Shown here: positions 1 through 64,000 of the stretch, one piece after another | How the letters are laid out: every line of letters begins with the position of its first letter | How positions within the stretch are numbered: position 1 is the stretch's first letter | Source of the DNA: Phenylobacterium glaciei | GTDB taxonomy: Bacteria; Pseudomonadota; Alphaproteobacteria; Caulobacterales; Caulobacteraceae | NCBI RefSeq assembly: GCF_016772415.1 | Contig: NZ_JAGSGD010000001.1 | Span: 3,249,501-3,313,500 of the forward strand | Length of the DNA: 64,000 bases | Direction of reading: 5' to 3' | The notes under the pieces: generated by a model | Told to the model about the DNA's origin: nothing | Database searches by the model: none | What the model saw: only the letters and a program-made list of their open reading frames with translations | Made by a program: the position numbers and the translations under genes

Positions 1-1
1 C

Positions 2-544
2 AAGATGGATTATCCGGGCGATGTCTCCGCCTGGCGCGCCGACCGCAGTTCGTCGTCCACCGGCGCCCGCTGGCGCCTGACCCAGGACACCCGTTTCGAC
101 GGCGGCCGCATGGTGTTCGGTCTTGCCGGCCGGGCCGGCGCCAACCGGCTGATGGCCGTGGCCAATTTCAGCGACGGCGCCCAGCCCTATGCCGCGCGCC
201 TGGTGCTGCGGGACGTGAACTTGACACTCGGCCCCTATCTGGACGCCCGGGGCGACAGCCTTGACCGCCTGCCGCTGACCCGGCGGCTGCCGCCGACCGG
301 CGCCCAGACCGCCTATTCCGCCGAGGCGCGCAGCCGCGCGGGCCTGGATCTGCTGCCCAAGGACCTGAAGACCGGCTGGGCCTTCCGCTTCCCCGCCGAG
401 GCCGCCCGCACGCTCTCGGGGCTCGACCCCCGCGAGGCGGTGATGGTGGAGTTCCTGTTCGCCGGCGACGCCACCCGGCGCGCCTATGTCGAGGTCGGCG
501 ACTTCGCGGCGGGCAGAGCCTTCCTGCAGACGGCGAGCCGGTAA
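2..544 (+). CDS. Hypothetical protein, 5' end outside the window
   Basis: The frame is open to the left edge and ends at a TAA, so the first in-frame ATG at position 5 is probably internal and only the C-terminal part (about 180 residues) is visible. I do not recognise the family. The visible part has alternating short hydrophobic and charged stretches, no membrane segment and no cysteine, and ends FLQTASR. Third-position GC bias fits a real gene. An imperfect palindromic repeat follows and probably separates it from the convergent kinase gene. Confidence 0.6.
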   Translation, partial: KMDYPGDVSAWRADRSSSSTGARWRLTQDTRFDGGRMVFGLAGRAGANRLMAVANFSDGAQPYAARLVLRDVNLTLGPYLDARGDSLDRLPLTRRLPPTGAQTAYSAEARSRAGLDLLPKDLKTGWAFRFPAEAARTLSGLDPREAVMVEFLFAGDATRRAYVEVGDFAAGRAFLQTASR

Positions 545-551
545 GCACAAA

Positions 552-662
552 CCCCGCTCATCCCGGCGAAGGCCGGGCCCCAGATACATCCACCGCTTTC
601 AGGCTTCCTGGCGAGGCCGTGACCTACGACCTGGGTCCCGGCCTGCGCCGGGATGAGCGGGG
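552..662. repeat. Interspersed palindromic repeat, family A (long form)
   Basis: The outer arms CCCCGCTCATCCCGGC and GCCGGGATGAGCGGGG are complementary and enclose about 80 bases. The inner flanks (GGGCCCCAGATAC and GACCTGGGTCCCGGCC) are shared with the copy at 30380-30487. It lies between convergent genes, so it may also act as a bidirectional terminator. Confidence 0.85.
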
Positions 663-668
663 TATAGG

Positions 669-2342
669 TTAGCCCGCCGTCTCTTCCGGATGGGTCTCAG
701 GCACAACCTCAACCACTGAAAGCTCCATCACCGGCAGGCGCACTGTGACCGTGGTCCCCTCCCCGAGCTGACTCTCGATGGCCATCTCGCCGCCGTGCAG
801 TTCGGCGAAGGCCTGGACAAGAGAGAGCCCAAGGCCCGTGCCCGCCGCGCGCTGATCCGCGCCGCCCGCCTGTTCGAAGGGCTTGCCCAGGCGCTGCAGA
901 TCGGTGGCGCTGATGCCGGTTCCGCTGTCGGCGACGATCAGCTCCAGCATCGGGCCCTCGGCATGGGCCGTCACGGTCACCGTCCCGCCCTTGGGGGTGA
1001 ACTTGAGCGCGTTGGAGATAAGGTTGAGCGCGATCTGCTTCATGGCCCGGCGGTCGGCGGTGACCTCCAGCGGCTCCTTGGGCATCAGGCCGCGCAGGCT
1101 GACGCCGGCCCGGTCGGCCTGGCCGCGCATCAGGCGCATGACGGCGGAAATGGCGTCGCGGGCGTCGAATTCCTCGCGATAGAGCTCGAACCGCTCGGCC
1201 TCGATCTTCGACATGTCGAGCACATCGTTGATCAGCTCCAGCAGGTGCTCGCCGCTTTCGTGGATCAGGGCGGAGTACTCGCCGTACTTCTCGGGCATGG
1301 GGCCGAACAGCGACTGCCGCATGATGTCGGAGAAGCCCATGATGGCGTTGAGCGGGGTACGCAGCTCGTGGCTCATATTGGCCAGGAAGCGGGACTTGCC
1401 GGCGTTGGCGGTCTCGGCGTCGATTCGGGCCTGATCCAGGGCCGCCTCGCGGGCGCGCTGCAACCCGGCGTCTCGGATCGAGCCGGTCAGGCGCGCGGGG
1501 TTCACCCGGCGCAGGGACAGCTCATGCCAGAGGGCGGGCGCGCCGGCCGGGGCGAAGCCGACCTCGGACTTGCCCTCGATGATGGCCTCGCGCAGGGCCG
1601 CCTCGAGGCGGGGGCGGTCGGCGGGCGTCGCCAGTTGCGACAGGGGCCGGCCGGTCAGGACCTGACCCTTCAGGCCGCGGGGGGCATTGCCCCAGGCGGC
1701 GACCAGCTTGCCGCCGGGCTGAACCACCACCAACAGGTGCGGTTGGTCGCCGAGGGCTTCCCGCAGGCGCACCTCCATCAGTGCGCGGCGGCGCGTGTCC
1801 AGGATCACCCGGCGCTGCAGGACGATGAGCGCCAGACCCAGGCCCACCGCGGTGGTGACGATCGCCACGGCCCCGAGGCCCGAGGCCAGGTCGAACGGCG
1901 GCGGGGCCGGCAGACTGAGGGTGATTTCGGCCAACAGGGAGACGCAGATCGCCGCCAGGCTGATGGCTGCGCCCATGGCCAGGCGGTCGATCCGGCCCAT
2001 GGCGGCGGCGGCGGCCAGGGGCGCCAGATGCCAGACCGCCATCGGTCCGGCGAGGCCGCCGGTGAGCAGGGCGGCCAGCACTCCACCCGCGCCCCAGTTG
2101 AACAGGATCAGGCTATGGGCCGCCACATGGCGCGACCGGGCCAGCAGCAGGCCGGCCAAGGCCGGCGCGGCGCCGAGAGCCAGGGCCACCACGGCCGAGG
2201 TGGTCTGCTGGATCGGGGAGAACAGCATCACGCCCACGCCGAGGCCCAGCACCGCGAGCCAGGTCGCGTGCCACCATATGAGCTCCTGCGGCGGCAGTCC
2301 GCCGGGGGTCCCCATGGGTCGGGTGGACACGTTCTCGACCAC
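669..2342 (-). CDS. divJ: Membrane sensor histidine kinase, DivJ-like
   Basis: The protein has 557 residues. About six hydrophobic segments lie between residues 22 and 178, followed by a short PAS-like region (about 195-290) and a linker. The HisKA domain carries the phosphoacceptor His325 in SHELRTPLNAI. The HATPase domain has the N-box (Asn440, Asn444), DSGTGI at 472-477 and GTGLGL at 501-506, so it looks catalytically complete. The multi-pass N-terminus and the PleC/DivJ-type HisKA match DivJ, which phosphorylates DivK at the stalked pole in Caulobacter. In C. crescentus divJ also sits next to another kinase gene (my recollection: CC1062/CC1063), as here. The symbol is an inference; the kinase call is secure. 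Confidence 0.72.
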   Translation of the reverse strand: MVENVSTRPMGTPGGLPPQELIWWHATWLAVLGLGVGVMLFSPIQQTTSAVVALALGAAPALAGLLLARSRHVAAHSLILFNWGAGGVLAALLTGGLAGPMAVWHLAPLAAAAAMGRIDRLAMGAAISLAAICVSLLAEITLSLPAPPPFDLASGLGAVAIVTTAVGLGLALIVLQRRVILDTRRRALMEVRLREALGDQPHLLVVVQPGGKLVAAWGNAPRGLKGQVLTGRPLSQLATPADRPRLEAALREAIIEGKSEVGFAPAGAPALWHELSLRRVNPARLTGSIRDAGLQRAREAALDQARIDAETANAGKSRFLANMSHELRTPLNAIMGFSDIMRQSLFGPMPEKYGEYSALIHESGEHLLELINDVLDMSKIEAERFELYREEFDARDAISAVMRLMRGQADRAGVSLRGLMPKEPLEVTADRRAMKQIALNLISNALKFTPKGGTVTVTAHAEGPMLELIVADSGTGISATDLQRLGKPFEQAGGADQRAAGTGLGLSLVQAFAELHGGEMAIESQLGEGTTVTVRLPVMELSVVEVVPETHPEETAG

Positions 2343-2538
2343 GTCTAGTCTCGGGGCCTCCGGCCATCAGCGCGCACGCGGCGCCAGCGCGGAACCTTAC
2401 CTTTGCAGGTGAGTCCCTGCGAGGCTCCTCGCGTCCTGGGGGATGAAGTCCAAGCCCATGATCTTTCAGGCAGAAACGAAATCGTAAGCGGCCGTGCCCC
2501 ACATTGGGGAGCAACATTCAAAGGCGCGTACGTCCTTC

Positions 2539-3324
2539 ATGGCCCAGCCGGCGGCCCTTCCCGACAATGACGACCACTCATCCCCGACGGCCGCGCCGCG
2601 GTCGACCGCCCGCGCGCGCCGCCAGGCGGCCCTGGACGACCAGCAGCGGTCGTTCCTGCGGATGGTCAGCCACGAACTTCGGACCCCGCTGAACTCCATC
2701 CTCGGCTTCTCGGAAATCATCTCCCAGGAGCTCTACGGCCCGCTCGGCGCGCCGCAGTACAAGGAATATGCGGGCATCATCCAGGCCAGCGGCCAGCGCC
2801 TGCTGAACCTGGTGAACCAGATCCTGGAGATCGCGCGCCTCGAAGGCCGGGCGATGGACCTGGACCTGCGGGTCGAGGCCCTGGACCACGCCATGGACGA
2901 CGCCCTGGACGGCCTGCGCGAGGAGATCGCCCACCGCAACAGCGTGGTCATCGTCCGCGACGAGGGCGCGCTGCCCAAGGTGAAGGCCGATCCGCGCGGC
3001 CTGCGCACCCTGCTCAGCAACCTGATCCATAACGCCGCGGTTTTCTCTCCGGAGGGCTCGGTCATCGAGATCACCGCCGCGCGCGATGGCGCGGAGATCG
3101 AAATCTGCATCCTCGACCAGGGTCCCGGCATCGACCCCGATGATATCGCCCGCCTGCTGCGCCCCTTCGAACAGGGCGACAGCGCGCTGACCCGCCGCAG
3201 CGAGGGGGCAGGCCTCGGCCTGCCCATCGTCAACCTGCTGTGCCAGGCCATGGGCGGGCGGCTGAAGCTCCTGCCAGGGCCGCGGGGCGGCCTGCTGGCC
3301 AATGTCCGCCTGCCCGCCGGCTGA
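2539..3324 (+). CDS. Soluble sensor histidine kinase (HisKA-HATPase)
   Basis: This short kinase (about 261 residues from the ATG at 2539) has no membrane segment and no recognisable sensor domain. After about 35 polar residues comes a HisKA domain with His45 in SHELRTPLNSI, then HATPase motifs: an N-box with Asn-Leu-Ile-His-Asn, LDQGPGID, and GAGLGLPI. A GTG at 2494 would add 15 residues, but that stretch does not look coding. It is divergent from the divJ-like gene, and the 150-base gap must hold both promoters. It probably corresponds to the kinase gene adjacent to divJ in Caulobacter; its partner regulator is not visible. Confidence 0.85.
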   Translation: MAQPAALPDNDDHSSPTAAPRSTARARRQAALDDQQRSFLRMVSHELRTPLNSILGFSEIISQELYGPLGAPQYKEYAGIIQASGQRLLNLVNQILEIARLEGRAMDLDLRVEALDHAMDDALDGLREEIAHRNSVVIVRDEGALPKVKADPRGLRTLLSNLIHNAAVFSPEGSVIEITAARDGAEIEICILDQGPGIDPDDIARLLRPFEQGDSALTRRSEGAGLGLPIVNLLCQAMGGRLKLLPGPRGGLLANVRLPAG

Positions 3325-3370
3325 GCAGGCGGTTGCGCGCGGGCGTCGGGCCCCTTAAGTCGCCGACAGC

Positions 3371-3790
3371 ATGCGCACCATCGAAGACGACCTCGCCGAC
3401 CTGATCTCGGAGTTCGACCTCCTGGAGGACTGGGAAGAACGCTATCGCTACGTGATCGACCTGGGGAAGGACCTCGCGCCCCTCACCGACCCCGAACGCA
3501 GCGAAGCCAACAAGGTGCGCGGGTGCGCCAGCCAGGTTTGGGTGGTGACCGAACCGCACGCCGACCGGACCGTCACCTTCCGCGGTGATTCCGACGCCCA
3601 CATCGTGCGCGGCCTGATCGCGGTGGTGCTGCGGCTCTATTCCGGCAAGACCCCGGCCGCCATCCGCGACTTCGACGCCAAGGCGGCCTTTGAGCAGCTG
3701 GGCCTGAGCGGCCACCTGTCGGCGCAGCGCTCGAATGGGTTGGCCTCGATGGTGGGGCGGATACGGCGAGACGCCGAGGCGCTGGCTTAG
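3371..3790 (+). CDS. sufE: SufE family sulfur acceptor for Fe-S cluster assembly
   Basis: The protein has 139 residues, the usual SufE length. The N-terminal helices (DLISEFDLLEDWEERYRYVIDLG) are typical, and the persulfide-accepting cysteine is Cys52 in VRGCASQVW. SufE takes sulfane sulfur from the cysteine desulfurase SufS and passes it to the SufB scaffold in the cytoplasm. No other suf gene is visible, so this is a stand-alone copy, as is common in alphaproteobacteria. The start is 46 bases after the upstream kinase stop, so the two may share a transcript. Confidence 0.93.
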   Translation: MRTIEDDLADLISEFDLLEDWEERYRYVIDLGKDLAPLTDPERSEANKVRGCASQVWVVTEPHADRTVTFRGDSDAHIVRGLIAVVLRLYSGKTPAAIRDFDAKAAFEQLGLSGHLSAQRSNGLASMVGRIRRDAEALA

Positions 3791-3794
3791 GCCG

Positions 3795-3947
3795 TAGCCC
3801 CCTCCGTCACGCGCTGATGCGCGCGCCACCTCCCCCGATACGGCCTGCGGCCTGGGGGAGGAATTAGGAGGGCGTCATTCCTCCCCCAGCGCGAAGCGCG
3901 GTTCGGGGGAGGTGGATCTGAGCGCAGCGAAGAGACGGAGGGGGCTA
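3795..3947. repeat. Interspersed palindromic repeat, family B
   Basis: The outer arms TAGCCCCCTCCGTC and GACGGAGGGGGCTA are perfectly complementary. Nested inside are CCACCTCCCCC and GGGGGAGGTGG, plus GGGGGAGGAATTAGGAGG. It fills the gap between the convergent sufE and PAS genes, resembles abundant intergenic hairpin repeats of GC-rich alphaproteobacteria, and contains no gene. Confidence 0.85.
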
Positions 3948-3961
3948 GGGCTTTGCCGGCT

Positions 3962-4456
3962 CTAAGCCGCGCGGATGCCGCTGCTGGAACCGGTCTGGCC
4001 CTGGATGCCGACCACGGCGTCGTAGCCCAGGATCATGTCGACATCGACGCCGTTGGTGGCCAGCGGCAGGCGCAGCCACAGGATCGACATGTGGGAGGCG
4101 CCCCGCCACGAAAGGCTGTGGACGCCCACGGCGGGACGGCGCTCCTCGACGATCTTCGAGAGTTCGATGCGCCAGTAGTCGGCGGCGGCGCTGTTATAGA
4201 CGTCATCCAGGGCCCGGCCGGTGATCTCACGGCCATAGACGCTATAGAGGCCGGTGCCGGCCAGGCGCAGGCGGAAGTCCAGCGGGTCGCGACGCACGTC
4301 AATCAGGCTGACGGTCGGCAAGAGGCGCTTGAAGTCCTCGGGCTTGATATCGCCCCGTCCCGGCAGCCTGGGCCCGCTGCGGAGTCCAGCCCAATAGGCA
4401 TAGAGCTCCTCATGGGCGCGGGCGGCCGCTGCTGATGATCCGATCTGTGCCGCCAT
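3962..4456 (-). CDS. PAS-domain protein (PAS_5 type)
   Basis: A protein of about 164 residues that is essentially one PAS-like domain of the alphaproteobacterial PAS_5 type (PF07310). The pattern is a YWAGLRSG lead-in, LLPTVSLIDVRRDPLDFRLRLAGTG, then YGREITGR. The start at 4456 is preferred because AAGGA lies eight bases upstream; the longer frame from 4498 has no such signal. No output domain, membrane segment or signal peptide is present. Function unknown; members are often stand-alone sensory or regulatory proteins. A TTAAC half-site like those bound by CtrA lies just upstream (about 4465), too weak to call as an operator. Confidence 0.8.
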   Translation of the reverse strand: MAAQIGSSAAAARAHEELYAYWAGLRSGPRLPGRGDIKPEDFKRLLPTVSLIDVRRDPLDFRLRLAGTGLYSVYGREITGRALDDVYNSAAADYWRIELSKIVEERRPAVGVHSLSWRGASHMSILWLRLPLATNGVDVDMILGYDAVVGIQGQTGSSSGIRAA

Positions 4457-4643
4457 ATTCAGATTCCTTAACAACCCCTTGGAATCACGACGAATCACTT
4501 ATCGCCTGAGCCGCGAATCTGCGGCAAGGCGAAATCGTGGCAGGGGCGAAGAAAACCGAATTTGCCGCAGGCTGCGGAGCCTGTTTTGAGGGTCGCGGCC
4601 GGTGGAACCGGCGTCGCTTCCAGGTGTCACACCCCAGACAGCA

Positions 4644-4670
4644 GAACGCCCGCCGGGTGGGCGGGCGTTC
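4644..4670. terminator. GC-rich hairpin after mucR
   Basis: GAACGCCCGCC and GGCGGGCGTTC form a perfect 11-base stem around a five-base loop. It lies about 30 bases past the stop of the minus-strand mucR gene. No T-run follows on the minus strand, so it is a plausible but not classical intrinsic terminator. Confidence 0.55.
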
Positions 4671-4700
4671 CGGTCTCAAACTCGAAAGACTCGAGAGGTT

Positions 4701-5120
4701 TTACTTGCGCTTGCGAGGAGCCTGACGGCCGCCTTGGCCGAGACCCATCTGCTTGGCGAGATCCGAGCGCGCCTTGGCATAGTTCGGCGCGACCATCGGA
4801 TAATCCTTCGGGAGGCCCCACTTGGCCCGGTATTCCTCAGGACTCATATTGTATTTGGTGCGCAGGTGACGCTTCAGAGACTTGAACTTGCGGCCGTCTT
4901 CCAGGCAGACCAGATGATCCGGCGTGATCGAGCGGCGCACGGGAACAGCAGGTTCCTTCGGCGCAGCTTCCTGAACGTCGGAACCCTGCGAAATACCGGA
5001 TAGAGCGCGGTGGATACTCTGGATCAGCGCGGGCAAATCCGAGGCCGCGACCGAATTGTTACCGACGTAGGCGGAGACAATATCCGCCGTCATCTCAATG
5101 ACTTCCGACTTTTCGTCCAT
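4701..5120 (-). CDS. mucR: MucR/Ros family transcriptional regulator
   Basis: The 139-residue protein has the MucR layout: a helical N-terminal oligomerisation region (1-60), then SITPDHLVCLEDGRKFKSLKR, the YNMSPEEYRAKWGLPKDYPMV block and a basic tail ending RKRK. MucR proteins are H-NS-like silencers binding AT-rich promoters, and in Caulobacter they link to cell-cycle control through CtrA and SciP. Of the four positions that bind zinc in Ros, only two keep usual ligands: Cys72 and His85 are present, the second Cys position is Asp75 and the last His position is Tyr90. Many MucR relatives vary there, so activity need not be lost. The 290-base upstream region is less GC-rich and could hold its own binding sites. 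Confidence 0.93.
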   Translation of the reverse strand: MDEKSEVIEMTADIVSAYVGNNSVAASDLPALIQSIHRALSGISQGSDVQEAAPKEPAVPVRRSITPDHLVCLEDGRKFKSLKRHLRTKYNMSPEEYRAKWGLPKDYPMVAPNYAKARSDLAKQMGLGQGGRQAPRKRK

Positions 5121-5409
5121 AATTCTCGATTCCGTGTTGGGAAACTACCCAAGTGGGGGGGATGACTGATTCACGACATCAGTTATGGCTGCATTATATG
5201 GGACTCAGGGCAAGCACAAGTGGCGTAAATCGGCATGATCTTGACCGAACAGGTTCGCTACAAAGACGAACTAGTGTTTTTCGCCGAATGGTGGCGCCGT
5301 GTCGCAGTAGCGAAGACGCAGTAATCTGGATCATGACAGTTGGGTAAGCGAACGCTGATCAACAGCCGGTCCCGACCAACTTCAGACGGGGCTTTTGCTC
5401 GCCGCGAGA
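5121..5409. other. Intergenic region with possible small-RNA unit
   Basis: No convincing protein gene is present between the mucR start and the end of the DUF2336 gene. The region is less GC-rich than its surroundings. On the plus strand TTGACCG (5241) and GCTACAAA nine bases later resemble the Caulobacter housekeeping promoter consensus. About 120 bases further on, CCCG...CGGG followed by GCTTTTG (about 5373-5397) could end a short transcript. This is a suggestion only. Confidence 0.25.
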
Positions 5410-6621
5410 CTAACGGCCGAATTCCTTCGAGAGCGCCAACATGGCCGCGCGCTGGGGCACCGAGTATTCATCGGCGCCGCCTTCATCGCCATCGCGGATG
5501 GCCTTCAACAACGCAGGCGTGAGAGCCGAGGACAGGGACCAGTTCCAGTAGCGTAGAACGGTTTGCGCGCGATCGACCGCGATCATGTCGTAGGTGGTGA
5601 GCACCCGTTCGAGGTTCGGATTGGGGCTGCCGTCCGCCTCGGTTTCCGGGCGCCGCAGGCCCCGCCACAGGGCCCGCACCGCCAGCTTGGGCAGGCCGGT
5701 GGCCTTGCACAGGATGGCCAGGGGCTCGCCGCCGGGATCGGTGAAAATCTTGGCGCCCGTCATCGGTTTCAGGCCCGAGAGGTAGGAGATTTCCTCGGCC
5801 GTTTCCCGGGTGAGGCCACCCTGGGCTGCGGCGACCGCCGCCTCCAGGCTGTCGAACGGCGACTTATCAATCGCGGCCCGGTTGCGCTGACGGCGTTCGA
5901 TGAATTGCAAAGCTTTCCGGGCGAGCGGGTCCTGCCAGTTCTCGGCGGCCGCCATGGGGAAGATGTCGCCGGTGGCCTCCTGCAGCACTTCGCGAGAGAC
6001 GGCGAACCGCTGGAGGATGGTGCGGCGCGCGTCGGCGTCGGCCCACCAGAACAGCACATAGGCGTGGGCCGGCCGCAGTTCGGGACGCCGCAGCAGGGCG
6101 GGCGCGGTGCGCGCGTCGCCGCGGGTGGAGGCGACGATGGCCTCGACGCAGGGGTTGGAAAGCTTGGCCAGCTCGTTCTTGAGCAGGCACTCGATCACCA
6201 GCGCCTCGCCGAACTCGATCAGCACCTCGCAGACCACCTCGCTGACCCCGCGCCGCATGGCAATCAGCCGGCGGTGCTCCAGCCCCGCCGAACGGGCGCA
6301 GTCCAGCAGGTCGCTATCCGACAATGAGGCGCAGTTGGTCAGCAACGCCTCGGCGATCTCGACATGGTCGCGCAGCAACAGACGCACGAGACTTGCCGGA
6401 ATCTCCGAGAGGTTGGCCAGCCGGCGGGCCACCTTCAGGCGATCGGCCGGCTCGGCCTCGCGCAGCATGTCCACCAGCAGGTCGGCGGTCATGGCGCGCT
6501 CGAAGGCGTTCACCCGCGACGACGGCAGGCAGACGACGTCGGCCATCCGTTTGAGCAAGGCGGCGCGCGCCCGGAAGATGGGTGGCTGTCCGGTCTCGGG
6601 AGGGTTTGCGGCTGGGTTCAT
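5410..6621 (-). CDS. DUF2336 domain protein
   Basis: A protein of about 403 residues, mainly helical, matching the DUF2336 family (PF10098) found in Caulobacterales and relatives. Repeated helical pairs such as LLVDMLREAEPADRLKVARRL and EIPASLVRLLLRDHVEIAEAL give it a HEAT-like character. There is no signal peptide or membrane segment, and the biochemical role is unknown. ATG at 6621 is chosen over GTG at 6639; the extra residues of the longer form would be encoded by a perfect dyad that more likely serves as an operator. The gene is alone on its strand, tail to tail with whatever lies in the mucR upstream gap. Confidence 0.85.
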   Translation of the reverse strand: MNPAANPPETGQPPIFRARAALLKRMADVVCLPSSRVNAFERAMTADLLVDMLREAEPADRLKVARRLANLSEIPASLVRLLLRDHVEIAEALLTNCASLSDSDLLDCARSAGLEHRRLIAMRRGVSEVVCEVLIEFGEALVIECLLKNELAKLSNPCVEAIVASTRGDARTAPALLRRPELRPAHAYVLFWWADADARRTILQRFAVSREVLQEATGDIFPMAAAENWQDPLARKALQFIERRQRNRAAIDKSPFDSLEAAVAAAQGGLTRETAEEISYLSGLKPMTGAKIFTDPGGEPLAILCKATGLPKLAVRALWRGLRRPETEADGSPNPNLERVLTTYDMIAVDRAQTVLRYWNWSLSSALTPALLKAIRDGDEGGADEYSVPQRAAMLALSKEFGR

Positions 6622-6640
6622 GTGATCTGACCTGATCACA
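6621..6640. promoter_or_regulatory. Dyad operator at the DUF2336 gene start
   Basis: TGTGATC and GATCACA form a perfect dyad around TGACCT. It touches the ATG and spans the place where the ribosome binding site would be, so a bound protein would block initiation. The half-sites recall CRP/FNR sites (TGTGA...TCACA), but the spacing of ten rather than six bases argues against that family. Confidence 0.5.
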
Positions 6641-6670
6641 CCATAGCGGCCTTAACCGGACGTTTTCACA

Positions 6671-7555
6671 TCACTTGAACGTAGGCGCGCTCCATTGCTC
6701 CCAGATGTCGGGAACATCGGTGGAAACCTTGTCGGTGAAGGCCGGCGGGCGCTTCTCCAGGAAGGACATCACCCCTTCGCGGGCGTCGGCCATGGCGCCA
6801 CGGGTCTGGATGCCGCGGCTGTCGGCGCGGTGGGCCTCCATGGGATGGTTGGCGCCGGCCATGCGCCACAGCAGCTGGCGGGTAATGGCGATGGAGACCG
6901 GCGCGGTGTTGTCGGCGATTTCGCGGGCCAGGGCGCGCGCCGCCGGCAGCAGGTCCTCCGGCGCGTGCAGCGAGCGCACCAGGCCCTTGTCGAAGGCCTC
7001 CTGGGCCGAGAAGATACGGCCGGTGTAGCACCACTCCAGCGCCGTCTGGACGCCCACCACCTTGGGCAGGAACCAGGAAGAGGCGGCCTCGGGGTTCAGG
7101 CCCCGGCGGGCGAAGACCAGGCCGAACCGCGCCTCGGTCGACGCCATGCGGATGTCCATCGGCAGCTGCATGGTGACGCCAACCCCCACCGCCGGACCAT
7201 TCACGGCGGCGATCACCGGCTTGAGGCTCTCATAGATGCGCAGGGTCAGCAGGCCGCCGCCGTCGCGCTGCACGCCCTCGCGGGTGCGGGCGGCCTTGTC
7301 CTCGCCGCCGCGGGCGTCGTAGTCGAAGGTCTGGGCGCCGCCCGACAGATCGGCCCCGGCGCAGAAGCCGCGGCCGGCCCCGGTGACGATCACCGCCTTG
7401 ACCGCGTCGTCGGCGTCGGTGACGTCGAAGGCGGCGATCATGTCCTTCATCATCTGGGTGTTGAAGGCGTTCAGCTTGTCGGGCCGGTTCAGCGTAATCG
7501 TCGCGATCCCGTCCTCGACGTCATAGGCGAGCGTCTCGAAAGTCGGCGTGGCCAT
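6671..7555 (-). CDS. Enoyl-CoA hydratase/isomerase (crotonase) family protein
   Basis: The 294-residue crotonase-fold protein has the acyl-CoA oxyanion-hole segment GRGFCAGADLSG and the second signature NGPAVGVGVTMQLPMDIRMAS, then FGLVFARRGLNPEAASSWFLP, where the Glu is a candidate catalytic acid. It would act on an enoyl-CoA thioester in the cytoplasm; the exact substrate cannot be read. The start at 7555 is chosen because GGGAGG lies about eight bases upstream. It is divergent from an acyl-CoA synthetase, and a perfect palindrome lies between them, so ligase and hydratase are probably co-regulated for catabolism of one acid. Confidence 0.92.
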   Translation of the reverse strand: MATPTFETLAYDVEDGIATITLNRPDKLNAFNTQMMKDMIAAFDVTDADDAVKAVIVTGAGRGFCAGADLSGGAQTFDYDARGGEDKAARTREGVQRDGGGLLTLRIYESLKPVIAAVNGPAVGVGVTMQLPMDIRMASTEARFGLVFARRGLNPEAASSWFLPKVVGVQTALEWCYTGRIFSAQEAFDKGLVRSLHAPEDLLPAARALAREIADNTAPVSIAITRQLLWRMAGANHPMEAHRADSRGIQTRGAMADAREGVMSFLEKRPPAFTDKVSTDVPDIWEQWSAPTFK

Positions 7556-7591
7556 GGTGTCTTCCTCCCTGATTTTCTTCAGTCCGCACCG

Positions 7592-7612
7592 CTTGACGGA
7601 CGGTCCGTCAAG
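7592..7612. promoter_or_regulatory. Perfect palindromic operator between two CoA genes
   Basis: Arms CTTGACGGAC and GTCCGTCAAG surround a single G: a perfect 21-base palindrome. It lies 37 bases upstream of the hydratase ATG and 88 upstream of the acyl-CoA synthetase ATG. Size and symmetry fit a TetR-family regulator that senses an acyl-CoA. No such regulator is encoded next to it. Confidence 0.75.
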
Positions 7613-7699
7613 CACCGCATCGTCGATCCCTACGATAAGTTTGGGAGGAGGCCCGGAGCGCCGCAAAGGCGTCCTGGCCCCCGGAAATCAGGACCCGTC

Positions 7700-9238
7700 A
7701 TGCATCCGGCCAACCACGCCAAGACCCATCCCGACCGCGCCGCCTACATCATGGCCGGGACCGGGGAGACGGTGACCTACCGCCAGCTGGACGACCGCTC
7801 CAACCAGGGGGCGCAGCTGTTCCGGTCCCTGGGTCTCGCGACCGGCGATGTCATCGCCATCCTGATGGACAACAGCCCGCGGTTCTTCGAGATCGCCTGG
7901 GCGGCCCAGCGGTCGGGGCTCTACTACGCCTGCATCTCGTCCAAGCTGACTCCGGGCGAGATCGACTACATCATGACCGACTGCGCGGCCAAGCTGCTGG
8001 TGACCTCGGCGGGGATCGGCCCGGTCATCGACGAACTGCCCGCGATGCTGCCGGGCGTGAAGCTCTACATGGTCGGCGACGCCCGCGCGCCCTACGAGAG
8101 CTTCGAGGCGGCGCGCGACATGATGCCCGCCACGCCGGTGGCCGACGAGGCGGCCGGCCGCGACATGCTCTATTCGTCGGGCACCACGGGACGGCCGAAG
8201 GGCATCAAGCCGCCCCTGACCGGCGGCCCCATCGACGAGCCCGGCGGCGTCGCCAACCTGGCGGCCGGCCTGTTCGGCTTCAAGTCCGACAGCGTCTACA
8301 TCTCGCCGGCCCCGCTCTATCACGCCGCGCCCCTGCGCTGGTGCATGGCCGTCCATCAGCTGGGCGGCACCGTCATCGTGATGGAGAAGTTCGACCCCGA
8401 GGTGATGCTGAGCCTGATCGAGACGTACAAGGTCGACGTCGGCCAGTTCGTCCCCACCCACTTCGTGCGGATGCTGAAGCTGCCGCAAGAGGTACGCGAC
8501 AGGTACGACGTCTCCTCCATGCGCTCGGCGGTCCACGCCGCCGCCCCCTGCCCCGTGCCGGTCAAGGAGCAGATGCTGGCTTGGTGGGGTCCGGTGATCC
8601 ACGAGTACTACGCCGGGTCCGAGGGCAACGGCTTCTGCTACGTCGGCCCGCAGGACTGGCTGACCCACAAGGGCACGGTGGGCCGGGCGATCCTGGGCGA
8701 GGCCAAGATCGTCGGCGAGGAGGGCGAGGAGCTGCCGCCCCGCAGCGAGGGCACGGTCTATTTCGCCGGCGGCGCGCCGCTGACCTATCACAACGCGCCG
8801 GATAAGATCGCCGAGAACACCAACAAGCAGGGCTGGACGACGCTGGGCGACGTGGGCTGGCTGGACGAGGAGGGCTTCCTCTACCTCACCGACCGCAAGA
8901 GCTTCATGATCATCTCGGGTGGGGTGAACATCTATCCGCAGGAGCTCGAGAACCTGCTGATCACCCACCCCAAGGTGGCCGACGCCGCCGTGGTGGGGGC
9001 GCCGCACGAGGAGATGGGCGAACAGGTGGCCGCCGTGATCCAGCCCATGAACTGGGACGAGGCCGGCGACGCCCTGAAGGACGAGCTGATGGCCTTCTGC
9101 CGCGCCAACCTGTCCCACGTGAAGTCGCCGCGCATCCTGGACTTCATGCAGGAACTGCCGCGCCACCCCACCGGCAAGCTCTACAAGCGCCTGATCCGCG
9201 ACGCCTACTGGGGCAAGGAAGGCTCCAAGATCGTCTAG
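7700..9238 (+). CDS. Acyl-CoA synthetase (AMP-binding, class I)
   Basis: The 512-residue enzyme activates a carboxylic acid to its CoA thioester through an acyl-AMP. Seen in order: the phosphate-binding loop YSSGTTGRPKG, the YYAGSEGNG motif near A5, the hinge LYLTDRKSFMIISGGVNIYPQE, and the C-terminal catalytic lysine in HPTGKLYKR. The open frame extends far upstream, but coding begins at ATG 7700 with AGGA seven bases before it. Such long upstream frames are a product of high GC here. The substrate is unknown. The palindrome it shares with the divergent crotonase gene implies joint control. Confidence 0.92.
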   Translation: MHPANHAKTHPDRAAYIMAGTGETVTYRQLDDRSNQGAQLFRSLGLATGDVIAILMDNSPRFFEIAWAAQRSGLYYACISSKLTPGEIDYIMTDCAAKLLVTSAGIGPVIDELPAMLPGVKLYMVGDARAPYESFEAARDMMPATPVADEAAGRDMLYSSGTTGRPKGIKPPLTGGPIDEPGGVANLAAGLFGFKSDSVYISPAPLYHAAPLRWCMAVHQLGGTVIVMEKFDPEVMLSLIETYKVDVGQFVPTHFVRMLKLPQEVRDRYDVSSMRSAVHAAAPCPVPVKEQMLAWWGPVIHEYYAGSEGNGFCYVGPQDWLTHKGTVGRAILGEAKIVGEEGEELPPRSEGTVYFAGGAPLTYHNAPDKIAENTNKQGWTTLGDVGWLDEEGFLYLTDRKSFMIISGGVNIYPQELENLLITHPKVADAAVVGAPHEEMGEQVAAVIQPMNWDEAGDALKDELMAFCRANLSHVKSPRILDFMQELPRHPTGKLYKRLIRDAYWGKEGSKIV

Positions 9239-9354
9239 GGCATGGACTCATGATTTCGGGCCGGGTCCGCCTCCGGCGCCGAAGCCAATGCCGGCTTTCG
9301 ACCCGCTGCGGACCTTCAATCAGGCTCGCCATAGATCTCCAGAGGTCGGCGAAC

Positions 9355-9387
9355 CTATGGCGGCCGCGTCGTGCGCGGCCGCCATAG
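9355..9387. terminator. Strong hairpin between convergent genes
   Basis: CTATGGCGGCCGCG and CGCGGCCGCCATAG form a perfect 14-base stem with loop TCGTG, between the ends of the convergent acyl-CoA synthetase and the SnoaL-like gene. There is no T-run on either side, so if it terminates transcription it does so as a stable hairpin in both directions. Confidence 0.6.
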
Positions 9388-9402
9388 CTCCCGTATCGGC
9401 GA

Positions 9403-9876
9403 TCAGCTCGGTTCCGGCATCATGGACGAGTGCAGGTGATCGATCTTCCAGGCGCCGCCGTCGTACTTGTAGACGAAGGAATAGCGGGCTTTCACGGCGC
9501 GCGCTCCGCCGGTGGCGGGATCCTTCATGTTGACGGTCCAGGTCCCAACACGCGAGGCGGTGCCGCAGTCGATCTTCACGCTGCTGCTGTCAATCGTCGC
9601 CTGAGGACTGTTCTTCAGGAAGCTGACGAAATAGTCGCGCACGCCCTCGGGCGTGGTCCGGGGCTTGTTGGACACCGTCGCCAGCAGCACGGCGTCTTTG
9701 GTGAAGAGCCCAGCGACCTTGTCTGGGTCCTTCGTCGCCCAGGCTGCGTTGAAAGCCGTGAACTGCCGCTCGACGTCGGCTTGGCTCACGGTCGGGCACT
9801 TGACGTCGTGCGCGGCCGCCGCCCCGCCCAAAGCCAGGGCCGGGACAAGGGCCGCGGCGAGAATGAAGCTTTTCAT
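9403..9876 (-). CDS. Secreted SgcJ/SnoaL-like (NTF2 fold) protein
   Basis: The 157-residue protein starts with a signal peptide (MKSFILAAALVPALALGGAAAAHD; cleavage after AAA likely). The rest matches the SgcJ/EcaC and DUF4440 type of NTF2-fold proteins: FTAFNAAWATKDPDKVAGLFTKDAVLLA near the start, GVRDYFVSFLK in the middle, and YSFVYKYDGGAWKIDHLHSSMMP at the end. It probably works in the periplasm; whether it binds a ligand or has catalysis cannot be told. Two cysteines (in VKCPTVS and KIDCGTA) may form a disulfide. Confidence 0.85.
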   Translation of the reverse strand: MKSFILAAALVPALALGGAAAAHDVKCPTVSQADVERQFTAFNAAWATKDPDKVAGLFTKDAVLLATVSNKPRTTPEGVRDYFVSFLKNSPQATIDSSSVKIDCGTASRVGTWTVNMKDPATGGARAVKARYSFVYKYDGGAWKIDHLHSSMMPEPS

Positions 9877-10557
9877 ATTATGACACCCTCAAGGATCGTC
9901 TCATGGTCTGACAGCCGGACAGAGGCGCGGTGTCTCAGCATCCTGAGACGAGGTCCGGCAGCCTCCATTGGCAATGAAGGGCGTCTCTCCGCGGGGCAGG
10001 ACAAAACCGAACCCGCGCATCGAGATCACCCGATGCGGTCCGACATCACGATCGATGGCTCGATCGCCAGAGGGGCCCGGTCCGCGGTGAGGAGTTGGGT
10101 CGGCGAACCGCGATCTGCAAGGCCACGCTTCAGCTTTGTTACACCCACCGATGCGGATCGAGCATCCTCAAGGACGTTCAGCCCCGATTGCAGCCGGATC
10201 GGCGCCCGACCAAGTGAGCCAGGACATCAACGAGCCCTTCCCTGCAGCCCCTGGGCGCCGAGACACGCCAGCCATCCAACCCTGACATTCCCAGGGTCTG
10301 CTTGTCGGTGGTCGCCGCCATGCCCTCGGCGTCGCTGGCCTTCACTTGGAATACGCGCCCTGGACGGCTTCCCCGTTGGGTGTAGTCTGGCTCCAGCATG
10401 AGCCTGACGACCCGCCTCGCCCAGAACGTAGCCAATCCCTTCCCGGGGATTGGGCGCGCGCGAGTTTAGCAACAGCTCTCCGCTCACCGATCCCCCGCAA
10501 GCCTGCGGATGGATCGGTCAGCCCCCTTCTCCATCCGCGTCACAGATGGAGACAGAC
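9877..10557. other. 680-base region without a recognisable gene
   Basis: Short frames occur on both strands, but none has convincing codon bias, a ribosome binding site or a known motif. A perfect dyad, GTCTCAG and CTGAGAC around CATC (9932-9949), lies about 55 bases upstream of the SnoaL-like gene and could be its operator. The rest may be a decayed gene; I could not identify one. Confidence 0.5.
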
Positions 10558-11247
10558 ATGACCCAACCCGACTGGTGGTACGACGACCTCAAGCAGGTCG
10601 GCCTCGATTTCGAGGACGCGCAACAGGTCGCCACCTACGACGCCCGCCAGGGCGGCGACCTGGCCGCCGACCGCGCCCTGCTCTCAGGGCTGGGGGTAAA
10701 CCGCGACACCGCGCTGGCCGACATCGGCTGCGGCACCGGCATTCTGGCCTGCGCGGCGGGCGGCATGGCCCGCTCGGTCCGGGCCATCGACGTCTCCGAC
10801 ACCATGCTCAACGCCGCCAAGGCGCGCGCCGCCGACATGGGCGTCACCAACATCACCTTCGAGCTGGGGGGCTTCCTGACCTTCCCGGCGTCGGGGGACC
10901 TCGATTTGATCATCACCAAGAACGCCCTGCACCACCTGCCCGACATGTGGAAGGCCGTGGCGCTCACCCGCATGCGCGACGCGCTGAAGCCCGGCGGCCA
11001 GATCTACATCCGCGACGTGGCCTTCAACTGCACGCCGGACGCCATCCCGCGCACGGTGGAGAGCTGGATCGGCTGGATGACCCGGGAGACCGGCTACAGC
11101 CGCGAGGAGGTGGCCTGCCATGTGCGGGAGGAGCACTCGACCTTCGGCTGGATCCTGGCCCGGATGATCGACGACGCCGGCTTCCGCCTGCTGCGGCGCA
11201 CCCATGACGGGGTCTACGCCACCTTCCTGGCCGAGGCCGTCGCCTGA
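10558..11247 (+). CDS. Class I SAM-dependent methyltransferase
   Basis: The 229-residue protein has the SAM-binding glycine motif ADIGCGTGILACAAG (about residues 52-66), the acidic motif AIDVSDTML, and the later LIITKNALHHLPD and LKPGGQIYIRDVAF motifs of the methyltransferase_11/25 group. Target unknown. The start at 10558 is favoured by GGAG six bases upstream; an ATG at 10546 would add METD. An aromatic N-terminus (PDWWYDDLKQVGLDF) is reminiscent of arsenite- or quinone-type methyltransferases, but the cysteines those need are absent, so I leave the substrate open. Confidence 0.87.
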   Translation: MTQPDWWYDDLKQVGLDFEDAQQVATYDARQGGDLAADRALLSGLGVNRDTALADIGCGTGILACAAGGMARSVRAIDVSDTMLNAAKARAADMGVTNITFELGGFLTFPASGDLDLIITKNALHHLPDMWKAVALTRMRDALKPGGQIYIRDVAFNCTPDAIPRTVESWIGWMTRETGYSREEVACHVREEHSTFGWILARMIDDAGFRLLRRTHDGVYATFLAEAVA

Positions 11248-11281
11248 TGTGGCTTCCACTTAAGGCTGTCACCCTCTAGAG
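11247..11281. repeat. Family C palindromic repeat, partial copy
   Basis: The stretch TTCCACTTAAGGCTGTCACC resembles one half of the family C element seen complete at 38824-38867 and 48739-48789 (CCACTTCAGGCTGTCACGC). It overlaps the methyltransferase stop. Confidence 0.4.
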
Positions 11282-11316
11282 GTCGAACACCTGTTTCAAA
11301 GACGAGGACGTGAACG

Positions 11317-11766
11317 ATGAACCCCGTGGAATTCAAGGATCTGCCCGGCCTGGTCGGTCAGGAGACCGGCGTGTCGGACTGGTTGGAAATCACCCAGGAG
11401 CGCGTCAACCAGTTCGCCGAGGCCACCGGGGACCATCAGTGGATCCACGTCGACGTCGAGCGCGCCAACCGCGAAATGGGCGGCCCGATCGCCCACGGCT
11501 ACCTGACCCTGTCGCTGCTGCCCTTCCTGGGCAGCGGGCTGATGCCGGTGAAGGGCGTGACCCGGGGCATCAACTACGGCTCCGACAAGGTGCGCTTCGT
11601 GAACATGGTCCGGGTCGGCAAGCGCGTGCGCCTGCGCCAGAAGCTGATCGGCGTCGACGCCAAGGCCGGCGGCGTCCAGATCCGCATGGAATGCACCATC
11701 GAGATCGAAGGCGAGGACAAGCCCGCCTGCATCGCCGAGACCCTGTCCCTGCTGTACGGGGCGTAA
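11317..11766 (+). CDS. MaoC family dehydratase (hotdog fold)
   Basis: The 149-residue protein has the (R)-specific enoyl-CoA hydratase signature, with the catalytic Asp and His in ATGDHQWIHVD (Asp-x4-His), then GGPIAHGYLTLSLLP. Single-domain MaoC proteins of this kind hydrate trans-2-enoyl-CoA. AGGACG lies about six bases before the ATG. It follows the methyltransferase on the same strand with a 69-base gap containing a repeat. It complements the two crotonase-type hydratases in the window, supporting fatty-acid or terpenoid acid catabolism nearby. Confidence 0.92.
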   Translation: MNPVEFKDLPGLVGQETGVSDWLEITQERVNQFAEATGDHQWIHVDVERANREMGGPIAHGYLTLSLLPFLGSGLMPVKGVTRGINYGSDKVRFVNMVRVGKRVRLRQKLIGVDAKAGGVQIRMECTIEIEGEDKPACIAETLSLLYGA

Positions 11767-11774
11767 AACCAAAA

Positions 11775-11806
11775 CCGCTCATCCCGGCCTGCGCCGGGAT
11801 GAGCGG
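11775..11806. repeat. Family A palindromic repeat, short form
   Basis: CCGCTCATCCCGGC and GCCGGGATGAGCGG pair perfectly across a CTGC loop. It has the same arms as the longer copies at 552-662 and 30380-30487, with the interior deleted. It sits between convergent genes and can act as a terminator. Confidence 0.85.
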
Positions 11807-11815
11807 ATACGGCCG

Positions 11816-12646
11816 CTACCAGTCGGGCGAGACGGCCTCTTCGGCCGAGGCCGCCTTGGCGCCCGTGACGACTTCGTTGGAAGCCGTGGTAACCGGGGCG
11901 TAGGGGTTCTCCACCAGACCGATGGTCTCGCGGATGTACTTGGCTTGGGTGACGATCCCGATCTCCAGGCGCTCATTGTTCAGCTCGACCTGTTGGGTCA
12001 GCAGACCGGCGATGAACTGCGCCGGCTGGGCCTCGGTCGCGCCCACGCGACGGCGGGAGTTGTCGGCCATGAACACCGGCCCGCCCGAATTGCCCGGGAA
12101 GACGCTGAAATCCAGCAGGAAGGTCGGGAAGACCTTGGCCGGCGCGATCGGATAGGAGGCCACGCGGCCGGCCCGCAGGATCGGGAAGCCGGCGCGGTTG
12201 GCGGCCAAGCCGCGCGGGAAGCCCAGCGCCATCATCTCATCGCCCGCGCCCACCTGCAGCGAGGCGAAGGTCTGATCGTCGGCCAGCCAGGTCAACGGGA
12301 TGGCGGCCTTGGCGAATTCGTCCGGCGCGGTGATGGCGATGGCCGCCACGTCGCGCGACGGGTGATGGGTCCAGAGCTCATGGCCCGCGGCGTCGCGGAT
12401 CTTCAAGGTCTGGGGGGCGTAGGTCCAGGAGCCGTCGGCGTTCTCGATCCGGTAGCCGATGCGCGCCTCGGCGCCGGGCATCTTGGACAGCACGTGGTTG
12501 GCGGTAACGAGGACGGTGTGGGGCTGGCCGTCGGGGCTGAGGGATTGGATGAGGAAACCGGTGCCAACCGTGCGGGTGCCATCCCCCAGGGGCTGTTCCA
12601 GTTGTACCGTCGCGTGGATCAACTCCACGGATAGGTCATAGACCAT
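11816..12646 (-). CDS. Trypsin-like serine protease (S1 family)
   Basis: The 276-residue protein has a full catalytic triad: His in VTANHVL, Asp in SRDVAAIAI and Ser in FPGNSGGPVF. The order and spacing fit a chymotrypsin-fold protease resembling the DegP/HtrA catalytic domain, but no PDZ domain follows. The C-terminal 40 residues are Ala/Val/Glu-rich and probably disordered. There is no obvious signal peptide, so either it is cytoplasmic or the true start lies elsewhere. Substrate unknown. A family A hairpin follows the stop. Confidence 0.85.
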   Translation of the reverse strand: MVYDLSVELIHATVQLEQPLGDGTRTVGTGFLIQSLSPDGQPHTVLVTANHVLSKMPGAEARIGYRIENADGSWTYAPQTLKIRDAAGHELWTHHPSRDVAAIAITAPDEFAKAAIPLTWLADDQTFASLQVGAGDEMMALGFPRGLAANRAGFPILRAGRVASYPIAPAKVFPTFLLDFSVFPGNSGGPVFMADNSRRRVGATEAQPAQFIAGLLTQQVELNNERLEIGIVTQAKYIRETIGLVENPYAPVTTASNEVVTGAKAASAEEAVSPDW

Positions 12647-12814
12647 CGACGTCCCCGATAAAATTTCCGCAACTCACGGAACCAACTAACGGGATACTTC
12701 CTTAAGAACATCGTTAACGCAAAGTCTCATCTGGCTCTGGCGCTTGCGCCATGTTGCCGCGTGGCCAAAGGGTTACGCCTTGAGCGTGCCCTATGGGTGG
12801 GCCATCTAACGGAC

Positions 12815-14899
12815 ATGACCCGTCCCATACCCCCCGTCGCCCGGCGCGAGCCCAAGTCCATCACCCAGCTCGGCCGCACCCGCGTCGACGACTATGCCTG
12901 GATGAAGGACGACAACTGGAAGGACGTGCTGCGCGACCCCAAGGTCCTGCGCGCCGACATCCGCGAGCATCTGGAGGCCGAGAACGCCTACACCAAGGCC
13001 TTGCTGGACGATCCCACCAGGGCCCTGCAGGACGCGCTGTTCGCCGAGATGAAGGGGCGGATCAAGGAGGACGACTCCTCGGTCCCGGCCTCCGACGGGG
13101 CCTGGGACTATTACGTGCGCTACGAGATCGGCGCCGAGCATCCGGTGCATGGCCGCCGTCCGCGCGGCCGAACCGACGGTGAGGTGGTGCTGCTGGACGA
13201 GGAGGCCCTGTCCAAGGGTAAGGCCTTCTTCCAGGTGGGCGCCGCCCATCACAGCCCCGATCACCGGCTCTACGCCTGGGCCGCCGACGAGCAGGGCTCG
13301 GAGTACTACACGATCCGCATCAAGGATCTGGCCACCGGCGAGGCCCTGCCCTTCGAGATCGAGAGCGCCTATGGCGACTTCACCTTCTCGCCGGACAGCC
13401 AGTGGCTGTTCTGGATCTGGCGCGACGAGAACGCCCGGCCCTCCAAGGTCTTCCGCCGTCCCGCCCGCGGCGGCGAGGACACGCTCGTCTATGAGGAGGC
13501 CGACGACGGCATGTTCCTGGGCGTCGGGACCACCTCCGACGACAGCCACATTGTGATCCATGTCGGCAACCAGGAGACCACCGAACTCTGGCTGATCCCG
13601 GCCGCCGACCCGACCCGCCCGCCCTTCGTGGCCGAGCCGCGCCGGGTGGGGGTGAAGTACGAGCTGGACCACTGGACCGACCGCTGGGTGATCCGCACCA
13701 ACGACGATGACGCGGTGGACTTCAAGCTGGTGGCCAGCACCGCCGAGATCCCGGCCAAGTCCAGCTGGACCGACTTTGTGGCCCACCAGCCCGGCCACTA
13801 CGTCACCGGCTTCGCGGCCTATGCCGGCCACCTGGTGCGGCTGGAGCGGGTCAACGCCAACGACCGCATCGTGGTGATGGCTCGCGGCGGCGGCGAGCAT
13901 GAGATCGTGTTCGACGAAGAGGCCTGCGCCCTCTCGCTGAGCGGCGGCTACGAGTACGACACCCCGGTCACCCGCTTCATCTACCAGTCCCCCACCACGC
14001 CCCGGCAGTGGTTCGACTACGACATGACCAGCCGCGAGCGGACCCTGCGCAAGACCCAGGAAATCCCCTCCGGCCATGACCCGGCCAGGTACGTGGCCCG
14101 CCGCCTGATGGCCAAGGCCGCCGACGGGGCCGAGGTGCCGATCACCGTCCTGATGCTGAAGGACACCCCACTGGACGGCTCGGCGCCCCTGCTGCTCTAC
14201 GGCTACGGCGCCTATGGCCACGCCATGGAGCCCAGCTTCTCGATCCGCAATCTGAGCCTGGTGGACCGAGGCTGGATCTGGGCGACGGCCCACGTGCGCG
14301 GCGGCTCCGACAAGGGCTGGGGCTGGTTCCTGGACGGGCGCAAGGAGAAGAAGCCCAACAGCTTCACCGACTTCATCGCCTGCGCCGAGCACCTGGACGC
14401 CAAAGGCTACGGCAAGGCCGGGCGCATGGTGGCCTATGGCGGCTCGGCCGGCGGCATGCTGATGGGCGCCATCGCCAACCTGCGGCCCGACCTGTGGGCC
14501 GGGGTGATCGCCGCCGTCCCCTTCGTCGACGTGCTCAACACCATGAGCGACACCACCCTGCCGCTGACCCCGCCCGAGTGGCCCGAGTGGGGCAACCCGC
14601 TGGAGGACGCCGCGGCCTACGACACCATCGCCGCCTACAGCCCCTACGACCAGGTGTCCGCCAAACCGTACCCGCCGGTGCTGGCGACGGGGGGGCTGTC
14701 GGACCCCCGGGTCACCTACTGGGAGCCGGAAAAGTGGGTGGCCAAGCTGCGGCAGTTCTCGACAGCCGGCGCCCCGATCCTGCTCAAGATCAACATGGAC
14801 GCCGGCCATGGCGGGGCCTCGGGACGGTTCGACTTCCTCAAGGAGATCGCGCTCGACTATGCCTTCGCCATCTGGGCTGTGGACAGGGGTTGGGAATGA
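12815..14899 (+). CDS. Prolyl oligopeptidase family serine peptidase (S9A, oligopeptidase B-like)
   Basis: About 694 residues. The N-terminal part is the beta-propeller that filters substrates (for example DYAWMKDDNW near the start, TFSPDSQWLFWIWRDE in the middle). The alpha/beta-hydrolase domain carries Ser544 in YGGSAGGML, Asp in GGLSDPRVTYWEP and His in MDAGHGGASGR. The family cleaves short peptides after basic or prolyl residues; oligopeptidase B is the closest subfamily by the PIPPVARREPKSITQLGRTR opening. The ATG at 12815 is chosen because the upstream extension (from GTG 12761) does not look coding. The stop overlaps the next ATG (ATGA), so the GNAT gene is translationally coupled. Confidence 0.93.
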   Translation: MTRPIPPVARREPKSITQLGRTRVDDYAWMKDDNWKDVLRDPKVLRADIREHLEAENAYTKALLDDPTRALQDALFAEMKGRIKEDDSSVPASDGAWDYYVRYEIGAEHPVHGRRPRGRTDGEVVLLDEEALSKGKAFFQVGAAHHSPDHRLYAWAADEQGSEYYTIRIKDLATGEALPFEIESAYGDFTFSPDSQWLFWIWRDENARPSKVFRRPARGGEDTLVYEEADDGMFLGVGTTSDDSHIVIHVGNQETTELWLIPAADPTRPPFVAEPRRVGVKYELDHWTDRWVIRTNDDDAVDFKLVASTAEIPAKSSWTDFVAHQPGHYVTGFAAYAGHLVRLERVNANDRIVVMARGGGEHEIVFDEEACALSLSGGYEYDTPVTRFIYQSPTTPRQWFDYDMTSRERTLRKTQEIPSGHDPARYVARRLMAKAADGAEVPITVLMLKDTPLDGSAPLLLYGYGAYGHAMEPSFSIRNLSLVDRGWIWATAHVRGGSDKGWGWFLDGRKEKKPNSFTDFIACAEHLDAKGYGKAGRMVAYGGSAGGMLMGAIANLRPDLWAGVIAAVPFVDVLNTMSDTTLPLTPPEWPEWGNPLEDAAAYDTIAAYSPYDQVSAKPYPPVLATGGLSDPRVTYWEPEKWVAKLRQFSTAGAPILLKINMDAGHGGASGRFDFLKEIALDYAFAIWAVDRGWE

Positions 14900-15441
14900 T
14901 CGTCAGGCCGTCGCAGGCAAGGGATGCGCAGGCCCTGGCGGCCATCTACGGCCACGACGTGCTGCACGGCTTCGGCACCTTCGAGGAGGTCCCGCCGAGC
15001 CCTGAGGAGATGGCCCAGCGCCGTCTGGCCATCGTCGAGCGGGGCCTGCCGCACGTGGTGGCGGAGGCCGACGGCAAGGTGCTGGGCTTCGCCTATGCCG
15101 GCCTGTTCCGGCCCCGCGCCGCCTACCGGTTCACCGTCGAGGACAGCGTCTATGTCGCTCCCGAGGCCCACGGCCAGGGCATCGGCAAGGCCATGCTCAC
15201 GCAGGTGCTGGCGGCCTGCGAGGCGCTGGGGCTGCGGCAGGTGATGGCGGTGATCGGCGACAGCGGCAACGCCGGGTCCATCGGCCTGCACACCTCGCTG
15301 GGCTTCCGGCACGCCGGGGTCTGCCAGAGCGTCGGGTTCAAGCACGGGCGCTGGGTCGACACCGTCTGGATGCAGAAGCCGCTGAACGGCGGCGACACGA
15401 CCCCGCCTGCCGCCGACGGACTGACCCTCACCGGGCACTGA
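14896..15441 (+). CDS. GNAT N-acetyltransferase (phosphinothricin acetyltransferase-like)
   Basis: The 181-residue acetyltransferase has the acetyl-CoA pyrophosphate loop in VYVAPEAHGQGIGKAML. The IVRPSQARDAQALAAIYGHDVL start and VIGDSGNAGSIGLHTSLGFRHAG segment are characteristic of the PAT/MnaT (YncA) group, which acetylates amino-acid analogues such as phosphinothricin or methionine derivatives. About 20 residues after the domain are Pro/Thr-rich and probably unstructured. Its ATG overlaps the stop of the peptidase gene. Confidence 0.9.
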   Translation: MIVRPSQARDAQALAAIYGHDVLHGFGTFEEVPPSPEEMAQRRLAIVERGLPHVVAEADGKVLGFAYAGLFRPRAAYRFTVEDSVYVAPEAHGQGIGKAMLTQVLAACEALGLRQVMAVIGDSGNAGSIGLHTSLGFRHAGVCQSVGFKHGRWVDTVWMQKPLNGGDTTPPAADGLTLTGH

Positions 15442-15478
15442 CCAACACATGTCGGCCGTCGCGGAGGGAGGATAAGGG

Positions 15479-15658
15479 CTTCTTGAGATCGCAGCGCTGG
15501 CCCTGCTGGCCGCCCAGGCCCACGCGCAAGGTCCGCACGCCGGCCACGACATGGGCGGCGTGAGCGGCCAACATTCGCCGACAAGTGACGGCCAGGGCCC
15601 CACGGGTCCCCATGCGGGCCACGAGATGGGCGCCGCCGCCGCCGCCCGATCACGGTGA
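15479..15658 (+). pseudogene. Remnant of a copper-resistance type secreted protein
   Basis: A 59-codon frame without a start codon ends at TGA 15656. It begins with the end of a signal peptide (ALALLAAQAHAQ) and continues with His/Met motifs, PHAGHDMGG and PHAGHEMGA. This is the look of the N-terminal metal-binding part of CopB-like or related copper proteins. The rest of the gene is absent, so I call it a 5' fragment that also lost its start. It lies just upstream of a siderophore receptor of different base composition. Confidence 0.35.
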
Positions 15659-15786
15659 CAGCGCGTGGCATCGAGGCAACGGCTCAGGACCAGCCGGATA
15701 TGCCCGAGGCATGAACGAGATTGCGACGCATTCCTATTTAGGTTAGGGCAGCGTCCCATTCATGCTGGTTGATCCAAGGTAAATTC

Positions 15787-17862
15787 GTGAAAAAGCTGTT
15801 GCTCGCCACCGTCGCCCTTGCGGCTCTTCCGACCGCGACATTTGCGTCTGAAGCGGACGGCCACGAGGTCAGCGCGATCATCGTCACCGGCAAGGCGATC
15901 GGCTACAAGGCGGTCAACTCGGTCACGGCGACAAAGACCAATACCCCCTTGCTGGACGTTCCGCAGTCGATCTCGGTGGTGACGCGCGAACGGCTTGACG
16001 ATCAGGCGCAGCGCAGCATGGCCGATGTCCTGCGGTATGTGCCGGGCACAACCGTGGGCCAGGGCGAAGGCAACCGCGACCAGATCACCTTGCGGGGCCA
16101 GAACACCTCCGCCGACTTCTTCCTCGATGGTGTGCGCGATGACGTGCAGTACTACCGCAGCCTCTACAACATCGAGCGGGTGGAAATCCTGAAAGGCCCC
16201 TTCGCGCTGATTTTCGGGCGCGGCGGCAGCGGCGGCATCATCAACCGCGTGCAGAAAACGCCGACCGCCGATGGGCTTGCGGTCCGCGGTAGCGTCAGCG
16301 CCAACACCTTCGGCGCGTGGGACTTGGCCGCCGACATCAACGCCCCGATCAGCGACAATGCCGCCTTCCGACTGAATGCGACCTACGAAAGCCTGGACAA
16401 TCACCGCGATTTCTTCGGCGGCGAGCGCTATGCGATCAACCCCTATCTGGCGGTCGATATGGGGCCCTGGAAGCTTGGCCTGTCCTATGAATATGTGAAC
16501 GATGATCGTGTGACCGATCGCGGCGTGCCGTCGATCGCGACGCTTACGGGCCAGCCCAACCGGCCGATCACCGGCTATCGCGACACATTCTTCGGAACGC
16601 CGGGCGTCAACCGCGCCGGGCTGGAAGCCCATATCGTCAAGGCGCGGCTGGATGGCGAACTGACCGAGACTCTGAACTGGTCGACCACGCTGCTCTATGG
16701 TGACTATGACAAGTACTACACCAACGTCTATCCCAATGGCCCAGCCACGGGGCAGACCGGAACGGTGGCGCTGTTCAGCTATACTGACCCTACCCGGCGT
16801 CAGAACCTTATCGCCCAGACAAATCTGGTCTGGGATGTGGATTTAGGTTCTGTCAGCAACAAGATACTGCTGGGCCTGGAATATGGGGATCAGGATTCAG
16901 TCAACCAGAGACGTAACGGAACGCTGTCCAACAGCACGTTGAACCTTGCCAATATCGCCTATCCTAAGGTGACCTTCGGCCCGTTGGTCCGCAACACCGA
17001 ATCGAACGTGCAGTTCGCCTCAGCCTATGCCCAGGACCAGATCAGCTTTGGCGAGCATGTGGATGTCGTCGTCGGGGTTCGCTATGATCGGTTTGAGATC
17101 AAGGGCGTCGATCTGATCGGCACGCCGCGCCCATTCGCGCGCACCGACGAGAAGGTCAGCCCGCGCATCGGCCTGATTTTCAAACCCGCGGAAAACATCT
17201 CTATCTATGGCAGCTACAGCCAATCCTTCCTGCCGCGCTCGGGCGATCAGTTCCTGACGATGTCGGCGGCGCAGCAGAACCTCGCGCCGGAGAAATTCAC
17301 CAACTACGAATTGGGCGCGAAATGGGACCTACGTCCCGACCTCAATGTCACCCTGGCGCTGTTCCAGCTTGATCGCACCAACGCCACGACGCCCGATCCG
17401 AACAATGTGACGGCCACGATCAACATTGGTGAAACCCGCACCAAGGGTGTCGAGCTGGCGCTGATCGGCCGGATCACGCCCAAATGGCAGATGAGCAGTG
17501 GCTACACCTACCAGGATGCTCAACTGAGCGGCAACGGCTTCGTGCAGCTGGCGCAGGCGCCCAAACACCAGATCGCGGTGTGGAACCGCTATGACGTCAA
17601 CAGCCGGTTCGGCCTGGGTCTTGGCGTGGTGCGCCAGTCCAGCCAATTCGCCGCGATCCGCACCTCGACGACGACAACCCTGCTGCCGGCGTTCACGCGC
17701 GTCGACGCCGCGCTGTTCTTTGAGGCGACCGATCGGCTCGAATTGCAGGTCAACATCGAGAACCTGCTCAACGAGGCGTATTTCTCCGATGCGCACAACA
17801 ACAACAACATCACCCCAGGCGCTCCGATAAACGCCCGGTTCACCGTCCGATCGAGGTTCTGA
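15787..17862 (+). CDS. TonB-dependent siderophore receptor
   Basis: About 691 residues from GTG 15787, which has AAGG seven bases upstream and gives a clean signal peptide (MKKLLLATVALAALPTATFA). A TonB-box-like VSAIIVTG follows. The plug domain has DVPQSISVVTRERL and IERVEILKGPFALIFGRGGSGGIIN, typical of ferric-siderophore receptors of the FhuA/FcuA type, and the beta-barrel ends in the expected aromatic residue (TVRSRF). It imports a ferric chelate across the outer membrane with TonB-ExbBD energy. Codon use is visibly less GC-biased than in the neighbours, and transposon scraps follow, so recent acquisition is plausible. No Fur box was identified. Confidence 0.93.
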   Translation: MKKLLLATVALAALPTATFASEADGHEVSAIIVTGKAIGYKAVNSVTATKTNTPLLDVPQSISVVTRERLDDQAQRSMADVLRYVPGTTVGQGEGNRDQITLRGQNTSADFFLDGVRDDVQYYRSLYNIERVEILKGPFALIFGRGGSGGIINRVQKTPTADGLAVRGSVSANTFGAWDLAADINAPISDNAAFRLNATYESLDNHRDFFGGERYAINPYLAVDMGPWKLGLSYEYVNDDRVTDRGVPSIATLTGQPNRPITGYRDTFFGTPGVNRAGLEAHIVKARLDGELTETLNWSTTLLYGDYDKYYTNVYPNGPATGQTGTVALFSYTDPTRRQNLIAQTNLVWDVDLGSVSNKILLGLEYGDQDSVNQRRNGTLSNSTLNLANIAYPKVTFGPLVRNTESNVQFASAYAQDQISFGEHVDVVVGVRYDRFEIKGVDLIGTPRPFARTDEKVSPRIGLIFKPAENISIYGSYSQSFLPRSGDQFLTMSAAQQNLAPEKFTNYELGAKWDLRPDLNVTLALFQLDRTNATTPDPNNVTATINIGETRTKGVELALIGRITPKWQMSSGYTYQDAQLSGNGFVQLAQAPKHQIAVWNRYDVNSRFGLGLGVVRQSSQFAAIRTSTTTTLLPAFTRVDAALFFEATDRLELQVNIENLLNEAYFSDAHNNNNITPGAPINARFTVRSRF

Positions 17863-17874
17863 TGAGCCGTTAGG

Positions 17875-18033
17875 GCGGAGGCTTGGCGCGGGTCGAGCCT
17901 GCACGCCTGCCTGGGCCGCGACGAGACCATCGGGCGCCCGGTCGGGGACGCGGCGTTGCTGGCGGAGCTCGAGGCCCGGTCAGGCCGGTCGCCGGCGGCC
18001 GCCAAGCGCGGGCCTAAGCCGCAGGTGAGTTGA
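17875..18033 (+). pseudogene. C-terminal remnant of a REP-associated tyrosine transposase
   Basis: A 52-codon frame with no start ends at TGA 18031. Its translation runs WRGSSLHACLGRD, then IGRPVGDAALLAELEARSGR and ends KRGPKPQVS. The W..SSL.A.LGRD...RP.G...LE..TGR..KRGPKPK pattern is the C-terminus of RAYT (IS200-like Y1) transposases. The catalytic HUH and Tyr part is missing. It lies directly after the siderophore receptor. Confidence 0.6.
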
Positions 18034-18057
18034 ATGCACTGCCAGTGTAACTGGTGA

Positions 18058-18789
18058 TCACCCCGTCACGCGGGAGGGGCCGGCCGTCGCGTGACCGGTG
18101 GCCAGGAGCGCCTCGAACACCCCCTCCCCGGCCGGCGCGGGACGGCGAAGCCCGCTCTTGATGGCTGCCAGACCCTGACCCGGATAGCCGGCCAGCCGGA
18201 TGGCCAGGGCCTGAGCTTCGGTCGTGACCTCCGCGTCGGCCACCAGCTTGTGGACCAGGCCAAGCCGCCACAGGTCCGCCGCCGGGACGCGGGTTGCGCC
18301 CAGGGCGAGCTGGGCGGCCACCGCCTCGCTGGTCTTCAGGCGCAGCCAGGCCAGGTTCATGGGGGCGTACATGCCGATGGCCGCCTCCCCCACCAGCAGA
18401 TAGGCGCCCTCCCCGGCCACCAGCAGGTCGCAGGCCAGGGCCAGGGCGGCGCCGGCATTGATGGCGAACCGCTCCAGGGCCCCGACGATCACGGCGGGGC
18501 AGCGATAGAGCTCGCGGTGGAAGCCGGCCCATTCCTCCGGCCAGTCCGCCAGCCAGTCGGGCGCGGGACGGGCGGCGAAGGCGTCCACATCCAGTCCCGA
18601 ACAGAAGGCGCCGCCCTCCCCCCGCAGGACGATGACCCGGGCCCCGCCCGCGAGCAGCTGGGCCAGCCCCGCCCGCAGCTCGCTCACCATCGGTCCGGCC
18701 AGGGCGTTGCGTCGGTCGGGCCGCGCCAGGATCAACTCACCCCAACCCTCGTGAAGCTCGACGCGGGCGGCGGGGGGGTCTTGGGTCAT
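18058..18789 (-). CDS. Enoyl-CoA hydratase/isomerase family protein
   Basis: The 243-residue crotonase-fold protein has the oxyanion segment GGAFCSGLDVDAF and the second motif LERFAINAGAALALACDLLVAGEGA. In the position of the usual glycine-rich NG.A.GGG loop it reads NAGAALALACD, which is acceptable, while the catalytic Glu region (GEAAIGMYAPMNLAWL) has replacements. Hydratase activity is therefore uncertain, and an isomerase or hydrolase role is possible. Start MTQDPP at 18789, with GGA eight bases upstream. No catabolic partner is adjacent. Confidence 0.85.
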   Translation of the reverse strand: MTQDPPAARVELHEGWGELILARPDRRNALAGPMVSELRAGLAQLLAGGARVIVLRGEGGAFCSGLDVDAFAARPAPDWLADWPEEWAGFHRELYRCPAVIVGALERFAINAGAALALACDLLVAGEGAYLLVGEAAIGMYAPMNLAWLRLKTSEAVAAQLALGATRVPAADLWRLGLVHKLVADAEVTTEAQALAIRLAGYPGQGLAAIKSGLRRPAPAGEGVFEALLATGHATAGPSRVTG

Positions 18790-18908
18790 GGCGGCGTCCA
18801 ATCTGGCGGACCAGGGCGCAGAGCCGAGGGCCCGGGCCAAGTCAGCTGTCAGTATGCCGCGATACCCGGGAGGTCCAAGCGTCAGATCAGGGCGTCAGCG
18901 GGAACCGG

Positions 18909-19003
18909 TTCGTGGGGTTCGTGTGGTTCGTGGATAATCCTGTTCCGCCTTGCGGGCGTCGCGGCTTGGAGAGTTGAACCACGAACCCCACGAACCCAAC
19001 GAA
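18909..19003. repeat. REP-like inverted repeat of GAAC/GTTC heptamers
   Basis: The left arm (18909-18933) is three repeats of TTCGTGG-type units, and the right arm (18979-19003) has CCACGAA, CCCCACGAA and CCCAACGAA. The arms are nearly complementary and enclose about 45 bases. Transposase C-terminal fragments lie on both sides (17875 and 19027), consistent with a RAYT-associated REP element. Confidence 0.6.
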
Positions 19004-19026
19004 CAGTGGGCCAGACCAAGGGTGGG

Positions 19027-19125
19027 GATGACCCACGTCTCAGCTTCGCGGCAGCCAAGCGCGGCCTCAAGCCGAAAGCGGTCCCCGGCGATGAGGACGG
19101 CCTATTTCCTAGGGCGTCACAGTGA
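19027..19125 (+). pseudogene. Possible second transposase C-terminal scrap
   Basis: A frame without a start reads DDPRLSFAAAKRGLKPKAV and ends at TGA 19123. The AAAKRGLKPK string matches the AAAKRGPKPQ tail of the fragment at 17875-18033. It is too short to classify alone. Confidence 0.3.
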
Positions 19126-19131
19126 TGCCAG

Positions 19132-19160
19132 TTTATGCATTTGATATCGCGTCACTGTAA
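19132..19160. promoter_or_regulatory. GATATC-centred conserved motif, copy 1
   Basis: On the minus strand this reads TTACAGTGACGCGATATCAA followed by ATGCATAAA. It matches copies at 23372-23400 and 25823-25842. Outside it, ACAGTGA (19119-19125) and TCACTGT (19151-19157) form an inverted pair. There is no gene over it; function unknown. Confidence 0.45.
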
Positions 19161-19336
19161 TACAGGCAAGACCAAGATTGGATTCTGGTGCGTGGTGGTC
19201 GGCCGCCGTCCGAACGCCGAGCTGGTCTTCGTCACAGCCTCTCCGCCTGAGTGCGGCGCGATGGTGTTGGGGGCTATCGACGGGATGTCGAAGCCTTAGG
19301 GTCGGATTGAGGGCACGGTCACCGGAGTATCCGTCG

Positions 19337-19927
19337 CTAACCGGCGCGGTTGGTCGCCTCAAGCGCCCGGATCAGCAGATCCTGAGCGGCGGCGAGCGTG
19401 GCCTTACGAGACGCGCCCCGTTCCACCTGGTCGGCGGTTTCATGCAGCACGGCGAAAACCAGAACGGCCGTCATCTTCGGGTCGACCACGGCGAAGGCGC
19501 CGGCCGTCACCCCTTGGGTGATCAGATCGGCAAGTCTGTGGATCACGTCATGTCGCGTCCGCCGCGGCGGCGCCTGGCCGACAGGCCCATGAAGGAGAGC
19601 CTGGTGAAGGCCCTCCATTCCAAGCGTCATGTCGACGAAGAGTTCAGGCAGGCCGGACACGAGATCGCGCCAATCGCGGGCGCTGTTCGCCCAGGCCGAG
19701 AACCGCTGATCGAGTTGTGCAAACACCCGCTCACGCAGGGCATGTAGCAGCGCCTCCCAGGTCTCGAAGTACACGTAGAACGTGCCCCGGCCCGCGCCAG
19801 CCTCGCGGACAATGTCCTCGACGCGAGCCGTGTCGCCCAGCCGGCGGATGACAGCCTCCGCGGCGTCCAGCAGTTCCTCACGGCGGTCGGCCGGAGACAG
19901 ACGTCGGCGGACGGGAACGCGGGACAT
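19337..19927 (-). CDS. TetR family transcriptional regulator
   Basis: The 196-residue repressor has the N-terminal helix-turn-helix: RREELLDAAEAVIRRLG, then VEDIVREAGAGRGTFYVYFETWEALLHAL, the standard TetR recognition-helix region. The C-terminal ligand domain is variable. ATG at 19927 starts MSRVPVRRRLSP. It is divergent from a lipoprotein hydrolase with 98 bases between starts, and that gap holds two near-identical operator-like repeats. It therefore probably represses itself and the hydrolase-oxidoreductase unit. Confidence 0.92.
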   Translation of the reverse strand: MSRVPVRRRLSPADRREELLDAAEAVIRRLGDTARVEDIVREAGAGRGTFYVYFETWEALLHALRERVFAQLDQRFSAWANSARDWRDLVSGLPELFVDMTLGMEGLHQALLHGPVGQAPPRRTRHDVIHRLADLITQGVTAGAFAVVDPKMTAVLVFAVLHETADQVERGASRKATLAAAQDLLIRALEATNRAG

Positions 19928-19963
19928 GACGGGACAACTCCGTGACAAAGCCCAAGTCATCAC

Positions 19964-20010
19964 ACTATTGACTGCATGTCATTACGAGTACTATTGACTG
20001 TGTGTCATTA
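19964..20010. promoter_or_regulatory. Twin TetR-type operators
   Basis: A 21-base sequence occurs twice in direct orientation (19964-19984 and 19990-20010), differing at two positions. Each copy contains an inverted repeat TGAC-N5-GTCA (TGACTGCATGTCA and TGACTGTGTGTCA). The 26-base period is about 2.5 helical turns. They lie between the divergent TetR and hydrolase genes, the second ending 15 bases before the hydrolase ATG. Confidence 0.75.
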
Positions 20011-20025
20011 GAGGGGCTCAGAACC

Positions 20026-21078
20026 ATGTCGCGACAAGCCGTGCAGTGGGTCAATCGTTGGCTGTGGATTTTGCTGCTAGGCGGCCTGCTATCGGCGTGC
20101 GCTCTGGCCTCGACCCATGCGGCGCCGATCCACCGCGAAGAACAGATCGCTGTCCCTGGAGGGCGGCTGTTCGCCTTGGTGCGCGGCGAAAACCCGAAGG
20201 CGCCGATCCTGGTCTGGCTGCACGGGGGACCGGGTGGAGCAGAGCGACCTTTGTTCCGGCTCTACAACACAGCGCTCGAACGACGTTTCGTGGTGGTCTA
20301 TCTCGATCAGCGCGGGGCGGGGCGATCTTTCGATGCAAAGGCCGACCCTCGCGCCCTGACCATCGCCCGGCACGTGAAGGATCTCGACCTCGTCGTGGAT
20401 CAGATTTGCCGGGAACAGGGCCAGTCAAAGGTTGTCTTGCTCGGCCACTCCTGGGGGTCGGCTCTTGGCTTATTCTATGCCCAGGCCCACCCCGAGAAGG
20501 TCTCCGCCTTCATCGGCGTGGGCCAGGTGAGTTCGGAGATTGGTCGCCAATGGTCGCAGCACCGCTTCGTCGAGGATGCGGCGCGGGGTCGAGGCGACGC
20601 GCAAGCCCTTGGCCGCCTGAGGGCGATCGGGCCACCGCCCTACAGCGCCGCGCGCGAGATCGCCACCCAGCGGCTGGTTGAACGGTTCGGCGGCTATTAT
20701 CGGGTCATGCCCGACATGAAGAAGGTCATCGCGCGCGGCATCCTGCAGGGCTATGTCCGGCCCTGGGAACTCAAGCAGATCTTCCGGGGCAATGCGGTGT
20801 CCCTGGAGGCCATGAACGACGAAATTCTGAAGCTCGACTTACCGACGCAGGTCCCCGAGATCCGCGTTCCCGTGGCCTTTTTGCTCGGCCGCTATGATCG
20901 ACAGGTAGATTCCCGCTTAGCCGCCGACTACTTCCAGCGCTTGAGGGCGCCGGCCAAGATCGTCGTCTGGTTCGAGAACAGCGCGCATAACGCACCCTTC
21001 GAGGAGCCGGACCTGTTCGTCGCGACCGTGCCCCGGGTCGCGCGACAGCTCGGCGTCGCCGTCGGGCCTCCGCAGTGA
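20026..21078 (+). CDS. Alpha/beta-hydrolase lipoprotein (proline iminopeptidase-like)
   Basis: The 350-residue protein starts MSRQAVQW, with GAGGGG nine bases upstream. It has a hydrophobic N-terminus ending in a lipobox (GGLLSAC), so it is likely a lipoprotein. The hydrolase fold shows the oxyanion loop HGGPGG, the nucleophile in LGHSWGSALG, Asp in LLGRYDRQVD and His near ENSAHNAPFEEP. The HGGPGG plus GHSWGS pair is typical of proline iminopeptidase-like (S33) enzymes. Downstream, the oxidoreductase GTG overlaps this stop (GTGA). The last 150 bases are duplicated at 23057-23213. Confidence 0.9.
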   Translation: MSRQAVQWVNRWLWILLLGGLLSACALASTHAAPIHREEQIAVPGGRLFALVRGENPKAPILVWLHGGPGGAERPLFRLYNTALERRFVVVYLDQRGAGRSFDAKADPRALTIARHVKDLDLVVDQICREQGQSKVVLLGHSWGSALGLFYAQAHPEKVSAFIGVGQVSSEIGRQWSQHRFVEDAARGRGDAQALGRLRAIGPPPYSAAREIATQRLVERFGGYYRVMPDMKKVIARGILQGYVRPWELKQIFRGNAVSLEAMNDEILKLDLPTQVPEIRVPVAFLLGRYDRQVDSRLAADYFQRLRAPAKIVVWFENSAHNAPFEEPDLFVATVPRVARQLGVAVGPPQ

Positions 21079-22418
21079 CCGAGAGTAAGGCCGCCGGGAT
21101 CTATGACCCCATTGGTCCCTGGTCGCGATCGCCCCTAGATCCGCAGCCCGCCTTGGTGGGAGACCTGAAGGCCGATGTGGCGATCGTTGGCGGGGGGTAT
21201 CTGGGGCTTTCAGCGGCACTTCGTCTGCGCCGCGCCGGTTGTGAGGTGGCTTTGCTCGAGCAGAGCTTCTGCGGCGCTGGCGCGAGCGGCCGCAATGCAG
21301 GTCACCTCACGCCGACGATCGGGAAAGACGTCTACACTTGCCTACGCCAATGGGGCGTTGAGCGTGGACTGGCTCTGGCGGCGTTCGCCGAAGCGGCCGT
21401 GGACGCGACTGAGGCCAGGATCGCGGCGTTGAACATCGACTGCGACTATGTGGGCAACGGCAACATCGTAGCCGGTCTGCATCCCGCCCATCGTAAACCT
21501 CTGGAGGCGGCGGCGGCGGCAATGTCCGCAGCCGGCCTGCCCACCAGCTTCCTAGAGGACCGGGATCTGCGCGCGCGTGGCCTTCCACGCGCGTTCCGGT
21601 TCGGCCTGTTGGAGCGGCGAGGGGGACATCTCAATCCCGGAAAATATGCCCGTGGCCTTCGATTCGCCGCCCTAGCCGCAGGAGTCAAAATCTTCGAACA
21701 CACCGCCGTCACTGGGGTGAGGGAGGGGCCTCAGCCCCGCCTGCGCACCGCCATGGGTCATGTCAGCGCTAAGCAGGTCCTCATCGCGACAAACGCCTAT
21801 GTGCAGCCTGACCTGGCGGGAGCGGCGGGACGGATCCTTCCATTGCGCGTGACGCTGTTCCAAACCGAACCCTTGAGTAGCATGCAGCGCCAAGGTCTTG
21901 GCTGGCCGGGTGGCGAGGGTGTCTACACCGCCCATGAGATCATGGAGAGCTACAGGATTACCCCGGAAGGGCGCCTCGTTGGGGGATCGAAGTGAGTGTC
22001 GTTTGGGTCCGGCGGTCCCGAGACTGAACGGCCCCGCGACGCCGATTTGGCGCGATACGATGCCCTGGTGGCCCAGCGCTTCCCTGAGGCGCCTGGCCTG
22101 GCGATCAATGCCTATTGGAGTGGGTGGATTGGCGCCACTGTCGACCACCTGCCGATCCACGGTTCAACGTCCCACTGGGGGAATGTTCACTACGCCCTTG
22201 GGTGCAACGGCCACGGGATCGCCTTGGCGAGCTATCTCGGCGAGGCGATCGCAGAGCGGATTCTTGGCCTTCCTCGCCTCGACCTTGAGGTGTTCCGCAG
22301 ATGGGTCCCAAACATCCCCACGGCTGCGCTACGTTGGGTGGCGTTCCGCGCCGTCGCCTTGCCGCTCGAACAACGCGACAAACAACTTGATCGTGAGATC
22401 CCACGGCTGCGCCGCTGA
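21075..22418 (+). pseudogene. FAD-dependent amine/amino-acid oxidoreductase, split by an in-frame TGA
   Basis: Two open frames in the same register are separated only by TGA 21993-21995. The first (306 residues) has the FAD dinucleotide motif VAIVGGGYLGLSAALRLRRAG and continues to GRLVGGSK. The second resumes VSFGSGGPETERP and carries the C-terminal FAD-contact segment HWGNVHYALGCNGHGIALA. Together they make a normal DadA/PuuB-like oxidoreductase of about 446 residues. It starts with GTG overlapping the hydrolase stop, so the two genes are translationally coupled. The stop is either a real nonsense mutation or a sequence error; nothing suggests selenocysteine. Confidence 0.85.
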
Positions 22419-22472
22419 CCTGCGACCTCGCTTTGCGCGCCGGCCGGTCGAACTTTAGTGATGGAGCACAAG

Positions 22473-22952
22473 ATGCAAGACTCTGACATAGCGCAAGCTT
22501 GGCTGAAGCGACTAGTTGGCGATTGGTCGTACGAACTGGTCACGACCGACACGTCCGATCATCCCGGCGCTACGGTAACCGGAAACGAGACGATCAAGGC
22601 TGTTGGCGATGCGTGGGTGTGCATCGAGAACAGCGGTCGGGGCTCGGACGGGAGCGCATCACATTCGGTTACAATGCTTGGCTTCAACCCCAATACAGGG
22701 CGCTTTTCGGGCGCAGTTGCGGGCACGGCGGCGCCGGTGCTCTTTGTCTACGAAGGGGTGCTGGGTATCGATTTAACGTCTTTGATCCTGGAGACCGAAG
22801 GTCCGGCGATGACCGAGGGCCGGTCGATGGACAGGTATCGGGACGTCCTCTCAACACAAGACGGGAACAGTCGTAAAACAAGCGCACAAGTGCTCGACAG
22901 TCACGGCGAATGGCGAGAGTTCATGGTCACGCGCTACACGCGAAAAGCGTAG
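22473..22952 (+). CDS. DUF1579 family protein
   Basis: The 159-residue protein matches the DUF1579 pattern: LKRLVGDWSYE at the start, then an ETIKAVGDAWVCIENSG strand, SVTMLGFNPNTGRFSG and a YRDVL strand near the end. This is a lipocalin-like beta-barrel family of unknown function, often encoded with regulators of small-molecule responses. Start at 22473 because GGAG lies six bases upstream; ATG 22461 is an alternative. It follows the broken oxidoreductase by about 50 bases. Confidence 0.85.
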   Translation: MQDSDIAQAWLKRLVGDWSYELVTTDTSDHPGATVTGNETIKAVGDAWVCIENSGRGSDGSASHSVTMLGFNPNTGRFSGAVAGTAAPVLFVYEGVLGIDLTSLILETEGPAMTEGRSMDRYRDVLSTQDGNSRKTSAQVLDSHGEWREFMVTRYTRKA

Positions 22953-23056
22953 GCGGGTCGCGTCAATAAGCGCCCATTGGGGATAGATGCTGTGGGCCGC
23001 CTGGACGCGCCGGATAGTTGGAATCCCGGTGCAGTCCATGCTCCTGTCCCCGTATT

Positions 23057-23213
23057 CCCGACTATTTTCCAGCGCTTGAGAGCGCCGGCCAAGATCGTCG
23101 TCTGGTTCGAGAACAGCGCCCATAACCCACCCTTCGAGGAGCCGGACCTGTTCGTCGCGACCGTGCCCCGGGTCGCGCGACAGCTCGGCGTCGCCCTCGG
23201 GCCTGCGCCGTGA
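23057..23213 (+). pseudogene. Duplicated 3' end of the alpha/beta-hydrolase gene
   Basis: From about 23057 to the TGA at 23211 the sequence is almost identical to the last 155 bases of the hydrolase gene (20924-21078), with one inserted T near the start and a handful of substitutions. It encodes FQRLRAPAKIVVWFENSAHN and the rest of that C-terminus. The upstream part of the gene is absent, so this is a truncated second copy. Confidence 0.9.
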
Positions 23214-23300
23214 TCGAAGGGCCGGGCCGAGGGGACTCCAGGTGATGGCGCTCCGGCGGGCGTGGGAAACAGTACGGCGACACCTTACCTATTGCCCCGG

Positions 23301-23369
23301 ACGCTTCGCCGGCCTGACACCACCGGCTGGCCCCCAGCCGACGCCGAGTTCGTCGTCAGCATGGAGCAC
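23301..23369 (+). pseudogene. Possible IS630-family transposase scrap
   Basis: A short frame reads GWPPADAEFVVSMEH. This resembles the IS630 transposase segment (IPPEA.AEFV..MEDVL) just before the catalytic DE region. No ends, target duplication or other part of the element are visible. Confidence 0.35.
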
Positions 23370-23371
23370 AC

Positions 23372-23400
23372 TTACGGTGACGGGATATCAATTGTATGAA
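23372..23400. promoter_or_regulatory. GATATC-centred conserved motif, copy 2
   Basis: Reads TTACGGTGACGGGATATCAA then TTGTATGAA. It matches the minus-strand copy at 19132-19160 at most positions over 29 bases and the copy at 25823-25842 over about 20. It lies about 75 bases past the HxlR gene end. Confidence 0.45.
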
Positions 23401-23472
23401 TTTGGACTGGAATCCTTCGCAGCCGCTCTGGCACACTGACAGGCCGGAATCGCCGGAATCCCACGCGACTCC

Positions 23473-23823
23473 TCAGGCCTCGTCCGGAGGCCGCGTGACG
23501 GCGCGCGCCCAGCGGTCGGCGAAGACGTAGAGCGGTCGGAAGGCCGTCAGAAGCTCGTCACCCAGCGGCGTCAGCCCATAGCCCTCGGGGCCAAGCTCGA
23601 CGATCTGACCGTCTCGCAGGTCGTTGATCCTGGCCTGGAGCACCGTGGGAGACAGGTCACCGGCGGCGCTGCGGAGGGCTCGCGACGAGAGCGGGCCAGC
23701 GCGGAGTTCCCACAGGATTCTCAAGGTCCAGCGGCCGCCCAGCAGATCGAGGAGCGCCATGATCGCGCGGCGGTCCCCGACCCGCGGGGTCTCGACCCGT
23801 TTGGTTTCGAAGGCGTCACCCAT
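23473..23823 (-). CDS. HxlR family helix-turn-helix regulator
   Basis: The 116-residue protein has the HxlR winged-helix pattern: ALLDLLGGRWTLRILWELRAGPLSSRALRSAAGDLSPTVLQARINDLRD, followed by the wing EGYGLTPLGDEL. Members usually sense redox or electrophile stress and regulate a divergent gene. Here the divergent neighbour is a carboxymuconolactone-decarboxylase-fold protein, a common target type. There is no Cys in this copy, so classical thiol sensing is unlikely. The 87-base gap has GCTATC-type inverted repeats. Confidence 0.92.
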   Translation of the reverse strand: MGDAFETKRVETPRVGDRRAIMALLDLLGGRWTLRILWELRAGPLSSRALRSAAGDLSPTVLQARINDLRDGQIVELGPEGYGLTPLGDELLTAFRPLYVFADRWARAVTRPPDEA

Positions 23824-23853
23824 GGCACGGCCCTGCCTCTTCCGCCCTTGCGT

Positions 23854-23896
23854 TGCTATCGTTTTAATAGCATTTGTCGGCTACTCATTCGATAGC
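23854..23896. promoter_or_regulatory. Inverted repeats between hxlR-like and CMD genes
   Basis: TGCTAT and ATAGCA flank CGTTTTA (23854-23872), and a further GATAGC half-site at 23891-23896 pairs with GCTATC. The cluster lies in the only AT-rich stretch of the divergent promoter region, 30 bases from the HxlR ATG, as expected of an HxlR operator. Confidence 0.55.
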
Positions 23897-23910
23897 AGGA
23901 CCCGTCGCCC

Positions 23911-24465
23911 ATGCCAAGGATCACACCCCTCCCGGCCCCCTACCCGGCCGACATCCAGGGCCACTTCGATCAGGTCATGCCGCCGGGCGTCCCGCCGCTG
24001 GTGCTCTTCACCACCCTGGCCAGCAGCGATCGGGCCTGGCGCAAGTTCCGGGCGGGTTCGCTGCTGGACGGCCGGGTGATCAGCCTGCGGGAGCGGGAGA
24101 TCGTGATCGATCGCGCCTGCGCCCGGGCCGGGTGCGAGTACGAATGGGGCGTCCACATCACGGCCTTCGCCAAGGCGGCCAAGCTCACCCGGGCCGAGAT
24201 CGCCGCCACGCTCGAATACCCGCTGGACCGCTCGAAGTGGCGGCCCCGCGAGGCGGCGCTGCTGGCGACCATCGACGCCCTGCATGATCGGGCGCGGCTC
24301 AGCGACGACGAGTTCGACGGGCTGCGGGCGCATTTCAATCCAGACCAGATCCTGGAGGTGCTGTTGCTGGCCGGCTTCTACCGCTCCGTCGCCTACCTCG
24401 CCAACGGCTTGAACCTGCCGCTTGAGACGACCGCGGCCCGCTTCGCCGACTTCGCCTTGGGATGA
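23911..24465 (+). CDS. Carboxymuconolactone decarboxylase family protein
   Basis: The 184-residue protein has the CMD/AhpD fold motif: REREIVIDRACARAGCEYEWGVHITAFAKAAKLT. The usual AhpD CxxC is reduced to a single Cys in GCEYEWGVH, which places it with the CMD-like, non-peroxidase group (PF02627). It likely works in the cytoplasm on a small lactone or as an oxidative-stress protein. Divergent from the HxlR regulator, which is probably its repressor. Confidence 0.9.
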   Translation: MPRITPLPAPYPADIQGHFDQVMPPGVPPLVLFTTLASSDRAWRKFRAGSLLDGRVISLREREIVIDRACARAGCEYEWGVHITAFAKAAKLTRAEIAATLEYPLDRSKWRPREAALLATIDALHDRARLSDDEFDGLRAHFNPDQILEVLLLAGFYRSVAYLANGLNLPLETTAARFADFALG

Positions 24466-24572
24466 GGCTCTCGCCTCGCCGCAGGGCAATGTCACCCCAG
24501 TTGGCCGCAAAGCATCGGCCGCGCGGGCCCTCAGCCCTTAGGGAACTGCCCCCCGTGGTGGGGCGGCGCCCT

Positions 24573-25625
24573 TCAGCTTGCCGGGGCGCGTTTGCGGCGG
24601 TGGGACGCGAGACGTTTCAGGGTCGTCGCCGCGAGGGCGTCCGGGGCTTCGTCGGGGATCGGGAAGACGGCGCTGACATTGATCTCGCAAAGCACATAGC
24701 TGTCTTCGCCGGCGGTGGATTTGGGGCCCAGCAGGAAGTCGGCGTCCCAAATCACCGGCAGATCGTCGGGCTCGATGTCCAGCCGCCGCGCCAAGCCCGG
24801 CGTCCAGTCGCGTTCCATCATCGCGCGCAGGCGCTGGAACCGGGGATCGTCGGGCCCGGAATAGAGCCGCGGCCCGGCGGGGCCCGCCTCGGCCGGCGCG
24901 AGCGCCCTCACCATCTGGTGGCCGAAACCCACAACCTGACCGCCCGACATGTAGCAACGGATCATGCCGTCCAGCAGACGCGCCTGGAACGGCTGATCGA
25001 CCAGGCCGCCGCCCGGCTCGAACGCCACCAGACGCTCGGCCATGAAGTCGGCGAGCGGCATGACGCGCGCCACAGCCCCGCCGCGGGCCTCAAGGACGCG
25101 GACGCCGCCCGCCCCGTCCGCCTCCACCTTCCAGACGCCGATGCCGCCATTGCCGCGGTTCTGCTTCAGGACCCGGGGGCCGGCGACCAGCAGGGTCGGG
25201 AATTCGGCCTGGAAGGCCTCGGACCGCTCGTAGAACCGGGTGTCCGTCCCCCAGCCGAGCGCGCGGGTGCGATGGAGCACGGCCTTGACGCCCATCTTGG
25301 CGATCACGTCGGGGTGGGTGCTGACGAACACCCCGGCCTGCGCGACCTCGCGCAGGATGTCGTCCAGGGCGCCGCGCCGTTGGCCGGAGGCGGTGGCGAT
25401 GGGGTCTACCCAGACCAGGACCCCCTCCATGCCCAGCAGTTGCTGACGGACCGCGTCGGCGGCCTCTTCGCAGAACACCACCGGCTCGGGGGCCAGGCCC
25501 ACGCGCGCCAAGGCCTCGAAGATGGCCTTCAGGCGATTGTTGTCCGCCGTCGCCTCGGCGCGCGCCGCCAAGTCGCCGCGCCAGACCACCGCCACCTTGC
25601 CCACTGGAATCATTGAGTTCGTCAT
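24573..25625 (-). CDS. Cj0069 family protein (ATP-grasp-like)
   Basis: A protein of about 350 residues starting MTNSMIPVGKVAVVWRGD at 25625, with GGGAG seven bases upstream. It matches the Cj0069 family: an N-terminal Rossmann-like part, then ATP-grasp-like segments (VLKQNRGNGGIGVWKV, YVLCEINVSAVFPIPDEAP). The Lys, the Gly-rich loop and the Glu-Ile-Asn-Val-Ser string suggest nucleotide and metal binding and carboxylate-amine ligase chemistry, but no substrate is known. No signal peptide. Confidence 0.8.
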   Translation of the reverse strand: MTNSMIPVGKVAVVWRGDLAARAEATADNNRLKAIFEALARVGLAPEPVVFCEEAADAVRQQLLGMEGVLVWVDPIATASGQRRGALDDILREVAQAGVFVSTHPDVIAKMGVKAVLHRTRALGWGTDTRFYERSEAFQAEFPTLLVAGPRVLKQNRGNGGIGVWKVEADGAGGVRVLEARGGAVARVMPLADFMAERLVAFEPGGGLVDQPFQARLLDGMIRCYMSGGQVVGFGHQMVRALAPAEAGPAGPRLYSGPDDPRFQRLRAMMERDWTPGLARRLDIEPDDLPVIWDADFLLGPKSTAGEDSYVLCEINVSAVFPIPDEAPDALAATTLKRLASHRRKRAPAS

Positions 25626-25822
25626 GCGCACGCTCCCGCCCGGCGTGATCGCCGGACTGTCAGGAGCGGGTCTTGGACGGCTCACCGTCTGGCCGGGCGC
25701 CCGCGTCGGCCCGGAGCCGCCAGACTATCGGGTTGCTCGCGGCTGACAAGCGGGCCTGGAATTTGTTCGGGATTGGGGTGACGCGATCTCTATTGCATAG
25801 ATTGGGGCAGGTGTTATTGGGG

Positions 25823-25842
25823 AATTGATATCATGTCACCGT
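25823..25842. promoter_or_regulatory. GATATC-centred conserved motif, copy 3, over a start codon
   Basis: On the minus strand it reads TACGGTGACATGATATCAAT. The plus strand carries the ATG of the next gene (25833) inside it, so a protein bound here could block translation initiation or transcription of that hydrolase. Confidence 0.45.
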
Positions 25843-26609
25843 ATATTTATCTGCATGGGCAGCCGGGATCGCCGGCGGAGCTTGGCCTGTTCGGCGGCGC
25901 CGGCGGGCTGGGCGCGGCGCACCTGTTTGCGCCGGACCGGGGGCGCGACCGGCCCGACCTGGCGCTGGGGCCGTATCTGGATCACCTGGCCCAGGCTATT
26001 CGGACGCGGTTCCCGCAGGGGCCGATCCGGCTGGTGGGGTTTTCGCTGGGGAGCTTTGTCGCCGTCGAGCTGGCGCTGCGGCTAGCCGACCGCGAGGTGG
26101 CCCTCGACCTGGTGTCAGCCGCCGCGCCGCTGGACCTGGGCGACTTCCTGCCCGACATGGCCGGCGGCCTGGTGTTTTCCCTGGCCCGACGGCGACCGGG
26201 GTTGTTCGCCCTGCTGACCGCGGTCCAGGGCGGGCTGGCCCGCGTGGCGCCTGGCCTGTTGTTCGACCAGATCTTCGCGGGCGCCCAGGGGGCGGACGCC
26301 GACCTGGTGGCGGACCCGGCGTTCCGGGCGGCGATCAGGGGGATCCTCGCCCACAGCCTGGCAGGCGGGGGCCGGGGCTATCGCCGGGAGATCGCGGGCT
26401 ATGTCAGCCAGGGCGCCGACCGGCTCGCGCGCCTCACCGCGCCGGTGAGGCTGTGGCAGGGCCAGGCCGACAGCTGGACGCCGCCGGCCATGGCCCAGGC
26501 GCTGGCCGCCGCGCGGCCGCAGAGCCGGACGCTGCGGACCTTTGCCGGCCTGTCGCACTATTCGACCCTGCGGGCGGCCCTGCCGGAAATCTTCGGCGGA
26601 CGGCCCTGA
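25833..26609 (+). CDS. Alpha/beta-hydrolase fold protein
   Basis: The 258-residue protein begins MSPYIYLHGQPGSPAE, an oxyanion-hole loop at the very N-terminus. The nucleophile is in LVGFSLGSFVAVELALR (G-x-S-x-G), Asp is in LWQGQADSWTPP and His in AGLSHYSTLR. The triad order is correct for an esterase or lipase-like enzyme. No signal peptide; substrate unknown. GGGGAA lies eight bases before the ATG. The motif at 25823-25842 overlaps this start. Confidence 0.88.
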   Translation: MSPYIYLHGQPGSPAELGLFGGAGGLGAAHLFAPDRGRDRPDLALGPYLDHLAQAIRTRFPQGPIRLVGFSLGSFVAVELALRLADREVALDLVSAAAPLDLGDFLPDMAGGLVFSLARRRPGLFALLTAVQGGLARVAPGLLFDQIFAGAQGADADLVADPAFRAAIRGILAHSLAGGGRGYRREIAGYVSQGADRLARLTAPVRLWQGQADSWTPPAMAQALAAARPQSRTLRTFAGLSHYSTLRAALPEIFGGRP

Positions 26610-26693
26610 GACGGCCAGCCGATATTGGCTTTCGCGGCGGAAAGCTGGCAGGTCTTAGCGATTGAACCGCTCAAGCCCTTTCAGAGATCATCC

Positions 26694-27371
26694 ATGAAGT
26701 TTGACGACGTCATCCTCGGTCGCCGGAGCATCCGCGGTTACAAGCCTGATCCCGTGCCCAAGGCGCTGATCGAGGAAATCATCGGCCTGGCCATGCGGGC
26801 GCCGTCGTCGATGAACACCCAGCCGTGGAATTTCTACGTCATCACCGGCGAACCGCTGGACCGCATCCGCGCCGGCAACACCGAGCGGATGGTGGCCGGG
26901 GTGCCGCAGTCGCGGGAGTTCCGTCAGGGCCAGGCCTTCGCCGGTCAGCACCGCGACCGCCAGGTGGGGGTGGCCAAGCAGCTGTTCGCCGCCATGGGCA
27001 TCGCCCGCGACGACAAGGACATGCGCCAGGACTGGGTGCTGCGCGGCTTCCGCCAGTTCGACGCCCCGGTCTGCATCATCGTCACCTATGACAAGGTGCT
27101 GGACGGCAGCGACGACACCCCCTTCGACTGCGGCGCGGTGACGACGGCCCTGGTCAACGCGGCCTGGTCGCGCGGGCTTGGCGCGGTGATCAACAGCCAG
27201 GGCATCATGCAGTCGCCGGTGGTGCGCGAGCACGCCGGGATCGCCGAGGATCAGGTGATCATGAAAAGCGTCGCCCTGGGCTGGCCCGACGACGACTTCC
27301 CGGCCAATGCGGTGGTGTCGGAACGCAAGGCGGTGGAAGAGGCCACGGTGTTCGTCGGGTTCGACGAGTAG
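26694..27371 (+). CDS. Nitroreductase family protein
   Basis: The 225-residue flavoprotein has the NfsB/FMN-binding N-terminus RRSIRGYKPDPVPKALIEEIIGLAMRAPSSMNTQPW, the classic nitroreductase opening with Arg-Arg-Ser and the Pro-Ser-Ser-x-Asn-x-Gln-Pro-Trp motif. A second FMN contact region is near VALGWPDDDFPAN. It uses NAD(P)H to reduce nitro- or quinone-like compounds in the cytoplasm. It follows the hydrolase by 84 bases on the same strand. No adjacent regulator. Confidence 0.92.
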   Translation: MKFDDVILGRRSIRGYKPDPVPKALIEEIIGLAMRAPSSMNTQPWNFYVITGEPLDRIRAGNTERMVAGVPQSREFRQGQAFAGQHRDRQVGVAKQLFAAMGIARDDKDMRQDWVLRGFRQFDAPVCIIVTYDKVLDGSDDTPFDCGAVTTALVNAAWSRGLGAVINSQGIMQSPVVREHAGIAEDQVIMKSVALGWPDDDFPANAVVSERKAVEEATVFVGFDE

Positions 27372-27411
27372 CGGGGCGAACGTGGCGAGGGCCTAGCCCT
27401 CTCCGCGACCC

Positions 27412-28836
27412 TCAGTTCCAGATCGCGGGCTTGCGGGCCGCCCAGGGCAGTTCCGTTTCCAGCTGGCCGGCCAGGCGGTAGAGGGTGGCCTCGTCGGCGA
27501 AGCGGCCGGTGAACATCATGCCGATGGGCAGGCCCGCCTCCGACTGCCAGAGCGGCAGGGACAGGGACGGCTGGCCGGTGAAGTTGGCCGGAGGCGTGGT
27601 GGCGTAGGTGGCGCTCTGGCGCTTGTCGAATTCCTTGGGGTCGAGGGCCGGGTCCAGCCAGTCCACGCGAGGCGGCGGGGTGCTCATCGTCGGCTGAAGA
27701 TAGACGTCGAAGGCCTCGTAGGCGGCGAGCATCTGGCGGTTGATCAGGCGCAGCTGCTGGAAGCCCCAGAAGGCCTGCTGGCCGGTGATGCGCTTGCCGG
27801 CCTCGTAGGCGCGGCGGGCGAGCGGTCCCAGCTCGGTCTCGCCGGGCTCGCGGCCCAGGCGCTCGATCCAGCGCAGGATATTGGCCGAGAAGTTCGAGGC
27901 GCTGGCCAGGGCCTGGGCGCGGTAGAGGGTGCGGTAGTCGACGCCCAGGCCCTGTTCGAAGACCTCGTGGCCGAGGTGTTTCAGGGCGTCCACCGTGCGG
28001 GCCATGGCCGCCACCATCTCCGGATCGATCTCGCGGCCGTTGGGGGTTTCCAGGGACCAGGCGATGCGGAGTTTTCCGGGCGCGCGGTCGATTTCGGCCA
28101 GGTAGGGGCCGTCCTTGGCCGGGGCCTGGAAGGGGTCGCCGGCCTGGGGGTAGCCGGTGGCGTCCAGCATGGCGGCGCTGTCGCGCACCGTGCGGCTGAC
28201 CACATGGTGGACCGAGAAGCCCAGCGCCCCGTCGGTGACCTCGCAGATGGGGGTGCGGTCGCGGGTGATCTTCATGCCCACCAGACCGCAGCAGGCCGCC
28301 GGGATGCGGATCGAGCCCAGGCCGTCGCTGGCGTGGGCCAGCGGCACGAGGCCCGCCGCCACCGCCGAGGCCGCGCCGCCCGACGAGCCGCCCGAGATAT
28401 GGTCGGGGTTCCAGGGATTGCGGCAGGCGCCCAGCTTGTCGGAATTGGTGACCCCGGGAATGCCGAACTCGGGCGTGTTGGTCTTGCCCACAAGCACGAC
28501 GCCCGCGGCGCGGTAGCGGGCCACCAGTTCGCTGTCGGCGTCGTCGGTGGGAACCTGCGCGAAGTGGCTGCCCGAGGTGCGGGGCCAGCCCTGAACCTGT
28601 GCGCCGAGGTCCTTGATCAGGAAGGGCACGCCGCGAAACGGGCCGTCGGGCAGGGTCCCGGCGGCGGTGGCGCGGGCCTCGTCATAGGCCTTGTGGACCA
28701 CGGCGTTCAGGGCGCCGTTGTGGCGCTCGATGCGGTCGATGGCGGCCTCGGTCAGTTCGGCCGGGGTGACCTCGCCCTTGGCCACCAGGGCGGCGAGGCC
28801 AAGCCCGTCATAGTCGGCGTAGTCGGTGAAGGCCAT
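27412..28836 (-). CDS. Amidase (amidase signature family)
   Basis: The 474-residue enzyme has the amidase-signature Ser-cisSer-Lys triad: Lys in FLIKDLGAQ, cis-Ser in GGSSGGAASAVAAG and the nucleophile Ser in DGLGSIRIPAACCG. The usual second Gly of DGGGSIR is Leu here, which is tolerated in some members. It hydrolyses an amide in the cytoplasm; the substrate cannot be inferred. The single-gene unit has GGAG eight bases upstream of the ATG and a perfect palindrome just before that. Confidence 0.93.
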   Translation of the reverse strand: MAFTDYADYDGLGLAALVAKGEVTPAELTEAAIDRIERHNGALNAVVHKAYDEARATAAGTLPDGPFRGVPFLIKDLGAQVQGWPRTSGSHFAQVPTDDADSELVARYRAAGVVLVGKTNTPEFGIPGVTNSDKLGACRNPWNPDHISGGSSGGAASAVAAGLVPLAHASDGLGSIRIPAACCGLVGMKITRDRTPICEVTDGALGFSVHHVVSRTVRDSAAMLDATGYPQAGDPFQAPAKDGPYLAEIDRAPGKLRIAWSLETPNGREIDPEMVAAMARTVDALKHLGHEVFEQGLGVDYRTLYRAQALASASNFSANILRWIERLGREPGETELGPLARRAYEAGKRITGQQAFWGFQQLRLINRQMLAAYEAFDVYLQPTMSTPPPRVDWLDPALDPKEFDKRQSATYATTPPANFTGQPSLSLPLWQSEAGLPIGMMFTGRFADEATLYRLAGQLETELPWAARKPAIWN

Positions 28837-28850
28837 GGTCGCGCTCCGTT

Positions 28851-28867
28851 CCTGATCGGCGATCAGG
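28851..28867. promoter_or_regulatory. Perfect palindrome upstream of the amidase gene
   Basis: CCTGATCG and CGATCAGG pair perfectly around one G. It ends 15 bases before the amidase ATG, immediately upstream of its ribosome binding site, so a bound repressor would cover the transcription or translation start. Confidence 0.5.
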
Positions 28868-29004
28868 TTGGGCGAAAACCGGCGAGAGCGACAGGGCTAA
28901 GTTTGGGTGCGGCGGGCTGGATGGCGCCTTCGCGTGCTCCGCTACAGCCGCGGCAAGATCCGCATCCTGGACCGCGAGGCGGCTACGTCCGAAACGATCA
29001 TGCC

Positions 29005-29187
29005 TTAGCCGACAAGGCGGGGGTCGAAGCCGATGATGTCGGTCTGGCTGGGGTTCAGCAGCTGGGGCGTCGGCGGCGTTGAGGTTTCGCCGGGCGCGGG
29101 CCGCAGGGCGGCGCCGCTGGCGGCGCCCACGCACAGGGCCGAGGCCAGGATGGCGAGCCAGAGTCGGAGGGGAACGGAATGGACCAT
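29005..29187 (-). CDS. Small secreted hypothetical protein
   Basis: A possible 60-residue product starts MVHSVPLRLWLAILASALCV with a clear hydrophobic signal and an ASGAAL cleavage region, followed by a Pro/Thr-rich stretch and a short tail GFDPRLVG. The reading frame continues upstream without a start signal, and no ribosome binding site is visible. I include it because the signal peptide looks genuine. Function unknown. Confidence 0.4.
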   Translation of the reverse strand: MVHSVPLRLWLAILASALCVGAASGAALRPAPGETSTPPTPQLLNPSQTDIIGFDPRLVG

Positions 29188-29424
29188 GGGCGGCGTCGCG
29201 GTGGGAGACGCCCCTCTAACCGGCCCGACCGCCATCGGTTCCGGGCGATGCGTCGACGGATCGACAATAGGCGCAGATGTGGCGCCGAGGCCCCCTAGCC
29301 TCGCGCGGCGTCGGTCATCGGCCTTCGGACATGATGAACAGAGCGCGGCGAAAGCTACCGCCATGGCAGGGCGTGACCCAAAAACCCCAGACGGATCAGG
29401 GCGTCCTCGATGTCGGGGAAAGAT

Positions 29425-29498
29425 TGGCTGGGGAACTAGGACTCGAACCTAGAACGACGGTACCAAAAACCGCTGTGTTACCATTACACCATTCCCCA
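29425..29498 (-). tRNA. tRNA-Gln (anticodon UUG)
   Basis: The minus strand folds into a complete tRNA: acceptor arms TGGGGAA and TTCCCCA, D-loop with TAATGGTAAC, anticodon stem GCGGT/ACCGT around loop TTTTGGT, T-loop GGTTCGAGTCC, and encoded CCA. The anticodon at 34-36 is TTG. Its wobble base is U, not G, so it is not a queuosine target. Confidence 0.96.
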
Positions 29499-29624
29499 GC
29501 AGGAACGCCGCCGGGCCGGGGCCTGCGCGAGGGCGTGGAGATAGCGCAAGCCTTCTTAGGATGCAACGGCTTCAGGGTCGCTTGCGGCGCCCAATGCGCT
29601 CCTCTATAAGCCCCCTCCTCAAGT

Positions 29625-29701
29625 CGGAGTGTGGCTCAGTCTGGTAGAGCACCGCGTTCGGGACGCGGGGGTCGCAGGTTCGAATCCTGCCACTCCGACC
29701 A
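29625..29701 (+). tRNA. tRNA-Pro (anticodon CGG)
   Basis: The acceptor arms CGGAGTG and CACTCCG pair, the anticodon stem CCGCG/CGCGG surrounds loop TTCGGGA (anticodon CGG), the T-loop is GGTTCGAATCC and the CCA end is encoded. It decodes CCG, the preferred proline codon in this GC-rich genome. Confidence 0.96.
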
Positions 29702-29907
29702 ATCACTTTCCCGCCCCTGCGGGATCGTGTCTTTCCCCGCAAACCCTCCAGAACCGCCGATATGGCCCGGCAAGCGCGACAACGCGCCGCGCCGCCGACG
29801 TCGCGGCTTCTCCCGTGCGATTTCCGAAACATTAACCACAGCGGTTCACACCTGGGGCTGGCGTCGTGTGCAACGCCGCCGCACGGCCATCTAACGGGGA
29901 AGTTCTG

Positions 29908-30372
29908 ATGCAAGCGACCGGGGGTTTGCCGCATGTCGGCGCCGAGCTGATCTCCATCATGGCCGGCGGGCAGCAGTTCGCCATCGACATCATGTCGGTG
30001 CGCGAAATCCGCGGCTGGACGGCTTCGACCCCCCTGCCCCACGCGCCTTCCCACGTCCTGGGGATGATCAACCTGCGCGGCTCGATCCTGCCGGTGGTGG
30101 ACCTGGCCTCGCGCCTGGGCCTGGGCATGGCGACGCCGAACCAGTCCTCGGTCGTGGTGGTCACCCAGATTCATGACCGCGAAGTCGGCCTGCTGGTGGA
30201 CGCGGTCTGCGACATCCTGACGGTCACCGAGAACATGCTGCACGAGCCGCCGGATGTGGGCGCCGACCAGGTGCGCGAATTCGTCGACGCGGTGATGTCG
30301 ACGGACGAAGGTATCGTCAGCCTGCTGTCGCTGGACAACGTGCTGCCCAAGAGCCTGGCCCTGGCCGCCTAA
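29908..30372 (+). CDS. cheW: CheW family chemotaxis coupling protein
   Basis: The 154-residue protein has the CheW pattern: ELISIMAGGQQFAIDIMSVREIRGW, then VLGMINLRGSILPVVDLASRLGLG and VVVVTQIHDREVGLLVDAVCDILTV. CheW couples receptors to CheA. The start at 29908 has GGGGA seven bases upstream. No other chemotaxis gene lies nearby, so it is a detached paralogue that probably joins an array encoded elsewhere. Confidence 0.93.
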   Translation: MQATGGLPHVGAELISIMAGGQQFAIDIMSVREIRGWTASTPLPHAPSHVLGMINLRGSILPVVDLASRLGLGMATPNQSSVVVVTQIHDREVGLLVDAVCDILTVTENMLHEPPDVGADQVREFVDAVMSTDEGIVSLLSLDNVLPKSLALAA

Positions 30373-30379
30373 CAATACT

Positions 30380-30487
30380 CCGCTCATCCCGGCGAAGGCC
30401 GGGACCCAGATACAGCTTCAGCTTCCAGGATTTCTGGCGCACTTCGTGACCTACGACCTGGATCCCGGCCTTCGCCGGGACGAGCGG
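30380..30487. repeat. Family A palindromic repeat (long form)
   Basis: CCGCTCATCCCGGC and GCCGGGACGAGCGG form the outer arms. Inner segments, including GGGACCCAGATAC and CGTGACCTACGACCTGG, are shared with the copy at 552-662, so the whole element of about 110 bases is conserved. It lies between cheW and sppA on the same strand, so it may uncouple them. Confidence 0.85.
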
Positions 30488-30599
30488 CTTTGGGTGGCTA
30501 TCCAGCAGAACCCAATTCTCTCGCGGCGATTGCAGGGACTTCATTTGAACGAGACCCGAGGCCATATAGGTTAGAGCGACCTTCTCGCCCGGGATTCCC

Positions 30600-32381
30600 A
30601 TGAAGCAGTTTCTGATCACCGCGGCCGGCGTTTTCGCGGGCCTGGTGTTGTTCCTCGTGGGCGTGCCCTTCCTGCTGATCTCCATGGCGGCCAACGCCAC
30701 GCGGCCCGAGGCGACGCCGTCGCACGCGGTGCTGTCGCTGGACCTGCGCGAGTCGCTCAGCGACCAGGACCCGTCCAATCCCCTCGCCGCCTTCGGGCGC
30801 AAGTCGATGTCGGTGATGTCGGTGATCGAGACCCTTCGCCGGGCCGAGACCGACGGCAAGGTGAAGGGCGTGCTGGTGCGCCTGCCCGAAGGCGGCATGG
30901 AGCCGGCCCAGGCCGACGAGCTGCGCCTGGCCTTCAAGCACTTCCAGGCGGCCGGCAAGCCGATCCTGGCCCACAGCCAGGGCCTCTATCCCTCCGGCGT
31001 GGTGACGGCGACCTATATGCTGGGCGCCTCGACCGGGAACCTGTGGATGCAGCCCGGCGCCTCGTTCCAGGTCACCGGCCTGGCCAATGAGGACATCTTC
31101 TTCAAGCGGCTGTTCGACAAGTACGGCGTCAAGGCCGACTACGAGCAGCGCTACGAATTCAAGAACGCGGTCAATCCGTACCTGCACGACGACTATACGC
31201 CGGCCCATAAGGAATCGACCCTGTCCTGGATGGGCTCGATCTATCGCACCGGCCTGACCACGGCGGCCCTGGACCGCAAGAAGAACCCCGCCGCCCTGCA
31301 GGCCGCCATCGAGGCCGGCCCCTACCTGGCCGAGGACGCCGCCAAGCTGGGGCTGATCGACAAAATCGGCCAGGTGAAGGAGGCGCAGACCGCGATCCTG
31401 GCCAAGGCCGGCGACGGCGCCAAGCTGGTGGACTTCACCGACTACATGCGCGCCAACCATGAGCGCAGCACGGGCTCGGGCCCCGCCATCGCGGTGATCG
31501 AGGGCGAAGGCGCGATCGTCACCGGCAAGGACGGGACCCGCAATCCGTTCACCGGCGGCTCGACCATCTATTCCGACGACCTCTCCAAGGCGATCTACGA
31601 CGCCGTGGATGACAAGAACGTCAAGGCCATCGTCCTGCGCCTGAACTCGCCCGGCGGCTCCGACACCGCCTCCGAGCAGATCCTGGCCGCCGTGCGCGCG
31701 GCCAAGGCGGCCAGGAAGCCGGTGGTGGTCTCCATGGGCACCTATGCGGCCTCGGGCGGCTACTGGATCTCCTCCCAGGCCTCGGCGATCGTCGCCCAGC
31801 CCACCACCCTGACCGGCTCCATCGGCGTCTATGGCGGCAAGTTCGCCCTGGGCCCGGCGCTGGCCAAGTACGGCGTCGACGTGCGTGAGACCGGGGTGGG
31901 CAGTCCCTATGCCGGCGCCTTCGGCATGGGCCAGGAGTTCTCCGCCAGCGACCGCGCGGCCTTCGCCGGTTGGATGGACCAGATCTACGCCAACTTCATC
32001 GCCCGCGTGGCAGACGGCCGCCACCTGCCCGAGGCGCGGGTGCGGGAGATCGCCAAGGGCCGGGTCTGGACCGGCGCCCAGGCCCGTCAGCTGGGTCTCG
32101 TCGACGAAATCGGCGGCTTCTACCAGGCGGTGGACAAGGCCAAGGCCCTGGCCGACCTGAAGGGCGAGGTTCGCCTGAAGCGGATGACCAAGCAGAGCTC
32201 ACCCTTCGAGGCCCTGGAGGGCGTGCTGGGCGTCTCGGCCACCTCACTTAAGACCCTGGCCGCCGCGGCCTGGATCATGGGCGATCCGCGCGCCCAGAGC
32301 ACCCTGGACGGCCTGGTGGACGAACGCCTGCGCAGCGAGGGCCACGCCGCCGTCCTGGCCCCGAGGCCGGGGGCTTTCTAA
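30600..32381 (+). CDS. sppA: Signal peptide peptidase SppA, long (67K) form
   Basis: The 593-residue inner-membrane protease has one N-terminal anchor (FLITAAGVFAGLVLFLVGVPF) followed by tandem ClpP-like domains. The catalytic Lys188 lies in YEFKNAVNP in the first half and Ser385 in YAASGGYW in the second, as in E. coli SppA (Lys209, Ser409). It degrades cleaved signal peptides in the membrane, facing the periplasm. A possible promoter, TTGAAC with TAGGTT 16 bases downstream, precedes the ATG by about 30 bases. Confidence 0.95.
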   Translation: MKQFLITAAGVFAGLVLFLVGVPFLLISMAANATRPEATPSHAVLSLDLRESLSDQDPSNPLAAFGRKSMSVMSVIETLRRAETDGKVKGVLVRLPEGGMEPAQADELRLAFKHFQAAGKPILAHSQGLYPSGVVTATYMLGASTGNLWMQPGASFQVTGLANEDIFFKRLFDKYGVKADYEQRYEFKNAVNPYLHDDYTPAHKESTLSWMGSIYRTGLTTAALDRKKNPAALQAAIEAGPYLAEDAAKLGLIDKIGQVKEAQTAILAKAGDGAKLVDFTDYMRANHERSTGSGPAIAVIEGEGAIVTGKDGTRNPFTGGSTIYSDDLSKAIYDAVDDKNVKAIVLRLNSPGGSDTASEQILAAVRAAKAARKPVVVSMGTYAASGGYWISSQASAIVAQPTTLTGSIGVYGGKFALGPALAKYGVDVRETGVGSPYAGAFGMGQEFSASDRAAFAGWMDQIYANFIARVADGRHLPEARVREIAKGRVWTGAQARQLGLVDEIGGFYQAVDKAKALADLKGEVRLKRMTKQSSPFEALEGVLGVSATSLKTLAAAAWIMGDPRAQSTLDGLVDERLRSEGHAAVLAPRPGAF

Positions 32382-32418
32382 GGGCGGCGTTGCTCCTCAA
32401 AGAGCACATTTCTCTTTG

Positions 32419-32546
32419 ATCGTCATGGCCGGGCTTGTCCCGGCCACCCATGATCTCCGTGGCGCGGTAAATGTCCGCGGCGGAGTCGCGCGTCCTGTGG
32501 TGAGGCGGAGATCATGGGTCCCCGGGACAAGCCCGGGGATGACGAT
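32419..32546. repeat. Family D palindromic repeat
   Basis: Outer arms ATCGTCAT and ATGACGAT, with nested CCGGGCTTGTCCCGG and CCGGGACAAGCCCGG, plus CATGATCTCCG and CGGAGATCATG. It forms a long imperfect hairpin between the convergent sppA and aspartyl protease genes. Confidence 0.8.
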
Positions 32547-32561
32547 GATAAACTGGAAAGG

Positions 32562-33647
32562 CTAACTCGGCGGGGCCGAGGCCGGCAGCCCGACCGCGCT
32601 CGGCGATGCCTTCGCGCCGGTCTCGAACACCACCTCGCGACGGCCGAAGTCGAGCTCGATGGTCTTGAAGTGGCGCATGACGTCCATCCCGATGAGGATG
32701 GCCGGGCGGTCCACCAGGTCCCAGATCTTGAAGGTGTGCAGGTCGGCGAAGACGCAGGACAGGTTGCCGATCCGCAAGCCCCCCAGGCGTAGACCCGGCA
32801 AACGCGCCAGGTCGCCTGAGACCGTCTGGCCCGTAGCGCTGACCAATTGCACCCGCAGGGTCTTCAGGGCCAGGCCCGGCTCCTGCAGGAAGGCGGCGTT
32901 GCGCAGGGCCAGGTTGCCCACCGTCGACTGGGCGCCTGAATCCAGGAAGGCGGTGATGGGCAGGCCGACGCCCACCTCGGCGTCGATGATGGTGAGCTGG
33001 CCGAACCGGTAGCGGGCCGGGACAACGACAAGGTTGGGATTGGCCATGGGAGTCGCCAGCCGCCCCGTGCCGCCGGTGGTGGCCACCTGCCGGAAACTGG
33101 AGTCCGACCGCGCGATGTTGAAGCGGTTGCGCTCGAAGTCGAGCTGGACGTCGCGCCGGGTCAGGACGTCCACCCCCAGCAGGCCGTCGGCCCCCAGGTT
33201 GCGGCGCGAGACCAGCGGCATCCGAAGGCGCTTGGTGACCACGCTGCCGATGATCATCTGGCGGACATAGACCGTCTCGGCGGGCTCGACTCCGGCGATG
33301 CCGTGGATCGCCGCGGTCCCGCCGCTGGGCAGGTTCAACCCTTGCGCGGTCTCGGCGGCCAGGACCGAGTGGTTGGCGCCGGTGTCGACCACGAAGGTGA
33401 AGGGTCCCTTGCCCTCCACCATCACCGGCACGGTCATCCGCTGGACCGGGTCGAAGCCGGCCTGCAGGGCGGTGTCGGGCGCGGGCGGCGGCGGGCTGGG
33501 CGCGGTGACGGGCGGCAGGGGCGTGTCGGTGAGGTTGACCTGGATCATCCGGCGCGGACTGGGCAGGGCCGTGGCGCAGGCGGCCAGCGGGCCGGTCGCC
33601 GCCAGACCCGCGATCAGGCCCCGTCGTGTCTGGTCGAACCCCGTCAT
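32562..33647 (-). CDS. Aspartyl (retropepsin-like) protease lipoprotein with two domains
   Basis: The 361-residue protein starts with a twin-arginine-like and lipobox leader (TRRGLIAGLAATGPLAAC), suggesting Tat export and a lipid anchor. A proline-rich linker (residues 40-62) follows, then two aspartyl-protease-like repeats. The first has VVDTGANHSVL with DTG; the second has FLDSGAQSTV with DSG. A retropepsin normally works as a dimer of one DTG each, so the two halves may form one enzyme, as in eukaryotic pepsins. Substrate unknown. Confidence 0.85.
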   Translation of the reverse strand: MTGFDQTRRGLIAGLAATGPLAACATALPSPRRMIQVNLTDTPLPPVTAPSPPPPAPDTALQAGFDPVQRMTVPVMVEGKGPFTFVVDTGANHSVLAAETAQGLNLPSGGTAAIHGIAGVEPAETVYVRQMIIGSVVTKRLRMPLVSRRNLGADGLLGVDVLTRRDVQLDFERNRFNIARSDSSFRQVATTGGTGRLATPMANPNLVVVPARYRFGQLTIIDAEVGVGLPITAFLDSGAQSTVGNLALRNAAFLQEPGLALKTLRVQLVSATGQTVSGDLARLPGLRLGGLRIGNLSCVFADLHTFKIWDLVDRPAILIGMDVMRHFKTIELDFGRREVVFETGAKASPSAVGLPASAPPS

Positions 33648-33666
33648 GAGCTCAGCATCGCCCCCC

Positions 33667-33803
33667 TAGAGCATGATCGCTTTAGACGGAACCGCGTAGC
33701 GGTCCCGGCTGAAGCGTGAATCAGGCTCTGGCCTACATCTGGAGCCTGATTCACCGCATCGGCCGAATCGCGAAGCGATTCCACCTCAACGGATCAGGCT
33801 CTA
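33667..33803. repeat. Alphaproteobacterial palindromic repeat, family E
   Basis: The outer ends TAGAGC and GCTCTA enclose GAATCAGGCTC and GAGCCTGATTC, which can form a strong stem. This resembles the common TAGAGCATGATC-type elements of Rhizobiales and Caulobacterales. It overlaps the last bases of the oppA stop region. Confidence 0.75.
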
Positions 33804-35441
33804 GCGCATACAGAGCCAGCGCGACCGATGCTGATCGACGAGGTTATCCTTCCAGCCGGTGATCTTCGGCGAGACCAGGTTCTTGTTCACGTAGAAGAAC
33901 ACCGGCGCCACCGCGGCGTCCTCCAGCATGATGTGCTCGGCCTGGGCGAGGTAGCCGGCCCGAACCTTGACGTCGCTCTCGTTGTCGGCGCGGGCCAGCA
34001 GGGCGTCGAACACCGGGTTCTTGTAGTCGCCGTAGTTCTGCGACCCCGTCGACGACTGCTGCAGATAGAGGAAGCTCATGGCGTCGTTGAAATCGGCGAT
34101 CCAGGCGGCGTCGGCGACCTGGAAGTCCCGCGAGCGATAGGCGGCATAGGCGATCTGGGTCTCGTTCTGCACCAGGGCCGCGTCGACACCGATGGCTTTC
34201 CAGTCGGCCTGGATGGCCGGCATGAACAGCATCGGGTCGGGGGTGTTGCGGTGCTTGATCTCGATCTTCAGCGGATTTTTCGGGCCATAGCCAGCCTGGG
34301 CCAGCAGTTGACGGGCCTCCACCTGTCGGCGTTCCAGCGGCCAGGTCGACCAGATCGGCGCGGCGGCTGGAACATAGTTGGCCACGCCCGGCGGCACGAA
34401 GGTGTAGGCCGGGGTCTGACCGCCACGCAGCAGCTTGCCGGTGATGAAGTCACGGTCGATGGCCATGTCGAGGGCCAGGCGCACGCGCTTGTCCTTGAAG
34501 GCCGGCACCGCGGAGTTGAAGGCGAGATAGGCCACGCCGAGATAGGTGTGGGTGTGGACGTATTCCGGCATCTTCTTGCGCAGGAAGGCGATGCGGTTGG
34601 ACTGGATGTCGGCGTTCATGTCGAGCTCGCCGCGCAGCACACGGCGCTCGGCGCCGATGGCGTCGTTGGTGGGGTAGTAGTTGATCTGGTCGATGCAGAC
34701 GTTCTTGGCGTCGTAGAAGCGCGGGTTCTTCACCACGCCGACATGGTCGCCGAGCGCCCAGCTCTTGAGCATGTAGGGGCCGTTGGAGATGTAGTGCGCC
34801 GGCTGGCTCCAGGCGTCGCCCCACTTCTCCACCACGTGCCTGGGCACCGGCAGCATGGTCTGATGCTTGGCCAGCTCGGTGATGTAGGGGGCGGGGTGCT
34901 CCAGGGTGATCTCCAGCACCTTGGGCGAGATGGCGCGCGCGCCGATCGCCGTATCGGGCAGCTTGCCCTCGTTCACCGGCTGGGCGTTCTTGATGAAGTA
35001 GATCAGCGACGCATATTCCGACGCCAGCTTCGGATTCAGAATGCGGCGCAGGGAGAAGACGAAGTCGTCGGCGGTGACCGGCACGCCGTCGGACCACACG
35101 GCGTCGCGCAGATAGAAGGTCCAGGTCTTGCCATCAGCGCTGGTGGTCCAGCGTTCGGCCATGCCCGGAATCGACTTGCCGTCGGCGTCGGAGGTCAGCA
35201 GCCCGATGGTCATGTCGGAGATGATCCGATCCTCCCACGTGCCGGTGGCCTTGTGCGGATCCAGCGTCGCGGGCTCCGAGCCGTTGCCGGCCTGCAGGCA
35301 GATCTGGCCGGCGGGACAGGCCGGACGTGAAGCCTTCTGCGAGCAACCGGCCAGGGCCAGGAGCGAAAAGGCGGCGAGCGCCACGATCAGCGGCTTGCCG
35401 CGCAACCGCAGCGCCTTATCAATGCGGGTAATCGAGATCAT
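33801..35441 (-). CDS. oppA: Oligopeptide ABC transporter substrate-binding lipoprotein
   Basis: The 546-residue protein is the solute-binding component of a peptide importer (SBP_bac_5). The leader ends in lipobox LLALAGC, and the usual motifs follow: GSEPATLDPHKATGT, the AERWTTSADGKTWTFYLRDAVWSDGVPVTADDFVFS region and YISNGPYMLKSW. The ATG 35441 and that of the divergent plus-strand gene are only ten bases apart, so each promoter must lie inside the other gene. The permease genes lie on the same strand upstream, beyond that plus-strand gene. Confidence 0.92.
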   Translation of the reverse strand: MISITRIDKALRLRGKPLIVALAAFSLLALAGCSQKASRPACPAGQICLQAGNGSEPATLDPHKATGTWEDRIISDMTIGLLTSDADGKSIPGMAERWTTSADGKTWTFYLRDAVWSDGVPVTADDFVFSLRRILNPKLASEYASLIYFIKNAQPVNEGKLPDTAIGARAISPKVLEITLEHPAPYITELAKHQTMLPVPRHVVEKWGDAWSQPAHYISNGPYMLKSWALGDHVGVVKNPRFYDAKNVCIDQINYYPTNDAIGAERRVLRGELDMNADIQSNRIAFLRKKMPEYVHTHTYLGVAYLAFNSAVPAFKDKRVRLALDMAIDRDFITGKLLRGGQTPAYTFVPPGVANYVPAAAPIWSTWPLERRQVEARQLLAQAGYGPKNPLKIEIKHRNTPDPMLFMPAIQADWKAIGVDAALVQNETQIAYAAYRSRDFQVADAAWIADFNDAMSFLYLQQSSTGSQNYGDYKNPVFDALLARADNESDVKVRAGYLAQAEHIMLEDAAVAPVFFYVNKNLVSPKITGWKDNLVDQHRSRWLCMR

Positions 35442-35451
35442 GAGGCCACGG

Positions 35452-35985
35452 ATGACACAGTTTCCAACGCGCTTAAAGCTGGCCGCCTTGACCGCCTTTG
35501 TCCTTACGAGCGCATCGGCGGCCGCCGAGCCCAAGTCCGAGGCGCGGACGGCGGTCTTCCAGAACCTCATCGACTGCAAGGGCAAGACCGAGGCGGCCGA
35601 GCGGCTGGCCTGTTACGACGCCGCCGTCTCCAGCCTGGATGTCGCCGAGAAGAAGGGCGACATCGTGGTGGTGGACCGCGACCAGGCCCGCGCCGCGCGC
35701 AAGCAGGCCTTCGGCTTCACCATGCCGTCCCTGGCCATGTTCGACCGCGGCGAGAAGCCCGAGGACCTGGACCGGGTGACCACCACCGTGGTCCGCGCCT
35801 ATCAGGGCGGCGACCGGCGCTGGACCGTGGAGCTGGAGGGCGGGGCGGTCTGGGCGCAGAACGACGACGAGACCCTGGGCCGTGCGCCCAAGCCCGGCTC
35901 CAAGGCCGAGATTCGCAAGGCCTCCATGGGATACTTCATGAACCTCGACGGCCAGCACGCGGTGCGGGCCCGGCGGGTGAAGTAG
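35452..35985 (+). CDS. Secreted conserved hypothetical protein
   Basis: The 177-residue protein begins MTQFPTRLKLAALTAFVLTSASAAAEPKSE, a clear signal peptide with cleavage after ASAAA. The mature part has a Cys pair in LIDCKGKTEAAERLACYDAAV, a motif common to several alphaproteobacterial periplasmic proteins. GAGG six bases upstream supports ATG 35452 over ATG 35440, which would overlap the divergent oppA start. It interrupts the opp genes on the opposite strand. Function unknown. Confidence 0.8.
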   Translation: MTQFPTRLKLAALTAFVLTSASAAAEPKSEARTAVFQNLIDCKGKTEAAERLACYDAAVSSLDVAEKKGDIVVVDRDQARAARKQAFGFTMPSLAMFDRGEKPEDLDRVTTTVVRAYQGGDRRWTVELEGGAVWAQNDDETLGRAPKPGSKAEIRKASMGYFMNLDGQHAVRARRVK

Positions 35986-35996
35986 GGATAGGAAGG

Positions 35997-36157
35997 CCTT
36001 CTCCCCGTGCGGGAGAAGGTGGCCGGTCGGAGACCGGTCGGATGAGGGGTCACACTCCCCTCTCCGCGCATCGTCCAACTGCCCTTACCCGATAGGCCTA
36101 GCGACCCCTCATCCGACCCTGCTCCGCAGGGCCACCTTCTCCCGCAAGGGGAGAAGG
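35997..36157. repeat. Palindromic repeat, family F
   Basis: Outer arms CCTTCTCCCC and GGGGAGAAGG, with inner complementary stretches CGGTCGGATGAGGGGTC and GACCCCTCATCCGA. It lies between convergent genes and looks like a common intergenic element of this clade. Confidence 0.85.
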
Positions 36158-36164
36158 ACATCCT

Positions 36165-37073
36165 TCACCGGTCCTTCGGATCAATCGCGTCGCGCAGGCC
36201 GTCGCCGATGAAGTTGAAGCTCATCAGGGTGACCACCATGGTCAGCGACGGGAAGACCAGCAGCCACCAGGCCAGCTCCATGTCCTGGGCGCCGCCGGCG
36301 ATCAGGGTGCCGAGCGAGGCCATGGGCGGCTGCACGCCGAGACCGAGGAAGCTCAGGAAGCTCTCGGCCAGGATGACGGCCGGGATGGTCAGGGTGACAT
36401 AGACCACCACCGGCCCCAGCAGGTTGGGCACGATGTGCTTGGCGATGATCGAGCCCTGGGTCAGGCCGGCCGCGCGGGCCGCCTCGACGAATTCCTTGTG
36501 CTTCAGGGACAGGGTCTGGCCGCGCACGATCCGGCTCATGGTCAGCCACTCCACCGCCCCGATGGCGATGAAGATCAGGATGATGTTGGAGCCGAAGGTC
36601 ACCATCAGCAGGATCACGAAGAAGATGAAGGGCAGCGAGTAGAGCACGTCGACGATTCGCATCATCACCTCGTCCACCACCCCGCCGACGAAGCCCGCCA
36701 CCGCGCCCCAGGCGACGCCGATGACCAGCGAGACCAGGGTGGCGATGAGGCCGATGGCCAGCGACACCCGCAGACCCATCAGCAGCCGGGCCAGCAAATC
36801 ACGCCCCAGCGAATCGGCGCCCAGCAGATGGCCGCCGGTGAGCGGAGCGGCCCAGACGTCGCCCTTGTTGATCTGGTCGTAGGCGAAGGGGACCACGTGC
36901 GGGCCGATGATCGCCACCAGCACCAGCACGGCCAGCATGATCATGCCGCCGACCGCGCCCCAGTTGCGCAACAGCCGACGCCGCGCGTCATCCCACAGGC
37001 TGCGGCCGCGGACGGCGGTCTCCATGAGGGCCGCGCCTTCGCGCGAGCCGGGAGCGAGAATAGGAGTGCTCAC
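36165..37073 (-). CDS. oppC: Oligopeptide ABC transporter permease
   Basis: The 302-residue protein has an N-terminal cytoplasmic tail, a first membrane helix at about residues 42-62 and five further helices. The EAA loop that contacts the ATPase reads EFVEAARAAGLTQGSIIAKHIVPN. It pairs with the upstream permease; starts and stops overlap (ATGA), so they are translationally coupled. No ATPase (oppD, oppF) is visible here, so the complex depends on genes elsewhere. Confidence 0.95.
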   Translation of the reverse strand: MSTPILAPGSREGAALMETAVRGRSLWDDARRRLLRNWGAVGGMIMLAVLVLVAIIGPHVVPFAYDQINKGDVWAAPLTGGHLLGADSLGRDLLARLLMGLRVSLAIGLIATLVSLVIGVAWGAVAGFVGGVVDEVMMRIVDVLYSLPFIFFVILLMVTFGSNIILIFIAIGAVEWLTMSRIVRGQTLSLKHKEFVEAARAAGLTQGSIIAKHIVPNLLGPVVVYVTLTIPAVILAESFLSFLGLGVQPPMASLGTLIAGGAQDMELAWWLLVFPSLTMVVTLMSFNFIGDGLRDAIDPKDR

Positions 37074-37993
37074 GACAACCTCACGCGGGGATCGAGGACC
37101 GCATAGAGCAGGTCGGCGACCAGGTTCAGGAACAGGATCAGGGCGGCGTAGAAGATCACCATGCCCATGACGACGGTGTAGTCGCGCTGCAGGGCGGAGA
37201 TCACGAAGAACTTTCCCAGGCCCGGCAGGTTGAAGATCTTCTCCACCACCAGGGAGCCGGTGAGCAGGCCCGCACAGGCGGGGCCGAGGTAGCTGACCAG
37301 CGGCAGGATGGCGGCGCGCAGGGCGTGCTTGAACACCACCCGGTGGGCCGGCAGGCCCTTCGCGCGGGCGGTGCGGACATAGTTGGAATGCAGCACCTCG
37401 ATCATGCCCGCCCGGGTCAAGCGCGAGATGATGGCGATCTGCGGCAGGGCCAGCACGGTGATCGGCAGGATCAGGTTGGCGATCGCCCCGTCATTCCAGC
37501 CGCCATTGGGCAGCCATTGCAGGATCGAGCCGAACAGCAAAACCAGCAGCGGGGCGGTGACGAAGGTGGGGATACAGACCCCGATGATGGCCACCCCCAT
37601 GACGCCGTAGTCCACCCAGCCGTTCTGCCGCAGCGCCGCCATGACCCCCAGGGTCACGCCGATGGCGCCGGCCAGGGTGATGGCCGAGAGGCCGAGCGTC
37701 AGGCTGACCTTGAAGTTCTCCTGCAGGATCTGCAGGACGGTCTTGTCCTTGTATTTCAGGGACGGTCCGAAATCGCCGTGCAGCACGCCCTTCAGATAGT
37801 CGACGTACTGGGCGCCGAGCGGCTTGTTCATCCCGTACTTGGCCATGACGTTGGCCTCGATCTCGGGGGACAGCTTGCGGTCCATGTCGAAGGGGCTGCC
37901 GGGCGCCGCGCGCATCATGAAGAAGGCGAGCGTGACGACGAGGAACAGCGTCGGGATGGCCACGAGGAGTCGGCGGCCTATGAAACGCAACAT
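37070..37993 (-). CDS. oppB: Oligopeptide ABC transporter permease
   Basis: The 307-residue protein has six membrane helices in the typical OppB/DppB pattern. The first helix at residues 9-30 is followed by the conserved periplasmic region with PGSPFD and GDFGPSLKYKDKTV. The EAA loop reads NYVRTARAKGLPAHRVVFKHALR. Its stop overlaps the oppC start. There is no strong ribosome binding site before the ATG at 37993. Confidence 0.95.
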   Translation of the reverse strand: MLRFIGRRLLVAIPTLFLVVTLAFFMMRAAPGSPFDMDRKLSPEIEANVMAKYGMNKPLGAQYVDYLKGVLHGDFGPSLKYKDKTVLQILQENFKVSLTLGLSAITLAGAIGVTLGVMAALRQNGWVDYGVMGVAIIGVCIPTFVTAPLLVLLFGSILQWLPNGGWNDGAIANLILPITVLALPQIAIISRLTRAGMIEVLHSNYVRTARAKGLPAHRVVFKHALRAAILPLVSYLGPACAGLLTGSLVVEKIFNLPGLGKFFVISALQRDYTVVMGMVIFYAALILFLNLVADLLYAVLDPRVRLS

Positions 37994-38106
37994 GGATTTG
38001 GGAGCTCGAGGTGGAGGGCCTTTTGACGGCCGGGCGTTGCGAAAGTTTCATCGCCCCCCGATGATGTCAACGAAGGGCCTCCTCCCAACTCAAGTGAAGT
38101 CAGACC

Positions 38107-38520
38107 ATGATCGAATTTCGACGCGTCACCGACCAACTCTCCGTCAGCCCCCAGATCACCCTGGAGGACCTGCAAAGGGCCGCCGACCTGGGGTTCAAGC
38201 TGGTGATCAACAATCGCCCCGACGGCGAGGACGCGGCCCAGCCGACGAGCGCGCAGGTCGAGACCGCGGCCAAGGCGGCGGGCCTGGCCTATGCCTACAT
38301 CCCGGTTCGCGGCGGTCCGACCCAGGATCAGGTGGCGCAGGAACGGTCGATTCTGGAGAATTCCGAGGGCCCGGTGCTGGCCTTCTGCCGGTCAGGCACG
38401 CGGTCGATCATCACCTGGTCGCTGGGCGAGGCCATGGACGGCGCGCGGTCCCGCGACGAATTGGTCGAGCTTGGGCAGCAGGCCGGCTACGACCTGAACG
38501 GTGTGCTGCCGGCATCCTAA
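38107..38520 (+). CDS. TIGR01244 family phosphatase-like protein (DUF442)
   Basis: The 137-residue protein has the DUF442 (TIGR01244) motif LVINNRPDGED and the phosphatase P-loop FCRSGTRS (Cys-x-x-Gly-x-Arg-Ser). Members of this family occur in sulfide metabolism and in Blh/BigR-type operons. Here it stands alone on its strand, with no adjacent persulfide dioxygenase. AAGTCAGACC lies just before the ATG but is a weak ribosome binding site. Confidence 0.9.
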   Translation: MIEFRRVTDQLSVSPQITLEDLQRAADLGFKLVINNRPDGEDAAQPTSAQVETAAKAAGLAYAYIPVRGGPTQDQVAQERSILENSEGPVLAFCRSGTRSIITWSLGEAMDGARSRDELVELGQQAGYDLNGVLPAS

Positions 38521-38525
38521 GGTGC

Positions 38526-38570
38526 GTGCGATGGCCGCCAAAACCGGTGACCACTTTTGGCTATCGCACT
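38526..38570. repeat. Family C palindromic repeat
   Basis: GTGCGATGGCC and GGCTATCGCAC pair with one mismatch around CAAAACCGGTGACCACTTTT. The core AACCGGT-x-CCACTT is shared with the copies at 38824 and 48739. Confidence 0.7.
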
Positions 38571-38735
38571 CTAACCAGGGTATGAAATGGGCACGCGGAC
38601 CGCGCCCAGCAGGGCCGGTTCGTCGGGCTCGCAGCTGGCCATCGTGAGAACCAGTTGCGCCGTCATGAGACACATCAGGGCGAAGACCACCCGCTGAAGC
38701 CGTTTTGAAACAAACATCACCGCCTGCGCCGCCAT
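38571..38735 (-). CDS. Possible small membrane or secreted protein
   Basis: A 54-residue frame from ATG 38735 reads MAAQAVMFVSKRLQRVVFALMCLMTAQLVLTMASCEPDEP: one hydrophobic helix preceded by basic residues, then a lipobox-like MASC. It may be a small lipoprotein or membrane protein. No ribosome binding site is clear, and the frame continues upstream to 38774. Unsure; listed for completeness. Confidence 0.35.
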   Translation of the reverse strand: MAAQAVMFVSKRLQRVVFALMCLMTAQLVLTMASCEPDEPALLGAVRVPISYPG

Positions 38736-38823
38736 AACCGCCTCACAATCCTGAACTGAGGCGTCACAGCGCAAAGAGCGCGCCGCGGGAGTCGATAAAC
38801 GCCTCCCGCTTCTTTAGTTTATC

Positions 38824-38867
38824 GCGTGACGGTCGCCTGAACCGGTACCCACTTCAGGCTGTCACGC
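38824..38867. repeat. Family C palindromic repeat
   Basis: GCGTGAC...CCTGAA and TTCAGG...GTCACGC form an imperfect stem around CCGGTACCCAC. It is 20 bases upstream of the MBL hydrolase ATG, so its hairpin could influence expression of that gene. Confidence 0.75.
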
Positions 38868-38886
38868 TTCCGAAGGAGACCGCCCG

Positions 38887-39786
38887 ATGATTCCCTATGT
38901 CCGCGAGATCAAGTTCGACTACGGCAAGGTGGACCAGGTCTCGCCGTTGATCCGGCGGGTGGTGGCCAACAATCCTGGGCCCTTCACCTATCTGGGCACC
39001 GGCACCTATATCGTCGGGCGCGGCGAGGTGGCGGTGATCGATCCCGGCCCCGACATGGATGACCATCTGGAGGCGATCCTGGCGTCCCTGGAGCCGGGCG
39101 AGACGATCACCCACATCCTGATCACCCACCACCACTCCGACCACTCACCGCTGGCCGGGCCGCTGAAGGCCCGCACCGGCGCGCCTATCTATGGCTGCGC
39201 CGTGGCCCACGCGCCCACCGACGACAGCGGCGTGCGGATGGAGGCCGGCCACGACCACGACTTCGCCCCCGATGTCAGCCTGTGCGGCGGCGGCCAGGTG
39301 ATCGAGGGGCCGGGTTGGACCATCGAGGCCATCGCCACCCCGGGCCATACCTCCAACCACATCTGCTACGCGCTAAGGGAGGAGAACGCCCTGTTCTCCG
39401 GCGACCACATCATGGGCTGGTCGACGACGGTGATCACGCCGCCGGACGGCGACATGACCGACTACATGGACAGCCTGGACAAGGTGAAGGCCCGCGAGTT
39501 CTCGGTGCTGTGGCCGACCCACGGCCCGCCGATCACCGATGTCACCCCCTTCATCGACGCCTATATCGCCCACCGCCGGGCTCGCGAGGCCCAGGTGCTG
39601 AAGGCGGTGACCGAAGGCCACGGCAAGATCCGCGAGATGGTGCCGGTGCTCTATGCCGACGTCGATCCGCGGCTGCACCCGGCCGCCGCCCGCTCGGTGC
39701 TGGGCCACATGATCGACCTGGTGCGGCGGGGGATGGTGACGACGGACGGAGAGCCCGGGCCGGACAGCGAGTACCGGGCGGCGTGA
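38887..39786 (+). CDS. MBL-fold metallo-hydrolase (LACTB2/RNase Z-like)
   Basis: The 299-residue enzyme has the metal-binding motif THHHSDHSPLAG (HxHxDH near residue 80), a second His in TPGHTSNHICY and Asp in LFSGDHIMGW, so both zinc sites look complete. The C-terminal 80 residues (from VLKAVTEGHGKIREMVPVLYADVDPRL) are a winged-helix-like tail as in LACTB2-type hydrolases. It hydrolyses an ester, thioester or nucleic acid. AAGGAGAC lies seven bases before the ATG, one of the best ribosome binding sites in the window. Confidence 0.93.
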   Translation: MIPYVREIKFDYGKVDQVSPLIRRVVANNPGPFTYLGTGTYIVGRGEVAVIDPGPDMDDHLEAILASLEPGETITHILITHHHSDHSPLAGPLKARTGAPIYGCAVAHAPTDDSGVRMEAGHDHDFAPDVSLCGGGQVIEGPGWTIEAIATPGHTSNHICYALREENALFSGDHIMGWSTTVITPPDGDMTDYMDSLDKVKAREFSVLWPTHGPPITDVTPFIDAYIAHRRAREAQVLKAVTEGHGKIREMVPVLYADVDPRLHPAAARSVLGHMIDLVRRGMVTTDGEPGPDSEYRAA

Positions 39787-39978
39787 GTGAGGCGTGAGTG
39801 AGGCTTGGATGTCGCATCGAGGGAGGTCCACACCGAAGCCGAGATCTGACGAAATCGAGCGTGCCGTCACCAACATTACCGCAACATGCGGGCTAGGTTG
39901 CTAGTCCCTAGCGGATATTTTTCGTAACGCGACCCCTATCCTAACGAGATCGCTCAATGCACCGAAAGATGGGAGGGC
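39787..39978. other. Intergenic region with a short tandem repeat
   Basis: GCGTGAGTGAG occurs twice in tandem (39781-39791 and 39792-39802), overlapping the hydrolase stop. The rest drops in GC toward the low-GC gene at 39979. No gene was seen in it. Confidence 0.5.
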
Positions 39979-40203
39979 TTAGCTTCGGTCTGAAAACTCC
40001 TCCGCGGCACGCATAAGCAATATTCCTAACAGAGAACACCCCGATACAAAGAAAAGAATCACAGCGAAAACCTGCACTATCGTGTTATCTAAATAATGTG
40101 AGACAATCGCTACAAGCATTAATATCGAAAATGAAGATACGAGAGATACTCTCAGGGCCCTTCTGAATTTCCGAATTCTTTGCCTCTTTTCTTCGAACGA
40201 CAT
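39979..40203 (-). CDS. Low-GC two-helix membrane protein
   Basis: The 74-residue protein begins MSFEEKRQRIRKFRRALR, strongly basic, followed by two hydrophobic helices (LVSSFSILMLVAIVSHYL and VFAVILFFVSGCSLLGILLM) joined by DNTIVQ, and an acidic tail. A clear GGGAG six bases before the ATG supports it. GC is roughly 40 % against about 70 % around it. I do not recognise it; a holin-like, toxin-like or regulatory small membrane protein are all possible. Its codon use and isolation suggest recent acquisition. Confidence 0.7.
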   Translation of the reverse strand: MSFEEKRQRIRKFRRALRVSLVSSFSILMLVAIVSHYLDNTIVQVFAVILFFVSGCSLLGILLMRAAEEFSDRS

Positions 40204-40349
40204 TCGATCTCCCTTGGCGATATATTCCTACCCAATATCGAGACAAGATCATCCTAGATTTGCGAATCCCGAAGGGTCACTCACTTCAGCCGAGTGACGC
40301 TCCTGTGGCTTTGGCCACGCTAGTGAACCCAGCCCCAACGCCCAGAAAA

Positions 40350-43136
<2,787 letters not shown>

Positions 43137-43248
43137 CGAAAAGCGTCCTCCACTGGGCCTCTAGGGGGCCGCGCGACAAGCTAGTTTCCACAGGGCCCGG
43201 ACGCAACGCCGCGCGCCCCAGACGCGAAGGGTTTGGTTACTGTTTGCG

Positions 43249-44688
43249 TCAGGCGTGCACGGCCGGCCAACGCCCTGTGCCGCCGTTGTCGATCAGCAGG
43301 CCGGTCAGGGTGCGGTCGGTGTGCTGCGCGCGCCAGGTGAGCATGGCCTGGGCGTGTGACAGCACGACACTGGTGTCGGTGACAGGCGTCCGCCAGGTGG
43401 GGTCGGCGGCCAGGTCGAAACACAGCCAGGCGCCGTCGCCGAACTGGACATAGGCGGCGGTGTCGGAACGCAGCACGGCCAGGTTCTGCTGTTCCAGCCG
43501 CCGGTCCCAGGGCCAGGCCTGCGGGCCCTTGGCGATGTTGGAGCCACGCCAGTCGAACTCCCAGTGGGCGGCGGCGCGCCACTGCGGCGGGTCCTCGCCC
43601 GCGAGGAAGGGCGTCAGCGGCAGGCCGTCGCACTGGTCGGGGACCGGAACACCCATGGCCTCGCAGAGGGTGGGCAGGACATCGACGTTCTCGGTGAAGC
43701 GGTCGACCACCGTGCCGTGGGCCTGCGGCGCGCGCGGATCCCGCACGATGCCCAGGATATGATAGCTCTCCTCGAAGAAGCCCGACTTCTGGATCAGGCC
43801 GTGGTCGCCCAGTTGCTCGCCGTGGTCGGCGGTGACGACGATGAAGGTGTCCTGCCACTGGCCCGAGGCCTCCAGGGCGGCCCAGAGGCGGCCAAGCTGG
43901 TGATCGACCTCGCTGACCATGCCGAAATACTGGGCCTGGAGCTGGGCCATCTCGGTGGCGTCCTCCGGCGCGCCCATCGCCCGCAGCAGGCCGTCATGCA
44001 GGCGGTGGCGGTCGTCCGAGGGCGCGATGGGCGGGGCCATGTCGGCGGGATCGTACATCGTCGCGAAGTGACCCGCCGCGCCGTAGGGCGGGTGGGGACG
44101 AAGCTGGGACAGGTGGGCGAACCAGGGGCCGTCCTGGGCCTCGATCCAGTCCAGCAGGACGTCGGTGTGGTAGGCCGACAGGCTGTGCTCGGCGGGGCGG
44201 CCGGGCTCGCCGCCCACCGCGCCCTCATAGTCGTCGGGAACCTCGTGGCCGAGGCTCCGCAGCCAGTCGATCCAGACGCCGGGATTGTGGGTGGCGAAGT
44301 TGAGGCCCACCTCGAAGCCCGGCAACACGCCCTCCCAGGACTTGAAGCGCGGGTCGTCGAGGCCGGTCGTGTCGCGGGGGTCCACCGCCTGGTCGGTGTA
44401 GCCGAACAGGGTCGGCGTGTAGCCCGCCCGCCGGGCGGCCTTGGCGAGGTTGTCGAAGCGCCGGTCCAGCGGCGTGCCGTTGGCCACCACCCGGTGATTG
44501 AGCTGGTAGGTCCCTGTGTAGAGGCTGGCGCGGCCCGGACTGCAGGGCGCGGCCTGGCTGTAGTGGCGGGCGAACCGCACGCCCTCGCGGGCCAGCCGGT
44601 CCAGGTGCGGGGTCCGCACGATCGGGTGACCGGCGCAGGCGAGCGCGTCGCCGCGGAACTGATCGAGGGTGATGAAGAGGATGTTCAC
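43249..44688 (-). CDS. Sulfatase / phosphonate monoester hydrolase family enzyme
   Basis: The 479-residue enzyme has the alkaline-phosphatase superfamily metal site starting FITLDQFRGD and the formylglycine motif CSPGRASLYTG (Cys49, Arg53), which needs a maturing enzyme. The CxPxR type, HGDHG-like block DHGEQLGDHGLIQKSGFFEES and absence of a signal peptide point to a cytoplasmic sulfatase or phosphonate monoester hydrolase. Substrate unknown. It lies upstream of, and on the same strand as, the ligase-DUF1499 gene, with 112 bases between. Confidence 0.9.
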   Translation of the reverse strand: MNILFITLDQFRGDALACAGHPIVRTPHLDRLAREGVRFARHYSQAAPCSPGRASLYTGTYQLNHRVVANGTPLDRRFDNLAKAARRAGYTPTLFGYTDQAVDPRDTTGLDDPRFKSWEGVLPGFEVGLNFATHNPGVWIDWLRSLGHEVPDDYEGAVGGEPGRPAEHSLSAYHTDVLLDWIEAQDGPWFAHLSQLRPHPPYGAAGHFATMYDPADMAPPIAPSDDRHRLHDGLLRAMGAPEDATEMAQLQAQYFGMVSEVDHQLGRLWAALEASGQWQDTFIVVTADHGEQLGDHGLIQKSGFFEESYHILGIVRDPRAPQAHGTVVDRFTENVDVLPTLCEAMGVPVPDQCDGLPLTPFLAGEDPPQWRAAAHWEFDWRGSNIAKGPQAWPWDRRLEQQNLAVLRSDTAAYVQFGDGAWLCFDLAADPTWRTPVTDTSVVLSHAQAMLTWRAQHTDRTLTGLLIDNGGTGRWPAVHA

Positions 44689-44760
44689 CGCTCACAATGA
44701 CCGCAGCTTCACCGCGAAGGGAAGCGGAGGTTGTCTGGCGAGCTGAGCGCTCCCCAGCCC

Positions 44761-45198
44761 TTAGACCATCGCGGTGCGGGCGACCTGCGCGCTAGGCAGT
44801 GGGGTGGCCGGGGCGTGACGGCGGAACTGACGGGCGACACGCTCCAGCATATCGGCGCCGCTGAAAGGCTTGATCAGGCAATCGCGGGCGCCGAGCTTCA
44901 CCGCCCGCTGGATGTCCTCGGCAGACAGCTTCTTGCCCATCACCAGCACGGGAAAATGGATACCGTCGCCCCGCGGGTTGAGGGCGCGCAGCACGTCGAA
45001 GCCGTCCATCTCCGGCAGGTTCAGCTCCAGGACTATGGCGGCCGGGCGGGCTGTCTTGATGGTCTCCAGGGCGGCGGGGCCCGTGCGGGCGACAAAGGTA
45101 TGGCAGCCGGCGAGGTCGAAACGAATCTGCAGCAGCTCCAGCACGGTGCGGTCGACGTCGCAGATCAGGATTCTGCGGCCCTGGCTCTCAAGGTTCAT
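44761..45198 (-). CDS. Receiver-domain protein with Glu in place of the phosphoacceptor Asp
   Basis: The 145-residue protein is one receiver domain with a short tail. It has ILICDVD (acidic pocket Asp14, Asp16) and the lysine in DCLIKPFSG. The phosphoacceptor position is Glu58 in IVLELNLPEMDG, and the conserved Thr/Ser is replaced (LVMGKK). Glu can mimic a phosphorylated receiver, so it may be constitutively active or serve as a scaffold. No output domain. It follows, 33 bases downstream, a gene of unknown function on the same strand. Confidence 0.88.
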   Translation of the reverse strand: MNLESQGRRILICDVDRTVLELLQIRFDLAGCHTFVARTGPAALETIKTARPAAIVLELNLPEMDGFDVLRALNPRGDGIHFPVLVMGKKLSAEDIQRAVKLGARDCLIKPFSGADMLERVARQFRRHAPATPLPSAQVARTAMV

Positions 45199-45231
45199 CG
45201 GGCGTCCCCGTTTCGCATCGCGCCGGCGGCG

Positions 45232-45624
45232 TCAGAACAGGTCAAGGTCGCCCGCCTCGTCGCCGTCATTGATGCCCTTCTCCTCACCGCCGAGGGCGCT
45301 GAACATGCGGTCGGCCAGGGCGCCGAGGGTCATCCCACCCAGCGCGTCCTCCACGGAGGCGGTCACCTCCTCGGGGATTCCGGCGCTGAGGTGGCGGGCG
45401 AAGGTCGAGAGGCTGGTGAGCTGCTGGCCCAGCAGATCGACCGTGTGCATGCCCTCCACCAGCTTCTCGCGGTGCTCCGGCGGCAGGATGGTCATCAGTT
45501 GACCGATCAGGACGTCGAGCTTCATGCAGCGGGCGCCGGCCAGTTCGATCTCCCAGGCCAGGACCCCCACCATGCTGGACACGCTGGCCTCCAACACCTC
45601 GGCGGTCTGTAGTTGCGCGCCCAT
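45232..45624 (-). CDS. Conserved hypothetical protein, partner of the pseudo-receiver
   Basis: The 130-residue protein is mainly helical: an N-terminal helix pair (LEASVSSMVGVLAWEIELAGARCMKLDVLI) and a middle helix region (LVEGMHTVDLLGQQLTSLSTFARHL). It ends in an acidic tail, DGDEAGDLDLF. Short acidic-aromatic C-termini of that kind bind receiver domains in CheZ-like proteins, so interaction with the downstream receiver is an inference. No signal peptide or membrane segment. A dyad, CCGATCT and AGATCGG (45629-45652), lies just upstream. Confidence 0.6.
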   Translation of the reverse strand: MGAQLQTAEVLEASVSSMVGVLAWEIELAGARCMKLDVLIGQLMTILPPEHREKLVEGMHTVDLLGQQLTSLSTFARHLSAGIPEEVTASVEDALGGMTLGALADRMFSALGGEEKGINDGDEAGDLDLF

Positions 45625-45736
45625 AACACCGATCTCCGAATTGCAAGATCGGACCCTGGGGCGCAGTGCCTAACAGAGCGTGAACCCGGATGGAGGTGAG
45701 ACGAACTCCCACTATGTCCAGCCCGCGGTCGGTCGG

Positions 45737-47230
45737 TCAGCCGCGCGCGTAGCGGATCGACCAGGCTTCCGTGGAGTCCTCAGCCGGGCCGGAGGCGTCG
45801 ACGTGGGTCCAGGTCACCTCGCCGACATCGCGGTCGAGCTGCATCTGGAGGGTGGCTTGAGTCGCATCCGACGCGTCGCCGGTGCGGCCCTCGATACGGG
45901 CGGCGAGGATCTCGGGCGCGGCCTCCAGCCAGACGCCGTGGAAGGTGACCCCCATCTCGGCGGCCAGAGCCTCGGCGCGGGCGCGCAGGCCCGGCGCGAT
46001 GAAGGTGGCGTCCAGGACCACCGCACGGCCGGCGGCCAGCAGGGCGCGGGCGTCGGCGAACATCGTGTCGTAGACCTCCTGGTAGAAGGCCGGGGAATAG
46101 ACGGCGGAGCTGAGCTTGGCGTCCGGCGCGACGCCGAGCAGGCGCTTGCGGACCTCGTCGGTACGCAGCACCACCGCGCCGGGCGAGGCGCCGAGGCCGG
46201 GGGCGATCAGGCGCGCGAAGGTGGACTTGCCGGTTCCCGAGAGTCCGCCGACCGCCGCCAGGCAGGGCGCCACCGGGATCAGGTGGGCGATGGCGGCGTC
46301 GAGATAGGCCACGGCCCCCGCATCGTCGCCGCTATAGGCGCAGACGTGGGACCGGACGGCGGCGCGAACCGAGAGCATAAGCGGCAAGGCGGCCATGCCG
46401 GCCCGTAGCTCGTCGCCCCAGCCCCGGGCGGCCTGGTCGAAATAGGCCGACAGCGCGCGGACCGCCGCGTCGGAGCGCCGGCGGAACTGCAGATCCATCA
46501 GCAGGAAGGCCAGGTCGTACTGGACGTCGATCTCCGACAGCACGTCGTTGAACTCGATGCAGTCGAACAGGATCGGGCGGCCGTCCTCCAACAGGATATT
46601 CCCCAGGTGCAGGTCGCCGTGGCAGTGGCGGCCGAAGCCCGCCGCCTTGCGGGCCTCCAGCAGGGGCTCCAGGCGGTGGTACTCGGCGTCGGTGGCGATG
46701 ACCGCCTGCTCGACGCGCTCGGTCCCCAGACGGGCGGCCAGGCCCCGCAGCAGCTGGGCGTTGGAGTCGATGGTGTATTTCAGCGCCTTGCCGCCACCGC
46801 CGTTGGGGCGCACCGGCGCCTGCGCATGGAAGCCGGCCACCGTGCGGCCCAGCGCGTCGGCGAGTTGGCCGTCCACGGCCCAGGGCTGGGCGGCCAGCAC
46901 CGCATGCTCATCGAAGCGGCGCATCTCCAGGGCGAACTCGACCGTCTCGCCGGCGCCGTCCAGTTCCAGGCCACCGTCGCTGGTCCGCGTGACCTTCCGG
47001 ACCGCGCGGTAGATGTCCGAGGCCGCGGCGCGGTTGAAGCTCAGTTCGCGCTCCAGGGCCCAGTGGCGCAGGTCGAGGGTGGAGTAGTCGAGATAGCCCA
47101 GCTCCACCCGGCGCTTGACCTTGAAGGCCTGCTCGCCGGCCAGATAGACCCGGGCGCAGGCGGTCTCGATGGCGCGGTCGGCCTTGGCCTCGAACCAGGC
47201 GGCGACCTCGGCTTCCTGCGGATCGGTCAA
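45737..47230 (-). CDS. Aminoglycoside-phosphotransferase-like and P-loop kinase fusion
   Basis: The 497-residue protein has an APH-like kinase half ([17 protein letters not shown], then [27 protein letters not shown] with the Brenner-like HGDLHLGN and IFDCIEF motifs) and an AAA-type P-loop half ([18 protein letters not shown], with Asp in [10 protein letters not shown]). This two-part family is widespread and probably phosphorylates a small molecule. It starts at TTG 47230, which overlaps the pdxH stop by one codon (TTGA). That makes it translationally coupled and explains the missing ATG. Substrate unknown. Confidence 0.88.
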
Positions 47231-47892
47231 GGATAGAGCCGCTGGGTGGTCCAGCCCGAGCCCTCGCGCACGAACACCAGCCGTTCGTGCAGGCGGAAGG
47301 GGCGGTCGCGCCAGAACTCGATGACGTGGGGGGTGATGCGGAAGCCGCGCCAGTGGGGCGGGCGCGGAACCTTGCCGAGGCCGAACTTCAGGCCGTACTC
47401 GGCGATGCGCTTTTCCAGGGCCAGGCGGTCGGGCAGGGCCTGCGACTGCTGGGAGGCCCAGCCGCCGATCTGGGCGGGCTTGGCGCGGGTGGCCCAATAG
47501 GCGTCGGCCTCGGCCTCGCTGACGTGGGAGACGGGCCCACGCACCCGGACCTGGCGGCGCAGGGACTTCCAGTGGAACAGCAGCCCGGCCTGAGGGTTGG
47601 CCGCCAGCTCCAGGCCCTTGGCGCTCTGTTCGTTGGAATAGAAGACGAAGCCGCGCTCGTCGGCGTCCTTCAGCAGCACCATCCGCACGTCGGGCAGGCC
47701 GGCCGCGTCGGCGGTGGCGAGCGCCATGGCGTTGGCGTCGTTGGGCTCCTTGACCACGGCCTCCGCCAGCCAGGCGGAGAACAGGGCCATGGGGTCCTCC
47801 TCCGACAGCAGCGGAAGCGGTGCGGCCTCCGTGACGCTGCGGACGTAGTCGTCCTCGGTGGGCGAGGCGGGGATGGCGGGCTTGTCACTCAT
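47227..47892 (-). CDS. pdxH: Pyridoxamine 5'-phosphate oxidase
   Basis: The 221-residue FMN enzyme oxidises pyridoxine or pyridoxamine 5'-phosphate to PLP in the cytoplasm. Signatures are [42 protein letters not shown], the WASQQSQ FMN contact and the C-terminus [16 protein letters not shown]...RLYP. The start at 47892 is chosen; the longer frame begins 30 bases earlier without support. The downstream kinase gene begins inside its stop. Confidence 0.96.
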
Positions 47893-47973
47893 GGTTCCGC
47901 ATATAGCGCAGAGGTCGCTCAAGCGTCAGGGGCTTAACCCCCCATTGACCGCGTCTTCCTAAGACTGTGCGCG

Positions 47974-48684
47974 ATGGCTGGTGAGACCTCCACGACGATG
48001 AGCGCGAAACGGGCGCGCGAGGTGCTGGGGGCAGGCCCCCTCGCCGGTCCCGCCGAGCTGCGCCGCGCCTTCCGCGAGGCCGCCAAGCGCGCGCACCCCG
48101 ACCGCAAGGGGGGTGACGCCGAGCGCTTCCGCGAAGTCGTCGAGGCCTATCACATCCTGCAGACCGCCCCGGCTCCGCGGGATCGGGTCAGCCAGCCGCC
48201 GGCCACCGTCGCCCGGCCGATGGCCGCCTCCCCCACCCTTGCCGTGCCGCCGCTGATCGCCATGACCGGCGGGAAGGTGGAGCACCGGCTGCCCGACGGC
48301 CGCCGGGTGAAGATCGACCTGCCCCCCGGCATGCGGGCTGGCGACACCGTCCGGGCCGGGAACGCCGAACTCGAGGTCGCCATCCGTGGCGACGGCGAGA
48401 TGATGGTGCGCGGCGACGATCTGTGGATCACCGTGAAGATCGAGCCGCGCCTGCTGGCCGAGGGCGGCCGCATCGGGGTGGAGACCCCGCTGGGCCGCCG
48501 TGTCGTCTGGCTGACCAAGAAGGCGGGAGAACGCGGCCTGATCCGGCTGGTGGGCCAGGGTCTGCCGTCGCGGGGCCGCCACCGCCAGGGCCACCTGTTC
48601 CTGCGCCTGGCCGCCGACAGCGTCACGAGCGATTCTGCCGCCCGCGCCCAGCTCCGTCGGTTCGCCGCGGCCTGGGCGGCGTAG
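47974..48684 (+). CDS. J-domain (DnaJ-like) protein
   Basis: The 236-residue protein has a short J-domain with the essential AHPDRKGGD motif at residue 42 and a C-terminal region resembling the DnaJ substrate-binding domain (VKIDLPPGMRAGDTVRAGNAEL, then ITVKIEPRLLAEG). It lacks the zinc-finger and Gly/Phe regions, so it is a DnaJ-like co-chaperone rather than DnaJ. Divergent from pdxH, 81 bases between starts. It stands before aroC in the same orientation, separated by repeats. Confidence 0.88.
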   Translation: MAGETSTTMSAKRAREVLGAGPLAGPAELRRAFREAAKRAHPDRKGGDAERFREVVEAYHILQTAPAPRDRVSQPPATVARPMAASPTLAVPPLIAMTGGKVEHRLPDGRRVKIDLPPGMRAGDTVRAGNAELEVAIRGDGEMMVRGDDLWITVKIEPRLLAEGGRIGVETPLGRRVVWLTKKAGERGLIRLVGQGLPSRGRHRQGHLFLRLAADSVTSDSAARAQLRRFAAAWAA

Positions 48685-48724
48685 AGCCTTCCCGTTTCGA
48701 CTTCGAAACGGATGAGAAGGCTCT
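48683..48724. repeat. Hairpin repeat AGAGCCTTC / GAAGGCTCT
   Basis: AGAGCCTTC and GAAGGCTCT form the outer arms and CGTTTCG and CGAAACG the inner ones, giving a long imperfect stem just past the J-domain gene stop. It probably works as a terminator. Confidence 0.75.
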
Positions 48725-48738
48725 AACACTTGGAGTTT

Positions 48739-48789
48739 AGGGCGTGACGGGCGCCGGAACCGGTGGCCACTTCAGGCTGTCACGCCCTA
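48739..48789. repeat. Family C palindromic repeat
   Basis: TAGGGCGTGAC and GTCACGCCCTA form perfect outer arms around GGGCGCCGGAACCGGTGGCCAC and TTCAGGCT. This is the most symmetrical of the family C copies. It lies 35 bases upstream of the aroC ATG. Confidence 0.8.
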
Positions 48790-48823
48790 GCCATCCCAAC
48801 TCTGCGCGGTTAGAAGCGCGGCC

Positions 48824-49945
48824 ATGTCGCACAACAGCTTCGGCCATCTGTTCCGCGTGACCACCTGGGGCGAGAGCCATGGTCCGGCCCTGGGCTGCGT
48901 CGTCGACGGCTGTCCGCCAAACATCCAGCTCACCGCCGAAGAGGTCCAGGTCTGGCTCGACAAGCGCCGCCCTGGCCAGGGCAAGTTCGTCACCCAGCGC
49001 CAGGAGCCGGACGCGGTGAAGATCCTGTCGGGCGTGTTCGCCGACGAGCGCACCGACGGCCAGGTCACCACCGGCACGCCGATCTCGATGATCATCGAGA
49101 ACGTCGACCAGCGCAGCCGCGACTATGGTGAGATCGCCCAGGCCTTCCGCCCCGGCCACGCCGACTACGCCTATTTCGCCAAGTACGGGGTGCGCGATTA
49201 TCGCGGCGGCGGCCGGGCCTCGGCCCGGGAGACCGCCGCCCGGGTCGCCGCCGGCGCCGTGGCCCGCAAGATCCTCGGCGGCGTGACGATCCGCGGCGCC
49301 GTGGTGCAGATCGGGCCCCACGCCATCGACCGCAATCGCTTCGACTGGGACCAGACCACCGAGAACCCGTTCTGGTGCCCGGATCCCGCGATGGTCAGCG
49401 TCTGGGAAGAGCACCTTGAGACCGTGCGCAAGGCCGGCTCGTCGACCGGCGCCATCGTCGAGGTGGAAGCTGTGGGCGTGCCCGCCGGCTGGGGCGCGCC
49501 GATCTATGGCAAGCTGGACGCCGAACTGGCCGGGGCCCTGATGTCCATCAACGCCGCCAAGGGCGTGGAGGTGGGCGCGGGCTTCGCCTCGGCGGCCTTC
49601 TCCGGCGAGGAGAACGCCGACGAGATGCGCATGGGCAACGACGGCCCGATGTTCCTGTCCAACAGCGCCGGCGGCGTCCTGGGGGGCATCTCCACCGGAC
49701 AGTCGGTCGTGGCGCGTGTGGCGTTCAAACCGACCTCTTCGATCCTCTCCCTGCGCCAGTCGATCAATGAGGCCGGCGAGGAGATCGATCTGCGCACCAA
49801 GGGTCGCCACGACCCCTGCGTGGGCCTGCGCGCCGTGCCGGTGGTGGAGGCGATGACCGCCTGCGTCCTGGCCGACGCCTTCCTGCGGCACCGGGCCCAG
49901 ACGGGTGGCGGCGCCCACTTGCCCGGTAAAGTAGCAGACCGCTGA
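48824..49945 (+). CDS. aroC: Chorismate synthase
   Basis: The 373-residue enzyme makes chorismate from EPSP in the last shikimate step and needs reduced FMN. The three conserved blocks are present: [46 protein letters not shown], and [17 protein letters not shown] with the C-terminal [17 protein letters not shown]. Full length. It probably uses its own promoter downstream of the two hairpin repeats. Confidence 0.98.
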
Positions 49946-50020
49946 CGCTTAGCTTGGCCGCGAAGCCAAGCTTCACATTGCGGCGCGCAGATCGATTTGA
50001 TCGCACAGCGTTATTGCCCG

Positions 50021-50037
50021 TTGACCGAACAGGTTCG
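50021..50037. promoter_or_regulatory. Shared 17-base palindromic element
   Basis: TTGACCGAACAGGTTCG is identical to 5241-5257. It contains CGAAC and GTTCG around AG, a short perfect inverted repeat. It lies 100 bases before the response regulator start. Confidence 0.4.
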
Positions 50038-50137
50038 ACGCCGGTATCTGAGCGCCTGCCGCGCCGCCGGTCCAGACACCTCCAACCGCCGCAGCGTCTA
50101 TTTTTCTAGGTTAGATTGTAGGGCGAACCCCAACCCC

Positions 50138-50662
50138 GTGCGGCTTGAAGTCCTCAAGATCCTGGTTGTCGACGACAACCACCACATGCGGATGATGCTG
50201 TCCGAAATCCTGCGCGCCGTGGGACTGCAGAACATCTACGAGGCCGGCGACGGGGCCGAGGCCCTGCAGCAGATGCGCGCCCATCCCATCGACATCGTCC
50301 TGACCGACCTGGCCATGGAGCCGCTGGACGGCCTCGATTTCGTGCGCCTGCTGCGCAATTCCCCCGACAGCCCCAACCCGATGATCCCGGTGATCATGAT
50401 CACCGGCCACTCGACCATGCGCCGGATCAGCGAGGCCCGCGACGTGGGCATCAACGAGTTCCTGGCCAAGCCGCTGACCACCCGCGGTGTGCTGGACCGG
50501 CTGCAGAAGGTCGTCGACCATCCGCGCCCCTATGTGCGGACCGACGACTACTTCGGCCCCGACCGCCGCCGCAAGGTGGACCCCAAGTACGAGGGGCCCC
50601 TGCGTCGCGCCGCCGACCGCCAGGCCGCGGGGCCGCAGGCGCGCCTGCCCACCAAGCGCTAG
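50138..50662 (+). CDS. CheY-like response regulator with basic C-terminal tail
   Basis: The 174-residue protein has a complete receiver: Asp12/Asp13 in VVDDN, phosphoacceptor Asp57 in LTDLAM, Thr89 and Lys111. The tail after residue 125 has conserved stretches, YFGPDRRRKVDPKYEGPLRRAAD, rich in Arg. Related CheY-like proteins in Caulobacter bind c-di-GMP with Arg-rich segments, so that is possible. The start is uncertain: GTG 50138 follows directly on a stretch without other start codons, and no ribosome binding site is obvious. Confidence 0.88.
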   Translation: MRLEVLKILVVDDNHHMRMMLSEILRAVGLQNIYEAGDGAEALQQMRAHPIDIVLTDLAMEPLDGLDFVRLLRNSPDSPNPMIPVIMITGHSTMRRISEARDVGINEFLAKPLTTRGVLDRLQKVVDHPRPYVRTDDYFGPDRRRKVDPKYEGPLRRAADRQAAGPQARLPTKR

Positions 50663-50739
50663 AAGGCCGCAGGGCGATCCTCGCCACGTTTTGGTATCGA
50701 TTGTGGGTTAACCCTGAGCGACCACCCGGGGACCCCGCC

Positions 50740-50964
50740 ATGACCATCGCCCGCACCGCCGCCACCGCGGCTCTGATCGCCGCGCTCGGCGTCTCGCAGT
50801 CCGGCTGCATCGCCATGGCCGCCGGCGCGGTCATCGGCACCGCCGTGGGCGTCACCGGCGCGGCCGTCGGCATGACCGCCAAGGGCGTGGGCATGGCGGG
50901 CCGTGCGATCATCCCCGGCGACAGCAAGAAGGACGACGAAGGCAAGGACCGCAAGCGGCGCTGA
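50740..50964 (+). CDS. Small lipoprotein
   Basis: The 74-residue protein has a lipoprotein leader (ARTAATAALIAALGVSQSGC), with the lipobox Cys at residue 23. The short mature part is Gly/Ala-rich, with repeats of GTAVGVTGAAVG type, and ends in Lys/Asp-rich charges. It resembles conserved Caulobacterales NF-type hypotheticals. Function unknown. It ends eight bases from the end of the convergent TonB receptor gene. Confidence 0.75.
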   Translation: MTIARTAATAALIAALGVSQSGCIAMAAGAVIGTAVGVTGAAVGMTAKGVGMAGRAIIPGDSKKDDEGKDRKRR

Positions 50965-50971
50965 TCGCGCC

Positions 50972-53386
<2,415 letters not shown>

Positions 53387-53470
53387 CGACGTTCCCCCCG
53401 GAAGCTTCACCGGGCGGCTTAGAGCTCAGGAAGCGGCCACGTCAACCCGTGAGGGTTGCAGTCGAAGGGC

Positions 53471-53845
53471 TTAGTCCACCGCCATCGAGCAGCTCTCGCT
53501 GATGGTCGGCCGCGAGACCACGATGCGGCACAGGCCCGGGAACGGGGCCTTCAGGCGCTCGGCGAAATAGAGGCAGAGGTGTTCGAGGGTCGGGCGTTCG
53601 AGGCCCGGCTTCTCGTTGAGCAGGCCGTGATCCAGCTCGGCGGCGACGGCGCGCAGGGCGGCGTCCAGGTCGGCCAGGTCGGCGACCCAGCCCACCGGCT
53701 CCTGCGGGGTCCCACGCACGGTGGCCTCCACCTTGAAGGAGTGGCCGTGCAGGCGCGAATAGGGCCGGTGCTCGGGCCCATCCTCAAAATAGTGCGCCGC
53801 GTCGAAGGTCGCGGCCTTGGTGATCTCGAAAATCGGGGTGGTCAT
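53471..53845 (-). CDS. queD: 6-carboxytetrahydropterin synthase QueD, variant active site
   Basis: The 124-residue enzyme makes 6-carboxy-tetrahydropterin from dihydroneopterin triphosphate in queuosine synthesis. The three zinc His are present: His18 in FDAAHYF and His33 and His35 in RLHGHSF. In E. coli QueD the catalytic Cys lies four residues before the HGH motif; here that position is Tyr29 (RPYSRLHGH). Other parts (WVADLADLDAALRAV, LDHGLLNEKPGLERPT) fit. It is encoded with queE and queC on the same strand, so the pathway role is safe even if the catalytic detail differs. Confidence 0.92.
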   Translation of the reverse strand: MTTPIFEITKAATFDAAHYFEDGPEHRPYSRLHGHSFKVEATVRGTPQEPVGWVADLADLDAALRAVAAELDHGLLNEKPGLERPTLEHLCLYFAERLKAPFPGLCRIVVSRPTISESCSMAVD

Positions 53846-53879
53846 TCGCTGTCTTTGGCTCGCTAAGCGCAGGCGCGGC

Positions 53880-54512
53880 TTAGGGAATGCCGAGATATTT
53901 GTGGGTTTGGACGCTTAAACGCCACTGGGGGTGGGCGAGGCAATAGGCGATCGCCGCCTGGGTGTTTTCCACTCTGGCGGGCCCGTCCATAGGTTGAAGG
54001 AGAAAGCGCTCGAAATCCCAGCCTTCGAAAGCAGCCGGATCGACGTTCACCTGCGGAAAGACCAGCTTCAGCTCCTGGCCCGTGCGCTGCACGACGGGGG
54101 CGGCGGCCTTGGGACTGACGCAGATCCAGTCGATCCCGGCCGGCGCCGCCAGGGTGCCGTTGGTCTCCAGCGCGATGGTGAAGCCGCGCGCATGCAGGGC
54201 GTCGATCAGGACGGGGTCCAGCTGCAGCAGGGGCTCGCCGCCGGTGCAGACCACCAGACGGTTGTCGGGGCCGCCGGTCCACTTGGCGGCCACGGCGTCG
54301 GCCAGGGCGTCGGCGGTGGGAAAGCGGCCGCCGCCCTCCCCGTCCATGCCCACGAAGTCGGTGTCGCAGAAGCTGCAGACGGCGGTGGCCCGGTCCTGCT
54401 CGCGGCCGCTCCACAGGTTGCAGCCGGAAAAGCGGCAGAAGACGGCGGGACGGCCGGCCTGTCCTCCCTCCCCCTGCAGGGTCAGGAAGATCTCCTTGAC
54501 CGAATAGCTCAC
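53880..54512 (-). CDS. queE: 7-carboxy-7-deazaguanine synthase QueE (radical SAM)
   Basis: The 210-residue radical-SAM enzyme rearranges carboxy-tetrahydropterin to 7-carboxy-7-deazaguanine. The cluster ligands form the C-x14-C-x2-C variant: GCNLW...[10 protein letters not shown]. The substrate part [22 protein letters not shown] and later [13 protein letters not shown] fit. Starts at GTG 54512, overlapping the queC stop (GTGA), so the two are translationally coupled. Confidence 0.94.
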
Positions 54513-55231
54513 AGGGCCAGCTCCGGACGCCCGGCGGCGACCCACTCGTTCCAGCCCTTCACCCGCAGGTCGCAGGCCGGGCAATCGCCGCAGCCGTGGC
54601 CCCAGGCGTGCAGCTCGCCGCGTTCGCCGCGGTAGCAGGTGTGGCTGTCGGCGACGATCAGCTCCACCAGGGCCTCGCCGCCGAGGGTCTTCGACAACGC
54701 CCAGGTTTGCGCCTTGGTCAGCTTCATCAGCGGGGTCTCGATGACGAAGTCCTGGGCCATGCCCATGTTCAGGGCGGTCTGCAGCGCGTCGAGGGTGTCG
54801 CGGCGGCAGTCGGGATAGCCGGAGAAGTCGGTCTCGCACATGCCGCCCACCAGGAAGCCGGCGTTGCGGCGGTCGGCCAGCGCCGCGGCATAGGTCAGGA
54901 ACACCAGGTTGCGGCCAGGGACGAAGGTGTTGGGCAGGCCCTTCTCGGTGATCTCGAAAGCGCGCTGCGTGGTCATGGCGGTCTCGCCGACCGCGCCGAA
55001 CCCGGTCAGGTCGAGGACGTGGTCGCAGCCGAGCTTGCCGGCCCACTGGGGAAAGCGCTCGACGATGCCGGCGCGGACCACCTGGCGCTGGGCCATCTCC
55101 ACGGCGTGGCGCTGGCCATAGTCGAAGCCGACGGTCTCGACATGGTCATGGCGCTCCAGGGCCCAGGCCAGGCACACGCTGGAGTCCTGGCCGCCGGAGA
55201 ACAGCACGAGGGCGCGGGAGGGTTGGCTCAT
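54509..55231 (-). CDS. queC: 7-cyano-7-deazaguanine synthase QueC
   Basis: The 240-residue enzyme converts carboxydeazaguanine to preQ0 using ATP and ammonia. The PP-loop is [14 protein letters not shown] at the N-terminus. The zinc site is the Cys cluster [12 protein letters not shown] near the end, and [13 protein letters not shown] and [14 protein letters not shown] are family blocks. First gene of queC-queE-queD. An in-frame ATG nine bases upstream (55240) is possible, but MSQPSRALV matches family starts. Confidence 0.96.
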
Positions 55232-55609
55232 GGTCCTCATATGCGTCAGACGGGGCCAAATCGGAAGGCTTGCGCGACGCCGCGCCGCGCCAGGGTGTGG
55301 CGGGGCTGCGAGAGGTGGCGGGGCGGGTTCGCCGTTGAGGCGATCCCCAACTCGCCCATCCCTTGCGAAATCAGGGGCGGGCGCCCTTAGGGAAGCTTTT
55401 GAGAGCTTGGTATTTGCGCCACATGATGGCCAAAAAACGTCTGAGTGAACGGCGTTCATATACCGCTGTCCGTTGACAGACTCTAGATCGCGGCGTGACC
55501 GTAACGTTCGCTGGGACAGCCGCCGCGTGTTCCAGACCAGATCTTTGCGTGGCGAATGCTGACAGACCGGACCGGCGTAGAAAGTCCGGCTGTCATGGGA
55601 GGAAATTGA
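55232..55609. other. Divergent regulatory region with a 5' UTR hairpin
   Basis: Between queC and the first tandem TonB receptor lie 378 bases without a gene. A hairpin (GACAGACCGGAC, 55561-55572, with GTCCGGCTGTC, 55584-55594) ends two bases before the GGGAGG ribosome binding site of the receptor gene and could control its translation. TTGACA at 55473 may be part of a promoter. I see no preQ1 riboswitch. Confidence 0.5.
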
Positions 55610-58357
55610 ATGTCCAAAACTCTGCACCTGCGGAGCCTGCTGGTTGTCGGCGCGAGCGCCGCGGCCCTGACCGCGATGAGCTCGCCCGCCTTCGCCCAAG
55701 CGGGGGCCACTACGACCATCGAAGAGCTGGTTGTCACTGCTGAAAAGCGCGAACAAAGCCTCCAAGACGTTCCCGTCGCCATTTCGGCCTTCACCAGCAA
55801 GCAGCGCGACCTGGTGGGGATCAACACCGTCCAGGACCTGACGAACTTCACGCCTGGGTTCGTCTACTCCTCGGTGAATGACCGCGCGAGCATGCGCGGC
55901 GTCGGCCGCCTGACCAACATTCACTCCGTCGACGGCGCCATCGCCATCTATATCGACGGCCTCTTCTCGACCTCCACCGTGTTCGCCGGCGCGCCGCCGC
56001 TGATGGTGGACCGGGTTGAAGTGCTGCGGGGCCCACAGGGCACCCTGTACGGCCGCAACTCCATCGGCGGCACGGTGAACATCATCTCCCGGCGCCCCAC
56101 CGAGGAAGCCTACGCCGAGGTCCGCGCCGTCGTGGAAAACTACGGCGTGACCAACTTCCAGGGCGCGATGTCCGGACCGATCACCGACCACCTCCAGTAT
56201 CGCCTGTCGGGCTACAAGCTCGATCAGACCAAGGGCTACTACGAGAACGTCAACGCCAACATGCCGACCGAAGGCTCGGTCCGCGACGAGTACGCCTTGG
56301 AGGCTCAGCTTCAGGGGCAACTGGGCGAGAACGCCGAGTTCTGGGTCAAGTACGGCACCCTGCATTGGGACAACCGCGGCGGCCCCGGCGCGCGCTCGGG
56401 CTATCTTGCGGACCCCTATGAGACCGGTCGCCAGGATCCGAACTTCTCAGTCATCTACAACCCGGTCCACGGCTACAGCCCGGAAACCGGCGTCAACGGC
56501 ATCGTCCCCGGCAGCCTGCAACAGTTCAACGGCGGCACGACCAAGATCAACCCGGCGATCGCCGACTCTCACAAGATCAACACCAACACGCCGATCTTCG
56601 TGGGCCTGACAGATGTCCATCTGCTGACGACGACCTTCGCCTATCATGCGCCGACCTTCGACGTGAAGTACATCGGCGGCATCCAGAACTACGCCTACAA
56701 CACCACCGGCGACCTGGATAACTCCAACGTCAAATCCTATCAGATCCCCCTGCAGCCTGGGTCGATCTGCGGCACCGTTGGCCTGCTGTTCAGCCTCGGC
56801 GCGTCTACCGTCAACTGCGGTCCTCTGACCGTGGATGCGACGGCGACCTATCACTACTTCGAAAAGCCGAAGTATTTCAGCAACGAGATCAACATCTCTT
56901 CGACCACAGACTCTCCGCTGCAGTGGATCCTTGGTCTCTACCAGTTCGAGGAGAGCTACACGGCGACCAACACGCTGAACGGCTTCAGCAGCCAGCCCCA
57001 GATGAAGACTCCGATCCTGGGCGCGGCGCCGAACCCGACCGGCGCCTTCAGCATCTCGGAGTACGACCTCACCACCAAGAGCAAGGCTATCTTCGGTCAG
57101 CTCGACTGGAAGGCCACCGACACCCTGAAGTTCACCGCGGGCCTCCGGTTCACCAAGGATGAGAAGGAAGGCGTCGAGAACCGGCGCGTGGTCTGCTTCT
57201 CCGACGTCTGCTTCCCGGGCCTCTATCCGGCCCTGGGCCTCAGCGGCTTTGGTCCCGGCACCGCGGCCAACTACGGCAGCCTGCTGGGCAACCTCAACGC
57301 CCTGCCCGCCGTCGGCGCGGCCTTGGGTCTGGGCGGCGCCCTGAACGGTCTCGCCGGTCTGGGCAACGGCGCCTTCGACCTGACCACCGCGCTGGCTCCG
57401 ACCACCACGGCGGCCGGCGCCAAGGGGGTCACCGACCCCGTCAAGTGCGTCGGGGCGGTCTGCACCCAGTACACCATCGCCAGCAACGGCAACATGGTGC
57501 GGCACCTGGGCGGAAAGTCCGACGCGGTGACCGGGACCCTGGGCGCCCAGTGGGAGCCTGACACCGACACCATGGCCTATGCCCGCTACAGCCGCGGCTA
57601 TAAGGCCTTTGGTCTGTCGGCCGGTGGCGGTCTGGTAGCGCCCTACGCTGACCCTGAGTTCGTCGACTCGATCGAGGTCGGGCTGAAGAAGAACTTCGCG
57701 ACCCTGCAGATCAACGCTGCGATCTACCACTACAAGTACACCGACCTGCAGGCCCCGGTGACCGTGCGGGTGGGCGCGACCAACGTGACCCAGTTCATCA
57801 ACGTTCCGGAATCGCGCTCGCAAGGGGTCGAACTGGACGCGATCTGGGCGCCGACCCAAGCGCTGCGGCTGATCGGCTCCTACTCGTTCAACGACACCGC
57901 GATCACCCAGAGCGGTCTCTATGTTGACGTGAACGACAACATCAACACGGGCGCCGTCAGCGTTAAGGGGAATGACTTGCCGCAAGCCCCGCGCAACAAG
58001 TTCGCGGTGAACGCCAGCTACTCCTTCTTCTTCGAGCCTGGCACCCTGACGCTGGGGGCGACCTATGTGTGGCGCGACAAGGCCTATGCCAACATCTTCT
58101 CGCGCTCCTACAACCAGTCTCCGCAGTGGGATCAGATCGATCTCCGCGCCAACTGGAACTCGCAGGACGGCCGATACGCGATCATCGGCTACGTGAAGAA
58201 TGTCGCCGACACCGAAGGCTACGACGCCGCAGTCGCCGCCTCGAACCGGAACCGCAATCCGGCCATCGCCAGCGACAACTTCTCCAACGGCGCTCTCAAC
58301 CTCGGCCTGACGCCGCCGCGGACCTACGGCGTCGAGCTGCAGTACAAGTTCTTCTAA
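55610..58357 (+). CDS. TonB-dependent outer-membrane receptor
   Basis: The 915-residue receptor has a signal peptide ([20 protein letters not shown]...SPAFA), TonB-box-like [25 protein letters not shown], and a plug with [20 protein letters not shown], typical of the broad ferric and nutrient receptor class. The barrel ends [10 protein letters not shown]. It has an excellent ribosome binding site (GGGAGG, eight bases) and is followed by a strong terminator. Highly similar to the next receptor, so the pair arose by duplication. Substrate not evident. Confidence 0.92.
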
Positions 58358-58400
58358 GACCTGGATTCAGGACACACCTCCCACTTGGAGGCGCCTTTCA

Positions 58401-58429
58401 GGGCGGCGGGGAAACCCGCCGCCCTTTTT
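58401..58429 (+). terminator. Rho-independent terminator
   Basis: GGGCGGCGGG and CCCGCCGCCC form a perfect ten-base stem with loop GAAA, followed by five T. It lies about 45 bases past the first tandem receptor stop, so the two receptors have separate transcripts. Confidence 0.93.
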
Positions 58430-58778
58430 CTTGGCCGCCGGGCGGAATCGCTCAGGCTAAGGCGTCATTCGCGCCAATTTCGAGGCACGGTATGACGGGC
58501 TGAAATCCGCAATCGCCAGAATGCTCAAGCTTTCACGGGAATTAACAACCCCACCAAAGAACGTGGGTCACTTTTGTACATCCGGTTTGAAACTGCGGTA
58601 CTTCGGCCACAACGTCACGAAAGCGTGGCCGAAACCGGCCCCCTCTCGGCGCCGCACATTGACGCCGCCGGGCCCGCGACCGAGACATCGCGCGCTTCGG
58701 CGCCTCCCCGCGCCCTGGCTTCATCAGATTCGTACATGCAGGCGGACGCGGGCGAAGCCCCGCCGCCCGGGAGGATAC

Positions 58779-61298
58779 ATGTCTTCAGTCAACCGTTTCC
58801 GGCTGCGCACCATTCTGGCCGTCGGGGTTTCGTCCCTGACGCTGGCGGCAATCGCCGCCCCCGCCTTCGCCCAGAGCGCCGCCCCCGCCGCGCCCGCCGC
58901 CGCTGACGATTTCACCATCGACGAACTGGTGATCACCGCAGAGAAGCGCGAGCAGGCCCTGCAGGACGTGCCGGTGGCCGTCTCGGCCTACACCTCCACC
59001 CAGCGCGACGTCATCGGGATGAACAACATCCAGGACTTCGTGAACTTCACGCCGGGCATGAACTATTCCGGCACCGACCGGGTGTCGCTGCGCGGCGCCG
59101 GCCGCAACACCTTCTATGTCGGCAATGACCCGGGCGTGGCCGCCTACACCGACGGCTTCTATTCCGCCTCGTCGTCGGAGCTGTTCAAGTCGCCGCTGTT
59201 CGTCGAGCGCACCGAAATCCTGCGCGGTCCGCAGGGCACCCTCTATGGCCGCAACGCCATGGGCGGCGCGATCAACACCATCTCCAAGCGCCCGGCCGAC
59301 GCGTTCGGCGGCGAAGTGCGCCTGATGGTCGGCAACTACGACCACACCAAGCTGGAAGGTCTGGTCTCCATCCCGGTGGCCGAGCACCTGCGCTTCAGCA
59401 TCGGCGGCAGCAATGACGTCCAGCGCGAAGGCTTCATCAAGAACATCGGCACCGCCAATGACGGCGGCACCATCAAGCGCACCTATTTCGAAATCCAGGC
59501 CGAAGCCGAGCTGGGCGACAACACCAAGGCCTGGCTGCGCTATTCCCGCACCGGCTGGGACGACACCACCGGCGTCGGCGACCGTCTCGCCAACCTGGTG
59601 ACCCCGTACGACACCACCCGCGTGTTCCAGCCGATCGGCGGCCTGCTGCCCAACCCGGCCTATGGCTACGGCGTGGCCAACCCCGGCGTCACCGATCCCT
59701 ACAAGCAGAACACCAACCGCGACGGCTACGGCCACCTGCGCGGCAACCATGTGCTCACCGCCCAGGTCACCTATGACCTGGGGTGGGCCGACCTGAAGTA
59801 CATCGGCGGCTTCCAGCAGTACAACTATCAGACCGGCGGCGACTATGACGGCACCAGCCGCACCGCGGCCATCGCCATCCCCGGCATGGTGGTTCCTTAC
59901 TTCCCCGACCAGACCACCGACTTCAACGAGCACAAGCGCTACTTCTCCAACGAGCTGAACCTCACCTCCAACAGTGACGGCCCGCTCTCCTGGATCCTCG
60001 GCCTCTACCAGTACCACGAGGAATATAAGCAGCGGATCCAACTGGGCTCGCCGCAACAGACCCAGCTCTCCCAGCCTCTGACCCTGCTGGGCACGCTGGC
60101 CGCGCCGAACCCGCTGCGTAACTTCGCCGACCAACAGGCCGTACTGGAGTCCAAGGCCTGGGCCGTGTTCGGCCAGTCGACCTACAAGTTCAACGACGCC
60201 TGGGCGATCACCGGCGGCCTGCGCTACACGGTCGACGACAAGGACGGCTTTGAAAGCCAGCGCCTGATCATCCAGTCGCCCTCCATCGCCGGCGGCGCCG
60301 CGGCCTTCGACGTCTCCAGCGACATGAACCCGACCCTGCCCGGGGTTCAGAACTTCCGCAGCATGTCCGACAGCTGGAGCGCCGTCACCGGCACCCTGAA
60401 CCTGGACTGGACCCCGGACACCGACACCCTCGGCTACGCCAAGTACAGCCGCGGCTACAAGTCGGGCGGCTTCCTGCTGGGCACGCTCGCCCCGCAGCCG
60501 AAGGCCGACCAGGAGTCCGTCAACGCCTACGAAATCGGCCTGAAGAAGACCATTGGTGGTCGCCTGATCATCAACTCCTCGGTCTTCTACAACGACTTCA
60601 AGGACCTGCAGCTCAACCTGTCGCAGCTCAACGCGACCGGCACGGCGGCGGCCTCGAACTTCGTGAACGTCGACGCCACGGCCTGGGGCGTCGAGCTGGA
60701 AGCCCAATGGCGTCCGATCGAACCCCTGCAGATGATCGCCTCCTACGGCTATCTCAACACCGAGATCACCAAGGGCTGCTGCTTCTATGACCCGGCGGAC
60801 CCGTCGGCCCTGCTCCCGGGCGCCAAGCCCAAGGGCGGCACGGCCACGACCAATGGCGTCCTGCTGGTCTTCCAGGATCTGAAGGGCAGCCAGCTCTTCC
60901 AGTCGCCGGAGAACAAGTTCGCGTTCAACGCCAACTACACCTTCGACTTCACCCCGGGCTCGCTGATCCTGTCGGGCACCTACACCTGGACCGACTCCAC
61001 CATCTACCAGCCCTTCAACGACCCGGCGTTCGAGGTTCCGGCCTACGGCACCGGCGACCTGCGGGCGATCTGGAAGGACGCCGACAACAAGTACACGCTC
61101 ATCGCCTCGGTGAAGAACGTGACCGACGAAGAAGGCTTCACCTCGACGGGCTCCACCAACCCGACGGCGGTGTTCGGCGACCCGAACCCGGGCCTGGTGG
61201 TCGGCGGCAAGCCCTACCTGCGCCAGACCGGCGTGGCGATCACGCGCGGCCTGATCCAGCCCCGCACCTACGGCCTGGAACTGCAGTACCGCTTCTAA
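58779..61298 (+). CDS. TonB-dependent outer-membrane receptor
   Basis: The 839-residue receptor starts MSSVNRFRLRTILAVGVSSLTLAA, with GGGAGGA five bases upstream; the frame extends to 58521 but that part is not coding. TonB box IDELVITAEKREQALQDVPVAVSAYT, plug motif [22 protein letters not shown], barrel ending LELQYRF. It shares the class and gene layout of its upstream neighbour. Different loop sequences suggest another ligand. An ideal terminator follows. Confidence 0.93.
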   Translation: MSSVNRFRLRTILAVGVSSLTLAAIAAPAFAQSAAPAAPAAADDFTIDELVITAEKREQALQDVPVAVSAYTSTQRDVIGMNNIQDFVNFTPGMNYSGTDRVSLRGAGRNTFYVGNDPGVAAYTDGFYSASSSELFKSPLFVERTEILRGPQGTLYGRNAMGGAINTISKRPADAFGGEVRLMVGNYDHTKLEGLVSIPVAEHLRFSIGGSNDVQREGFIKNIGTANDGGTIKRTYFEIQAEAELGDNTKAWLRYSRTGWDDTTGVGDRLANLVTPYDTTRVFQPIGGLLPNPAYGYGVANPGVTDPYKQNTNRDGYGHLRGNHVLTAQVTYDLGWADLKYIGGFQQYNYQTGGDYDGTSRTAAIAIPGMVVPYFPDQTTDFNEHKRYFSNELNLTSNSDGPLSWILGLYQYHEEYKQRIQLGSPQQTQLSQPLTLLGTLAAPNPLRNFADQQAVLESKAWAVFGQSTYKFNDAWAITGGLRYTVDDKDGFESQRLIIQSPSIAGGAAAFDVSSDMNPTLPGVQNFRSMSDSWSAVTGTLNLDWTPDTDTLGYAKYSRGYKSGGFLLGTLAPQPKADQESVNAYEIGLKKTIGGRLIINSSVFYNDFKDLQLNLSQLNATGTAAASNFVNVDATAWGVELEAQWRPIEPLQMIASYGYLNTEITKGCCFYDPADPSALLPGAKPKGGTATTNGVLLVFQDLKGSQLFQSPENKFAFNANYTFDFTPGSLILSGTYTWTDSTIYQPFNDPAFEVPAYGTGDLRAIWKDADNKYTLIASVKNVTDEEGFTSTGSTNPTAVFGDPNPGLVVGGKPYLRQTGVAITRGLIQPRTYGLELQYRF

Positions 61299-61340
61299 GA
61301 TCCCCGGCGCCTCGGCGCGGGGTTTCTGCAACAATATCAA

Positions 61341-61369
61341 GGGCGGCGGAGCAATCCGCCGCCCTTTTT
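61341..61369 (+). terminator. Rho-independent terminator
   Basis: GGGCGGCGGA and TCCGCCGCCC form a perfect stem with loop GCAA and five T. Its stem is nearly the same as the one after the previous receptor gene, another sign of duplication. Confidence 0.93.
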
Positions 61370-61498
61370 ATGCGCGGGAGTCAGAAATTCCAGGCGCCTG
61401 CGACCCATGGCGGCGCTCACAACCCTCAGTTTGGGAATTTAACGTCTCTGCAAGCGCTTAGGCGCATTCTGGGCATAGTTCCCCCCCGCCGGTCGTAC

Positions 61499-62614
61499 AT
61501 GTCCCTGCCAGACTTCTTCTTCGAACGGGTCACCAGTGAAATCCATCAGCAGATGGAGGGGGTGCTGGCGCTTGCCGAACGCCTGGCGCGCCACCCCCTG
61601 GGGGCCGACGCCCAGGCCTGTGTCGCGGGTGTGACCGAGGCGGCTGCCTGCGTGCGCCAGATCCTGGCCTCCAGCGCCGACCTCAAGGACGCCGCCACCC
61701 ACGGTATGGCCTTCGAGCCTGCCCCCAAGCGGCTACGGGACCTGGCCGACGAGATCGAGTCCCGCTGGGGCCAGAAGGCGGCCAAGTCCGGCGTCACCCT
61801 GCTGGTCTCCTATGACGGGGCGCCGGAGATGACGGCGCTGATCGATTCCAATCGGGTCATGCAGGCCTTCGACGGCTTCATCGCCCAGGCCCTGGCCGGC
61901 GTCCGCCACGGCGCGGTGGAGGCCACCCTGCGGGCCCACGCGGCCGGCGAGATGCTGCGGCTGGAAGGCCGCGTGCGCGGCGGCGGCGAGCGGATGGGCG
62001 ACAAGTCCATGGATATCCAGGAGATCGAGGCCCTGTTCGGCCTGGAGACCGCCCTCTCCGTGGCGGTCGGCCGCCAGATCATCACCGCCTTGGGCGGCGA
62101 GGTCCGCACCGAGGCCAACGCCGGGGCCGGCGAGACCCTGGTCTTCGAATTCACCGCCCCCCACGCCGTGGAAAGCACCGGCGAGGAGGAGGAGGAGGAC
62201 TTCAACGCTCCGCACCGCGCCGCCCACATCCTGGTGGTGGACGACAACGCCACCAACCGCATGGTCGCCGAGACCCTGTGCGAGATGTTCGACTGCACCT
62301 CGGAATCGGCCGTCGACGGCGTGGAGGCCCTGGAGGCCGCCCGCACCGGCCGCTTCGACCTGATCCTGATGGACATCAAGATGCCCCGTATGGACGGGGT
62401 GACCGCCACCCACGCCATCCGCGCCCTGCCCGGCGCCGCCGGCTTGGTGCCAATCATCGCGCTCACCGCCAACGCCGACCCGGAGGACGCCGTGGGCTAC
62501 CTCGCCGCCGGCATGAACGGCGTGGTGGAAAAGCCCATGAAGCCCGAGAACCTGCTCCGCGCCCTGCAGGAAAACCTCGGCGGCGGCAGCGGCGAAGAGT
62601 CGGTCGCGGCCTAA
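61499..62614 (+). CDS. Pseudo-histidine kinase fused to an intact receiver domain
   Basis: The 371-residue protein has a kinase-like N-terminus and a C-terminal receiver. In the DHp-like helix (SEIHQQMEGVLALAE) the phosphoacceptor His is Ser13 when aligned on the usual HEIRTPLNGVLGLAE. In the ATP lid region (DSNRVMQAFDGFIAQAL) both N-box Asn are replaced (Gly, Gln) and the GTGLGL motif is degenerate (ETALSVAV). The receiver is complete (Asp249, Asp292 in LMDIKMPRMDG, Lys in VVEKPMKPEN). It may be a scaffold or a phosphate sink for other kinases. No ribosome binding site is obvious before ATG 61499. Confidence 0.85.
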   Translation: MSLPDFFFERVTSEIHQQMEGVLALAERLARHPLGADAQACVAGVTEAAACVRQILASSADLKDAATHGMAFEPAPKRLRDLADEIESRWGQKAAKSGVTLLVSYDGAPEMTALIDSNRVMQAFDGFIAQALAGVRHGAVEATLRAHAAGEMLRLEGRVRGGGERMGDKSMDIQEIEALFGLETALSVAVGRQIITALGGEVRTEANAGAGETLVFEFTAPHAVESTGEEEEEDFNAPHRAAHILVVDDNATNRMVAETLCEMFDCTSESAVDGVEALEAARTGRFDLILMDIKMPRMDGVTATHAIRALPGAAGLVPIIALTANADPEDAVGYLAAGMNGVVEKPMKPENLLRALQENLGGGSGEESVAA

Positions 62615-62715
62615 GCTCCGCGCCGATCTCGCCACCCCGGCCGAGAATGGCCTAAGCTCCCTGCGCGGAGCGCAAGGGACGAGTCTGCTGTGAGGATACG
62701 GAGCACAGGCACGTG

Positions 62716-63297
62716 ATGGAATCAGCGCCGTGGTCCGCGGCCTGGAGCGGCGAAGCATCGTTCACGGTTGGTCCGTCGACCGACTTTCCCGGCTTCCTCG
62801 AACTCAATCAGGCCCAGGCGCCCGGCAAGGGAGAGCCGCTGTTCGGAGCCATGAACGCGACACGTCTGCGCCGCGGCATGGTCGATCTGCTCTGCCACGT
62901 CTGCGGACGGCCAACCGTGCGCCAGGATCGCTATATCTTCCCGGTGGCGTCCGGCGGACTGGTGACCCTTTTGGACGGGTCGCAGCAATATGGCTGCAAC
63001 GTGCCGCCGATGCATCGGGCCTGCGCGCTGCGGGCGTCCCACGCCTGTCCGCATCTGGGGAAGGTAAGCGAGGCGCCCCTGCGCTGCACCCGCGACGAGG
63101 GCCGGCTCATTCACCGCACCGACATCACGCCGGGGCTGGAGGGGGTCGTCCACCTGCTGCCCAAGGGGGTTGACGTGGTGTTGTCCTGCTATCGCCTGTA
63201 CGGCGACGAATTCACCGCCAAGGTCCTGGCGGCGCGCGAGTCCTGGGAAAAGGTCACGATGGACCGCAGAGCCAGGCGGGTTCGCCCGCCGAGCTGA
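62716..63297 (+). CDS. Cysteine-rich conserved hypothetical protein
   Basis: The 193-residue protein has possible zinc-ribbon cysteines, LLCHVCGRPTV and GCNVPPMHRACALRASHACPHL, a pattern also seen in phage-like and actinobacterial hypothetical proteins. The rest is mixed alpha/beta without membrane segments. ATG 62716 has AGG six bases upstream; GTG 62713 precedes it. It ends three bases from the convergent HlyD gene stop. Function unknown; nucleic-acid or metal binding is only a possibility. Confidence 0.7.
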   Translation: MESAPWSAAWSGEASFTVGPSTDFPGFLELNQAQAPGKGEPLFGAMNATRLRRGMVDLLCHVCGRPTVRQDRYIFPVASGGLVTLLDGSQQYGCNVPPMHRACALRASHACPHLGKVSEAPLRCTRDEGRLIHRTDITPGLEGVVHLLPKGVDVVLSCYRLYGDEFTAKVLAARESWEKVTMDRRARRVRPPS

Positions 63298-63300
63298 GTC

Positions 63301-64000
63301 CTACTCCTTCAACCGCACCGTCACCTTGGCCGAGAGGCCGGGGCGCAGCTTCTTGACGTCCGGCTGGCCGGGATCGAGCTTCAGGCGCACGGGGACCCGT
63401 TGGACGATCTTGGTGAAGTTGCCCGAGCCGGGCTCGAAAGGCAGCAGGGCGAATTCCGAGCCGGAGCCCGGCGCGAAACTGTCGACGTGGGCCTTGAACG
63501 TCACGCCGGGCAGGGCGTCGACGCGGAGGGTCGCCACCTGGCCGCGCAGCATGCGCTCGACCTGGGTCTCCTTGAAGTTGGCGGTGACATAGAGGGTGTC
63601 CATCGGCACCAGGGTCAGCAGCCGGGTGCCTGGCGCCACATAGTCCCCGGGGTTGGCCTGCCGGTCGCCGACGATGCCGGCGATGGGCGCGCGGATCACC
63701 GCGTGGTTAGCGTCCTGTTGAGCCAGGCTAAAGGCCGCGAGGGCCTTGGCGTGGGCGGCCTTGGCCGATTCCAGGGCGGCCAGGGCCTCGCCTCGGCGGC
63801 TGCCGGTGACGGTGGCCTGGCTGCGGCTGACGGCGTAGGCGGCGCGGCTGTGCTCGGCCACGGCGCTGGCGCTGACGGCGTCGGCGCGCACCCGTTCGGC
63901 GTCGCGGCGGGCCACCGTGCCGTTGTCCACCAGGGACTCGTAGCGCTTCCAGTCGGCCTGGGCGCGGGCCGATTGGGCGTCGGCGGCGCGGATGCCGGTC
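63301..64000 (-). CDS. HlyD/EmrA family membrane fusion protein, N-terminus outside the window
   Basis: The last 233 residues are visible, reading open to the right edge. They contain the coiled-coil hairpin (WKRYESLVDNGTVARRDAERVRADA, then ALESAKAAHAKALAAFSLAQQDANHAV), the lipoyl half IRAPIAGIVGDRQANPGDYVAPG and the membrane-proximal VTANFKETQVERMLRGQ. It is the periplasmic adaptor of a drug efflux system of EmrAB type. The partner permease and outer-membrane channel would be just outside the window. Confidence 0.92.
   Translation of the reverse strand, partial: TGIRAADAQSARAQADWKRYESLVDNGTVARRDAERVRADAVSASAVAEHSRAAYAVSRSQATVTGSRRGEALAALESAKAAHAKALAAFSLAQQDANHAVIRAPIAGIVGDRQANPGDYVAPGTRLLTLVPMDTLYVTANFKETQVERMLRGQVATLRVDALPGVTFKAHVDSFAPGSGSEFALLPFEPGSGNFTKIVQRVPVRLKLDPGQPDVKKLRPGLSAKVTVRLKE

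Follow-up and report, generated by a model that had tools for sequence, protein, structure and literature searches.

Bacterial pseudo-receivers (PsRs) are understood here, following a review, as proteins that are receivers by profile and lack key catalytic residues (PMC12632262). In the accessible text of this review, the examples are without DD2, D and T, possess an intact fold, commonly contain a Glu in place of the acceptor Asp, and mostly occur in larger regulators or kinase networks; how bacterial PsRs act was still called a mystery there in 2025. Osp of Rhodobacter and FixT, both single-domain receivers, inhibit a kinase without being phosphorylated, and Osp does so by binding its transmitter domain (PMC9430884). 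The Cle proteins (CleA–E) of Caulobacter, which belongs to the same bacterial family as the organism studied here, are CheY-like, work independently of phosphorylation and bind c-di-GMP by means of an Arg-rich C-terminal region. CheT of Sinorhizobium and Agrobacterium and CheU of Caulobacter are small proteins with a DxxxQ motif. Rhizobial CheT combines this motif with a CheZ-like predicted structure and binds CheR, and CheT of S. meliloti enhances the dephosphorylation of one of two CheYs (PMC12654446). CheT homologues have been noted in C. crescentus (PMC12654446), for which the accessible part of another report mentions that no CheZ homologue was found (PMC10579534).

The 64,000 nucleotides from Phenylobacterium glaciei analysed here (the window) appear to contain a two-gene module, located away from the main chemotaxis operon, that would consist of a CheT/CheU-type (CheZ-like, DxxxQ) protein and a phosphoryl-dead receiver. 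The receiver gene (44761..45198, minus strand) extends from an ATG start to a TAA stop codon and encodes a single domain of 145 residues. A profile scan matched residues 10–121 to Pfam Response_reg (PF00072, E 9.5e-20) with 71.3 bits, compared to a Pfam cut-off of 30.2. The AF2 model has a normal receiver fold (pLDDT 86.8), and the PDB structure matches listed for it are receivers. The alignment to E. coli CheY places Glu58 (codon GAG, 45025..45027, minus strand) at the position of the phospho-acceptor Asp57, Gly88 (44935..44937, minus strand) at that of the switch residue Thr87, and Lys110 (44869..44871, minus strand), which all 31 distinct orthologues share, at that of Lys109. An earlier note on this DNA had read these three positions in the same way. 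It had also stated that the acidic pocket is kept; this is true for Asp14, which aligns to CheY Asp12, and incorrect for the direct Mg2+ ligand (CheY Asp13), in whose place there is Val15 (45154..45156, minus strand). The second Asp of the DVD stretch is Asp16 and lies one position past the metal-ligand column. The position of CheY Tyr106 is occupied by Cys107. Of the residues expected for a phosphorylatable receiver, Asp14 and Lys110 are present, but Val15, Glu58 and Gly88 are found at the other positions; the protein is a receiver by profile with key catalytic residues missing and hence a PsR. With respect to its lost residues, its Glu and its intact fold it resembles the PsRs of the review; unlike most of those examples it is a single domain fixed beside a CheT-like protein, and its Asp/Glu state toggles inside one clade (PMC12632262).

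As Glu commonly replaces Asp in PsRs, Glu58 is unremarkable by itself, yet it is not a product of chance. A sequencing error at this codon, which would have undermined the earlier reading, is ruled out: GAG is also present in the three nearest relatives checked, which stem from other assemblies, and dN/dS values of 0.08–0.30 over seven comparisons, which include the E-type lineage of the window, indicate purifying selection on the receiver. For the partner protein encoded upstream, dN/dS is 0.03–0.34. A tRNA scan around the gene pair detected no tRNA.

The partner gene (45232..45624, minus strand) lies 33 nt upstream of the receiver gene and is real, as the earlier note had assumed. In a sample of 249 Caulobacteraceae genomes, 23 close homologues of the partner were found (E up to 4.6e-25), and the receiver is present beside 21 of them but missing in G111 and G217. 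In these genomes, a search with a profile of the paired receivers yielded 21 receivers with at least 170 bits (next match 141 bits). The partner is encoded directly upstream in 21/21 cases, a count that is partly circular because these pairs had themselves supplied the sequences for the profile. When the window receiver alone served as query for 149 genomes, all ten rows of this type were accompanied by the partner, and the remaining rows, which are true receivers, were without it. A collection of named loci from Phenylobacterium, Caulobacter, and unassigned Caulobacteraceae or Caulobacterales contained 41 partner loci. Among the 31 closest ones (L068–L098), the receiver lies downstream of the partner in 28 and is absent at L086, L087 and L098; these loci represent mostly the same species as the 249 genomes and are not independent of them. 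The ten more distant loci have no adjoining receiver of this kind.

The pairing is near-obligatory, and the neighbourhoods of the pairs vary; by eye, some adjoin 2-oxoglutarate dehydrogenase genes. A third gene common to all paired loci was not found, and one ORF family that occurs in 26 loci is, by position, an overlapping antisense frame. The receiver was never seen without the partner, but the partner does at times occur alone. This asymmetry suggests a receiver in the service of its partner. Because the partner is kept without a receiver in three of the 31 named loci and in two of the 23 genomes, it can presumably work alone. The adjacency of the two genes may also be due to shared expression only. 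In a mirror-tree comparison of 21 pairs, the trees of receiver and partner correlate with r 0.91; computed with no species-tree control, this value was not counted as evidence. Of the earlier proposal that the receiver is an adaptor for the protein encoded upstream, the association holds on genomic grounds, and the adaptor role itself would be a plausible reading of it. In the open-licence literature we found no report of a fixed pair of a pseudo-receiver and a CheT-like protein, nor of a PsR of this type. Pseudo-receivers, the replacement by Glu and CheT are each known.

For column counts, 49 receiver rows were reduced to 31 distinct paired orthologues. Their acceptor column (58) contains 17 Glu, 13 Asp and one Ala, that is, an acid in 30 of 31 sequences; the earlier suggestion to check the conservation of Glu58 thus led neither to Asp throughout nor to a fixed Glu. 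The second-acid column (15) contains 12 Ser, seven His, six Asn, two Val, and one each of Cys, Ala, Pro and Gly; Asp or Glu occurs in none of the 31. At the switch column (88), Gly (26) prevails over Ala (4) and Thr (1), and the following residue is Arg (21), Lys (8), His (1) or Asn (1). In the tree, the paired receivers form one clade (support 100/100) separate from 19 Asp-type relatives. The state of the acceptor column requires at least seven changes, and well-supported branches force three for Glu. L069, with an Asp at position 58, is nested in the window's own five-row clade (100/97), and its pairing is unchanged. This toggling between Glu, Asp and Ala within the paired clade implies that Glu58 is just one of the two acids that are tolerated at a site now devoid of its chemistry. 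By the same comparison, the conserved feature is the pairing and not Glu58. In these sequences, Asp65 accompanies Glu58 in 14 of 17 E-types and in three of 13 D-types, and Asp58 occurs mostly together with Asn, Ser or Thr at position 65 (10/13). Covariation between positions 58 and 65 was considered and dropped, as there are too few independent changes (p 0.5).

The same columns bear on the possibility that the protein is a weak but real response regulator, whose D-types accept phosphate, with the CheT-like protein as phosphatase and the E- and A-types as drifted copies. Asp is kept in 13 of the 31 orthologues, a receiver beside its own phosphatase would be a natural arrangement, and substitutions of DD, T or K need not fully abolish phosphorylation (PMC12632262). 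However, the metal ligand is lost in 31/31 and the switch Thr/Ser in 30/31 sequences, a basic residue follows the switch position in 30/31, and the 17 sequences with Glu, which have no normal acceptor, are still paired; in addition, the E-type lineage of the window is under purifying selection. We therefore consider this explanation rather improbable.

Weighted column entropies of the paired receivers were compared with those of the 19 true-receiver relatives. Entropy was lower by 0.59 bits in helix alpha1 (residues 17–29; 45112..45150, minus strand) and by 0.79 bits in the beta5-alpha5 loop and the start of alpha5 (KPFSGA, residues 110–115; 44854..44871, minus strand), whereas it was higher by 0.34 bits elsewhere and by 0.85 bits in the catalytic columns. 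None of 118 circular shifts of a mask comprising the two more conserved stretches was equally extreme, the mask having been picked after the entropies were seen; the alpha1 block by itself was equalled by one of 118 shifts. Residues 16, 17, 21, 26, 31, 38, 103, 110, 111, 114 and 120 are invariant in the paired receivers, and the alpha1 residues 17, 18 and 24 are unlike those of the relatives and fixed or nearly so. On this measure, constraint on the receiver is shifted from the catalytic loops to alpha1 and the beta5-alpha5 region as a putative docking face. The structure matches listed include, by title, a receiver with a rewired interface and changes in the alpha1/beta5-alpha5 region.

The output face gives a different picture. 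The earlier note had proposed that a receiver with such a Glu58 may mimic the active state permanently; on this model the receiver would be locked active and would act on something downstream, for instance the flagellar switch. Glu is indeed found at this site here and in 17/31 orthologues, and CleA of Caulobacter works without its Asp (PMC5677366). The model is not supported by the variation within the clade: the site toggles on the tree, and the losses of the metal-site acid and of the switch Thr/Ser persist whatever residue occupies position 58. Moreover, the lost Thr and the Cys at the position of Tyr106 leave no Thr-Tyr coupling, alpha4 and beta5 show less conservation than their counterparts in the relatives, and the classical output face (alpha4-beta5-alpha5) as a whole is no more conserved than in true receivers. 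A locked-active receiver is accordingly improbable, slightly more so than a weak regulator. Decay of a gene that is merely carried along with its partner would agree with the more variable catalytic loops and with the two genomes in which the partner is alone; given the dN/dS values, the 11 invariant residues and the normal predicted fold, we regard decay as very improbable.

Receivers use helix alpha1 and the beta5-alpha5 loop to dock on the four-helix bundles of kinases. The pseudo-receiver could accordingly be an inhibitor of a histidine kinase (or of CheA or an HPt protein) in the manner of Osp and FixT; it would then dock on the DHp four-helix bundle and block autophosphorylation, with the CheT-like protein as a regulator or release factor. 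One of the nearest true-receiver relatives (L002) overlaps a hybrid histidine kinase ORF. Osp and FixT are likewise without the acidic pair and unphosphorylated (PMC9430884), and like the window receiver they are single domains, theirs being active through protein binding. In contrast to the window receiver, which is tied to a CheT-like gene, they target a histidine kinase and have lost other residues. No kinase gene is common to the paired loci, what stays constant beside the receiver is the CheT-like protein, and the deviating, nearly fixed residues 17, 18 and 24 are a hint of a changed partner. Inhibition of a kinase is for these reasons unlikely, though it is the most probable of the rival explanations.

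The partner comprises 130 residues and is a predicted long helical hairpin (helices 15–44 and 49–82, pLDDT 81). A Pfam scan gave no match for it and no consistent family for 24 family members. Its own genome encodes one paralogue (37% identity, E 2.8e-13), which lies in the che operon between cheD and a CheYIII/CleA-like gene, the order being cheA-cheW-cheR-cheB-cheY-cheD-paralogue-cheYIII-cheE. Judged by the order of the Caulobacter operon, the paralogue presumably stands in the place of cheU. Gene names in this operon follow visual inspection and the analogous operon of Caulobacter, in part as described (PMC10579534). The NCBIfam profile of CheT (NF047973) was matched weakly by 16 of the 24 members (best 4.7e-5; che-operon paralogue 6e-5). 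With 12.5 bits for the window protein and 23.4 bits for the best member, the scores stay far below the curated cut-off of 200; matches in C. vibrioides are also below it. The CheZ-type DxxxQ motif, in contrast, is kept throughout: Asp63 and Gln67 (DLLGQ; 45424..45438, minus strand) are present in 24/24 aligned members. In its small size, its DxxxQ motif and its possession of a paralogue flanked by cheD and a cheY-like gene, the partner resembles CheT and CheU, from which it differs by its position away from the che operon, its pairing with a pseudo-receiver and its low score.

A direct profile comparison of the partner with E. coli CheZ (hhalign) detected no homology (probability 0.6%); likeness to the CheZ sequence is limited to DxxxQ and an acidic tail that ends in Phe. 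Fold searches with the hairpin (Foldseek, VIA-align) returned unrelated two-helix hairpins, with CheZ absent among the matches listed, and are unspecific. A comparison of the partner profile with PDB sequences produced two chance matches. In 289 genomes of the class, a sample with few Caulobacteraceae, the partner profile matched in its own genome alone. A search for the CheT family at 1e-10 in 142 Alphaproteobacteria gave no matches; the controls were silent as well, and this result has no bearing on the distribution. Further solitary CheT/CheU-like genes occur in genus g22 (L061, L063–L066 and others), without an adjoining receiver of this kind.

Another link to chemotaxis is the C-terminus GDLDLF of the partner (45235..45252, minus strand), which is common to CheD and CheU. 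All 24 aligned family members end in G[DE][LV][DE][LMF]F. A degenerate DNA pattern that comprises the tail and a stop codon occurs just three times in the 4.24-Mb genome, at CheU, CheD and the window partner, and the reversed-pattern control not once. In 60 genomes of the family, 22 sites were found compared to three for the control, and all 22 are C-termini (six of CheD and 16 of the CheT/CheU family). In these genomes, the chemotaxis-type tail is confined to CheD and proteins of the CheT/CheU family, and it connects the partner with the chemotaxis apparatus independently of the weak family score. The shared tail suggests that these proteins dock at the same site of the chemotaxis array. In the accessible literature, no mention was found of a tail exclusive to CheD and the CheT/CheU family. 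The receptor of the che operon ends in ADEWEEF, and it is a guess that the tail imitates the pentapeptide by which receptors tether CheR.

Based on these findings, we propose that the phosphorylation-dead receiver is a dedicated putative binding partner, that is, a pseudosubstrate or an adaptor, of the CheT-type phosphatase-like protein, a proposal to which we assign an even chance of being right. That a CheZ/CheT-like protein is encoded together with a dead receiver of preserved docking face is what argues for such a complex. Osp and FixT set a precedent for unphosphorylated single-domain receivers that act through binding (PMC9430884), CleA works without its Asp (PMC5677366), and CheT of S. 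meliloti is a precedent for the dephosphorylation of a CheY (PMC12654446). The CheT-type protein would dimerise via its helical hairpin to form a four-helix bundle with DxxxQ sites, on which the pseudo-receiver could dock with its alpha1 and beta5-alpha5 face like a substrate receiver. The invariant Lys110 and the acid at position 58, be it Glu or Asp, might maintain a substrate-like shape. Being unphosphorylatable, the receiver would not be turned over. As a pseudosubstrate or a regulatory subunit, it might occupy the CheT-type protein, hold it or position it, and could in this way tune the rate of CheY-phosphate erasure. Counting against a pseudosubstrate are the CheT scores far below the cut-off, the missing homology to CheZ and the unspecific fold searches; moreover, the conserved face was selected once the entropies had been seen, and the same face docks kinases. 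More tentative, and in our estimate on the doubtful side, is the specific reading that the receiver has been converted to a non-hydrolysable pseudosubstrate subunit of a CheZ/CheT-type phosphatase that is docked to the chemoreceptor machinery via the CheD/CheU tail. If the pseudosubstrate reading were true, an erasing enzyme would carry its own dead substrate as a regulator.

In this pair, a PsR has just one obvious partner, both proteins are small, and the phosphosite has natural Glu, Asp and Ala variants, so that the PsR question could be reduced to a binding and dephosphorylation assay. The pair is also of relevance to the termination of signals in Caulobacterales, and it suggests that a part of a switch was reused as a binding partner and kept in Phenylobacterium and Caulobacter.

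Compared to the Cle proteins, the window receiver is without the Arg-rich C-terminal region; by eye, residues 130–145 contain a single Arg, and by this feature the protein is not a Cle-type c-di-GMP effector. At a distance of 4.4 kb from the pair, 49997..50662 (plus strand) encodes a receiver with an Arg-rich tail (GPDRRRK...GPLRR) that resembles the CheYIII/CleA-like protein of the che operon and is probably, by this tail, a Cle-type c-di-GMP effector. Five pair loci (L068–L071 and L074) lie near a Cle-like receiver related to this one. In addition, at 40350..43136 (minus strand) the window contains an acyl-CoA synthetase (AMP-binding) ORF that is continuous with a C-terminal DUF1499 domain, which is either an unusual fusion or the result of a missing stop codon.
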